In this document: positions 1-35,886 of the stretch, piece by piece
Position numbering within the stretch: position 1 is the first letter of the stretch
Layout: every line of letters starts with the position of its first letter
DNA from: a virus
Reading direction: 5' to 3' (one strand)
Length of the DNA: 35,886 nucleotides
Virus record (IMG/VR): IMGVR_UViG_3300028417_000003
Coordinates: 1 to 35,886 of that record
The notes under the pieces: model-generated
Told to the model about the DNA's origin: nothing
Databases searched by the model: none
The model's input: the letters and a program-made list of their open reading frames with translations, nothing else
Translations under genes and position numbers: made by a program

Positions 1-127
1 CGTTAATCTTTGTCTAAATGAAGTTTTGGAAAACACAGAATTAAAGCAAATCCTGTCATAATACCACAGATAAGCAAAAACCATGTTGAGGGATTAGTTA
101 GCCCATTACCTAATGCGCCAACGAATG
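1..127. repeat. Left copy of 127-bp exact terminal direct repeat
   Basis: Bases 1-127 are identical to bases 35760-35886. A length of exactly 127 is a common maximum assembler k-mer, so this most likely marks a circular assembly graph rather than a biological terminal repeat. The genome is therefore complete, and it is either circular or circularly permuted in the virion. Confidence 0.95.
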
Positions 128-212
128 ATAAAACAACGGGAACAATAAACCATTTCCAATTCATAGGCTTTACTTCGTAAATGTCTTTTTCTGAATTTTG
201 CATAACAACCAT
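3..212 (-). CDS. Small two-helix membrane protein
   Basis: This 69-residue protein is not assigned to a family. It has a short charged N-terminus, a first hydrophobic helix near residues 21-37 and a second near 43-62, and ends in a charged tail (HLDKD). Translation may begin at ATG 212 or at ATG 203 four codons later; neither has a strong ribosome site. It is the only minus-strand gene between the ejection proteins and the tail lysozyme, and its stop codon overlaps the stop of the last ejection gene tail-to-tail when the circle is closed. The isolated opposite-strand position and membrane nature fit a moron such as a superinfection-exclusion protein, but that role is only inferred. Confidence 0.6.
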   Translation of the reverse strand: MVVMQNSEKDIYEVKPMNWKWFIVPVVLSFVGALGNGLTNPSTWFLLICGIMTGFALILCFPKLHLDKD

Positions 213-237
213 ATAAACTAAAAGGATAATAATAGCA

Positions 238-1632
238 ATGACGACTAGAAATATTGCATCGAGACTTATGACTGACTTAGTCCGTGATTATGGGTTAACA
301 AAAAACCAAGCGGCTGGCGTTGTGGGTAATTTAGCGCATGAAAGCGGCGGGTTTAACACTCTGCAAGAAATTAAACCGATGGTTGCTGGTTCAAGGGGGG
401 GCTATGGCTATGCGCAATGGACTGGGCCACGCCGCCGTAATTTTGAGAAATATGTGAAAGACAATCGTTTAGACCCCACATCTTATGAAGCTAATTATGG
501 TTTTCTAAAGCATGAAATCACTAATGACCCTTATGAACGCAGTCAATTTATGAAGGTAAAGAAAGCTAAAACAGCTAACGAAGCGGCAAAAATCGTTTCA
601 AATAATTATCTTCGCCCGGGCATTCCTCACATGGAAAGCAGGCTATCTTGGACTAAGAAAGCTTTAAATGTTCCTGAAGTTAGCGCCACCGCAGCAATTA
701 ACAATCTAGCGCCATATCCCCAATTAAGACCACAAGTTCTTGCTTATAATTCACACCAGCCTGCCATAACAGCGCCACAACCAAGAGGGAGATTGAACCG
801 AACACCTCCAAACCCAATGGCAAGGATTAACCGCCCTCAATTTAATAATATGCCTGATGCGCCAGCTTTTAACGAGCCTCAAGCAATAACTAGAACTGCA
901 TCATCACCAACGCCAAACCCCAGGCTTTCTAGGCAAGGATATAGGCAAAGTATCCCTATTGCTAGAACTGCAAAAATGGAAGCCGCTAGACCTTCAAATA
1001 TTCCTTTATTGCCTCCAGTATCGCAGGGGCAACAATCAATGGCTAACCCTGCTATATTTGGTCGTGGGCAATCAACAATACCCCCTAACCAATCATTAGG
1101 GGTTATCCCGACATCTATAGCACCATATCAAGGTTCGCCTCCATCATTAAGCATATCTGGTGCGCCAAATTTCCCGCCCAGACAACCTTCGCCACCAGTT
1201 AATTTAATGGTTCAAACTCCTCAAGCGGCGCAAGCACCAGTTAATCTGATGCCAAAGATAGCGCCACAGCCAGCCCCTAGATTAGTTAGAAAAGGTATGT
1301 TTGGAGATATGCCTCAAATGCCTGGTGTTTTAGGTGTAATACAGAAGTTCAGCAAAGACTATGATCAAAACTTATCACTAAGGCAAAATGTTGATAGTTC
1401 TGTAAGAACTTACGGTAACAACTTAAACACACAACTAAATCGCATGTTTAGAGGCCAAAAAGCGCCTTTACCACAAACAACAACACAAGGACTAAATGCT
1501 TCTGAACAGTACCAAAAAGCACGTGCTGGTGGTTATGAAAGAAAAATGGTTAATGGGCGCTCATATAGTTCTAACGGTTATATTTACGAAAAAGATAATA
1601 CTGGCAAATGGCAAAATGTAGGCAAACAATAA
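238..1632 (+). CDS. Virion-associated tail lysozyme with long Pro/Gln-rich linker
   Basis: Residues about 8-145 of this 464-residue protein resemble the phage tail lysozyme family (Phage_lysozyme2). The segment around NLAHESGGF places the likely catalytic glutamate at E35, followed by the typical GYGYAQWTGPRR stretch. Residues about 150-355 are a low-complexity linker rich in Pro, Gln, Asn and Ala, and a small globular C-terminus follows. The gene opens the tail and host-recognition block, just before two fibre-like genes, so the protein probably digests peptidoglycan locally during entry rather than causing lysis. An AAGGAT element lies upstream of the ATG. The domain call is good; its place in the virion is inferred from gene order. 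Confidence 0.8.
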   Translation: MTTRNIASRLMTDLVRDYGLTKNQAAGVVGNLAHESGGFNTLQEIKPMVAGSRGGYGYAQWTGPRRRNFEKYVKDNRLDPTSYEANYGFLKHEITNDPYERSQFMKVKKAKTANEAAKIVSNNYLRPGIPHMESRLSWTKKALNVPEVSATAAINNLAPYPQLRPQVLAYNSHQPAITAPQPRGRLNRTPPNPMARINRPQFNNMPDAPAFNEPQAITRTASSPTPNPRLSRQGYRQSIPIARTAKMEAARPSNIPLLPPVSQGQQSMANPAIFGRGQSTIPPNQSLGVIPTSIAPYQGSPPSLSISGAPNFPPRQPSPPVNLMVQTPQAAQAPVNLMPKIAPQPAPRLVRKGMFGDMPQMPGVLGVIQKFSKDYDQNLSLRQNVDSSVRTYGNNLNTQLNRMFRGQKAPLPQTTTQGLNASEQYQKARAGGYERKMVNGRSYSSNGYIYEKDNTGKWQNVGKQ

Positions 1633-1645
1633 GGTATATATTAAA

Positions 1646-2596
1646 ATGGTAAAAAATCACATATCAGATTTAGATAGCACAGCGCTAAATAATAGCGATA
1701 TTATTGGGGCAAGTATTGAAGAGGGTTCTTATCCTTCAACAATGAATAACGCCGCAAGAAATCTAGCTAAAATGCTTGCGGATTTTTACAATGACTTAGG
1801 CGGCACAAATACTGTTGCTGGCACAGTTGACGCAATTACTGTTACTGGTGACATTCAGACATTGCAAACAGGGCAATTTTTGCGATTTGTAGCGGCTGGG
1901 GATAATGCAACAACCACACCAACATTAAATTGGAATAGCTTAGGGGCTAAAAATATTAAAAAAATAGTTTCTGGTTCTGCTACAAATTTAGTGGCTGGAG
2001 ATATTAGAAGCGGTGAATATGTAGATTTAATTTATGACGGAACGCAGTTTATTTTGCTTAATAAATTTGTTCATGGCTTAGGAGAACTATTATCATCTCA
2101 AACCGCATCTGCAAGTGCTACAATTGATTTTACAGACATAACATCTGATTTCGATTTGCATGTTATCCGTTTGTCAAATTGGCTTCCTGCGACAGATGGA
2201 GTGTTTGGTCAACTGCGTATAAGCATAGATAATGGCTCAACTTTTATAACAGATGCAGCATATAAAAGAATGGAAAGCTCAATTAAATCCAATGCCACTA
2301 CTGCAACTGTTGAAAGCGCTAACACTGCAAATTCTGTTGTATTCACAGGAATAACCGACACACAAGGTAGCGCTTCAACAGATCATGGTTCAGGGCTAAT
2401 ATACATTCAAGGTTTAGCAGCTACCACAACCCCACTATTTTGGGGAGAATATACGTATTCTGAAATTAACGGCAACTTGGTTAAAACAACCTTTGCTGGT
2501 GAATATGCTATAACAACATCCATAGATGCCTTGCGTTTATTGTTCAGTTCCGGCAACATAGCATCAGGCAAAGCAGAACTTTTTGGGGTTGAATAA
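1646..2596 (+). CDS. Tail fibre / host-recognition protein
   Basis: The N-terminus (NHISDLDSTALNNSDIIGA, then a stretch ending DLGGTNTV) resembles the conserved virion-attachment segment of fibre proteins in alphaproteobacterial phages. The rest of the 316 residues is Thr/Ser/Asn/Ala-rich and beta-prone, as expected of a trimeric fibre, with no enzymatic motif visible. It follows the tail lysozyme and its last base overlaps the A of the next start codon. A receptor-binding function is inferred from composition and position. Confidence 0.7.
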   Translation: MVKNHISDLDSTALNNSDIIGASIEEGSYPSTMNNAARNLAKMLADFYNDLGGTNTVAGTVDAITVTGDIQTLQTGQFLRFVAAGDNATTTPTLNWNSLGAKNIKKIVSGSATNLVAGDIRSGEYVDLIYDGTQFILLNKFVHGLGELLSSQTASASATIDFTDITSDFDLHVIRLSNWLPATDGVFGQLRISIDNGSTFITDAAYKRMESSIKSNATTATVESANTANSVVFTGITDTQGSASTDHGSGLIYIQGLAATTTPLFWGEYTYSEINGNLVKTTFAGEYAITTSIDALRLLFSSGNIASGKAELFGVE

Positions 2597-3372
2597 TGAA
2601 ACAATTTTTAGCAGTTATTATATGTTGGGCGTTATTAACGGTAGGAGCATTAGCACAATTAAGCGCTGATGCTTTAACTTTAGGCTTTTCTAATGACGCT
2701 GGATTTGATAATACACCAGCATGGAATAATTTAGTTTCTAGCGGTGATAATTCAGTTTATTTCAATGGGCAGTTTACTTTTAAGACTGCACCAAACGGAA
2801 TAAATAGAGTTATGCACATTGTAGGTAATGGTGTAAATGGAACAACTTTTTATCGTGATTATGAACCTGTTACGTTGTTCGAACCGTTCATAAAAAGCAC
2901 CAAAGCTTTACACATGCAAGGAATTGGGGTCATAGCCAAGCAAGGTCAGGGTGGCGTTGCTGTTGAATTAAGCGGATTAACCGCTTCCGCATCAACTCTG
3001 CGTGATTTATACATATCGGCACAAGTCGGCGCAAACTGGGCTATTCCCCTAAAGGTATGGAGCGACGACCCTCTTGGTATTCGAGGCGTGTTCTTAGAAA
3101 ATATAGAATTGTTTGCGGCGACATTACACGGCTTCTGGTTTGTGAATGTTCAAGGGCTAACGGCTGGCGTGCAATATTACCCTGCTGGCGGAACTGTCTC
3201 ACATGCGGTTATCCAGCATTTCGGTAGTTATAGGTCTGCGTCGATAGACCTTGTTACGAGACATCTCGTATCACTATATATTTACGGCACTGATAACGCC
3301 GTTATTAAAAGCATTAACGGTACGAATATAATAACCTCGTCCGATAGCACAAACGTCAGGAGCGCAAAATGA
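2596..3372 (+). CDS. Secreted-type beta-helix protein, possible tailspike or depolymerase
   Basis: This 258-residue protein begins with a convincing Sec signal peptide: MKQ, then a hydrophobic run (FLAVIICWALLTVGALA) ending at an AQ junction near residue 20. The body is rich in Gly, Asn, Val and Ile with repeated short strands and turns, as in right-handed beta-helix (pectate-lyase-like) folds of phage spikes. No catalytic residues can be assigned. It overlaps the preceding fibre gene by one base and the endolysin gene by four. A signal peptide is unusual for a virion spike, so export to the periplasm or a non-virion role remains open. Confidence 0.55.
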   Translation: MKQFLAVIICWALLTVGALAQLSADALTLGFSNDAGFDNTPAWNNLVSSGDNSVYFNGQFTFKTAPNGINRVMHIVGNGVNGTTFYRDYEPVTLFEPFIKSTKALHMQGIGVIAKQGQGGVAVELSGLTASASTLRDLYISAQVGANWAIPLKVWSDDPLGIRGVFLENIELFAATLHGFWFVNVQGLTAGVQYYPAGGTVSHAVIQHFGSYRSASIDLVTRHLVSLYIYGTDNAVIKSINGTNIITSSDSTNVRSAK

Positions 3373-4283
3373 GTAAATTAATCGATTTTTTAGCAGGACA
3401 TGAGGGGTTTGTTTCAAAGTGGTATTTAGACCCTATCGGCATTCCTACGATTGGCTACGGATTTACATGGCGGTCACGGATTTTCCGCTCATGGTGGTTG
3501 AAAAAACATAGTCGCAAATTTAGACGTGGTGATTTAATTTCAAAACGTGACGCTTTGATTATTTTGCAAAAAATGGTTGAGGAAGAATATCGTCCGCCAG
3601 TTGATAGATTTTTTAATGCTGGCAATGTTTCGGCTCATGCGCTTGATGCGGCAACCAGCATGGTATATAATTGTGGGGCTGGTGCGTTAAAATGGAAATG
3701 GGCAAAATTTCTAAGGCTTGGTAAGGTTAAGCTAAGCGCTGGAAGATGGCGTAAAACCGCAACAACTGCTGGCGGCAAAAAGTTTGCTGGACTGGTTAGG
3801 CGGCGTAAGGAAGAGGCTGACATTGCAGAGTTTAATCGCTACCCTGCTTGGATAACTGGTAAAATTGCGGGTGGAAGTCGTGATGGAATTAAAGAGAATT
3901 ACGAGAATATTAAGCAAACGCAAAAATGGCTCAATGATTTAGGTTTTGGTAATCTTACTGTTGATGGTGTTGCTGGTAAAAAAACCAAACAAGCGGTTGT
4001 TGAGTTCCAAAAGGCGCATGGCAATCTCAAAGTTGATGGCATAATTGGCGTTGCTACTTTATCAGCTTTGCAACGGGCAATTGATTTGAAAAATAAAGTA
4101 AAAATAACAACTGGCGTTGGTGGCGGCTCTGCAATCGGTGGTGGTGCTGCACAAGAAACAGCAATAGGGTTTGCTGGTGATTTACTTCTATGGGGTGGTT
4201 TAGGGCTTTTAATTCTAGGGTTTTTGTGGTTAGCATGGCGCTATCGTGACGAGTTGAAATTTATTCATAGGGGTAAAAAATGA
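3369..4283 (+). CDS. Endolysin: GH24 muramidase, peptidoglycan-binding domain and C-terminal membrane anchor
   Basis: Residues about 1-160 form a T4-type (GH24) lysozyme domain with the E-D-T catalytic set visible at E12 (HEGF), D21 (YLDP) and T27 (PTIGYG). Residues about 182-240 match a PG_binding_1 repeat (TQKWLNDLGF, VDGVAGKKT, VDGIIG). A Gly/Ala-rich linker leads to one transmembrane helix near 270-292 and a basic tail (RYRDELKF...RGKK). It cleaves the glycan backbone of murein at lysis. The C-terminal anchor could hold the enzyme at the inner membrane until the holin acts. The start overlaps the previous stop (ATGA), and the stop overlaps the next start. Confidence 0.9.
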   Translation: MSKLIDFLAGHEGFVSKWYLDPIGIPTIGYGFTWRSRIFRSWWLKKHSRKFRRGDLISKRDALIILQKMVEEEYRPPVDRFFNAGNVSAHALDAATSMVYNCGAGALKWKWAKFLRLGKVKLSAGRWRKTATTAGGKKFAGLVRRRKEEADIAEFNRYPAWITGKIAGGSRDGIKENYENIKQTQKWLNDLGFGNLTVDGVAGKKTKQAVVEFQKAHGNLKVDGIIGVATLSALQRAIDLKNKVKITTGVGGGSAIGGGAAQETAIGFAGDLLLWGGLGLLILGFLWLAWRYRDELKFIHRGKK

Positions 4284-4498
4284 TAAAATTTATTGATAAA
4301 TATACTAGTTGGGTTTCTGGCTTTCGCACGTATCTAACTGTAATGATTTTGGCAGTATTTAATGTTATTGCAGCTCTTAATCCCGATTTGCTTTCAACCG
4401 CTCTAGGGCTTGACGCACAAGGTAGGGCGATTGTTACAATAGTCTTGACATCGCTTGTGCCTGTTTTTTATTCATTGAAAAAACCAAAGGTGAAATGA
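4280..4498 (+). CDS. Small membrane protein, holin candidate 1
   Basis: This 72-residue protein has two predicted membrane segments, roughly residues 17-36 (TYLTVMILAVFNVIAALNP) and 50-66, with a basic C-terminus (KKPKVK). It lies directly behind the endolysin with a 4-base ATGA overlap, which is the usual place of a holin or spanin-like lysis helper. No family could be named with certainty. It is the first of three consecutive membrane proteins, and sequence alone does not show which one makes the lethal pore. Confidence 0.65.
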   Translation: MIKFIDKYTSWVSGFRTYLTVMILAVFNVIAALNPDLLSTALGLDAQGRAIVTIVLTSLVPVFYSLKKPKVK

Positions 4499-4737
4499 TG
4501 TTGCAAGATGCTATAGAAAATACATTTGGCGGGCTTTGGCTAAATATTACAGGATTTTTTAATTCTATTATTCCCGAATGGGTTTATGCTATTTTCTCTA
4601 TACCTTTTTCAAGTTGGTTAATGTTAGCAGTAGGTTTTGCCGTTGGTTATATTCTAGGCAGGTGGGGTTTAGTGACATTGATAACATTTGGCGGCGTTGT
4701 TCTCGCCGCTTATATTTTTGGCAAAAAAAAGAAATAG
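4495..4737 (+). CDS. Small membrane protein, holin candidate 2
   Basis: The 80-residue product has hydrophobic segments near residues 24-50 and 56-75 and a strongly basic end (FGKKKK), a composition typical of small holins. Two tandem ATG codons occur at the start (4495 and 4498). The first overlaps the previous stop by four bases and the second by one, a double start reminiscent of holin/antiholin pairs. That comparison is inference. It is co-transcribed with the endolysin. Confidence 0.6.
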   Translation: MMLQDAIENTFGGLWLNITGFFNSIIPEWVYAIFSIPFSSWLMLAVGFAVGYILGRWGLVTLITFGGVVLAAYIFGKKKK

Positions 4738-4746
4738 GGTTGATTA

Positions 4747-5052
4747 ATGGATAATTTTATGGATTTTTTAGCAGGGTTCAAGACCTCAACTGTTATTCCT
4801 GCAATAGTTGGTGGTGCAATTGCTATATTGCTTGAAATTTCAAGGCATACATGGGTGACTGCTTTAATAGCGTTGTTAAGCGGCGTTGTTGTGGCTTATT
4901 TTGCCACGCAGCCTTTAGTCGATTATTTTAGCTGGAATAATAACACTTCAAATGCGGTGTCAGCAGTTCTCGGAATAACTGGCAGAAATTTGATTATGTG
5001 GATACTAGTTGCAAGTCGTGATCCGCTTAGCGCTTGGAAAAACAGAAAGTGA
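4747..5052 (+). CDS. Small membrane protein, holin-like 3
   Basis: This 101-residue protein has three hydrophobic stretches (about residues 14-30, 35-53 and 71-90) and a basic tail (KNRK). A GGGTTGATT element precedes the ATG, and the gene lies nine bases after candidate 2. It closes the rightward lysis cassette and faces the leftward early operon. A class I-like holin topology with three helices is plausible, but no diagnostic motif is visible. Confidence 0.6.
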   Translation: MDNFMDFLAGFKTSTVIPAIVGGAIAILLEISRHTWVTALIALLSGVVVAYFATQPLVDYFSWNNNTSNAVSAVLGITGRNLIMWILVASRDPLSAWKNRK

Positions 5053-5056
5053 TAGC

Positions 5057-5092
5057 GGGCGGTTCAAAGCATCATCGCTCATATTACCGCCC
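5057..5092. terminator. Hairpin between convergent lysis and early operons
   Basis: GGGCGGT (5057-5063) is perfectly complementary to ACCGCCC (5086-5092) across a 22-base loop. It sits five bases after the last lysis gene stop in the 170-bp gap where two operons converge. No T-run follows on either strand, so a factor-independent terminator is not certain. Confidence 0.35.
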
Positions 5093-5222
5093 ATTGCCAT
5101 CAAAACATGCCCTCCTTTACCAGTTAAATGAATAAACTTGCGGCACTGGCTTGACCGTGTTTTGGCAGGTGGGCTTAGCGTAATTTTGAAACGCTTAAGG
5201 GAGATTTGCCGCGAGTTAACTG

Positions 5223-5519
5223 TTATTTCATAATTCCACGCACATCATCAGGAGATGGCGGGTTATTGTCTCCAAGTTTTTCACTATCTCTAATTCTATT
5301 ATATTCTTTCGGAAAATTTATTTTAATATATTCAGTCGCTCCAGCATTATAAGCAACATCTATCAAACAACTTATTTCTGATTTTAGCCCGTCAATATCA
5401 TCAAGGAGTTCAATAACAATACTTTTCTTTTGCTGTAATGTTAGGTGCTTTCTTTCTCCTGATGCAAATTGATGCGCTCTTTCGTATACTCCATATTCCA
5501 TTTCATTATCCCCTGTCAT
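5223..5519 (-). CDS. Hypothetical protein, last gene of the leftward operon
   Basis: This is a 98-residue protein of unknown function. The ATG at 5519 is preferred over the upstream GTG at 5615, because the latter would overlap the preceding gene by 110 bases while the ATG overlaps it by 14. The central part contains a mixed helical segment (IELLDDIDGLKSEISCLIDVAYNAG) ; the C-terminus is polar (GDNNPPSPDDVRGIMK). It is the promoter-distal member of the recT operon. No family was recognised. Confidence 0.6.
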   Translation of the reverse strand: MTGDNEMEYGVYERAHQFASGERKHLTLQQKKSIVIELLDDIDGLKSEISCLIDVAYNAGATEYIKINFPKEYNRIRDSEKLGDNNPPSPDDVRGIMK

Positions 5520-5927
5520 TAGCGAAATACCAATCGTTGCTTTTTGCACTCTTTTGAAAGCCCCGACTAGGTATTTTCGCACGTTGTGATTTAGGCTTGC
5601 GAGGTTTGGTTGCACGAATTTTAGGCGTATCTTGTGCTACGACAACTATACCACCTTGCACTAATATCTCAAGCGTTCCCTGCATGCCACTAATAATGCG
5701 CTTTAGAGTGTCAATATCGTGTTCGTGGGGCTTATGGTCTAAAATTCGTGGCATGAGCTACAACCAAACACCACGCTTAAATCTGATGCCTTTTGAGCCA
5801 TTCCTTTGTTTTTATCTCTAATATGACAAGCAACAACGCTTTCTGGGTTATAATTGCAAATACCAGAAAAGTTTAACGTGCAATCTTGACCTTTTGCTTT
5901 TGCTAGTATTTTTTTAGAACGTATCAT
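5506..5927 (-). pseudogene. DUF1364 (NinG/YdfU-like) putative nuclease, disrupted by a -1 frame break
   Basis: Two frames together make one DUF1364-like protein. Frame 1 (start 5927) gives MIRSKKILAKAKGQDCTL, CNYNPESVVACHIRD and CSSCHEF, then a stop at 5739-5741. Frame 2 continues with LDHKPHEHDIDTLKRI and an IVVVAQ segment to a stop at 5506. The Cys/His set (C17, C24, H35 and a CSSCH motif) matches the metal-binding core of this family. The join is at a four-base T-run on the coding strand (plus-strand A-run 5741-5744). One missing base, an assembly error or a -1 ribosomal slip would all explain it. The second frame also has its own ATG at 5754, so separate translation is possible. Confidence 0.7.
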
Positions 5928-6139
5928 TCTTCATTATCCATATCATTAACAATATTTATTAAATGCAAATTTACATCATCAACAAATTTTAGCTTAGTAG
6001 CTCTATCGGCTTTCAAAGTCTTTAAACCAGCTCCAATCATAACGCATAATTCTGCAATAAAATTATCATGTGTAACTTTATCTTTAGTGAATATCTTAAT
6101 TATTGCGCTTGCTCTACTCTCTAATGCGCGTTTATCCAT
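5924..6139 (-). CDS. Hypothetical small protein
   Basis: This is a 71-residue, mostly helical and charged protein (MDKRALESRASAIIKIFTKD at the N-terminus, acidic NDMDNEE end). It overlaps the gene before it by eight bases (ATGGATAA) and the DUF1364-like gene by four (ATGA), so it is almost certainly translated as part of the operon. No family was recognised. Confidence 0.65.
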   Translation of the reverse strand: MDKRALESRASAIIKIFTKDKVTHDNFIAELCVMIGAGLKTLKADRATKLKFVDDVNLHLINIVNDMDNEE

Positions 6140-6287
6140 TATTTTGCTCCATTCTAAGTTTCATATTCACCAGTTCTTTTAACTGTAATCTTATCTCCAC
6201 GGCTCTATCTGCCATGCTGTCACGACCAAACACTGCTAGTTTTAGCTTGAGGTCGTTCTGTTTAATTGTAAAAGCGATGTTATTCAT
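6132..6287 (-). CDS. Hypothetical 51-residue protein
   Basis: This short gene fills what would otherwise be a gap in the leftward operon. The product begins MNNIAFTIKQNDLKLKLAVF and ends KLRMEQNNG, with a likely helix in the second half. Its ATG overlaps the end of the 161-residue gene by eight bases, and its stop overlaps the next start by eight. The two-sided overlap is the main evidence that it is real. Function is unknown. Confidence 0.6.
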   Translation of the reverse strand: MNNIAFTIKQNDLKLKLAVFGRDSMADRAVEIRLQLKELVNMKLRMEQNNG

Positions 6288-6765
6288 TTTCTAACACCCA
6301 TTTCATGCACTCACCAGCGCTCTTGAATTTAACAAAATATTCAGCCTCATTTTCAGCTACAACCGTTAGATATTTTTCTGTGTCGCTATACATAAAATTC
6401 CACAGATGAAATATATATTTACCAATTCTAACTTCATTGTGAGGACTGTCAATCACATGGAACTCCGCATTTGCACGAAGATGAGTAACTGCGATCCTAT
6501 CCCACCTTTCTTTTATTCTCTCTTTAAGTGATAATTCGTCACCGCCATCAGTCCAGTGGACAACGCATCTATCTGTTATCTCAACCCCAAATTTATCATA
6601 AAGTTTATATTTTTCTAATCCACCCTCCAGCGCTTGCACATCAAGCATAAGCATTGCGTTTTGTTCATATTGCTTTGCTTGCTCTTCATAATCAATTCGA
6701 GTATGTGTTGTTAGTTCATCATAATCAGAAATAAATGCTCTATATATTCTTGCAAAAATATTCAT
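6280..6765 (-). CDS. Hypothetical protein, 161 residues
   Basis: The N-terminal half is helical and acidic (YDELTTHTRIDYEEQAKQYE). The second half has more beta character and several Trp/His/Tyr residues. The first ATG base overlaps the last base of the preceding gene. No domain was recognised. Its position downstream of recT suggests an early function but says nothing specific. Confidence 0.65.
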   Translation of the reverse strand: MNIFARIYRAFISDYDELTTHTRIDYEEQAKQYEQNAMLMLDVQALEGGLEKYKLYDKFGVEITDRCVVHWTDGGDELSLKERIKERWDRIAVTHLRANAEFHVIDSPHNEVRIGKYIFHLWNFMYSDTEKYLTVVAENEAEYFVKFKSAGECMKWVLENE

Positions 6766-7070
6766 TATATCTCCTTGATTTTCTGTTCTCCAATAGCTTT
6801 TATTAATTTGCTAATCTGCACAAAATTAGCTTGTTCCGCTCTTTGGGCATCTGCCACCTCGCCATCTTGCAGTTGTAGTTTAAGCTTATATTCGTTCAAA
6901 AAATTCAAACGCCTGTTCCATGCCTTCTGCCTTTCAATAATTAAAAGTTCTCTTGCGCTCTTAGCTTCTTCTAATTGAGTTTTAAGAAGCCTAATCATCT
7001 GGCTTGCTTGTGAGGCAGGTTTACCTCGGTTTATTTCTAAGATGTTGTTTATATTTTTATTATCCGTCAT
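6765..7070 (-). CDS. Hypothetical coiled-coil protein
   Basis: This 101-residue protein is predicted to be almost entirely helical, with a charged amphipathic stretch from about residue 22 to 95 (MIRLLKTQLEEAKSARELL, then KLQLQDGEVADAQRAEQANF). It overlaps the upstream zinc/HTH gene by 11 bases. It may be a small oligomeric or adaptor protein; no named family applies. Confidence 0.6.
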   Translation of the reverse strand: MTDNKNINNILEINRGKPASQASQMIRLLKTQLEEAKSARELLIIERQKAWNRRLNFLNEYKLKLQLQDGEVADAQRAEQANFVQISKLIKAIGEQKIKEI

Positions 7071-7383
7071 TTTTCGCTCTCCCTATTGCTTTTCTTACGC
7101 TCACATTACTCAAATTTAGAGCTGTTTCTATTTCACTAATTGTCATGCCTCTTTTTCTCATTTGAATAACACCAGCTTCGAATGTTTTGGTCAATTTATT
7201 GCGGTGGGTGTGTCTGCACGTCACTCGATCAATATTTTTAACATTCAAATATCGATATTTTAATTCGATATAATGCTCGGAGCAAAGACCACGTTTGCTA
7301 TGAGGATTGTTGCAGCCTTCTTTTTGGCATTCGAAATTTGTTTCTGTTCTTGCTTTATTTTTAGCAGATTGAATTTTAATCAT
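7060..7383 (-). CDS. Small zinc-binding and helix-turn-helix protein
   Basis: Residues about 19-37 hold a Cys/His cluster (CQKEGC, then RGLCSEHY) typical of small HNH- or zinc-ribbon-like phage modules. Residues about 70-105 form a helix-turn-helix (MRKRGMTISEIETALNLSN, then VSVRKAIGRA) of the resolvase/homeodomain-like type. Together they suggest a DNA-binding regulator or a homing-endonuclease-derived recognition protein. The gene overlaps its neighbours by 8 and 11 bases. No catalytic residue set is complete, so nuclease activity is not claimed. Confidence 0.6.
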   Translation of the reverse strand: MIKIQSAKNKARTETNFECQKEGCNNPHSKRGLCSEHYIELKYRYLNVKNIDRVTCRHTHRNKLTKTFEAGVIQMRKRGMTISEIETALNLSNVSVRKAIGRAKNDG

Positions 7384-7888
7384 AGTCCTTCGCCCTATCC
7401 AATTCTATCGGCTCAACACCTATTAACGCCGCTATATATTCTCTAATTGCGGACTTACTCTCTTGAAAGCGTTTGCCGCCCATGCCAGTTACTGATTGAC
7501 TTTGAGCCGTAAACACTCGCACAAGCTTATCTTGCACAACTACTATTGAATATTTATCAGCCAATGCTCTAGCTACTGTTTCTGTTCGTTCTGCCTCCGC
7601 CATTGAAAGCACGGGGAAATCTTTAACTAAGCAAAAACCTGTTTTAATTAATGCGTATTTTCGTAAGTGTTCAGAGTTGGTAAACAACCCAACATGCTTT
7701 TCTGGCAGGTTGAGAAACGCCGTATTAAGCCACGCAAAATGATGCTTATGTGAAGCGTATGACCGTGGTTTTTCAGGCTCAATAACATAGACTTGATTTG
7801 GCTCTAAAAGCTTAATGTTATTTGCACTGCTTGCTTGAGGTGTAAATATCTCACCGTTAAAAAATGCTCTGATTGTTAAGGCGCTCAT
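7376..7888 (-). CDS. Conserved phage early protein, DUF1367-like
   Basis: This 170-residue protein contains LLEPNQVYVIEPEKPRSYAS followed by HKHHFAWLNTAFLNLPE. That pattern recalls the DUF1367 family found in recombination regions of many phages (a proline-arginine dipeptide, then a histidine-rich helix). The resemblance is from memory and moderate. It follows a small gene behind recT with 4-base overlaps, consistent with a recombination or replication accessory role. Confidence 0.55.
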   Translation of the reverse strand: MSALTIRAFFNGEIFTPQASSANNIKLLEPNQVYVIEPEKPRSYASHKHHFAWLNTAFLNLPEKHVGLFTNSEHLRKYALIKTGFCLVKDFPVLSMAEAERTETVARALADKYSIVVVQDKLVRVFTAQSQSVTGMGGKRFQESKSAIREYIAALIGVEPIELDRAKDYD

Positions 7889-8106
7889 GATTTATCTTCT
7901 TCCATACTATAATAACCAAGCAGCATAGAAGCGTGTATTTGGTTTATATATGATAACATAAGCTGCCTATCGCTATTTGTCGATTTATTAGCGTATGAAA
8001 GAAAGAAGCTAGCAAAAATGCTTATAATTTCATCAGAGCTAGGATTATTATAATTTTCTTTGACAAAATCAACTAGCTTTTGTTTTATCTCCTGCTCTTT
8101 TATCAT
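7885..8106 (-). CDS. Hypothetical small protein downstream of recT
   Basis: The 73-residue helical protein begins MIKEQEIKQKLVDFVKENY. Its ATG shares a base with the recT stop, and its own stop overlaps the next ATG by four bases. No motif was recognised. Tight coupling to recT suggests co-regulation and possibly related function. Confidence 0.6.
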   Translation of the reverse strand: MIKEQEIKQKLVDFVKENYNNPSSDEIISIFASFFLSYANKSTNSDRQLMLSYINQIHASMLLGYYSMEEDKS

Positions 8107-9038
8107 TATCTTGCCTCCAAATTATCTGCCGCAGTTTGTGTCTCTTTAGATGGCTCAACTTGAACCTCTTTAATGCGCAAGTTTTTATAATCAAACGCCT
8201 CTTTGAGTAATTCTTCATTATCTGTAAGAGTGGATTGAACGTCTAGTTCATCAAATACCGTTTCAATTTTTTCCTCGCTATCAACAGCATCAAGAGCAAG
8301 CTTTAGATCGTCTAAAAACATATCTAGAGGGTCTACCTCTTCAATTTCTTCTTCTGGTGCAGGTGGTGGGCTTGGTGGTGTTGATTGCTCAATCTCAACA
8401 TAGCTATTTTTTTCAATCTCTTTTGCTTCAAACTCGTCTCTAATGCCGCCTAAAACATCTCCAAATAATTCACGTAAACAATATCCTGTGGCACGCCACG
8501 CTAGCATTCTTTTTGGGTATTTATGCCAGACAGAGTTGTTAGGTGCATCATCGACCCATACGTGCTTATTGTCTTTCCAGATTTTACCTCTTTTTGTAGC
8601 GTTTTCTTCCCAAAGCCCAGCTTGCACAGCTTGTGACTGTGTAAACTCCACACGGTGAGCTTCACCTGTATCAAGGCGTTCTGCTTCGCAAAATCCAACC
8701 AACTCACTGCCAACAATTTCGCAGCCTGTTTTGAGTCGCTTGACTTTACCAGAACCCCTAACAACATTTATTAGCCCGTCACCATAAAGAGCTGGTTTGC
8801 CGTTTATTATAGCAAAGCTTCTTAAAGAAACCATTGGCGGCAAACCTAATTCAGCACCTGACATTACCGCGACGCAAACTGCTGAAACAGCATCATTGCC
8901 AGATTTGCCGTCAACTAAACTTTTAGGAGCAAACCCACCAGCAAGAATAGCTCCTGCAATTCTCCAAGTTTCTTCAAAGTCTTGTGGAATAATTCCGATA
9001 ACATTGCCGCCACCTTTTAACGCTACTGACTTACTCAT
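8106..9038 (-). CDS. recT: RecT-family single-strand annealing protein
   Basis: The 310-residue product carries the recognisable RecT/Bet signature in residues about 10-200: WRIAGAILAGGFAPKSLV, then MSGAELGLPPMVSLRSFAII and INGKPALYGDGLINVVRGSG, then PKRMLAWRATGYCLRELFGD. Such proteins bind single-stranded DNA and anneal complementary strands during recombination-dependent replication and repair. The C-terminal third (about 215-310) is acidic with a Pro-rich linker (TPPSPPPAPEEEIEEVD), as in several family members. The ATG overlaps the upstream stop, with a GAGGTG ribosome site. No RecE-type exonuclease is obvious nearby. Confidence 0.9.
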   Translation of the reverse strand: MSKSVALKGGGNVIGIIPQDFEETWRIAGAILAGGFAPKSLVDGKSGNDAVSAVCVAVMSGAELGLPPMVSLRSFAIINGKPALYGDGLINVVRGSGKVKRLKTGCEIVGSELVGFCEAERLDTGEAHRVEFTQSQAVQAGLWEENATKRGKIWKDNKHVWVDDAPNNSVWHKYPKRMLAWRATGYCLRELFGDVLGGIRDEFEAKEIEKNSYVEIEQSTPPSPPPAPEEEIEEVDPLDMFLDDLKLALDAVDSEEKIETVFDELDVQSTLTDNEELLKEAFDYKNLRIKEVQVEPSKETQTAADNLEAR

Positions 9039-10045
9039 TTTAACACCTCTTTAATTTCTAAGCCGTCTAAAGCTATTTGACTACGTGCTGCGCTTTGAGC
9101 TTTTTTATCAAGAAATTCAATAAAATCTGGTGCATCTTTTATTGCCGCAATGAATTTATCAAAATCAACAATAACACCGACACGAGTTTTTCTAAGTCCT
9201 GAATTTCTGCCAAAATCGCCACCAGCAGTGGCTTTAACTTCTTCAACTGTCACAGGAGCAACTTCCACTTTTTCTGCCAACCCTGCGCCTTCTTCTTTTG
9301 CTTTAGCGTCAGCTATCGCTTGCAATCTTTCGGTTTCTTTTTTTGCCTCTTCATTTGCAATGCGTTGCTTTTCTGCACGCTCATCATCAAGTCGTTTTTG
9401 CTCTTTTAATAAGAAAGCTTTACGCCTCTTATCAAGAGCCACCCCCTCCTCTTTTGCAGGCAGCATGATAGGAAGCCATTTAGCTTGAACAGCCTTGCCA
9501 GCTTCATCGTGCGGTGCTTTTTCTTTAATTCTTGTAGCTTCCGCAACCTTCCAAAGCCCACGCAATTTATCAACAATCACGGTTGCTTTATTAGCTTCTT
9601 CTTGAGTTTTTGGCTCTGGAATATCCTTAGCAATATCAGCTAAGTTTTTAATTTGATCTGCAATGCTTTCTTCAATAGGCGGATTATTGCCACCCCTTGA
9701 AACATCAATGCCCATTTTTTCGTTATCGTCCATTTTACGGGCAGGTTTTCCATCGCTCCAAAAACCTGTCTCTAAAGCTTGCTTATAAGCCTGTTCTGTA
9801 ATGGCTTCACATTTTGGGAAAGTCATTCCAATAAAATCAAACCAAGTGTCATTCTCGCCAGCATTAGGTTTTTGCCTGCCTATCGCTAATTGTTGCTCAT
9901 TGTTTACATACCAAATTGCGACAGGATAATCAGGCTTTGTTTTAGCCGCTTTAATGCGCCAAAATCCTGCAATATGTTCATTAGTATCACGCTCTTGTGA
10001 TTGCGGCTCTTTTAGCTCTTTGTGCCAGTAATTATAATCGTTCAT
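9035..10045 (-). CDS. Coiled-coil protein paired with RecT, unknown function
   Basis: The 336-residue protein has an N-terminal region with several Trp/Tyr residues (FWRIKAAKTKPDYPVAIWYV), then a long charged alanine-rich helix (about 175-270, including KRLDDERAEKQRIANEEAKK). A C-terminal region of about 65 residues (GGDFGRNSGLRKTRVGVIVD onward) looks like a folded domain. Proteins of this build are common immediately upstream of recT in phages, so a recombination-partner role is plausible but unproven. Its start shares a base with the preceding stop (TAATG), and its stop overlaps the recT ATG. Confidence 0.6.
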   Translation of the reverse strand: MNDYNYWHKELKEPQSQERDTNEHIAGFWRIKAAKTKPDYPVAIWYVNNEQQLAIGRQKPNAGENDTWFDFIGMTFPKCEAITEQAYKQALETGFWSDGKPARKMDDNEKMGIDVSRGGNNPPIEESIADQIKNLADIAKDIPEPKTQEEANKATVIVDKLRGLWKVAEATRIKEKAPHDEAGKAVQAKWLPIMLPAKEEGVALDKRRKAFLLKEQKRLDDERAEKQRIANEEAKKETERLQAIADAKAKEEGAGLAEKVEVAPVTVEEVKATAGGDFGRNSGLRKTRVGVIVDFDKFIAAIKDAPDFIEFLDKKAQSAARSQIALDGLEIKEVLK

Positions 10046-10200
10046 TATCTAATCTCCATTTTATTAACTGCATCTATAAATGCCTGTGTGTTTTCTTTGG
10101 TGCTGGGAAGTGCGTAATATTTGCTTTCATGCCATCTTGGATTTTTCAATATAAAATGTGCATACAATTTAATTTCTACTATTAATAATATAAATCCCAT
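10045..10200 (-). CDS. Hypothetical 51-residue protein
   Basis: A short reading frame from ATG 10200 runs to a stop sharing a base with the next gene (TAATG). The product has a hydrophobic start (MGFILLIVEIKLYAHFILKN) and a polar remainder including PRWHESKYYALPS. An AGAAG element lies near the expected ribosome-site distance. Upstream in another frame a 23-codon ORF (10239 to 10168, MNLPFEIIEATRSHG) overlaps the previous stop by ATGA. The two could be one frame-disrupted gene. Function is unknown. Confidence 0.45.
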   Translation of the reverse strand: MGFILLIVEIKLYAHFILKNPRWHESKYYALPSTKENTQAFIDAVNKMEIR

Positions 10201-10236
10201 GACTTCTGGTAGCTTCTATAATCTCAAAAGGTAAGT

Positions 10237-10467
10237 TCATTTCACGCCGCCTATTTCTTCAATCGCTCTTAAAATATCTCCTGACATAACCCTTTTATGT
10301 TGACTTGCTAAGTTAACATTACCATCACTAAAAGCAAGCAAGACTATAGCAATGGTAGCAACAGTTATTTCATATTTGTCAATGGCAGGATTGTTAAATT
10401 CACTTGCAATAACCTCTGTTATCTTTTTAGTAGAAGCTACTGAACTTATTCTTTTATCGTTCATCAT
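10237..10467 (-). CDS. Hypothetical small protein
   Basis: The 76-residue product begins MMNDKRISSVASTKKITEVI and includes a hydrophobic segment (YEITVATIAIVLLAFSDG) too polar at its flanks to call a membrane helix. GGAG precedes the tandem ATG pair at a suitable distance. It is third in the leftward operon. No family was recognised. Confidence 0.6.
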   Translation of the reverse strand: MMNDKRISSVASTKKITEVIASEFNNPAIDKYEITVATIAIVLLAFSDGNVNLASQHKRVMSGDILRAIEEIGGVK

Positions 10468-10514
10468 TCATTCTCCATTGTTTATCTGATAGCTATATTT
10501 GAGATGTCTGGCAC

Positions 10515-10739
10515 TTATTCACTCTCATTGCTTAGAATAATTAAACCGTTAAAGTCTTTAAATTCGCTCATATCCCAATCGTCTGAATATTCACCAGCCA
10601 AACCGCAGTTGTTATGTGTCAGCGCTGTTCCATATCCATGCCTTATCATTAAGACGATTGTTCCGCTACTATCTATTATTAGCTTTGGATATGGTGTTTT
10701 AGTAGTTTTTGTGCTATCTATAGTCACTAATTTAATCAT
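10515..10739 (-). CDS. Hypothetical small phage protein
   Basis: The ATG at 10739 is chosen because GGAG lies eight bases before it; a GTG at 10745 is in frame but lacks spacing. The 74-residue protein is beta-prone (MIKLVTIDSTKTTKTPYPKL, then a SSGTIVLM strand and a HGYGTAL turn) and ends acidic. It appears to be a compact early protein without recognisable catalytic residues. Confidence 0.6.
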   Translation of the reverse strand: MIKLVTIDSTKTTKTPYPKLIIDSSGTIVLMIRHGYGTALTHNNCGLAGEYSDDWDMSEFKDFNGLIILSNESE

Positions 10740-10766
10740 TATCACATCTCCTTATTTCGTTTTTAA

Positions 10767-11081
10767 TTATGCAAATTTCCTATAAAACCCATTTTCACTA
10801 TTGGTGAAATTAGCCGCATCTTTTCTGGCATCAAACCATTTATAGTGCAAAGCATCAGACCACCAGCCTAGCCACTTGTTGCGTGATTTGCTAAACCCTA
10901 TTGAGCAAGCCTTATCTTTTGCTTGCGCTAATTCTGGGGTTATTAGCAATTCACTTAATAAATTAGCCACTATTTCACAATTAGTAATATAATCATTATT
11001 TGAATTATAATAGAATGGAACTTTCGCCATTCCACCTTCTGGATTAGTCGTAATTACTATTTTTTTAACAAAATCATTCAT
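10767..11081 (-). CDS. Hypothetical protein, first gene of leftward operon
   Basis: The reading frame is open to 11135, but ATG 11081 is the likely start. It has GGAG eight bases upstream, and the longer version would begin inside the promoter TTGACA. The 104-residue protein begins MNDFVKKIVITTNPEGGMAK and has an aromatic C-terminal half (KWLGWWSDALHYKWFDARKD). No family was recognised. As the promoter-proximal gene it should be among the earliest leftward products. Confidence 0.65.
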   Translation of the reverse strand: MNDFVKKIVITTNPEGGMAKVPFYYNSNNDYITNCEIVANLLSELLITPELAQAKDKACSIGFSKSRNKWLGWWSDALHYKWFDARKDAANFTNSENGFYRKFA

Positions 11082-11106
11082 TCTTCTATCTCCATTTAAT
11101 AAACCA

Positions 11107-11135
11107 AACCTAAAGCAAAGCAAAAGCAATGTCAA
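11107..11135 (-). promoter_or_regulatory. Leftward early promoter
   Basis: On the minus strand a perfect -35 TTGACA (11135-11130) is followed by a 17-base spacer of GCTTT-type repeats and a weaker -10 TAGGTT (11112-11107). Transcription would start near 11100, about 20 bases before the first gene's ATG and just ahead of its GGAG site. It would drive the recT operon. Confidence 0.55.
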
Positions 11136-11189
11136 GCCAGAAACTTAAAAAACTGCATTGACTTATTTACACTAAGATGTTAGGGGTTA

Positions 11190-11204
11190 TTTCTAACATA
11201 GAAA
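11190..11204. promoter_or_regulatory. Operator-like palindrome before the ribbon-helix-helix gene
   Basis: TTTCTA and TAGAAA form a perfect 6-bp inverted repeat around a 3-base ACA spacer, ending 9 bases before the ATG of the small RHH regulator. A TTGACT -35-like box (11158-11163) lies upstream without a good -10. Position and symmetry fit an autoregulatory operator for a dimeric repressor. A related palindrome occurs at 26530-26542. Confidence 0.5.
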
Positions 11205-11213
11205 GGTTTAATA

Positions 11214-11369
11214 ATGGCTAATACTAAAAAAATATCTACTTCATTGAGAGTGTCGCAAAAAGATTTTGACCAAATAAACGATTTGCTGGCATCTGAAAAA
11301 CGAGGTTCAAAGGCGGAATTGCTTTCGATTTTGATTAATGAGGCTTTGGAAGCGAGGGCAGGAAAATGA
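11214..11369 (+). CDS. Ribbon-helix-helix (Arc/CopG-like) transcription regulator
   Basis: The short gene encodes 51 residues. The N-terminal strand (KKISTSLRVSQKDFDQINDL) and the following helices (KRGSKAELLSILINEALEAR) match the pattern of ribbon-helix-helix repressors, with alternating small/polar residues in the strand and a loop GS before helix B. A perfect palindrome sits just upstream. It is the first gene of the rightward accessory operon, close to the divergent leftward promoter, so it could control one or both directions. Its stop overlaps an upstream ATG of the next frame. Confidence 0.75.
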   Translation: MANTKKISTSLRVSQKDFDQINDLLASEKRGSKAELLSILINEALEARAGK

Positions 11370-11383
11370 TTGAGGAGGAGGTT

Positions 11384-11656
11384 ATGTTTTCTGCATTTGG
11401 GTTCTCGGTTGGGATTGTAGCAGGCGCTACAATCATGCTGTTGGCTTTAGATACAGATAACGCAGCCTGCGAAAAGCAATATGATGTTTATAATTGGTCA
11501 CATTATAATAAACAATGGAACAATGAAAATCTTTTATCAGAGTTTTGGGATTATGGCAAATTCACGCAACCATCGTTTGGATTTAAGTGGGCATGCTGGG
11601 CGATAGCTTCAACTATAAAATTATACAATGAAAATAAGAATGAGGTGATATTATGA
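11384..11656 (+). CDS. Small membrane-associated protein
   Basis: ATG 11384 is preferred over the in-frame ATG at 11366 because a very strong GAGGAGGAG ribosome site lies directly before it. The 90-residue product begins with a hydrophobic helix (FGFSVGIVAGATIMLLAL, about residues 5-22), followed by an aromatic polar region (YDVYNWSHYNKQWNNE). A single N-terminal anchor with a soluble domain is suggested. Function is unknown. Confidence 0.6.
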   Translation: MFSAFGFSVGIVAGATIMLLALDTDNAACEKQYDVYNWSHYNKQWNNENLLSEFWDYGKFTQPSFGFKWACWAIASTIKLYNENKNEVIL

Positions 11657-11871
11657 GTAGTAAAATAAACATTCATTTAGAATATAAAACACGTGATGGG
11701 CAAAAAGTAAGGCTTCATGAAATTTGTAATGATGTTATTTGGGGCGCAATTTTCCTAACTGGATTTAATGATTGGATTCACCATACGTGGGATATTTACG
11801 GCAAATATAAACCTAAGAAGCCAGAACCGCACCATTTAGATTTGATAGGAAACAACGGAGAAACAAAATGA
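11653..11871 (+). CDS. Conserved small phage protein of unknown function
   Basis: The 72-residue product has the layout HLEYKTRDGQKVRLHEI, a central hydrophobic strand pair, and a C-terminal WDIYGKYKPKKPEPHHLDLI. Many phages encode a small protein with this YxTRDG...DxxGxY...HxLDL pattern; no function is established. GAGGTGATATT precedes the ATG, and the gene overlaps its upstream neighbour by four bases. Confidence 0.6.
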   Translation: MSSKINIHLEYKTRDGQKVRLHEICNDVIWGAIFLTGFNDWIHHTWDIYGKYKPKKPEPHHLDLIGNNGETK

Positions 11872-11918
11872 GCATTAAAGTAACAGAAATACCATCGAAA
11901 AAAGAGATATTTGAATAG
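11868..11918 (+). pseudogene. Possible truncated gene start before the first regulatory cassette
   Basis: An ATG overlapping the previous stop (ATGA) opens a 16-codon frame, MSIKVTEIPSKKEIFE, that ends at TAG 11918 just before the AT-rich motif and hairpin preceding the HNH gene. The coupled start suggests the beginning of a normal operon gene that was cut off when the HNH cassette arrived. It could also be a real small peptide. Confidence 0.3.
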
Positions 11919-11938
11919 CCCAGCAAGAAGTTTATTTG

Positions 11939-11954
11939 TTGATTAAATAATAAA
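11939..11954 (+). repeat. AT-rich 16-base motif, copy 1
   Basis: This copy matches the shared form TTRATTAAAYAATAAA found again at 12764-12779 and 13861-13876. All three are intergenic and precede hairpin-rich sequence. In copy 2 it supplies the -35 of a good promoter. In copy 1 the -10 is not recognisable. Confidence 0.6.
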
Positions 11955-11956
11955 GG

Positions 11957-12003
11957 TGATGAAAAGGGCAGGGAGAACTACTAATTCTCTACATGCCCCA
12001 TCA
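11957..12003 (+). promoter_or_regulatory. Leader hairpin before the HNH gene
   Basis: Nested complementary arms are visible: TGATG/CATCA (11957-11961 with 11999-12003), GGGCA/TGCCC (11966-11970 with 11994-11998) and GAGAA/TTCTC (11973-11977 with 11985-11989) around a 7-base loop. The hairpin ends about 20 bases before the GTG start. No T-run follows, so it looks like a leader structure rather than a terminator. Confidence 0.5.
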
Positions 12004-12023
12004 AAAGGAAACTGAGGTTCCAA

Positions 12024-12569
12024 GTGACTAAAAACAAATTAAACCAACCCACAGATAAAAGCAAGATAAATAATTTAACTCAAGAAGAGCTAAAATCTAT
12101 TTTGCATTATAATCCTAAAACTGGGATTTTCACCCGAAAAATCAGTGCAGGAGGTCGTAAGGTTGGATCTATCGCTGGGAGACCTAATAATATTGATTAT
12201 ATCAGAATTGGTATAAACGGCACTGATTATCTAGCGCATCGTTTAGCATTTTTATATATGACAGGCAGTTTTCCAAAAGACCAAGTCGACCATACAAATC
12301 AAAAGCGAAGCGATAACAGATTTGATAATTTAAGCGAATGCTCAAACCAAGAAAATGGTATGAACTGCCAACTAAGTAAGAATAACACATCAGGTTTTAA
12401 TGGGGTTTGTTTTGATGTTCCACGTAATAAATGGCAAGCGCAAATTATGGTAGATGGAAAAAGTAAACATCTTGGTAGGTTTCAAGGTTTTGAAGAAGCG
12501 GTTAGCGCACGTAAAAAAGCAAATATTAAATACGGATTTCATAAAAATCATGGTGGCGTTAATGAGTAA
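12024..12569 (+). CDS. HNH homing endonuclease with AP2-type DNA-binding domain
   Basis: Residues about 60-115 of this 181-residue protein carry the HNH_3 pattern: YLAHRLAFLYMTGSFPKD, then QVDHTNQKRSDNRFDNLSE with the metal-binding HN and H residues. Residues about 120-172 resemble an AP2 domain (SGFNGVCFDVPRNKWQAQI, then GRFQGFEEAVSARKKAN). Such free-standing enzymes cleave phage DNA at specific sites and spread by repair. The start is GTG with GAGG six bases before it. The gene has its own promoter-like motif and leader hairpin, indicating that it arrived as a cassette. No intron boundary was identified. Confidence 0.85.
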   Translation: MTKNKLNQPTDKSKINNLTQEELKSILHYNPKTGIFTRKISAGGRKVGSIAGRPNNIDYIRIGINGTDYLAHRLAFLYMTGSFPKDQVDHTNQKRSDNRFDNLSECSNQENGMNCQLSKNNTSGFNGVCFDVPRNKWQAQIMVDGKSKHLGRFQGFEEAVSARKKANIKYGFHKNHGGVNE

Positions 12570-12602
12570 AAACCGACTAGTGAGCGAGGCAATGTTATTT
12601 CA

Positions 12603-12749
12603 ATGACAAAGCTTGATAGAGATCGAGATAATGCGATTTGGGTTGAATGTGAGAAAATATTAAAACGTAAGGCTCCGACATCAAATAACGATTGGTCATT
12701 TAAAACTGAAATTGTAAATCAAGCTAAATTAAACTTAGGAAAATATTGA
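12603..12749 (+). CDS. Hypothetical 48-residue protein
   Basis: The product begins MTKLDRDRDNAIWVECEKIL and ends NQAKLNLGKY. A 14-codon frame (12562-12606, MSKNRLVSEAMLFQ) overlaps both the HNH stop and this ATG by ATGA junctions, so translation could be relayed from the HNH gene. Its last 45 bases are repeated imperfectly at 15546-15590, where another frame uses them. No function was recognised. Confidence 0.5.
   Translation: MTKLDRDRDNAIWVECEKILKRKAPTSNNDWSFKTEIVNQAKLNLGKY
12705..12749 (+). repeat. Imperfect 45-base direct repeat, copy A
   Basis: This segment, around GAAATTG-Y-AAATCAAGC and its AAATTAAA continuation, recurs at 15546-15590 with roughly ten differences. Here it encodes the TEIVNQAKLNLGKY end of the 48-residue protein. 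In the second copy the same frame would read [14 protein letters not shown], but the gene there uses a different frame. Confidence 0.65.
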
Positions 12750-12763
12750 AGCATATTTAATAA

Positions 12764-12792
12764 TTGATTAAACAATAAAACTAGTTTATAAA
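12764..12792 (+). promoter_or_regulatory. Promoter containing AT-rich motif copy 2
   Basis: TTGATT (12764-12769), a 17-base spacer and TATAAA (12787-12792) form a good sigma-70-type promoter. The -35 is part of the shared 16-base motif at 12764-12779. Transcription would start near 12799, at the base of a strong hairpin, and read toward the PP-loop gene. Confidence 0.6.
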
Positions 12793-12797
12793 GAGCG

Positions 12798-12826
12798 AGC
12801 GGGAAGTTTGTGACAACTTAACCGCT
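12798..12826 (+). promoter_or_regulatory. Leader hairpin before the PP-loop gene
   Basis: AGCGG (12798-12802) pairs with CCGCT (12822-12826), and AAGTT (12804-12808) pairs with AACTT (12815-12819) around TGTGAC. The predicted transcript would begin with this hairpin. It occupies the same position in its cassette as the hairpin before the HNH gene. Confidence 0.5.
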
Positions 12827-12854
12827 CAAATCAAACAGCATTAGAGGTGCTAGA

Positions 12855-12911
12855 ATGACTAAAAAAACAATAAAGCATTATCAGAATAATTGCAAGGGGC
12901 TTCTCTTATGA
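12855..12911 (+). CDS. 18-residue leader peptide or homing-endonuclease remnant
   Basis: The peptide MTKKTIKHYQNNCKGLLL starts behind GAGGTGCTAGA. That context, and the first codons ACTAAAAA, are very similar to the start of the HNH gene at 12014-12034. Its stop overlaps the next ATG (ATGA), giving translational coupling to the PP-loop gene. It is either a functional leader peptide or the stump of a lost second HNH gene. Confidence 0.4.
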   Translation: MTKKTIKHYQNNCKGLLL

Positions 12912-13648
12912 GTAGGGTAATATCTTGGTTTTCTTGTGGTGCGGCATCAGCAATAGCTACAAAAATGCTAATTGGTGAGATTGATGTTATTGCTTATTGT
13001 GAAACAGGTGCAGAGCATGAAGATAATAAACATTTTATGGCAGATTGTGTCAGGTGGTATAATAAACCAATTAAATCAATAAAATCAGATAAATACACAG
13101 ATTTGTGGGATTGTTGGAATAAGGTTAGATACCTTGCTGGCAATAATGGTGCAAGATGCACAACAGAAATGAAAGTTAAGCCTCGCTTAAAATTTCAAAG
13201 ACCAACCGATACCCATATTTTTGGGTATACTGCAGATAAAGCTGATGTAAATAGGGCTAAGAGATTTAAGGAAAATTATTTTGAATTAAACGTCAAATTT
13301 CCTTTGATTGAAGCTGGCATAACTAAAGCCGCATGTTTGGCGATGTTGCAAACAGCAGAGATTAAAACCCCAACAATGTATAATTTAGGGTATAAAAATA
13401 ACAACTGCATACCGTGTGTGAAAGCAACATCAGCCAATTATTGGGCTTTAATAAGGGAAACACACCCAGAAGAATTTAAACGCATGGTTAAGCTTTCAAG
13501 AAAGCTAAATGTTAGATTGTGCCGAATGAACTTAACTGGTGAAATCGAAAGATATTTCATTGATGAAATACCAGCACAATATCCTACGACTAACCCGATC
13601 CAACCATCATGTGATTTTATGTGTCATTTAGTAATGAAAGATTTTTAA
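12908..13648 (+). CDS. PP-loop protein, PAPS reductase-like phage family
   Basis: ATG 12908 is preferred to the in-frame TTG at 12890 because AAGGGG lies eight bases before it. The 246-residue product begins with the nucleotide-binding P-loop-like SWFSCGAASAIA, the adenine-nucleotide alpha-hydrolase signature seen in phage PAPS reductase/DndC-type proteins. It also has ARCTTEMKVKPRLKF and a CIPCVKAT pair that could bind metal or form a redox couple. The family activates a substrate with ATP, often in sulfur transfer or nucleotide modification. The exact substrate here is unknown. A contribution to DNA or tRNA modification is possible. Confidence 0.8.
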   Translation: MSRVISWFSCGAASAIATKMLIGEIDVIAYCETGAEHEDNKHFMADCVRWYNKPIKSIKSDKYTDLWDCWNKVRYLAGNNGARCTTEMKVKPRLKFQRPTDTHIFGYTADKADVNRAKRFKENYFELNVKFPLIEAGITKAACLAMLQTAEIKTPTMYNLGYKNNNCIPCVKATSANYWALIRETHPEEFKRMVKLSRKLNVRLCRMNLTGEIERYFIDEIPAQYPTTNPIQPSCDFMCHLVMKDF

Positions 13649-13649
13649 C

Positions 13650-13823
13650 ATGTTTGCTTACTTACTATCACCACAAGAAAAAGAAGATAAAATATTATCT
13701 GACCTTATAAAATTAAAAGAAAAGGCAGATAGGTACGGGGTTCGTATTAGCTGGGAGCTTCAATCAAAAGATGTGCCAGTTTATGATGCGCATGGAAATT
13801 TGGTTAAATTCAAAAACTTATAG
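13650..13823 (+). CDS. Hypothetical 57-residue protein
   Basis: A short frame starts two bases after the PP-loop gene stop and encodes MFAYLLSPQEKEDKILSDLI, a charged helix with ADRYGVRISWELQS, and a basic end (VKFKNL). Immediate proximity and balanced codon use suggest a real operon gene. No strong ribosome site is separable from the upstream coding sequence. Function is unknown. Confidence 0.5.
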   Translation: MFAYLLSPQEKEDKILSDLIKLKEKADRYGVRISWELQSKDVPVYDAHGNLVKFKNL

Positions 13824-13860
13824 TATTTCATTTTATATAAGTAGTTCTTTAGAAATGAAG

Positions 13861-13876
13861 TTAATTAAATAATAAA
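13861..13876 (+). repeat. AT-rich 16-base motif, copy 3
   Basis: This copy matches TTRATTAAAYAATAAA and continues AACTAAAGACTA. Its position, downstream of a gene and ahead of structured sequence, parallels the copies at 11939 and 12764. Confidence 0.55.
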
Positions 13877-13967
13877 ACTAAAGACTATTAGAAATCTATT
13901 CCATATACGCCGATTATTTAGAATATTTTACCCTTTATCTTTAGAGCTTATTGTATTATAAAAGTTA

Positions 13968-14069
13968 AGGCGATGATCCCTTTTGAAAATCACCGCCTCT
14001 AAATTACAGACGTTCATTGACACCCGTTTGTAATTGTTAAGCCAACCTTATAACAGGCTCTCGCTTAAC
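13968..14069 (+). ncRNA. Candidate structured RNA: three adjacent hairpins
   Basis: Stem 1 pairs AGGCGATGAT (13968-13977) with ATCACCGCCT (13989-13998), with one mismatch. Stem 2 pairs AATTACAGAC (14002-14011) with GTTTGTAATT (14026-14035), with one G-U pair. Stem 3 pairs GTTAAGC (14036-14042) with GCTTAAC (14063-14069); an alternative AGCC/GGCT pairing lies within it. A weak promoter-like TTTATC-17-TATAAA (13934-13962) ends six bases upstream. A T-rich tract follows near 14098-14111. No known RNA family was recognised. Confidence 0.45.
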
Positions 14070-14185
14070 GTCAATACCCCAAATGATGTCTAGCCAGTTT
14101 TGTTTGTTTTTCTATTGCCAAAAAACATTGATTAAAGAAATAGAATATGTTGCTTAAATTTAGAAGTCAATATGGCTAACTGCGG

Positions 14186-14197
14186 AGGCAAGGACAA
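14186..14197 (+). repeat. 12-base direct repeat, copy 1
   Basis: AGGCAAGGACAA occurs here and at 14226-14237, exactly 40 bases apart. A short palindrome ACTTTCAAAGT follows this copy. The pair lies next to an AT-rich tract. Confidence 0.7.
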
Positions 14198-14225
14198 CTT
14201 TCAAAGTGTTTTATGACTTCAACAA

Positions 14226-14237
14226 AGGCAAGGACAA
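14226..14237 (+). repeat. 12-base direct repeat, copy 2
   Basis: This is the second AGGCAAGGACAA, 40 bases after the first. It is followed within 25 bases by an AT-rich stretch that includes TATAAT (14263-14268). Confidence 0.7.
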
Positions 14238-14457
14238 TTCTTTTCTAACTACAAAGACTATATATAATATCAATTACACCTTAAAAATATGGGGCGTGAA
14301 GCGCAACATAGGCAGTGGGTGACGAAATAAGGAGCGGCAGCTTCTTTTGTGATAAACGATGATTAGTGGGTAATGTTACTATTAGGCGTAGGCACGTCTT
14401 AGAAATTGGTTGGAGGGCTTCTCCAGATTTCATTGTGATCGATAAGAATTGATATTG

Positions 14458-14463
14458 TATAAT
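14458..14463 (+). promoter_or_regulatory. Promoter -10 box ahead of the GIY-YIG gene
   Basis: A perfect TATAAT lies about 70 bases before the GIY-YIG gene. The best -35 candidate is TTGTGA (14433-14438) at a long 19-base spacing. The resulting leader would contain a small TAGGG/CCCTA hairpin. Confidence 0.4.
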
Positions 14464-14532
14464 CAGGCGTAAAGCAATTTAATGAATTTAGCGTAGGGCT
14501 TCCTATTACCCCTATACTGCCTTGTTTTATAT

Positions 14533-15081
14533 ATGAAGAAAGATGAAAAAATGAAATTAAATAGATTAAGAAAACGAATAAAAAACTTAAAAGAGCAAAA
14601 GCTTTTTATGGGTGTTACTAAAGAGGATATTGAGAAGCTTCAACTTTTAATGGGTTTAGGTGAAAGGGCTTTATCACAAGTAGCTTTAGCAAATAAAATT
14701 CTTATTGATGAGAACCGTATGTTTTCAAGCCCTATGACTGGATTGATAGCTGATAGCATTGTTAAAAAAAGAATGGTTAGAGAGGGTATATTAGCTTCTA
14801 ATAAAACTGGCATGAAAGTTAAGAATTCATCATCATTCATTTATATTGTGAAGCAGGTTAATGATGATGGGTTTATAAAAATTGGGAAAGCTAATAATGT
14901 TGAACGTAGGGTTGCGAGCTTGCAAGTTGGCTCTCCTTATAAATTAAAGATTATTAAAATTATAAAAGCAAATACTTCTTCTCATGCTTTACTTATTGAG
15001 AAAGCCTTACACAGAAAGTTTAAAAAACATAAAGTGCGAGGTGAATGGTATAAATCTTGTGTTAGTGAGTGTGTTTACTAA
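14533..15081 (+). CDS. GIY-YIG family protein, T5orf172/MUG113-like
   Basis: The C-terminal half (about residues 100-178 of 182) shows the degenerate GIY-YIG pattern of the T5orf172/MUG113 group: FIYIVKQVNDDGFIKIGKAN, then NNVERRVASLQVGSP and a helix with HALLIEKALHRKF before GEWYK. The N-terminal half is helical and basic and may bind DNA. Starts at 14533 and 14551 are both possible. The gene stands alone between a promoter-like box and its own terminator, which suggests a recently acquired mobile endonuclease or moron. Endonuclease activity is expected from the family but not demonstrated. Confidence 0.8.
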   Translation: MKKDEKMKLNRLRKRIKNLKEQKLFMGVTKEDIEKLQLLMGLGERALSQVALANKILIDENRMFSSPMTGLIADSIVKKRMVREGILASNKTGMKVKNSSSFIYIVKQVNDDGFIKIGKANNVERRVASLQVGSPYKLKIIKIIKANTSSHALLIEKALHRKFKKHKVRGEWYKSCVSECVY

Positions 15082-15092
15082 CACGTCTTTTT
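15059..15092 (+). terminator. Intrinsic terminator overlapping the end of the GIY-YIG gene
   Basis: GTGTTAGT (15059-15066) and ACTAACAC (15077-15084) form a perfect 8-bp stem around a 10-base loop, followed by GTCTTTTT. The GIY-YIG stop codon (15079-15081) lies inside the 3' arm. This is the clearest intrinsic terminator in the rightward region. Confidence 0.75.
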
Positions 15093-15120
15093 GATAACTA
15101 TGGAATTAAGGAGAAATAAA

Positions 15121-15573
15121 ATGACGGATTATACAAAAATACCAGAACATAAATTAGCTGGAGAATTAGGCACTGATGCGAGCAAATGGGCTGACGCTCT
15201 TGTTCAGTATAGCATAAAACATTCATTTAATATTGATGATGAAATTTTACTAACATGGTTTGCTAATGCAATAGAAACCGCTAAGTTAGAGCCTAAATCA
15301 ATAATAGTAACAAGAAATCATGCAAAGGCTTTTATCGAAGCAATCAATCCATATGAGGTTAATTGCGGTCACAGAGAAAAAGAAAGACCTAGTGAGGCTA
15401 GAACCTTTTTAAAGGGCTTAATGGGTGTTGTTCCTGTTGAAATTTGGCATCAAAAAAAAGGCAATGAAAGTTGTGAGTTATTAGCTGATGTTTTACGCCA
15501 AATAGCGGCACATATTGAGGTTAGTGGAGAGGAATTTCAAGCACAACAGAAATTGCAAATCAAGCTAAATTAA
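15121..15573 (+). CDS. Hypothetical protein, 150 residues
   Basis: ATG 15121 is chosen because AAGGAG lies immediately upstream; a TTG at 15091 is in frame but falls in the terminator tail. The product begins MTDYTKIPEHKLAGELGTDA and is mostly helical and soluble (KWADALVQYSIKHSF, then a LLTWFANAIETAK helix). No catalytic motif is visible. Its final codons are shared with an imperfect 45-base repeat read in another frame elsewhere, so the present C-terminus (QAQQKLQIKLN) may be secondary. Confidence 0.65.
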   Translation: MTDYTKIPEHKLAGELGTDASKWADALVQYSIKHSFNIDDEILLTWFANAIETAKLEPKSIIVTRNHAKAFIEAINPYEVNCGHREKERPSEARTFLKGLMGVVPVEIWHQKKGNESCELLADVLRQIAAHIEVSGEEFQAQQKLQIKLN

Positions 15574-15590
15574 ATCTAAGGAAATTATAA
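15546..15590 (+). repeat. Imperfect 45-base direct repeat, copy B
   Basis: This copy resembles 12705-12749. It covers the end of the 150-residue gene and supplies the AAGGAAA ribosome site of the release-factor-like gene at 15592. Confidence 0.65.
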
Positions 15591-15591
15591 G

Positions 15592-15957
15592 ATGAGCAAA
15601 AAGAGATTATTATTTTCAATAACTGCTAAAGATTGCAGATTTGATTATTATCGTGGTTCTGGCGCTGGCGGGCAACATAGAAACAAAACAGACAGCGCGG
15701 TTAGATGCACTCATATCTTATCAGGAGCGGTTGGAAAATGTGAAGAGAGTAGAAGTCAGCATAAAAACAAGGCTCAAGCTTTCGGGAAAATGGCAAAGAC
15801 TAAAGAATTTCTTGCTTGGCACAAAATAGAAACTGCTAGGCTCATGGGCAAATTCGTTGGCGTTGATGAAGCAGTTGATAAAGAAATGAAGAAAATTAGA
15901 ACCGAAATTAAAGTTGATGGAAAATGGAAAATCGCCCAACCCCAAGTCAGAACATAA
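15592..15957 (+). CDS. Release-factor-like protein with GGQ peptidyl-tRNA hydrolase motif
   Basis: The 121-residue protein is essentially the catalytic domain 3 of class I release factors. It reads [18 protein letters not shown] with the invariant GGQ at residues 26-28, then [20 protein letters not shown], which matches the domain's SQHxNK element. It lacks the stop-codon recognition and switch domains, so it has the size of ArfB/YaeJ-like rescue factors. Its SGAGGQ context, however, is closer to RF1/RF2. The C-terminal 45 residues are helical and basic. A role in releasing stalled ribosomes or in tuning host translation is inferred. The ribosome site AAGGAAA comes from the repeat just upstream. 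Confidence 0.85.
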
Positions 15958-15984
15958 AACAATAAAACAAAGGAGATAGAGAAA

Positions 15985-16191
15985 ATGGGAAGCGTTAAAG
16001 AAAACATAGAGGCTGGCAATTTTAGTTGTTCTGATTGTCAAAAAACAATTACGCAAGAAAATGATATTGTTGTTGTTAATAGAGATATTAAGGTTGGCTT
16101 TATGAGCGAGACAGAAAGGTTTATATTATGTATTTCTTGCGCGCAACTTGAAGAAGAGAACAATCAATCGAAGCTAAAGTTAAAATTATGA
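15985..16191 (+). CDS. Small zinc-ribbon-like protein
   Basis: The 68-residue product has two CxxC pairs, FSCSDCQKTI near residues 14-17 and ILCISCAQLE near residue 50, typical of a small treble-clef or zinc ribbon. Between them lies a beta segment (NDIVVVNRDIKVG). AAGGAGATAG precedes the ATG. Its stop overlaps the methyltransferase start by ATGA. Its partner is unknown; it may bind nucleic acid. Confidence 0.6.
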   Translation: MGSVKENIEAGNFSCSDCQKTITQENDIVVVNRDIKVGFMSETERFILCISCAQLEEENNQSKLKLKL

Positions 16192-16784
16192 AAGGCTTAA
16201 AGGTAATATCACTTTTTGACGGAATGGCTGGGGGCATGCAAGCATTGAAAATGGCTAATATTCCAGTGTCAGAATATCATGCTTTTGAGATAGACCCATA
16301 CGCTATAAAAGTAGCAAAACACAATCACCCTGGAATAATTCATCATGGTTCGGTTGTTGATTTTGACTTCACACAATTCAAAGATGTTGATTTGTTAATA
16401 GGCGGTTCACCATGCACAGGCTTTTCTAGGGCTGGCAAAGGATTAAATTTTGACGATCCACAATCAAAGCTATTTTTTGACTTTGTGCGTGCAAAAGAAG
16501 AAATGAAACCGAAAAGATTTAGTGATTGTAAGAAGTTTTACACGTTAACCGCTCAAGATAAGCATGGTGTTTTAATTGAGGGCTATATAAGAAAGCTAAC
16601 GCCAATAGAATGCTTGAGATTGCAAAGCTTCACTGATAATTGTTTAGATGTTGATGGGATAAGCAATGCGCAAAAATATCGCATGACAGGTAACGGGTGG
16701 AACATTGAAGTAATAACGCATAATTTGAACGAAATGAAATTAAACAAACCACCTGCTGCATTTCAGCTATCAATGGAAATATAG
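16188..16784 (+). CDS. C5-cytosine DNA methyltransferase with internal deletion
   Basis: The 198-residue product has motif I (ISLFDGMAGG, residues 7-16), motif II around FEIDPYA and the catalytic loop GGSPCTGFSRAG with C76. It then passes abruptly near residues 109-113 (MKPKRFSDCKKFY) to C-terminal elements: YTLTAQDKHGVL, IRKLTPIECLRLQ (motif IX) and GNGWNIEVI (motif X). The segment that should carry the ENV glutamate (motif VI), motif VIII arginines and the target-recognition domain is absent while the frame is kept. Phage enzymes of this type are usually clearly longer. As written it should not methylate DNA. In-frame deletion and assembly collapse are both possible. Confidence 0.8.
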   Translation: MKGLKVISLFDGMAGGMQALKMANIPVSEYHAFEIDPYAIKVAKHNHPGIIHHGSVVDFDFTQFKDVDLLIGGSPCTGFSRAGKGLNFDDPQSKLFFDFVRAKEEMKPKRFSDCKKFYTLTAQDKHGVLIEGYIRKLTPIECLRLQSFTDNCLDVDGISNAQKYRMTGNGWNIEVITHNLNEMKLNKPPAAFQLSMEI

Positions 16785-16792
16785 GAGAATGA

Positions 16793-17338
16793 ATGATGAA
16801 GTGTAAAGCTAGTGACATTGTAGAAGCTCTAATTAAGCGCGCTAAAGAAAGTGATTTGATATGGGTTGAAGAGCTTAGACTAAATAGTGGCTCTAGCAGG
16901 GTTGATTTTTGGACAATGAAACCTCACGCTAGCACTGGATTTAATGCAGTTTCTTATGAGATAAAAGTAAGCAAACAGGATTTCAAAAAAGACAGCTTAG
17001 AAAAACAAACGCAGGCGCTTTCTTTTTGTGACAAATTTTATTTCGTCATGCCTGTTGGTTTGATTGATAAATCAGAAATACCAGAATGGGCAGGGTTAAT
17101 TGAATATAATGGTTTGTTAAAAGTGGTAAAGCGAGCGCCTAAGAAAGAACAAAAGAGCCACCCTAATTGGGATTTTGTCACTTCAATTTTAAGAAATAGT
17201 GCAAAATTCGGGCGGGATACTGATATTTTTAGAAAACAAATTTCAGATTTGCAGGTTAATCTAGCGCAAGAAAAAAGAGAAACAGTTATTTTCAAAAGAT
17301 TATATGAGAGATCTGTTGAAAAAATACAAGGAGAATAG
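16793..17338 (+). CDS. PD-(D/E)XK-type (MmcB-like) nuclease-fold protein
   Basis: The pattern SSRVDFWTMKP followed by AVSYEIKVSKQDFKKD fits the D...ExK core of restriction-endonuclease-fold proteins, as in the MmcB DNA-repair family (D at about residue 38, E-I-K at about 62-64). A conserved FYFVMPVGLIDKSEIPEWAG strand-helix follows. The C-terminal 50 residues form a likely coiled coil. It follows the methyltransferase by eight bases, with GGAG as ribosome site, so a modification/repair pairing is suggestive. Catalysis is not certain. Confidence 0.7.
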   Translation: MMKCKASDIVEALIKRAKESDLIWVEELRLNSGSSRVDFWTMKPHASTGFNAVSYEIKVSKQDFKKDSLEKQTQALSFCDKFYFVMPVGLIDKSEIPEWAGLIEYNGLLKVVKRAPKKEQKSHPNWDFVTSILRNSAKFGRDTDIFRKQISDLQVNLAQEKRETVIFKRLYERSVEKIQGE

Positions 17339-17340
17339 AG

Positions 17341-17673
17341 ATGAGTAACAAAGATTTAATTAAAAGGATTAGAAGCGCTGCTAAAAATGCACCAAACCGC
17401 AGTTTTCTTTTTGAAATAGCCGAAGCACTAGAAGCTCATGAATGGCAACCTATCGCAACAGCGCCTAAAGAAGGAACAGAGATTTTAGTTTATAATGGAA
17501 CTAATGAAGGTTTTTATAAAGCAAAGGGCGATATGGGCGTGGTTTCATGGAAAAAACAGTCATTCCCAAACGGCAAAATGGCATGGCGCACCGCTGATTG
17601 CTGTGATGGTGTTGCTACTTATGATGGAGCAACTCATTGGCAACCACTTCCATCAGCTCCAGAGGTGGAATAA
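17341..17673 (+). CDS. DUF551-like phage protein
   Basis: The 110-residue product contains EWQPIATAPKEGTEILVYNG and ends in THWQPLPSAPE, the two hallmark ends of the small DUF551 domain common in phages (WxPIxxAPKDGT...HWxPLPxPP). The first 35 residues are a helical extension. An AAGGAG site precedes ATG. Its stop shares a base with the next start (TAATG). No function is established for the family. Confidence 0.8.
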   Translation: MSNKDLIKRIRSAAKNAPNRSFLFEIAEALEAHEWQPIATAPKEGTEILVYNGTNEGFYKAKGDMGVVSWKKQSFPNGKMAWRTADCCDGVATYDGATHWQPLPSAPEVE

Positions 17674-17774
17674 TGACTGATAAAATCGAAAAACTCAAAG
17701 TAGTAAACGTCAAAAACGAGGTTAATGAAACTATAATTGAGATATTAAAGACCTCATTGAAAGAGGTTTTATAA
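17673..17774 (+). CDS. 33-residue hypothetical protein
   Basis: The short frame encodes MTDKIEKLKVVNVKNEVNET and a helical remainder ending KEVL. Both ends share a base with neighbouring genes in TAATG junctions, so termination-reinitiation is expected. The paired overlaps are the main evidence that it is translated. Confidence 0.5.
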   Translation: MTDKIEKLKVVNVKNEVNETIIEILKTSLKEVL

Positions 17775-17989
17775 TGACAATTGTTAAAGGAATTACGCAA
17801 AGTGGTGTAAACTTATATAACTGTGATTGGCTTTACTGCAATACGCATAATCAGCCTTGGGCTAGTGGGTGGTATTGGTATGGTTCGATTAGAGATAGTG
17901 AAGAAAATACAGATTTACTTTTAACATTTTGCTCAAAGACCTGCGCAGAGAGTTATAATGGTGGTGAATTTAAGGTGAAAAAGTCTTAA
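17774..17989 (+). CDS. Small Cys/Trp-rich protein
   Basis: The 71-residue product has four cysteines and a histidine spaced as a possible zinc site (NCDWLYCNTH, then TFCSKTCAES) and an aromatic loop (PWASGWYWYGSIRD). It is linked at both ends by TAATG junctions. It could be a small nucleic-acid- or protein-binding zinc module; no family name is offered. Confidence 0.55.
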   Translation: MTIVKGITQSGVNLYNCDWLYCNTHNQPWASGWYWYGSIRDSEENTDLLLTFCSKTCAESYNGGEFKVKKS

Positions 17990-18174
17990 TGCCAGCGGCT
18001 CTAATTAAAGGACGATTGCACAAAAAATGTGAGGTGTGCCAAAGCCCTAATGCAAGCTTTGGGTTTGGTGTAAATTTGAGAGAAGCTCTTAGGCAAAAAG
18101 AGTTGAAGAATATTAATAGGGCTAGAGAGAATTTGGGTAAATGGTATTGCAATGAACACAAAGGTGTTGTATGA
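17989..18174 (+). CDS. Small zinc-finger-like protein, end of rightward operon
   Basis: The 61-residue basic protein has CEVCQSPNASFGFGVN and a C-terminal WYCNEHKGVV, giving a C-x2-C...C-x2-H set that could hold zinc. The middle is a charged helix (REALRQKELKNINRARENLG). It starts by a TAATG junction and is the last gene before the convergent intergenic region. Function is unknown. Confidence 0.55.
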   Translation: MPAALIKGRLHKKCEVCQSPNASFGFGVNLREALRQKELKNINRARENLGKWYCNEHKGVV

Positions 18175-18183
18175 AGATGTTTC

Positions 18184-18212
18184 TCTAACACGCCTTATTG
18201 AGATGTGTTAGA
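18184..18212. terminator. Hairpin 1 in convergent gap
   Basis: TCTAACAC (18184-18191) and GTGTTAGA (18205-18212) form a perfect 8-bp stem with a 13-base loop, ten bases after the last rightward gene. The core of the stem matches the terminator stem at 15059-15084. No strong T-run follows on the plus strand, so termination efficiency is uncertain. Confidence 0.45.
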
Positions 18213-18220
18213 ATTTAGCA

Positions 18221-18252
18221 CCAGAGGCTTACTGTGGCGGTTTTGCCTCTGG
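18221..18252. terminator. Hairpin 2 in convergent gap
   Basis: CCAGAGGC (18221-18228) pairs perfectly with GCCTCTGG (18245-18252) around a 16-base loop; TCAGTTATTTT follows. It is a plausible terminator for the rightward operon together with hairpin 1. Confidence 0.5.
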
Positions 18253-18267
18253 TCAGTTATTTTGCAG

Positions 18268-18324
18268 TTTCTAACATAAGAATATTTATATGTTGTAAAG
18301 TGGGGTGGTTTCTAGTATAAGAAA
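18268..18324. promoter_or_regulatory. Pair of operator-like repeats in convergent gap
   Basis: TTTCTAACATAAGAA (18268-18282) and TTTCTAGTATAAGAAA (18309-18324) are near-copies 41 bases apart, each with TTCT/AGAA dyad symmetry. They resemble the palindrome at 11190-11204. They may bind a phage regulator, though they do not sit at an obvious promoter. Confidence 0.4.
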
Positions 18325-18356
18325 TTTGTTGCATAATTATGGGTGTGACGTCAAGA

Positions 18357-18397
18357 CCGCTCCCCCCTTTATTTCTAAGCATAAAGGCTGGGGGCGG
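18357..18397. terminator. Strong GC-rich hairpin after the HTH gene
   Basis: CCGCTCCC (18357-18364) pairs with GGGGGCGG (18390-18397, one G-U), and CCTTTAT (18366-18372) pairs with ATAAAGG (18381-18387) around TTCTAAGC. It begins 11 bases beyond the stop of the minus-strand HTH gene. It is the most stable-looking hairpin in the window. A T-run is lacking, so it may be a processing or roadblock element rather than a classical terminator. Confidence 0.5.
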
Positions 18398-18407
18398 CAT
18401 TCCAAGA

Positions 18408-18602
18408 TTAATTGCCTCTCCAAAGACCAGAGACGTAATCAAACTCGCCTTCTAGCTGTTTACAAGCTAGTTCCAGCATTTTACTGCCACCTTTTTTGCG
18501 ATAATTCACAATTGCTCTTGTAGTAACCTCTAACATTTTAGCCGCTTCAATATTTGACAATTCAAGCTGTTTTTGCCATTCCTTAAATTCAGTTGCGGTC
18601 AT
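18408..18602 (-). CDS. XRE/Cro-like helix-turn-helix protein
   Basis: The 64-residue product has a compact HTH of the lambda-repressor type: EFKEWQKQLELSNIEAAKML, EVTTRAIVNYRKKG and KMLELACKQLEG. Helix 2-turn-helix 3 spans about residues 16-36. It lacks a separate oligomerisation domain, as in Cro-like proteins. It overlaps the preceding gene by four bases and closes a leftward operon. A role in the regulatory switch or early shut-off is inferred. Confidence 0.75.
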   Translation of the reverse strand: MTATEFKEWQKQLELSNIEAAKMLEVTTRAIVNYRKKGGSKMLELACKQLEGEFDYVSGLWRGN

Positions 18603-19009
18603 TTCACACTCTCCTCAATTGCCATGTTGTTTTTACAAAGACTTATTATATCATCTAATGCCCACGCTATATTTTCTGGTCTGCCTCTATTTTTCCAAGT
18701 GTTATCTTTGTTAGGCTTTAACGCTAGGAACACATCAAGTGTGTGGTTTTCCTCCATAAGTCCGATTAGCTTAAATCTACTACTAACCATATCCATTCTA
18801 GCGAATTGGTCTCGTAGTTTACTGATTGTTTCAGAATTAGTCTCCCCTTTTGCCCCACAAAATTCACCGATCAGTATTGCTTGACATTCCATTAAATCTA
18901 CTCCAAACTCATCAGCAGGCTTTTGAAGTAATTCAACCACTCCATCAATCCCGATTTTGTCAACCTTATCAATCGTTCTTAATGTTTGTAATCTTTGTTC
19001 GCTATTCAT
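18599..19009 (-). CDS. Phage protein resembling the HisRS inter-domain segment
   Basis: The N-terminus of this 136-residue protein, LQTLRTIDKVDKIGIDGVVE, strikingly resembles the conserved RxIDKLDKIG segment of histidyl-tRNA synthetases. The rest (acidic helices, then a region with RGRPENIAWALDDIIS) does not contain catalytic class II motifs. It is therefore not a synthetase; it may share a helical module with HisRS. The start shares a base with the previous stop. Function is unknown. Confidence 0.6.
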   Translation of the reverse strand: MNSEQRLQTLRTIDKVDKIGIDGVVELLQKPADEFGVDLMECQAILIGEFCGAKGETNSETISKLRDQFARMDMVSSRFKLIGLMEENHTLDVFLALKPNKDNTWKNRGRPENIAWALDDIISLCKNNMAIEESVK

Positions 19010-19365
19010 TAAAATTTCTCCTTTTCCAAATCATTCTCAAAATCTGCTCTATCAGCGTATTCATCATAATTAGCGTCAATTACAATTGCTTCAATTTCAT
19101 CGCTAATATATTCCAAGAATATATCTGGTGTCATTCCTTTAGCGTCTGCCAAATCATCGCAACAAGACAGTTCGCCTGCATTGCAAGCCAACCACTCTTT
19201 AGCCACCTCTTCGGTAGCATCAGCCGCTGACAGCTCATCATCGGTTGATGTCATTAAAATGATTTTGACGACATACTCAAATAATAACTTAGAGGCTACG
19301 ATTTGTTCTTTTGTCATTTTATCGCTGAAATCATCAGCGAATTCTATTAAATAAAAATCATTCAT
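19009..19365 (-). CDS. Acidic hypothetical protein
   Basis: The 118-residue protein is very acidic (MNDFYLIEFADDFSDKMTKE, then STDDELSAADATEEVAKEWL) and helical. Small highly acidic phage proteins often mimic DNA or inhibit host enzymes, but nothing specific supports that here. A GAGGATATAGAGAA element precedes ATG. It lies between the HisRS-like gene and an apparently AUU-initiated gene. Confidence 0.6.
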   Translation of the reverse strand: MNDFYLIEFADDFSDKMTKEQIVASKLLFEYVVKIILMTSTDDELSAADATEEVAKEWLACNAGELSCCDDLADAKGMTPDIFLEYISDEIEAIVIDANYDEYADRADFENDLEKEKF

Positions 19366-19383
19366 TTCTCTATATCCTCTAGT

Positions 19384-19638
19384 TTAGTTGTTATCTTTTC
19401 CACGCATTTCTGCTAATTTCAAAGTTGTATGCACGCAAGTATTGTGAATGATTTGCCCCATAAATTCATGACTTATTGCATAACGGAATTCAATGATTTT
19501 GCCAGCCGAGTTAAGTGTGATAGCATAATCTGTAACGGTTGTCTTTTTTGGGTGCTTAGCTCTTGGTATAAATTTGTGTCCAATTGGATAAATATCTTTG
19601 CCTAATAATTCAGTTAAAATTTTCTGTGAATATTTAAT
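19384..19638 (-). CDS. Conserved small phage protein, apparently AUU-initiated
   Basis: An 84-codon frame has a TAG two codons before the first usable position and no ATG, GTG or TTG in its first half. The only codon at correct distance (seven bases) from a GGAG site is ATT at 19638. The protein, with KDIYPIGHKFIPRAKHPKKT, then NSAGKIIEFRYAISHEFMGQ and a CVHTTLKLAEMRG end, looks like a family of small phage proteins with a HKFxPR...HEFMGQ layout. That makes the frame credible despite the start. Either a rare AUU start is used or a G was lost from ATG. Confidence 0.6.
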   Translation of the reverse strand: MKYSQKILTELLGKDIYPIGHKFIPRAKHPKKTTVTDYAITLNSAGKIIEFRYAISHEFMGQIIHNTCVHTTLKLAEMRGKDNN

Positions 19639-19694
19639 GCTCTATCTCCATTTGTGTTTCTATAGCTCTAATATAGTGAACTTATTTCGCCCTG

Positions 19695-19838
19695 TCAACT
19701 GTAAAGTGAACTTTTTGCGCTTTTCTTTAAGCCTAAATAATCATCAATAAGTTTATATGCCTCATTCAGTCGCCCTTCATTTTTAAGCCGAACAATCCAA
19801 TAAGCGAAATCTTGGTCGCTCATATCCTCGACTCTCAT
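19695..19838 (-). CDS. 47-residue hypothetical protein
   Basis: The product begins MRVEDMSDQDFAYWIVRLKN and continues as an amphipathic helix (GRLNEAYKLIDDYLGLKK). Its ATG overlaps the stop of the preceding small membrane protein by ATGA. A second ATG at codon 6 is also possible. No function was recognised. Confidence 0.5.
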   Translation of the reverse strand: MRVEDMSDQDFAYWIVRLKNEGRLNEAYKLIDDYLGLKKSAKSSLYS

Positions 19839-19930
19839 AGCGCCACCAGAATATCAGCCCAAAAATATATTGAAATCATAAAGCCACCTAGAGCGGCTAA
19901 TGTGCATAAATCTTTAATCAAATTCATCAT
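19835..19930 (-). CDS. 31-residue single-pass membrane peptide
   Basis: The peptide begins MMNLIKDLCTLAALGG and consists mostly of one hydrophobic helix (LAALGGFMISIYFWADILV). It is the promoter-proximal frame of the leftward set starting near 19940 and overlaps the next gene by four bases. Phage membrane peptides of this size can act as lysis inhibitors or exclusion factors; the role here is unknown. Confidence 0.45.
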   Translation of the reverse strand: MMNLIKDLCTLAALGGFMISIYFWADILVAL

Positions 19931-19948
19931 TGTATTTTTCCATTTTCT

Positions 19949-19977
19949 GTTGTAATGTGATTTGATTATTGCATCAA
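19949..19977 (-). promoter_or_regulatory. Candidate leftward promoter of the HTH operon
   Basis: On the minus strand TTGATG (19977-19972), a 17-base spacer and TACAAC (19954-19949) make a moderate sigma-70-like promoter. It would start transcription about 12 bases before the membrane-peptide ATG, which is short but usable. Confidence 0.3.
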
Positions 19978-19991
19978 AAAGCTAATATTAG
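19962..19991 (+). promoter_or_regulatory. Candidate rightward late promoter
   Basis: TTGATT (19962-19967) and TATTAG (19986-19991) with an 18-base spacer overlap the opposite-strand promoter candidate. Transcription would begin just before the ATG at 20007. The whole divergent gap is only 76 bases, so the two directions may compete. Confidence 0.3.
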
Positions 19992-20006
19992 GTTAAGGGC
20001 TGAAAA

Positions 20007-21281
20007 ATGATAACAAAATCCATAGTTTCAAGAATATCTAAGCCTATTGTTAGTGGAGTGGCTGGTAATTGGTGGGGGAATTTAGGCGTTGACTTTGGCA
20101 ATAATTTCCTTGCAATGCAATTCCAGAACAACAAATACGTTAAGAACAATCAGCAAAAAAGCTTGGCTGGAACTGGATTTACGTCAATTCACCCTGATGA
20201 TATTAATAGTTTCGATAAGTCTGGAATACTGGATACATTTGGAGCAGATGTTCCTGCGAGGAATAATAGTGGATTGTTAGGAGCTCCGGCAAGTGCAACT
20301 AATTTGAACCGATATTCAGGTAATGATCCCAGCTGGACTGGAGGTGGAACAACACCCCCCATTGTTGACACTGATGTGACATTTGATGGCATTCGTGGCG
20401 TTTCTGCTACTTTTGACGAAAATTCTGATAGTGGATATGGTGGTTCACGTGCGACAGGGTCTAACTTCCCTGTATCGGCGGGTATAGAATATACGGCATC
20501 ATATGTGCTGAAATTATCGCGCGTACTGACTGGCAGCGAGAGATTACAGGTTTATATAACAGGTAGTTATGGCGGCTGGTCGAAAGTTTTTAACAGCTCG
20601 AGCGACTACACGACACCCACAGAAATATCAATCTCGGATACTGTGCCTGTAAGTGGTGATATATATTTCACAATTTTTGTGCATACGGCTCCATTATCCT
20701 CTCCTGTCACTGTTTCTATCGGACATCGCCAATTTGAAGCGGGCGCATTTGCAACTTCCCCTATTATAACCTCAGGAGCAGCTAAACTACGGACGGGTGC
20801 AAGAGATGCAATATCAGGATTGGCACTTGACACTGGTATTGATTTTGCTTGTGTTGTTGATATCCAAGATACTGGTAGTGGCTCTATAAGATTGTTTGAA
20901 TTCAATGATGGAACTGACAATAACAAAATCATGATTTATCATAATAGCGGCAATGTTTGGCTACAGGTAAAAAGCGGGGGCTCAATAACTGCCGATGTAA
21001 ATCTGGGGGCGTGGGTTATAGGGCTACAAGCCTTTGTTTTTTCAGTGGGGGCAGACTACCTTAAAGCCAGTATTGTTGGGCAAGCGGCGGTAACTGATAG
21101 CGCAGTAACATTGCCAGTAACAACTACAGCTAATTTTCTTGGTGCAGGGCGTGTAAACACTGAAAATGTTAATGGTGCAATGCTAGAGCAGTATCACAGA
21201 GCAGGTGACACAGTAAACGATACCAGCTTTGCTGAATTTGAAACTCTAGCACAAGCCAGACTTACAGCGAATGGGGGCTAA
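20007..21281 (+). CDS. Fibre/appendage protein with carbohydrate-binding-like and lectin-like domains
   Basis: The 424-residue protein has a short N-terminal region (VSGVAGNWWGNLGVDFGNNF). A beta-sandwich like those of carbohydrate-binding modules follows (about residues 90-260, including VTVSIGHRQFEAGAFATSPI, the QLEAGxFATS-type ending common in phage fibres). A C-terminal concanavalin/LamG-like region comes last (DFACVVDIQDTGSGSIRLFE, then NVWLQVKSGG). It probably decorates the virion or binds host glycans. It opens the late operon, far from the other two receptor-type genes. The exact location on the particle is unknown. Confidence 0.65.
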   Translation: MITKSIVSRISKPIVSGVAGNWWGNLGVDFGNNFLAMQFQNNKYVKNNQQKSLAGTGFTSIHPDDINSFDKSGILDTFGADVPARNNSGLLGAPASATNLNRYSGNDPSWTGGGTTPPIVDTDVTFDGIRGVSATFDENSDSGYGGSRATGSNFPVSAGIEYTASYVLKLSRVLTGSERLQVYITGSYGGWSKVFNSSSDYTTPTEISISDTVPVSGDIYFTIFVHTAPLSSPVTVSIGHRQFEAGAFATSPIITSGAAKLRTGARDAISGLALDTGIDFACVVDIQDTGSGSIRLFEFNDGTDNNKIMIYHNSGNVWLQVKSGGSITADVNLGAWVIGLQAFVFSVGADYLKASIVGQAAVTDSAVTLPVTTTANFLGAGRVNTENVNGAMLEQYHRAGDTVNDTSFAEFETLAQARLTANGG

Positions 21282-21283
21282 AT

Positions 21284-21646
21284 ATGAGCAAGCTCCAAAC
21301 ATGGTTGATAATAATTCTAAGCTGTTTATTATTCTGGGCTAGTCTAGGCAAAGCAGTTTTTGCACAAGAAGTTTCAATTAGAACTATGCTAACAGATAAG
21401 CGATATATGCCGCCAGTATGCAAGAATGACATTTGTGTTTTGACAGGGCTAGGCGGCATAGTCCAAGTTTGGGAGGCTCATATTGACAGGAACGCTGGTA
21501 AAACATTTATCGTCAAGACGAACGAAGTTTGCGCAAGCGCTTGCTTTGAAGCATTAAAATATGCACAATCAAAAGGTGAAAATGTAATAGTTGAAAAAGG
21601 CGCAAAGTTAATATATCATGCGCCACAAGGTTTTGTTTTTAAATAA
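21284..21646 (+). CDS. Exported ClpP-like (COG3904-type) protein, apparently short
   Basis: The 120-residue product starts with a signal peptide (LIIILSCLLFWASLGKAVFA, cleavage likely before QEV). The mature part has GLGGIVQVWEAHIDRNAGKT, then NEVCASACFEALKYAQSKGE and KGAKLIYHAPQG. The CASAC plus FH/YHAP arrangement recalls periplasmic ClpP-fold proteins of the COG3904 type, where the serine in CASAC is the nucleophile position and the histidine follows a beta strand. The chain ends just after YHAP, shorter than the family, so it may be truncated. A periplasmic or host-envelope role is inferred. Confidence 0.55.
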   Translation: MSKLQTWLIIILSCLLFWASLGKAVFAQEVSIRTMLTDKRYMPPVCKNDICVLTGLGGIVQVWEAHIDRNAGKTFIVKTNEVCASACFEALKYAQSKGENVIVEKGAKLIYHAPQGFVFK

Positions 21647-21659
21647 GGAATAGATAGCA

Positions 21660-22169
21660 TTGCGCAATTTGGAAAATCACGTTGTTCGTGAAGTTGACGA
21701 TCCTCTCATTTCAACGGCTGAATTAGCACATCAGCGTCAAAAGCGACCATCTAGTTTGCATAGTGGCAAAATAAGTGCTGTTGTTAGTCTTAGAACTTTA
21801 ATTGGCGGATTAGCTGGCTATAAATTATCGGAACCACAAATCCGCGCGGCAAGTCGATTTAAAAGCGTTTATGAGGGGAGAGATACCGGAGGGGTTAGAG
21901 CAAGTGATTTTTCAAGGCCCTATGTTGATAGTTCATTTAAAAGCGCCAATGTAGAAATTGAACGAGGTGAGCGTGCCAGGCGAAAATATCGAGAGATAAT
22001 TGATGCGCTTGGCAGAAAGCATGTTAATCTGCTCGAGAGTGTAATAATCAAGGAATATTCGTTAAGCAAACTGGCAGGTAAAAAAAGACGTTCTGGCTAT
22101 AAAGAAGCCATTATTAAAAACAATATTATAAACGCGCTTAATGAATTGTGTTTATTTTTTAATTTGTGA
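21660..22169 (+). CDS. DUF6456-like regulatory protein
   Basis: The 169-residue protein includes IRAASRFKSVYEGRDTGGV, then RASDFSRPYVDSSFKSANV and a helical C-terminus with YREIIDALGRKHVNLLESVI. That order (a helix ending in RF...Y, the VRAxxxxRxxVDxx motif, then LGxxxxxLLxxV) matches DUF6456, found in alphaproteobacteria and their phages and often fused to DNA-binding domains. The start is TTG with AAGGAA upstream. Placed just before the terminase, it could control late transcription. The host implication is a main reason to suspect an alphaproteobacterium. Confidence 0.65.
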   Translation: MRNLENHVVREVDDPLISTAELAHQRQKRPSSLHSGKISAVVSLRTLIGGLAGYKLSEPQIRAASRFKSVYEGRDTGGVRASDFSRPYVDSSFKSANVEIERGERARRKYREIIDALGRKHVNLLESVIIKEYSLSKLAGKKRRSGYKEAIIKNNIINALNELCLFFNL

Positions 22170-22252
22170 TTGCAAAAAGGTTAAAACTAGTCTATTTGTA
22201 TATCATGCGCATAAACTGCGTTTTCATTAAATGGATATTAGAGGTTACTAGC

Positions 22253-22531
22253 ATGGCAACTCAAAATGGCAATGTTCTTGGAACATTCAGCGCAACTGGG
22301 CAATCAGATGATACAAAAGTGTCTCAAAGCGGTAGGTTAAGACTATCGTTTGCAGGAACGGCGACAGTGCGGCTAGAAGAATATTCAGACCAGAAAGCTG
22401 CCTTTATCGCAACAGGTGATGTTTATACGGCAACAGGAACTTATGCGCTTAATGGTGGTAAGCAACGCTCAAGATTGAGATTGAGTTGCACTGCTTACAC
22501 TGATGATGTTAATTATGAGATTTTGCAATAA
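22253..22531 (+). CDS. Small beta-rich probable virion protein
   Basis: ATG 22253 has GAGGTTACTAGC upstream; the longer frame from 22166 has no ribosome site. The 92-residue product is regular beta sequence (NVLGTFSATGQSDDTKVSQS, then GRLRLSFAGTATVRLEEYSD) and ends in CTAYTDDVNYEILQ, like small decoration or spike-base proteins. It lies ten bases before the small terminase gene. A structural role is inferred from composition and location. Confidence 0.55.
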   Translation: MATQNGNVLGTFSATGQSDDTKVSQSGRLRLSFAGTATVRLEEYSDQKAAFIATGDVYTATGTYALNGGKQRSRLRLSCTAYTDDVNYEILQ

Positions 22532-22540
22532 GGTTAAACA

Positions 22541-22966
22541 ATGGCAGCGAAAAACCTAACACCTAAACAACCTAAAAAAAATGTAGGCAGACCATTGCTA
22601 TATACAGAAAAGCTTGCCGATAAGATATGCCAAAGAATAGCTAATGGTGAAAGCCTCAAGAGCATTTGTAATTCAAAAGATATTCCAAGTAGAAATACAG
22701 TGAATATTTGGCGCAGAGAAAATAATGTATTTTATGACAAATACGTGCGCGCGAGAGAAGAGCAAGCGGATCATTTTGCTGATGAAATTATTGAAATAGC
22801 TGATACAGAAGACGACCCACAAAAGGCTAGAGTTAGAATAGACGCTCGCAAGTGGAAAGCTGGCAAGATGAAGGGTGAATATTCTGATAAGATTGTCACA
22901 GAACATAAGGGTGGAATAACAATCAATAAGATTGAGCGAGTTATAGTTGACAGCCCTAACGATTGA
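22541..22966 (+). CDS. terS: Terminase small subunit
   Basis: The 141-residue product has a basic N-terminus and a helix-turn-helix (VGRPLLYTEKLADKICQRIA, NGESLKSICNSKDIPSRNTV, then IWRRENN). The family segment REEQADHFADEIIEIAD and RVRIDARKWKAGKM follows, the latter typical of this group of small terminases. It recognises the packaging site and feeds DNA to the large subunit. The 3' end overlaps the large subunit start by 20 bases, consistent with coupled translation. Confidence 0.9.
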   Translation: MAAKNLTPKQPKKNVGRPLLYTEKLADKICQRIANGESLKSICNSKDIPSRNTVNIWRRENNVFYDKYVRAREEQADHFADEIIEIADTEDDPQKARVRIDARKWKAGKMKGEYSDKIVTEHKGGITINKIERVIVDSPND

Positions 22967-24248
22967 CACAGCAAGAGTTTTTAAGCCTCTTTTAGAACCT
23001 GCTAGATATAAAGGTGCTAAAGGTGGTCGCGGTTCTGGCAAGTCACATTTCTTTGCTGAATTGTTGGTTGAGGATAGTTTGCGCTATGCTGGTGATTATG
23101 GTGAGGGGTTGCTCTCTGTTTGTATCAGGGAAGTTCAAAAAGATTTAAGAGATAGTGCTAAGAGATTGATTGAGGGTAAGCTGGTAAAGTTGGGGTTAGG
23201 CGAAGCTGACGGGTTTAAGGTGTTTAGTAATGAAATACAAACTCCTAAAGACGGTGTCATAATATTTCAAGGCATGCAAGGTCAGACTGAAGATAGCATT
23301 AAATCACTTGAAGGCTTTGGCAGGGCTTGGATTGAGGAAGCTCAAAATATTGCGGAGAGTTCATTAGACCTTTTACGCCCAACAATTAGAGTAAAGCATT
23401 CTGAAATATGGGCTAGCTGGAACCCTAGGCGGAGAAATGATGCGATTGAAACCTTGTTTGACCCTGACGCTTTACCAACAGGCGCAGTTTTAATCAAAAC
23501 AGATTGGCGTGATAATCCTTGGTTCACTGATGTCCTAGAGCAGGAGCGGCAAGATTGCTTAAAGAATAAACCAGAACAATATAATCATATTTGGGAGGGT
23601 GGTTTCGCTACCATCCTTTCAGGAGCTTATTACGCTAAGCAATTACAAGTAATGCGGTCAGAGGGCAGAATAGGGAATGTTGCGGCTGACCCGCTTATGC
23701 AGATTAGAGCTGCTTGGGATATTGGCGGAACAGGTCAAAATGCTGATAATTGTGTTATTTGGATTTATCAGATAGTTGGCACTCAAATAAGATGGCTAGA
23801 TTATTATGAAGCTCAAGGGCAGCCTTTAGCAACTCATGTTAATTGGTTGAGGGCTAACGGATATAAAGACGCTCTTTGTATTTTGCCTCATGATGGCGTT
23901 AACCATGATAAAGTTTATGATGTAACCTATGAAACTGCTTTAAGAAGCGCTGGGTTTGATGTTCAGATAGTTAAGAGCCAGGGCAAGGGAGCAGCAATGA
24001 AACGTGTTGAGGTGTTTAGACGATTAGCACCTAATATGTGGTTCAATGAGCCAAAAACAAAAGCAGGGATTGAAACGCTCGGTTGGTATCATGCCAAGAA
24101 GAACGAAAAGAATAATGTGGACTTAGGTCCTAATCATGACTGGTCTAGCCATTGTGCAGATGCTGCAGGGCTGGCTTGCGTTGCCTATGAAATGCCAAGA
24201 GATAAATCAAAAATATTACCACAAGTTATTAAAAGAAGGGTTGTTTAA
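22947..24248 (+). CDS. terL: Terminase large subunit
   Basis: The 433-residue motor has a Walker A GGRGSGKS (residues 26-33), Walker B region RAWIEEAQ (about 126-133) and coupling motif SWNP (about 157-160). The C-terminal RNase H-like nuclease has acidic residues in AAWDIGG (D258), LPHDG (D316) and SHCADAAG (D405). It hydrolyses ATP to translocate DNA into the prohead and cuts concatemers. The TTG start at 22947 keeps all motifs. The stop shares a base with the portal ATG (TAATG). Confidence 0.92.
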   Translation: MTALTIDTARVFKPLLEPARYKGAKGGRGSGKSHFFAELLVEDSLRYAGDYGEGLLSVCIREVQKDLRDSAKRLIEGKLVKLGLGEADGFKVFSNEIQTPKDGVIIFQGMQGQTEDSIKSLEGFGRAWIEEAQNIAESSLDLLRPTIRVKHSEIWASWNPRRRNDAIETLFDPDALPTGAVLIKTDWRDNPWFTDVLEQERQDCLKNKPEQYNHIWEGGFATILSGAYYAKQLQVMRSEGRIGNVAADPLMQIRAAWDIGGTGQNADNCVIWIYQIVGTQIRWLDYYEAQGQPLATHVNWLRANGYKDALCILPHDGVNHDKVYDVTYETALRSAGFDVQIVKSQGKGAAMKRVEVFRRLAPNMWFNEPKTKAGIETLGWYHAKKNEKNNVDLGPNHDWSSHCADAAGLACVAYEMPRDKSKILPQVIKRRVV

Positions 24249-26281
24249 TGCAAGGCGAAGAAATTAAAAAACTAGCTTTGCTTGAGATAGAGGCGGCTAA
24301 GAAATACAGCGAAGAAGATTTGGCACCAGATCGTGAGCGCGCTTTAAGATATTATAATGGTGAGCCTGATGATTTGAATGTTGCTGACCATAAATCTAAG
24401 GTTCTTACTCGTTACACTGCTGATACGGTTAATTATATGATGCCTCAAATTATGCGTGTGTTTATGTCTAGCGATAAAGTTTGCGAAGTAAGGGCAGAAG
24501 GCGTATTACAAGCTATGCCTAAGCCAGAGGACTTTGATGGCGTTGAAGAAGTAAACGAAGAAGAAATTAAAAACGCGGCTTTAAAACGAGAGCAAAAGGA
24601 AGCCAAAGAAGCTACATTATTAGTTAATCATATTTTCCTAAAGAATAATAATGGCTATCAGATTATCTGGGACGCTACACTAGACGCTTTGCTTGGTGGC
24701 AATGGGATTGTTAAGTATTGGTATGATGATACGAAAGAATGCGAACACGAAGAACTAACCGACATTTCAGACGACCAATATTTTGAACTTATGGGCAGTG
24801 ATGATATCGAAATCACCACTCATAGCGAAAAAGACGGCTTACATGATGTCAAGTGTCAAACTGTTAAGAGCAACGGACGCATTAAAATAACGGCTATTAA
24901 GCCAGAAAATTTTCTAATCGATAGTGCGGCTACCAGCATTGAGACTGCAAGATTTGTTGCTCATAGAGAAGAAATAACTCGTTCTGATTTAGTCGCAATG
25001 GGATATAGCAAGGCGAAAGTTTATGATTTACCCATTGCTGGCTCAACTCAAGATGAAATAAATGATGCTCGTGGTTCTAGCGATGTTGATGATACAGCGA
25101 ATAAAGCAATGGAAGTTGTTGAATATCACGAATGCTTTATGCAGGTTGATGTTGATGATGATGGTGAAGCCGAAACCGTTAGAGTTTGCATCGGTGGCAA
25201 AGCATTACTCCACTGGGAAACACTAGAAGAAGATGACTTTCCTTTTGCTGATTTTGTTCCTGAACGTGTTGCGCACAGATGGCGTGGTGCTTCGGTAGCT
25301 GAAAAAACCATTCCATTAGAACGCCTTGGTTCAACGTTATTACGTGAAGTCATGGACAATCTATATTTAACCAATGCTCCACAACGAGAGGTTGATCTTG
25401 GTTCGGTAGAAAACCCTGATGTGTTAGTTTCCGGTGAGCTTGGCGGCATTATTTGGAAAAAAGCAGGATCATCGCCTATTCAATCGCAAGTTGTGCCATT
25501 TACAGCAGGGCAATCATTCCCGATTATCCAATATGTTGATGATTTGGTAATTCGTGCAACTGGTGTTGATAGAAATAGTTCCGCAACTAATCCTGACACA
25601 CTCCAAAACCAAACTGCTACGGCTGTTAATGCTTCTCAAAGCATGGCTTATAGTCGCATTGAGCTTGTATGTAGGAACTTCGCTAAAACTGGCTTTGAGA
25701 GATTATTCACAGGCATTCTAAAGCTACTTAAAAGCAAACAAAAAGAAGGCATTGCTGTTAGAGCTAGTGGGCAGTCATTAACGGTTAACCCTAGCGAATG
25801 GCAAACTGATATGGGTGTATCGGTTAATGTTGGCTTAGGTTCTGGAACTCGTGAAAAAGACGCACTGGCGCTTAATAATATTATGCAACATCAAGTTATG
25901 CTAGCTGATAAGTTTGAACAAACAGGCATGGCAGAACAAGCGCTTGATATGCTTCCTAAAGTCATTGATGTGATGAAAAAGACTGCGGAAGTTACTGGCG
26001 TTTCTATTCCAGAGCAATATTACCCTGATATTGATGAAGATAATATTAAAGAGATGAAAGCAAAATTGGCTGAGAAAGCTTCACAACCTCCTCAAGAAGA
26101 TCCAGAGATTACTCTTAAACGTGAAAAAATGATGGCTGATATAGTTCTTGAAAAAGAAAAAATGCAAGCAGATTTTGCATTGAAACAACAAGAAATGCAG
26201 CTCGAGGCGGAGTTAGCTCAACAAAAACTAATTATGACTGGGCAAATGACTGGTTCAGATATGAATATTAGAGGCACTTAA
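24248..26281 (+). CDS. Portal protein
   Basis: The 677-residue protein is the size and layout of the large podovirus portals. It has an N-terminal acidic helical region with YNGEPDD and TRYTADTVNYMMPQIMRVFM, a wing domain (WDATLDALLGGNGIVKYWYD, KPENFLIDSAAT), a clip region (VERVAHRWRGASVAEK-type segment and VDDLVIRATGVDRNSSATNP) and a long C-terminal coiled coil rich in Lys, Glu and Gln. It forms the dodecameric DNA gate at one capsid vertex. Its position between terL and the scaffold gene supports the call. Confidence 0.88.
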   Translation: MQGEEIKKLALLEIEAAKKYSEEDLAPDRERALRYYNGEPDDLNVADHKSKVLTRYTADTVNYMMPQIMRVFMSSDKVCEVRAEGVLQAMPKPEDFDGVEEVNEEEIKNAALKREQKEAKEATLLVNHIFLKNNNGYQIIWDATLDALLGGNGIVKYWYDDTKECEHEELTDISDDQYFELMGSDDIEITTHSEKDGLHDVKCQTVKSNGRIKITAIKPENFLIDSAATSIETARFVAHREEITRSDLVAMGYSKAKVYDLPIAGSTQDEINDARGSSDVDDTANKAMEVVEYHECFMQVDVDDDGEAETVRVCIGGKALLHWETLEEDDFPFADFVPERVAHRWRGASVAEKTIPLERLGSTLLREVMDNLYLTNAPQREVDLGSVENPDVLVSGELGGIIWKKAGSSPIQSQVVPFTAGQSFPIIQYVDDLVIRATGVDRNSSATNPDTLQNQTATAVNASQSMAYSRIELVCRNFAKTGFERLFTGILKLLKSKQKEGIAVRASGQSLTVNPSEWQTDMGVSVNVGLGSGTREKDALALNNIMQHQVMLADKFEQTGMAEQALDMLPKVIDVMKKTAEVTGVSIPEQYYPDIDEDNIKEMKAKLAEKASQPPQEDPEITLKREKMMADIVLEKEKMQADFALKQQEMQLEAELAQQKLIMTGQMTGSDMNIRGT

Positions 26282-26520
26282 TGCAAAAAAATGATTTTGT
26301 GGAGGCTGAAAGGCTTTTAGATAGCGATGTTGTTAAACTCGTTATTAAAAAAATGCGTCTTGGCGCAATGGAAGAACTCGCTCTTAGAACAGACAGCACA
26401 GATGCCAATGAGGTTGCTAGATTGCAATCCATTGTCCAGTGCGTTGATAATTTCCAAACGTCCTTAAAGGTAGCAGTAGCTAGCGAAAGGGCAAAACACC
26501 AAAAGACAGAAGTTGTATAA
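26281..26520 (+). CDS. Small helical head-morphogenesis protein
   Basis: The 79-residue product is helical and charged (MQKNDFVEAERLLDSDVVKL, then RLQSIVQCVDNFQTSLKVAV). It starts on the last base of the portal stop. Small helical proteins between portal and scaffold occur in related podovirus-type gene orders and are usually of unknown role; this may be an assembly cofactor. Confidence 0.55.
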   Translation: MQKNDFVEAERLLDSDVVKLVIKKMRLGAMEELALRTDSTDANEVARLQSIVQCVDNFQTSLKVAVASERAKHQKTEVV

Positions 26521-26529
26521 ACTGACCTG

Positions 26530-26542
26530 TCTATAACATAGA
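26530..26542. promoter_or_regulatory. Operator-like palindrome before the scaffold gene
   Basis: TCTAT and ATAGA form a perfect 5-bp inverted repeat around AAC. The right half reads AACATAGAAAG, also present in the palindrome at 11190-11204. It lies 15 bases before the scaffold ATG and may be a regulator site or a chance match in AT-rich DNA. Confidence 0.3.
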
Positions 26543-26556
26543 AAGAAGAACGCAAC

Positions 26557-27564
26557 ATGACCTCTAATGAGAATGTTAGTGAAAGTCACGGTATTAGTGA
26601 AAACGAAGCCGAGGCATTAGGATCGATGTTTGTTTCTGATGATGAGCCTAAAGAGGGCGACCAAAATCAGAAAGAAGAAGTTGAGACTGAAAACGAAACC
26701 GAAGAAGCTGCTGAACCTAATCCCGAAGAGGACGAAGGCGACCAACAGGAAGAAACGGACGCAGAACAAGATGAAGAACAGCAGCCTGATGAATATTTTG
26801 CAACCGATGAAATGAAAGTTAAACTTTCAGATGGTAGTGAAGTTAATGTTTCAGAGCTGTCTAAATCTTATTTCCGCGAAAAGGATTACACGCAATCAAA
26901 ACAGGAATTATCCTCAAAACGAAAAGAGGTTAATGAATGGACGGAGCGTTTAATCCAGCACGCTGAACAAGCTAAATCTGAAAAAGAAATGGCTTTACAG
27001 GTTATGGAACGCATGGCCCCTCCTGAACCTGATATATCTTTGCTTGATACTGACCCTTTAGGTTATCAAAGGGCAAAAGCACAATTTGATAAATATAGTC
27101 AAGATTATTATCAAATCGCGCAAGCTATTGATGGAGATAATCAGAGGATTTACGAAGCCAATGCTCAAGAAACACGAGATAAACAATTACAGGCACAAAA
27201 GCAGATATTAGAGGAACTCCCGCATTTAGCGGATAGAAAAGTTGCTCAAGAATTTGCGGAACGTGCTGATAAAATCATGATCGATGCTGGCTTTGCTCAA
27301 GACGAGATAAGCCAATTTGCTACTGATGTTAGAGTGATTAAATTGCTTGACCGCCTCAACACGCTAGAAAACGCTGAAAGAACGCGACAAGCTGGCAAGG
27401 CGAAAGCAAAAACACAACCTAAACGACCTCCATTTATTAAAGGTGGAAGGCGTAAAGGTTCACAGTCTGGTGCAATTAAGCAGTTTGATAACAGGTTAAA
27501 GAGTGCGCAAAAATCAGGTCGTCCCGAAGATGTAGGCGACATTCTCAGTAAACTCTTAAAATAA
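26557..27564 (+). CDS. Capsid scaffolding protein
   Basis: The 335-residue product has an extremely acidic N-terminus (Glu/Asp/Gln-rich to about residue 80). A segment YFATDEMKVKLSDGSEVNVS follows, then long helices with coiled-coil character (about 110-270) and a basic C-terminus (KAKAKTQPKRPPFIKGGRRK). That profile, immediately upstream of the major capsid gene, is typical of podovirus scaffolds that template prohead assembly and then leave. The basic end would contact the capsid protein. Confidence 0.82.
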   Translation: MTSNENVSESHGISENEAEALGSMFVSDDEPKEGDQNQKEEVETENETEEAAEPNPEEDEGDQQEETDAEQDEEQQPDEYFATDEMKVKLSDGSEVNVSELSKSYFREKDYTQSKQELSSKRKEVNEWTERLIQHAEQAKSEKEMALQVMERMAPPEPDISLLDTDPLGYQRAKAQFDKYSQDYYQIAQAIDGDNQRIYEANAQETRDKQLQAQKQILEELPHLADRKVAQEFAERADKIMIDAGFAQDEISQFATDVRVIKLLDRLNTLENAERTRQAGKAKAKTQPKRPPFIKGGRRKGSQSGAIKQFDNRLKSAQKSGRPEDVGDILSKLLK

Positions 27565-27575
27565 AGGTGTAAATT

Positions 27576-28538
27576 ATGGCACAAGTAAGCGGAACATTTA
27601 GTTCCTATGACGCGGTAGGCAATAAAGAGGATTTGATCGATAAGATTTTCGATATTTCTCCTATTGACTGCCCAATTCAAACAACTATTGGCAAATCAAA
27701 AGCTAATGGTAAATTTCATGAGTGGCAGACAGATAGTCTATCTGCTGCTAGTTCTAGCAATGCTCAAATCGAGGGCGATGAATATAGCTATTCAGCTCCT
27801 TCTGCGACAACTCGCGTTGGTAACTATTGCCAAATCGGGCGTAAAACCTTGATTGTTTCAGGCACGCAAGAAGCTGTTGCCAAAGCAGGGCGCAAGTCAG
27901 AGTTAGGCTATCAGGCTGCTAAAGCATCTAAAGAGCTTAAACGTGACATGGAAGCGGCTATTGGCTCGAACAATGCTTCAGTAGCAGGCGATGATACCAC
28001 AGCTCGCCAGTCTGGTGGACTGCGCGCATGGATAGACACTAACACTGATCTCGGCACTAGTGGTGCTGATGGTGGGTTTTCTAGTGGCATTGTGGCGGCT
28101 GCAACAGATGGCACACAGCGAGCATTTACTAAAACCATTATGGATACAGTGTTAAAGTCATGTTATGACAATGGCGCTGAAATCAAAATGCTTTCAGTTG
28201 GATCAGCTCAAAAGCAAACATTTTCAGGATTTATGTCTGATAGCAATGTTGCTCAACTTAGAACCAATGTTACTGGCAACGGTAAAACTTCTATTGTTGG
28301 CGGTGTTGATGTTTATGTTTCTGATTTTGGTGATGTAGCAGTGCAAGCAAATAGGTTCCAACGTGCACGCGATGGCTATTTTATTGACCCTGATTATGCT
28401 TCAGTTTCAATGCTTCGTAAATTGCAGGTTGATAAACCAGCTAAAACAGGTGATGCACAGAAATATGCTGTTTTGCATGAATGGACATTACAAGTTGATA
28501 ATGAAGCGGCTCATGGCGTTGCTGCTGATTTATCTTAA
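27576..28538 (+). CDS. Major capsid protein, SU10-type (DUF5309)
   Basis: The 320-residue protein matches the SU10_MCP/DUF5309 family: SGTFSSYDAVGNKEDLIDKI near the N-terminus, SPIDCPIQTTIGKSKANG and HEWQTDSL, then ATTRVGNYCQIGRKTLIVSG and a QEAVAKAGR-type helix. The family adopts the HK97 fold and forms the icosahedral shell. It follows the scaffold gene by 11 bases with AAGGTG as ribosome site. A terminator-like hairpin follows its stop. Confidence 0.9.
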   Translation: MAQVSGTFSSYDAVGNKEDLIDKIFDISPIDCPIQTTIGKSKANGKFHEWQTDSLSAASSSNAQIEGDEYSYSAPSATTRVGNYCQIGRKTLIVSGTQEAVAKAGRKSELGYQAAKASKELKRDMEAAIGSNNASVAGDDTTARQSGGLRAWIDTNTDLGTSGADGGFSSGIVAAATDGTQRAFTKTIMDTVLKSCYDNGAEIKMLSVGSAQKQTFSGFMSDSNVAQLRTNVTGNGKTSIVGGVDVYVSDFGDVAVQANRFQRARDGYFIDPDYASVSMLRKLQVDKPAKTGDAQKYAVLHEWTLQVDNEAAHGVAADLS

Positions 28539-28545
28539 ATAAACT

Positions 28546-28572
28546 AAGAGGGCGGCTTAGTCTGCCCTCTTT
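28546..28572 (+). terminator. Hairpin after the major capsid gene
   Basis: AAGAGGGC (28546-28553) and GCCCTCTT (28564-28571) form a perfect 8-bp stem with a 10-base loop, followed only by TAACC. With a short T-run within the stem it is probably a partial terminator that raises capsid expression relative to downstream genes or protects the 3' end. Confidence 0.65.
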
Positions 28573-28595
28573 AACCAAACAAAGAGAAAGTTGCT
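28573..28595 (+). repeat. 23-base direct repeat, copy 1
   Basis: This segment (beginning AACCAAACAAAG and ending AAAGTTGCT) is repeated exactly at 28618-28640, a period of 45 bases. The first copy lies in the leader of the small gene at 28602. Confidence 0.9.
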
Positions 28596-28601
28596 AAGAA
28601 A

Positions 28602-28769
28602 ATGGATAAGAAAACACAACCAAACAAAGAGAAAGTTGCTGTTGTAAAAATGCTTCGCAATTATCAAATTGAAGAAAATAAAAAACTATTAAAAAATTCA
28701 ATAGTTGAAGTTACAGAAAATACAGCAAAAAATATGATTAAAAAAGGGCTTGCGACAGGTGAATTCTAA
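28602..28769 (+). CDS. Small head-region protein
   Basis: The 55-residue product reads MDKKTQPNKEKVAVVKMLRN, then YQIEENKKLLKNSIVEVTEN and a helix TAKNMIKKGLATGEF. The pattern of a short strand, a VVEV-like strand and a terminal TAxxxIxxGxA helix is common in small phage proteins coded next to capsid genes. The first copy of a 23-base repeat precedes it and the second is within it. The GTG of the next gene overlaps its end. Confidence 0.6.
   Translation: MDKKTQPNKEKVAVVKMLRNYQIEENKKLLKNSIVEVTENTAKNMIKKGLATGEF
28618..28640 (+). repeat. 23-base direct repeat, copy 2
   Basis: This is identical to 28573-28595. Here it encodes PNKEKVA in the 55-residue protein. The 45-base period equals 15 codons, as expected of a local tandem duplication. 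Confidence 0.9.
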
Positions 28770-29121
28770 ATTTAAACACCCTCCACAGCCTGATGATTGG
28801 GACGGAGATTGGCAGTGCATAAGCTATGACCCTCTTGAGCGTATTTCCGAATGGTGGTTGCATAGCGATGATGCTAAGAAAATAACAATCAGACGTATTC
28901 AGCATAATATTGATGCTTTGCTCAATCATAATGCAACTGCCAGAAGTCAAAACTTTGGCAAAAGGTGGGGTAATGGTCAGATTGTGGCTCGTGTTCCTGT
29001 TGGCTTGTGGCATGATAAAGGATTAAGCGAAGCGCATTTATGTGGTGATAGTAAGTTTGTTCATAAGTTCTTGAATGACGCTGACAATGGAAAACTAAGA
29101 ACCTTTGAGGGGAATTTATAA
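28759..29121 (+). CDS. Conserved podovirus-type head/neck protein
   Basis: GTG 28759 is preferred; a TTG at 28750 is in frame. The protein (about 120 residues) reads DPLERISEWWLHSDDAKKIT, then IRRIQHNIDALLNHNATARS and FGKRWGNGQIVARVPVGLWH, then KFLNDADNGKLRTFEG. Proteins with this D..TG/ISxW...RWGxGxxVARxP...WLNDxxNxxxRT layout are found behind capsid genes of many podovirus-type phages. Their role is not established. It ends on the base where the next ATG begins. Confidence 0.65.
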   Translation: MNSKFKHPPQPDDWDGDWQCISYDPLERISEWWLHSDDAKKITIRRIQHNIDALLNHNATARSQNFGKRWGNGQIVARVPVGLWHDKGLSEAHLCGDSKFVHKFLNDADNGKLRTFEGNL

Positions 29122-29744
29122 TGGCTTTTACTGATTATTCAGGGCTTAAAGGCGCTATAACTTCATGGGTAGAAAGAGCTGGTGACACGGCTTATACTGG
29201 CGAGGTTGATACTTTTATTGATTTAGCCGAAGCTAAACTTAACCGTGAATTACGCCATCATGAAATGCTTAAAACAACTACATTAACAACTGATGCTAAT
29301 GGAGAGGCAACTCTACCAACTGATTTTATTAGCGCTAGTGCAATTTACTGGAATAACAGCCCTAAGGTATTATTGAAAAGCACAAGCTGGGCTAGGTTAA
29401 TAGAACTTAATCCAGCATCATCAAGCGGCATTCCTTTCTTTTATTCGGTGCTAGGAACGACAATTAAAGTTTCTCCTGTTGCTTCTGGAGCAAAACTAGA
29501 GATTGCATATTACGCTAAACTAACGCCATTAGATGATACTAATACAACAAATTGGCTAATAGATTTAGCACCTGATTTATATTTATATATGGCATTAGCA
29601 GAGGGTGCAGCATTTACCGGTAACGATACTGCAACGCAAAAATATTATACCTTGGCGGCTGGTGTAATGAAGCAATTAAAAAATATTAGTGATTTGGCAA
29701 CATATGGCAATGTTCAGACAATTAACAGGGCGACAGGATATTGA
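29121..29744 (+). CDS. Head-tail adaptor (neck) protein
   Basis: The 207-residue protein begins with helices typical of neck adaptors (YSGLKGAITSWVERAGD, then DTFIDLAEAKLNRELRHHEM). It continues with a beta region (TTLTTDANGEATLPTDFISA, IPFFYSVLGTTIKVSPVASG) and ends in a helical bundle (LAPDLYLYMALAEGAAFTGN). It precedes the gp10-like protein, the standard order for the ring attached under the portal. Its stop overlaps a TTG start (TTGA). Confidence 0.75.
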   Translation: MAFTDYSGLKGAITSWVERAGDTAYTGEVDTFIDLAEAKLNRELRHHEMLKTTTLTTDANGEATLPTDFISASAIYWNNSPKVLLKSTSWARLIELNPASSSGIPFFYSVLGTTIKVSPVASGAKLEIAYYAKLTPLDDTNTTNWLIDLAPDLYLYMALAEGAAFTGNDTATQKYYTLAAGVMKQLKNISDLATYGNVQTINRATGY

Positions 29745-31159
29745 TACCATTTGGAGCATATAGACCAGACCAGCCTAAAACGGTTATGGGCATTACTAGA
29801 AATGTTGATGGGGTAATTCCTACAATAGACGGTCAAGTTGGGGTTGCTTATGCGCCATTTCCAAAATTAACTACACCAACAGATGCCATTGCATTAAGCG
29901 AAGACCCAAAAGGTAACGCTAGCATTGTTACTAAGACTGGAACAAATCGTTTATTCGTTGGGCAATCAACCTCTATTGTTGAAATGGACGCTACTTTTGC
30001 ACCTGTAACTGTTGGTAGTGGATTAACTGCTCATGGTAGTGATGATTGGGTTTTTACTCATTACGGGCAATTTTTGCTAACAACTAATATAAATAATGGT
30101 GTTTGGTCTTATAATGTCGAAACTAGCACGGCGGTTGGTAATGTAACAACCGCGCCAAAGGCTAGAGAGATATTTGCAGCTAATGAAATGATTATTGCGT
30201 TAGCTTGCGATGGCGATAATATGCGTTGGCAAAATTGCGCTTTAGGCGATCACACTAATTGGACGACTAGAGAAGCGAACGGCGATAGTTTAGAAAGTGG
30301 CAAGGCATTAGTAACAGGTCGGTATTTAGGCAATGGCAGGTCGGTTGTTTTCCAGCGTAGCGCAGTTAATATTTTTTCGTCAAATGGCGGCACAATATCA
30401 GTTTCTAAAATATCAGGTGGCATTGGTTCGGTTGGGCGCAGGTCTGTGACTTCATTTAATGGGTTGGCTTATTTCTTAGACACTAAAGGGTTTTTTGTTA
30501 CTGATGGCGCTACTACAAAACCTATTGGCGATGAAAAGATTGATGAAACATTTTTAGCAACCGTCACAGAAGGTGAATTGGAAAATGTTGATGTTGGGAT
30601 TGACCCTTATCGCAAATTAGTTATGTGGTATTATGGCGGCACTGTTTGGGTTTATCATTGGGTTTTAGGTGAGTGGTCTAAATTTACTGAAACGCTTACA
30701 TCTTTAACAAGAGTAGCAAGCTCAGGCTATACGATGGATAATATTGATAGCTTCGGCACAATGGAAACGATACCTTATAGCTTTGATGATCGATTTTGGC
30801 AGGGCGAGGCTTTATCTCTTGGGGCTTTTAAGGCTGATAAAAAAATAGCGTTTTTTAGCGGTCAAAATAGAGCAGCGACTATTGATACTGCATTACAAAA
30901 TATGGGGATTTCAACTCTGGTTAATTCTGCTACTCCGTTAACTGATGATAGCGGAGTTACTTTAGCTATTGGAAAGACCGATATTATATCAACAGACCCA
31001 GCATTTGGGAGCGATATAGCGGTGCAACCAAGTGGCAGATGCCCAGTTCGAGGTAGAGGCAAAAATATAACATTTAGACAAAAGCATGCAGAAGGAGCTA
31101 CTTGGAATAATGCAAGAGGCATTGACCATATAGAAAGCTCAGGAGGCGGCAAAAGGTGA
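29741..31159 (+). CDS. P22 gp10-like DNA-stabilisation / tail hub protein
   Basis: The 472-residue protein opens with IPFGAYRPDQPKT, the conserved N-terminus of this family in podovirus-type phages, which supports the TTG start at 29741. Repeated beta blades follow (TKTGTNRLFVGQSTSIVEMD, FTHYGQFLLTTNINNGVWSY, VGSVGRRSVTSF-like segments, YFLDTKGFFVTDGATTKPIG). Such proteins sit below the neck adaptor and hold packaged DNA in. The stop overlaps a GTG start of the next gene. Confidence 0.8.
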   Translation: MIPFGAYRPDQPKTVMGITRNVDGVIPTIDGQVGVAYAPFPKLTTPTDAIALSEDPKGNASIVTKTGTNRLFVGQSTSIVEMDATFAPVTVGSGLTAHGSDDWVFTHYGQFLLTTNINNGVWSYNVETSTAVGNVTTAPKAREIFAANEMIIALACDGDNMRWQNCALGDHTNWTTREANGDSLESGKALVTGRYLGNGRSVVFQRSAVNIFSSNGGTISVSKISGGIGSVGRRSVTSFNGLAYFLDTKGFFVTDGATTKPIGDEKIDETFLATVTEGELENVDVGIDPYRKLVMWYYGGTVWVYHWVLGEWSKFTETLTSLTRVASSGYTMDNIDSFGTMETIPYSFDDRFWQGEALSLGAFKADKKIAFFSGQNRAATIDTALQNMGISTLVNSATPLTDDSGVTLAIGKTDIISTDPAFGSDIAVQPSGRCPVRGRGKNITFRQKHAEGATWNNARGIDHIESSGGGKR

Positions 31160-31497
31160 CAGCATATAGACGAAGCGACATAGGGCTAATATTAGAGGCT
31201 AAAGCTTTAACAGATGGCACTGCTACTGAAATTCTATCAGGTGACAATGGTGGGCTTACAATCAATGAAATAAGGTTGTTTAACTCAACTGGCGCGGCTA
31301 TTGTAACAACCGTTGATATTTATGACGGTATAAATGCTTTTTATTTAATGAAAAGTGAAAGCATAGTTTCAAATACTTCTAATGTTATTAGTGTTGTGCT
31401 TCCTTTACTTAATGGCTGGTCATTGCGAGTAACTGGTGCAACAGATTTGCAGGTTATTGTTCCTCATTTTAGAACTACTTATCGTGATGCAGTTTGA
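31156..31497 (+). CDS. Small beta-rich virion protein
   Basis: The 113-residue product starts at GTG overlapping the previous stop (GTGA) and is beta-rich (YRRSDIGLILEAKALTDGTA, then LTINEIRLFNSTGAAIVTTV). Such short proteins behind the gp10-like gene are probably tail or neck accessories. No specific match was recognised. Confidence 0.55.
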   Translation: MTAYRRSDIGLILEAKALTDGTATEILSGDNGGLTINEIRLFNSTGAAIVTTVDIYDGINAFYLMKSESIVSNTSNVISVVLPLLNGWSLRVTGATDLQVIVPHFRTTYRDAV

Positions 31498-31882
31498 ATT
31501 TTTAACAAAAGAAGATGTGATTGCGGACTGGAGCGTAATTAGCAAAATTATGCAACCTAGTTTTGAAGTGGCTGGGTCTAATGCTAATGACGTTCTTGCT
31601 ACAATACAAAAAGGAATTATGGACGTGATTAAGATAACTGATGGTGATAGCTTTTTATATGTTATCATGGTTGGGGGCAAGAAATGTTACTTAAATTATG
31701 TTGCTGGCTCAATTGGCAAAGGTATCATTAGGCTTGTAAAAAAAGGCATCAAAAGGATAGAGCAAGCCGCTAAAGACGGTGGGGCCAAAGAAATAAGAAT
31801 TTATGGCAGAGATTGGTCAAGAATATTGAGCGATTACAAACCAACTGGTGGCAATAATAACGAAATGAGAAAGGTATTGTAA
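31487..31882 (+). CDS. GNAT-like phage protein
   Basis: ATG 31487 gives 131 residues and overlaps the preceding gene by 11 bases; longer frames lie inside that gene. The layout MQFEFLTKEDVIADWSVISK, a beta segment (FLYVIMVGGKKCYLNYVAGS) and helix plus strand (AAKDGGAKEIRIYGRDWSRI, then LSDYKP) resembles acetyltransferase-fold proteins found in this position in several podovirus-type phages. They may be virion proteins that have lost enzymatic function. The acetyl-CoA loop is not clear. Confidence 0.55.
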   Translation: MQFEFLTKEDVIADWSVISKIMQPSFEVAGSNANDVLATIQKGIMDVIKITDGDSFLYVIMVGGKKCYLNYVAGSIGKGIIRLVKKGIKRIEQAAKDGGAKEIRIYGRDWSRILSDYKPTGGNNNEMRKVL

Positions 31883-31883
31883 T

Positions 31884-32699
31884 ATGGGCGGCACAAACGA
31901 AGGCTCTGCAAGCAATCGCACAAAGTTTAACAAAGAAAATTTCCAAAATGCTCTAGGCTCTGGTGTGCAATCAATGTTTGAGGGCGGCTACAAACCCTTT
32001 GATAAATCTTTATATGCTGGTCAAGGAGTTAATACGCAAGGCGGCTTTCAATCCATGTTAGACGCTTCTAACAATCCCGCATTTCAGTCAGGAGTTCAAG
32101 GGGCTATCGACTATACCAGTGGCGTGGCGAGCGGTGGCGCACCACAGCGTGGTTATGGGCTAACTGTTAATCCACAAGCAAGGCGTGGATATGAAACGCT
32201 AAGGCAGGGTGCGATTGATGATACAATAACAGCAACTAACAGCCCGTTTTTATCGTCAGGCACTTATGGCTCGGATAAGCATCGTCAAAATATAGGACAA
32301 GGCGTTGGGCGTGCTATTGCTGGCATGGATTATCAGAATTATAGAGATGATATTGGCATGCAAGAAAGAGATATTGCAAGGCAAGAGGGCGCTAGATTAT
32401 CAGACCAAGCTATGCGAGAACGTTCAATGGCTAATTTGCCAGCTTTATATAAAGCTGGAATGATGCCGGGTCAAACACAATTGCAAGTTGGGCAAATGCA
32501 AGATGCTGATAGGCAAGCGCAATTACTTGGTGAACAAGATTTATTTAGACGCACAGAAGATGCTAATTACACTAATTTGGCTAGGACACTGGGCTTATTT
32601 CAAGGTGGTTTACAAGGCGCAACTGGTGGGCAAGAACAACCAAATCCTTTCTTTGATATTTTAGGAACTGCAATAGGCGTTGGCAGTCAATTTTTATAG
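31884..32699 (+). CDS. Gln/Gly-rich virion protein, candidate internal/ejection protein 1
   Basis: The 271-residue product is rich in Gly, Gln, Asn and Ala (YKPFDKSLYAGQGVNTQGGF, then a helical stretch NYRDDIGMQERDIARQEGAR and EQDLFRRTEDANYTNLARTL). This composition is typical of proteins in the internal/ejection cluster of podovirus-type phages. It is followed by two larger proteins of similar type. No enzymatic motif is seen. Confidence 0.6.
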   Translation: MGGTNEGSASNRTKFNKENFQNALGSGVQSMFEGGYKPFDKSLYAGQGVNTQGGFQSMLDASNNPAFQSGVQGAIDYTSGVASGGAPQRGYGLTVNPQARRGYETLRQGAIDDTITATNSPFLSSGTYGSDKHRQNIGQGVGRAIAGMDYQNYRDDIGMQERDIARQEGARLSDQAMRERSMANLPALYKAGMMPGQTQLQVGQMQDADRQAQLLGEQDLFRRTEDANYTNLARTLGLFQGGLQGATGGQEQPNPFFDILGTAIGVGSQFL

Positions 32700-32709
32700 G
32701 AGTTTTAAT

Positions 32710-33762
32710 ATGGGCATAGCAAAAGCAATGGGTTGGGATAATCCATTTACACAATTTGTTGGTAGTAACCGCAACGCGCTTTCTAATATTGGATATGGTA
32801 TGATCGGTGCTAAAAACTTGTCAGAATTTGCAAAAGGCGCAACTGGTGGTGCTATTCAAGGGGGCGAACAAGATAGGCAAATAGCATCTGCCAATGAATT
32901 GCGTATAGAAGAAGAGCAGGCGCGACAAGATAAAATCACACAGGCTCAAGAGCAACAAAATCAAACTATGCAATGGATGCAGCAATCTGCGCCCAATTCA
33001 TTCGCTCAATTGCAATCTGGTTTGCCTATGGATCAAGCATTTAAACTGGCGCAAGAAGAATATCAACTCGCAACTCAACCACCAGAAGACCCTAAGTTAA
33101 CAACTGCTATTCAGAACTATCAATACGGGGTTGAAAATCCTGATTTTGCCCAAAATCAATTGGCTGGGAAAAGAGCTAGTGCGGTTAATGTCAATGTAGG
33201 TGGTCAACCATCTGCTGCAACAATTGGGCAAAAAGAAATAGATAAAAAATATGCTCCTGAATATATAGACTGGAGGGCAAGTGGCGGCAGTTCAGATATT
33301 GAAAAGCAAATAGGGCAGTTAGATTTTGCTCTTGAGAATTTAAGAAACAATCCTAATTTAACCGGCCCAGTAGTTGGCTCTGTCCCAGATGTAGTTTCTA
33401 AATTTACCAACCCTCAATCGATTGCAACTCGTGAGGCTGTTGAGGAGGTTGTGCAAAGAAACTTAAGGCTTATTCTTGGCGCTCAATTTACAGAAAAAGA
33501 AGGCGAGCGACTTATTGCAAGGGCATATAATCCTAATCTACAGGAGGGTGAAAATATAGCTCGTGTAGAACGGTTAATAAATCAAATGCGCCAAGCTGCT
33601 CAAGCTAAAGATAGTGCTGCTCAATATTATGAGCAATACGGAACTTTATCAGGTTGGACTGGCAAATTACCAACAATTGCTGATATGGAAGCGGCTATCG
33701 AGGGGCAAACGCCTCAAGGTGGCGGCATTCCAACTGCCAATGACCCGTTAGGTTTATTTTAA
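32710..33762 (+). CDS. Candidate ejection/internal virion protein 2
   Basis: ATG 32710 follows a TAGGAG ribosome site; an earlier TTG at 32680 lies within the previous gene. The 350-residue protein begins MGIAKAMGWDNPFTQFVGSN and has a Gln-rich coiled coil (about 65-140, with QEQQNQTMQWMQQ) and helices in the second half (IEKQIGQLDFALENLRNN, EKEGERLIARAYNPNLQEGE). The gene shares a base with the next start. Location and composition suggest an internal virion protein delivered with DNA. Confidence 0.65.
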   Translation: MGIAKAMGWDNPFTQFVGSNRNALSNIGYGMIGAKNLSEFAKGATGGAIQGGEQDRQIASANELRIEEEQARQDKITQAQEQQNQTMQWMQQSAPNSFAQLQSGLPMDQAFKLAQEEYQLATQPPEDPKLTTAIQNYQYGVENPDFAQNQLAGKRASAVNVNVGGQPSAATIGQKEIDKKYAPEYIDWRASGGSSDIEKQIGQLDFALENLRNNPNLTGPVVGSVPDVVSKFTNPQSIATREAVEEVVQRNLRLILGAQFTEKEGERLIARAYNPNLQEGENIARVERLINQMRQAAQAKDSAAQYYEQYGTLSGWTGKLPTIADMEAAIEGQTPQGGGIPTANDPLGLF

Positions 33763-35765
33763 TGTCAAAACTTGAACAATTCAGAGAGCAGTATCCTCAA
33801 TACAATGATGTTAATGACATTGATTTAGCTGTTGCGTTGCATAAAAAATCATATTCAACAACGCCCATAGACCAATATATGGATAAATTAGGCGTTGGTT
33901 ATCAAAATTCACTTTATGAAACTCGTTCTAAAGATAGTATTTCTGGGGATTATATCCGTGAGCGAGCAGAAATAACAAGGACACAAGAACAAACAAGTGG
34001 TTCTATTAACAAAGAGGCGCAAGCAGGACGTGCGGAGGGAATTGGAAGGGCTGGCTTGCAAGGCGCAACATTTGGTTTTGGCGATGAGGTGGTGGCAGGT
34101 GGAGCTGCACTTCTAGCGCCTCTTACAGGTCAGGGGCAAGGCAAGGACTTAGGAGAACGCTATAGAGCATATCTTGGGAGAGAACGTGGACGACTAGGTG
34201 AATTCAGAAAAACTAATCCTATTGCAGCTTATGGTTCAGAAATTGCAGGAGCAATCCCAACTGCTATTATTGGCGGTGGTCAATTAGCAGGGCGCGGTGC
34301 GACTATTGGTCAAAGAGCTTTATCTGGCATGGCTGTTGGCAGTGGACAAGGCGCAGTTTACGGTGGCGGTGCGGCTGATGAAAATAGATTAAAAGGTGCA
34401 GCAGTTGGCGGCACAACAGGCGCAGTATTGGGCGGAGGATTTCCTTATATTGGACGTGGATTACAAAAAGCTGGACGAGTTATTGGCATTGGCAAAACGC
34501 CCAGAGGTATAGCGCCTCTTTCTAGGGCGTTAGCTGATGATGATATTGCGGTTAATCAAATAGGGCAAAGACTTGGTGATATTGGCGAGGGTGCAACAGT
34601 AACAGATTTAGGGGCTAATTTACAACGTCAAGCTGGCGCTTTAGCCGCGCAACCTGGAAAAGCGCAAAAAATCATTAGAGATGCTATAACACAAAGAACG
34701 GCTGGGCGCTCAGGACGAGTAGCACAAGATTTATCAAGAACGGTTGGTTCGACAAAACCAGCATTTTCAATTGCCGATGATATTGCTAGGGAACAAAGTC
34801 AAACCGCTAAACCTCTCTATGATGCGGTTAGACCAGTTTTAGTTGATGTTGGTGATAACATTAAAGATGTTCTTTCTTCGCACTTTGGCAAGTCTGCACT
34901 TCGTAAGGCGGCAAGAGTTAGCGCGGTTAATGCTGACGATGCAGGGCGTATGACTGTTGGCGCACTAGATCAAGTTAAACAATCTCTTGATGATATGGCG
35001 AGTGCGGCACAAAGAGCAGGGCGCAATAACGAGGCAAGAGTGATTGGCAATTTGTCACGTCAGCTAAGAACTGCTGTTGATGAGCAAGTTCCAAGCTATG
35101 GACAGGCTAGAGAAGCGTTTGCAGGTTATGCTGCTGTTAAAGATGCTCTCGAAACTGGCACTGATGTATTTAAAAGCAATCTTCATCCAAATCAATTACG
35201 CCAAATCATGCAAAAAATGACATCGAGTGAACGTGAGGCATTAGTCAAAGGCGCTCAATCATCAATTCAAGATATGATGGGTAATATTTCTAATGATGCG
35301 CTTAAATTGCGCAATATGTTTAATAAATCGTATAATTTAGAAAAATTGCGCTTACTTATTGGCGATGATGCAGCAAATGCGCTTGTTAAAAATATTCAAC
35401 GAGAAGCAACTTTTGGACAAACTGCTGGTGTGGTGACTGCTAATTCTGAAACAGCGGCAAGAGCTGCTGCTATGGCAGAGGTAGCGCCTAAGCAATCTTT
35501 AATTCAGGATATAGGCAATCTTAAATTCGGTGATATTGCTGCAAGAATGGGTGGTAAAGTTTTTGGCAAAGCTTCACAAGCAAGACAAAGCGTAAAAAAT
35601 GAGGCTTTAGCTAATATGCTTATGTCAAGGCAACCAAATCAACAAACTATTCAATCGCTTCTCACGTTGCAAAACGCGCAAAAAGGCATTGTGCCACAAG
35701 GAGCAATAGAAAAAGCATTGCTAAGACTTCCAGCGCCAATTGCTGGCATATCTGGTGGGCGTTAA
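33762..35765 (+). CDS. Large ejection/internal virion protein 3
   Basis: The 667-residue protein has a polar N-terminus. A Gly/Ala-rich, glycine-zipper-like region follows (about 90-250: GLQGATFGFGDEVVAGGAAL, AGAIPTAIIGGGQLAGRGAT, GAAVGGTTGAVLGGGFPYIG), then long helical domains to the end. Glycine-zipper segments can insert in membranes and are common in phage ejection proteins that form a trans-envelope channel. It is the last late gene before the circular junction, and its stop overlaps the stop of the minus-strand membrane protein. Channel function is inferred. Confidence 0.7.
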   Translation: MSKLEQFREQYPQYNDVNDIDLAVALHKKSYSTTPIDQYMDKLGVGYQNSLYETRSKDSISGDYIRERAEITRTQEQTSGSINKEAQAGRAEGIGRAGLQGATFGFGDEVVAGGAALLAPLTGQGQGKDLGERYRAYLGRERGRLGEFRKTNPIAAYGSEIAGAIPTAIIGGGQLAGRGATIGQRALSGMAVGSGQGAVYGGGAADENRLKGAAVGGTTGAVLGGGFPYIGRGLQKAGRVIGIGKTPRGIAPLSRALADDDIAVNQIGQRLGDIGEGATVTDLGANLQRQAGALAAQPGKAQKIIRDAITQRTAGRSGRVAQDLSRTVGSTKPAFSIADDIAREQSQTAKPLYDAVRPVLVDVGDNIKDVLSSHFGKSALRKAARVSAVNADDAGRMTVGALDQVKQSLDDMASAAQRAGRNNEARVIGNLSRQLRTAVDEQVPSYGQAREAFAGYAAVKDALETGTDVFKSNLHPNQLRQIMQKMTSSEREALVKGAQSSIQDMMGNISNDALKLRNMFNKSYNLEKLRLLIGDDAANALVKNIQREATFGQTAGVVTANSETAARAAAMAEVAPKQSLIQDIGNLKFGDIAARMGGKVFGKASQARQSVKNEALANMLMSRQPNQQTIQSLLTLQNAQKGIVPQGAIEKALLRLPAPIAGISGGR

Positions 35766-35886
35766 TCTTTGTCTAAATGAAGTTTTGGAAAACACAGAAT
35801 TAAAGCAAATCCTGTCATAATACCACAGATAAGCAAAAACCATGTTGAGGGATTAGTTAGCCCATTACCTAATGCGCCAACGAATG
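35760..35886. repeat. Right copy of 127-bp exact terminal direct repeat
   Basis: This copy is identical to bases 1-127. Base 35760 corresponds to base 1, so the end of the last ejection-protein gene (stop at 35763-35765) falls on bases 4-6 of the left end. Everything after 35765 repeats the 3' part of the small minus-strand membrane protein gene at 3-212. Confidence 0.95.

Follow-up and report, generated by a model that had tools for sequence, protein, structure and literature searches.

A phage C5-cytosine methyltransferase gene lacking motif VI through the target-recognition domain, probably owing to a recent in-frame deletion

Introduction

The sequence analyzed here, hereafter the window, is a 35,886-nt stretch covering positions 1 to 35,886 of the viral record IMGVR_UViG_3300028417_000003. 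One of its open reading frames (ORFs) resembles a C5-cytosine methyltransferase at both ends and lacks the middle of such an enzyme. This introduces the question of whether the ORF is the remnant of a deleted gene, a short protein retained for another role, one half of a split enzyme, or an error of assembly. The features of the locus are given in Table 1.

Table 1. Coordinates of the methyltransferase ORF, its retained parts and its neighbors in the window
Feature	Position	Strand	Evidence
C5-cytosine methyltransferase ORF, 198 aa, putatively internally deleted	16188..16784	+	Pfam and profile search
N-terminal retained part, residues 1-109: motif I, motif IV with Cys76, DPQSKLFF, up to KPK	16188..16514	+	
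Putative deletion junction, K109-R110-F111; either side could have contributed F111 and some of the A-run	16512..16520	+	
C-terminal retained part, residues 110-198, comprising the TRD-region end (RFSDCKKFYTLTAQDKHGVLIEGYIRK) and motifs IX and X (the latter GNGW)	16515..16781	+	
Small upstream ORF, 68 aa; zinc-ribbon matches below threshold only	15985..16191	+	
MmcB-like (DNA repair protein-type) gene downstream of the methyltransferase ORF	16793..17338	+	

Results

Retained and missing motifs

As the original prediction had stated, the ORF is in frame and translatable: it lies on the plus strand, begins with ATG and encodes 198 amino acids without an internal stop. The Pfam family DNA_methylase (PF00145) matches it in two stretches (E = 4.9e-32), and PHROGs assigns it to the DNA methyltransferase family phrog_116 (E = 1.4e-46). 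Under the motif names I to X of the C5-methyltransferase literature, the protein keeps the SAM-binding motif I (LFDGMAGG, of the FxGxG type), motif IV (GGSPCTGFS, the PC of which holds the catalytic cysteine, Cys76) and motif V, as well as motif IX (RKLTPIEC; RKLTPIECLRLQ) and motif X (GNGW). Motif VI (ENV), motif VII, motif VIII (QxRxR) and the whole target-recognition domain (TRD) are absent, and a simple (L)LENV-type pattern for motif VI, matched by 153 of 160 relatives, does not match the window protein.

We also compared the protein with a profile of 396 positions built from 11 relatives, with the window protein left out. The profile hits it as two pieces, at positions 4-110 and 311-379, with nothing between them. 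Both pieces likewise align to M.HhaI, residues 2-110 with HhaI 10-115 and residues 126-178 with HhaI 263-313, and HhaI residues from approximately 116 to 255 have no counterpart. The latter stretch includes Glu119 and the TRD. These two-piece matches to Pfam, to the profile and to M.HhaI bear out the earlier claim that motifs I, IV and IX-X were kept while the ENV glutamate and the TRD were lost.

A comparison with full-length relatives had also been proposed. In eight of 11 same-subfamily relatives, those in which both edges could be located, the stretch missing from the window protein measures 178, 187, 189, 190, 196, 197, 197 and 211 aa. Croceibacter phage P2559Y gp41 (L018) and the viral contigs L268 and L269, all full-length, have the same N-terminal motifs, TRD end and motifs IX and X as the window protein; however, they also have motif VI, motif VIII and the TRD, whereas the window protein lacks the approximately 178-211 aa between.

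Position of the junction

On the upstream side, KPK[YK]F followed by LLENV is the reading in many relatives. Among the 153 relatives (n = 160) that match the pattern, (L)LENV is preceded by YF in 90 cases and by KF in 23. On the downstream side, the window sequence RFSDCKKFYTLTAQDKHGVLIEGYIRKLTPIEC fits the subfamily pattern QNGQRF[NS][DEN]G.KFYTLTAQD, with QRF present in all 11 same-subfamily relatives. Therefore, the join is placed at K109-R110-F111. The original prediction had named residues 109-113, and a direct join does lie there; however, residues 112-113 (SD) fall on the downstream side rather than forming a linker.

Judging from the relatives, the flanks have only a few bases in common at the junction. 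The F codon common to both sides and the A-run (window CCGAAAAGATTTAGT) may have provided the short matches at which the deletion arose.

Survey for other short forms

To place this architecture among its relatives, we surveyed 185 loci, which yielded 179 methyltransferase ORFs with both halves. The gap between the halves is 27 aa in the window, and in none of the remaining 178 ORFs is it shorter than 97 aa, the length of the next shortest; thus, the gap is no chance misreading. A scan with the junction pattern, in a set of viral contigs that may lack near-identical records, gave no matches, so no sister sequence sharing the junction was found there. The short architecture itself was also sought in viral contigs with two pattern scans, which gave no matches either, at an estimated sensitivity of approximately 44%: judged by codon use at two motifs they would catch 31 + 39 = 70 of the 160 relatives, and they are blind to other codons or to a gap outside 141-201 nt. 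In a phage collection with 508 matching records, none of the matches listed (40, and a spread of 60) had both halves at the spacing seen in the window. The portion of the literature covered, mostly outside subscription journals, describes no naturally occurring C5 methyltransferase without the segment from motif VI to the TRD.

Several candidate short forms were rejected. At viral locus L044 and genome loci L122 and L131 the match table had spanned tandem methyltransferases, and every gene was full length on opening; viral locus L054 resolved into the same kind of full-length ORF pair in the ORF survey; and a tblastn hit on a Proteus plasmid (H52) sits inside a 981-nt (326-codon) methyltransferase gene. 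L044 (1424-4088) is itself a viral contig with three tandem C5 methyltransferase genes.

In the Vibrio phages ICP1_2006_E (L016) and vB_Vp_PvVp04_M, the N- and C-terminal halves lie in two ORFs. This arrangement was observed at L016, L017, L117, L134, L156, L127 and L171, which represent frameshifted genes, split genes or sequencing errors. Such split-ORF relatives suggest that a broken gene of this methyltransferase family is not rare in phages.

Genomic setting and accessory status

The methyltransferase start overlaps the upstream ORF by 4 nt (ATGA, 16188-16191), and the MmcB-like gene starts 8 nt past the methyltransferase stop, without overlap. Of the operon overlaps that had been described as preserved, then, the upstream one stands and the downstream one does not. 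The kept overlap is no argument for function because it sits outside the deleted part, and the intact frame points to function only weakly, since chance alone preserves it in one deletion out of three. Codon use and GC content by position within the ORF do not depart from the range seen in 26 other genes of the window, and are uninformative. Rfam gave no match anywhere in the window.

Among 80 viral loci found by their terminase (57-66% identity), some of them too short to show a methyltransferase, none carries this methyltransferase type, and L254 carries a distant one. This suggests that the gene is accessory. Methyltransferases that phages carry as accessory genes commonly protect them from restriction by the host, and loss of the gene would therefore be tolerable in hosts without the matching restriction enzyme. 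The MmcB-like neighbor has one viral relative, L266, in which none of the ORFs listed across 3.5-8.5 kb is C5-methyltransferase-like; methyltransferase models run on loci L186 to L266 found none, save the distant one in L254. As far as these sequences go, there is no conserved pairing of the MmcB-like gene with the methyltransferase.

The ends of the record are identical over 127 nt (1-127 = 35760-35886). This suggests that it is probably a complete circular genome, assembled with a k-mer near 127, and the genome does look complete, at about 35.76 kb. The record carries genes for terminase, portal, scaffold, major head, tape-measure-like, endolysin, RecT and exonuclease proteins. Its portal and head proteins are near those of podoviruses such as EBPR podovirus 2, and their other best matches include Rhizobium phage RHph_I1_23 and Sinorhizobium phage phiM5.

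Age of the deletion

Next to the junction, residues 110-142 are identical to L268 at 32 of 33 positions, which indicates that the deletion is probably recent. Of the 24 columns with at least 95% conservation across the 160 relatives, none is changed in the window protein and, given also the match to L268, little appears to have changed since the deletion. At a threshold of 90% or more, seven of 48 columns are changed, a score that 12 of the 160 relatives equal or exceed.

The C half (72 residues) averages 67% identity to 10 subfamily relatives, compared with 81% among them, and the N half 53% compared with 60%. The departure is larger after residue 142, with E143L and several changes at 143-153. 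Part of it is common to Phocaeicola phage BV741P2 (DGIS, GNGWNIE), so some of the departure probably predates the deletion. The divergence past residue 142 could also be read in part as relaxed constraint, and hence as a sign of an older deletion. With its essential parts lost, the rest little changed and no short form found in the surveyed relatives or, at approximately 44% sensitivity, in the scanned viral contigs, the locus has the appearance of a recently inactivated gene.

Predicted fold and activity of the product

The AlphaFold2 model of the window protein is compact (mean pLDDT 80.7, pTM 0.78), with weak confidence around residues 111-130; the intact control L051 gave a mean pLDDT of 84.2 and a pTM of 0.83. 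Where the control has the motif VI strand (107-113), the window model has only a short strand at 110-113, and nothing in it corresponds to the control strands 132-135 and 145-150. The 198-aa product may fold, although the full-length relatives in the alignment may flatter the model relative to the actual protein. Among the 50 matches listed, DNMT3-type catalytic domains are the closest solved folds (TM 0.66-0.74 by the length of the window protein), a match that homology predicts.

Given the known C5 mechanism, the product is predicted to be unable to methylate DNA, because it has lost the ENV glutamate, Q-x-R-x-R and the TRD. The same missing parts (ENV, motif VIII and TRD) lend support, at the level of sequence, to the earlier suggestion of an inactive protein. 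For M.SssI, the truncated fragments assayed are reported to have had no activity by themselves (PMC3404938).

Discussion

On the present evidence, we consider it probable that this ORF arose when an ordinary C5-cytosine methyltransferase, an accessory gene of the phage, underwent one recent deletion that kept the frame, and that its product is inert and in early decay. In such a scheme, the gene would have lost approximately 180-210 residues (approximately 535-635 bp, estimated from relatives), and thus its middle third or more, in a single, probably recent, frame-keeping event. The deletion would have arisen between short matching bases, in the A-run and/or TTT. The product would still be translated, as an inert remnant against which selection is absent or weak.

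Two alternatives concern the integrity of the gene and of its record. The original prediction had raised a collapsed assembly, and an assembly artefact or a minor deletion variant, with most virions carrying a longer intact gene, would fit a locus known from a single contig, with no sister sequence sharing its junction among the viral contigs scanned. However, a k-mer collapse requires a shared stretch about as long as k, for which the exact 127-nt end overlap suggests a value near 127, whereas the junction flanks are alike over a few bases only. Repeat collapse would therefore not be expected, and the joined frame is clean. A minor deletion variant is conceivable; taken as a whole, we regard this alternative as unlikely. 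It is far harder to maintain that the protein is one part of a split enzyme and depends on a second chain for completion. C5 enzymes made of two polypeptides are known, as is complementation between fragments (PMC3404938), and Vibrio phage ICP1 is among the relatives with a broken methyltransferase ORF. The same source describes M.AquI and M.EcoHK31I, which like the window protein consist of single chains that are incomplete. In those systems, however, a second gene supplies the missing parts, and none was found in the window record: a six-frame profile search of the whole record with filters off, which might overlook a stand-alone TRD of unknown type, recovered no second C5 methyltransferase and no motif VI-VIII fragment (next-best E = 2.2). 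The idea of a separate subunit thus finds no partner in any frame. Moreover, the missing part is an internal block, and a partner would have to insert the motif VI-VIII strands into the sheet of the chain, unlike the known pairs as that report presents them (PMC3404938). We consider completion in trans extremely improbable.

The remaining alternative is that the short protein has kept a non-catalytic job, such as SAM binding, or pairs with an intact C5 methyltransferase of the host or a phage, which it would assist or dominantly inhibit in the way of mammalian DNMT3L or the inactive isoforms of DNMT3B. DNMT3L and the inactive DNMT3B isoforms are conserved and functional in animals; in contrast, the window form is a singleton. 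They are likewise naturally shortened, non-catalytic relatives of C5 methyltransferases, and the inactive DNMT3B isoforms are reported to act as accessory proteins that stimulate methylation (PMC4853477). The 24 columns at or above 95% conservation show no change, the predicted model is compact, and the nearest folds among the matches listed are DNMT3A/3B/3L complexes; the intact conserved residues and the open frame fit retained function as well as they fit a recent event. However, recency alone accounts for the intact residues, and the DNMT3 fold match is a consequence of homology, drawn from a model that leans on full-length relatives in its alignment. In addition, the short form occurs in no other surveyed phage or prophage, and the record holds no second C5 methyltransferase. 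A retained non-catalytic job seems to us unlikely. A decoy or DNA-binding role, which the original prediction had raised, is conceivable but gained no positive support. The stronger version, in which a minimised C5-methyltransferase fold is kept as a SAM-pocket protein that partners, or dominantly interferes with, the methyltransferase of the host or of a competing phage, would be more improbable still.

If the recent deletion is indeed the explanation, the locus would represent the loss of a phage accessory gene caught early, with the catalytic glutamate and the recognition domain lost and much else little changed. It would also call for caution in annotation, since family searches still name the 198-aa ORF a DNA methyltransferase, although methylation would not be expected of it. 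If instead the short protein were kept and functional, the C5-methyltransferase fold would be reusable without catalysis in a phage.

Other features of the record

Several further observations concern the surroundings of the locus. An RF-1 domain protein of 121 aa with a GGQ motif is encoded at 15592-15957 (+) (Pfam E = 7.3e-21; phrog_3122), and presumably resembles ribosome-rescue factors of the ArfB/ICT1 type. A phosphoadenosine phosphosulfate (PAPS) reductase-like gene lies at 12890-13648 (+) (phrog_424, E = 1.2e-40). An HNH endonuclease gene with a weak AP2 match (12024-12569) and a T5orf172/GIY-YIG-type gene (14533-15081) are likely to be two mobile endonucleases within 3.1 kb. A direct repeat of 41 nt, 85% identical (12704-12744 and 15545-15585, 2.8 kb apart), flanks the PAPS reductase/GIY-YIG region. 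Finally, GGAGAATGAATGATGAA occurs identically at 16777-16807 (+) and 10453-10483 (-), at the starts of two opposite-strand genes, so that a ribosome-binding/start context looks to have been duplicated.
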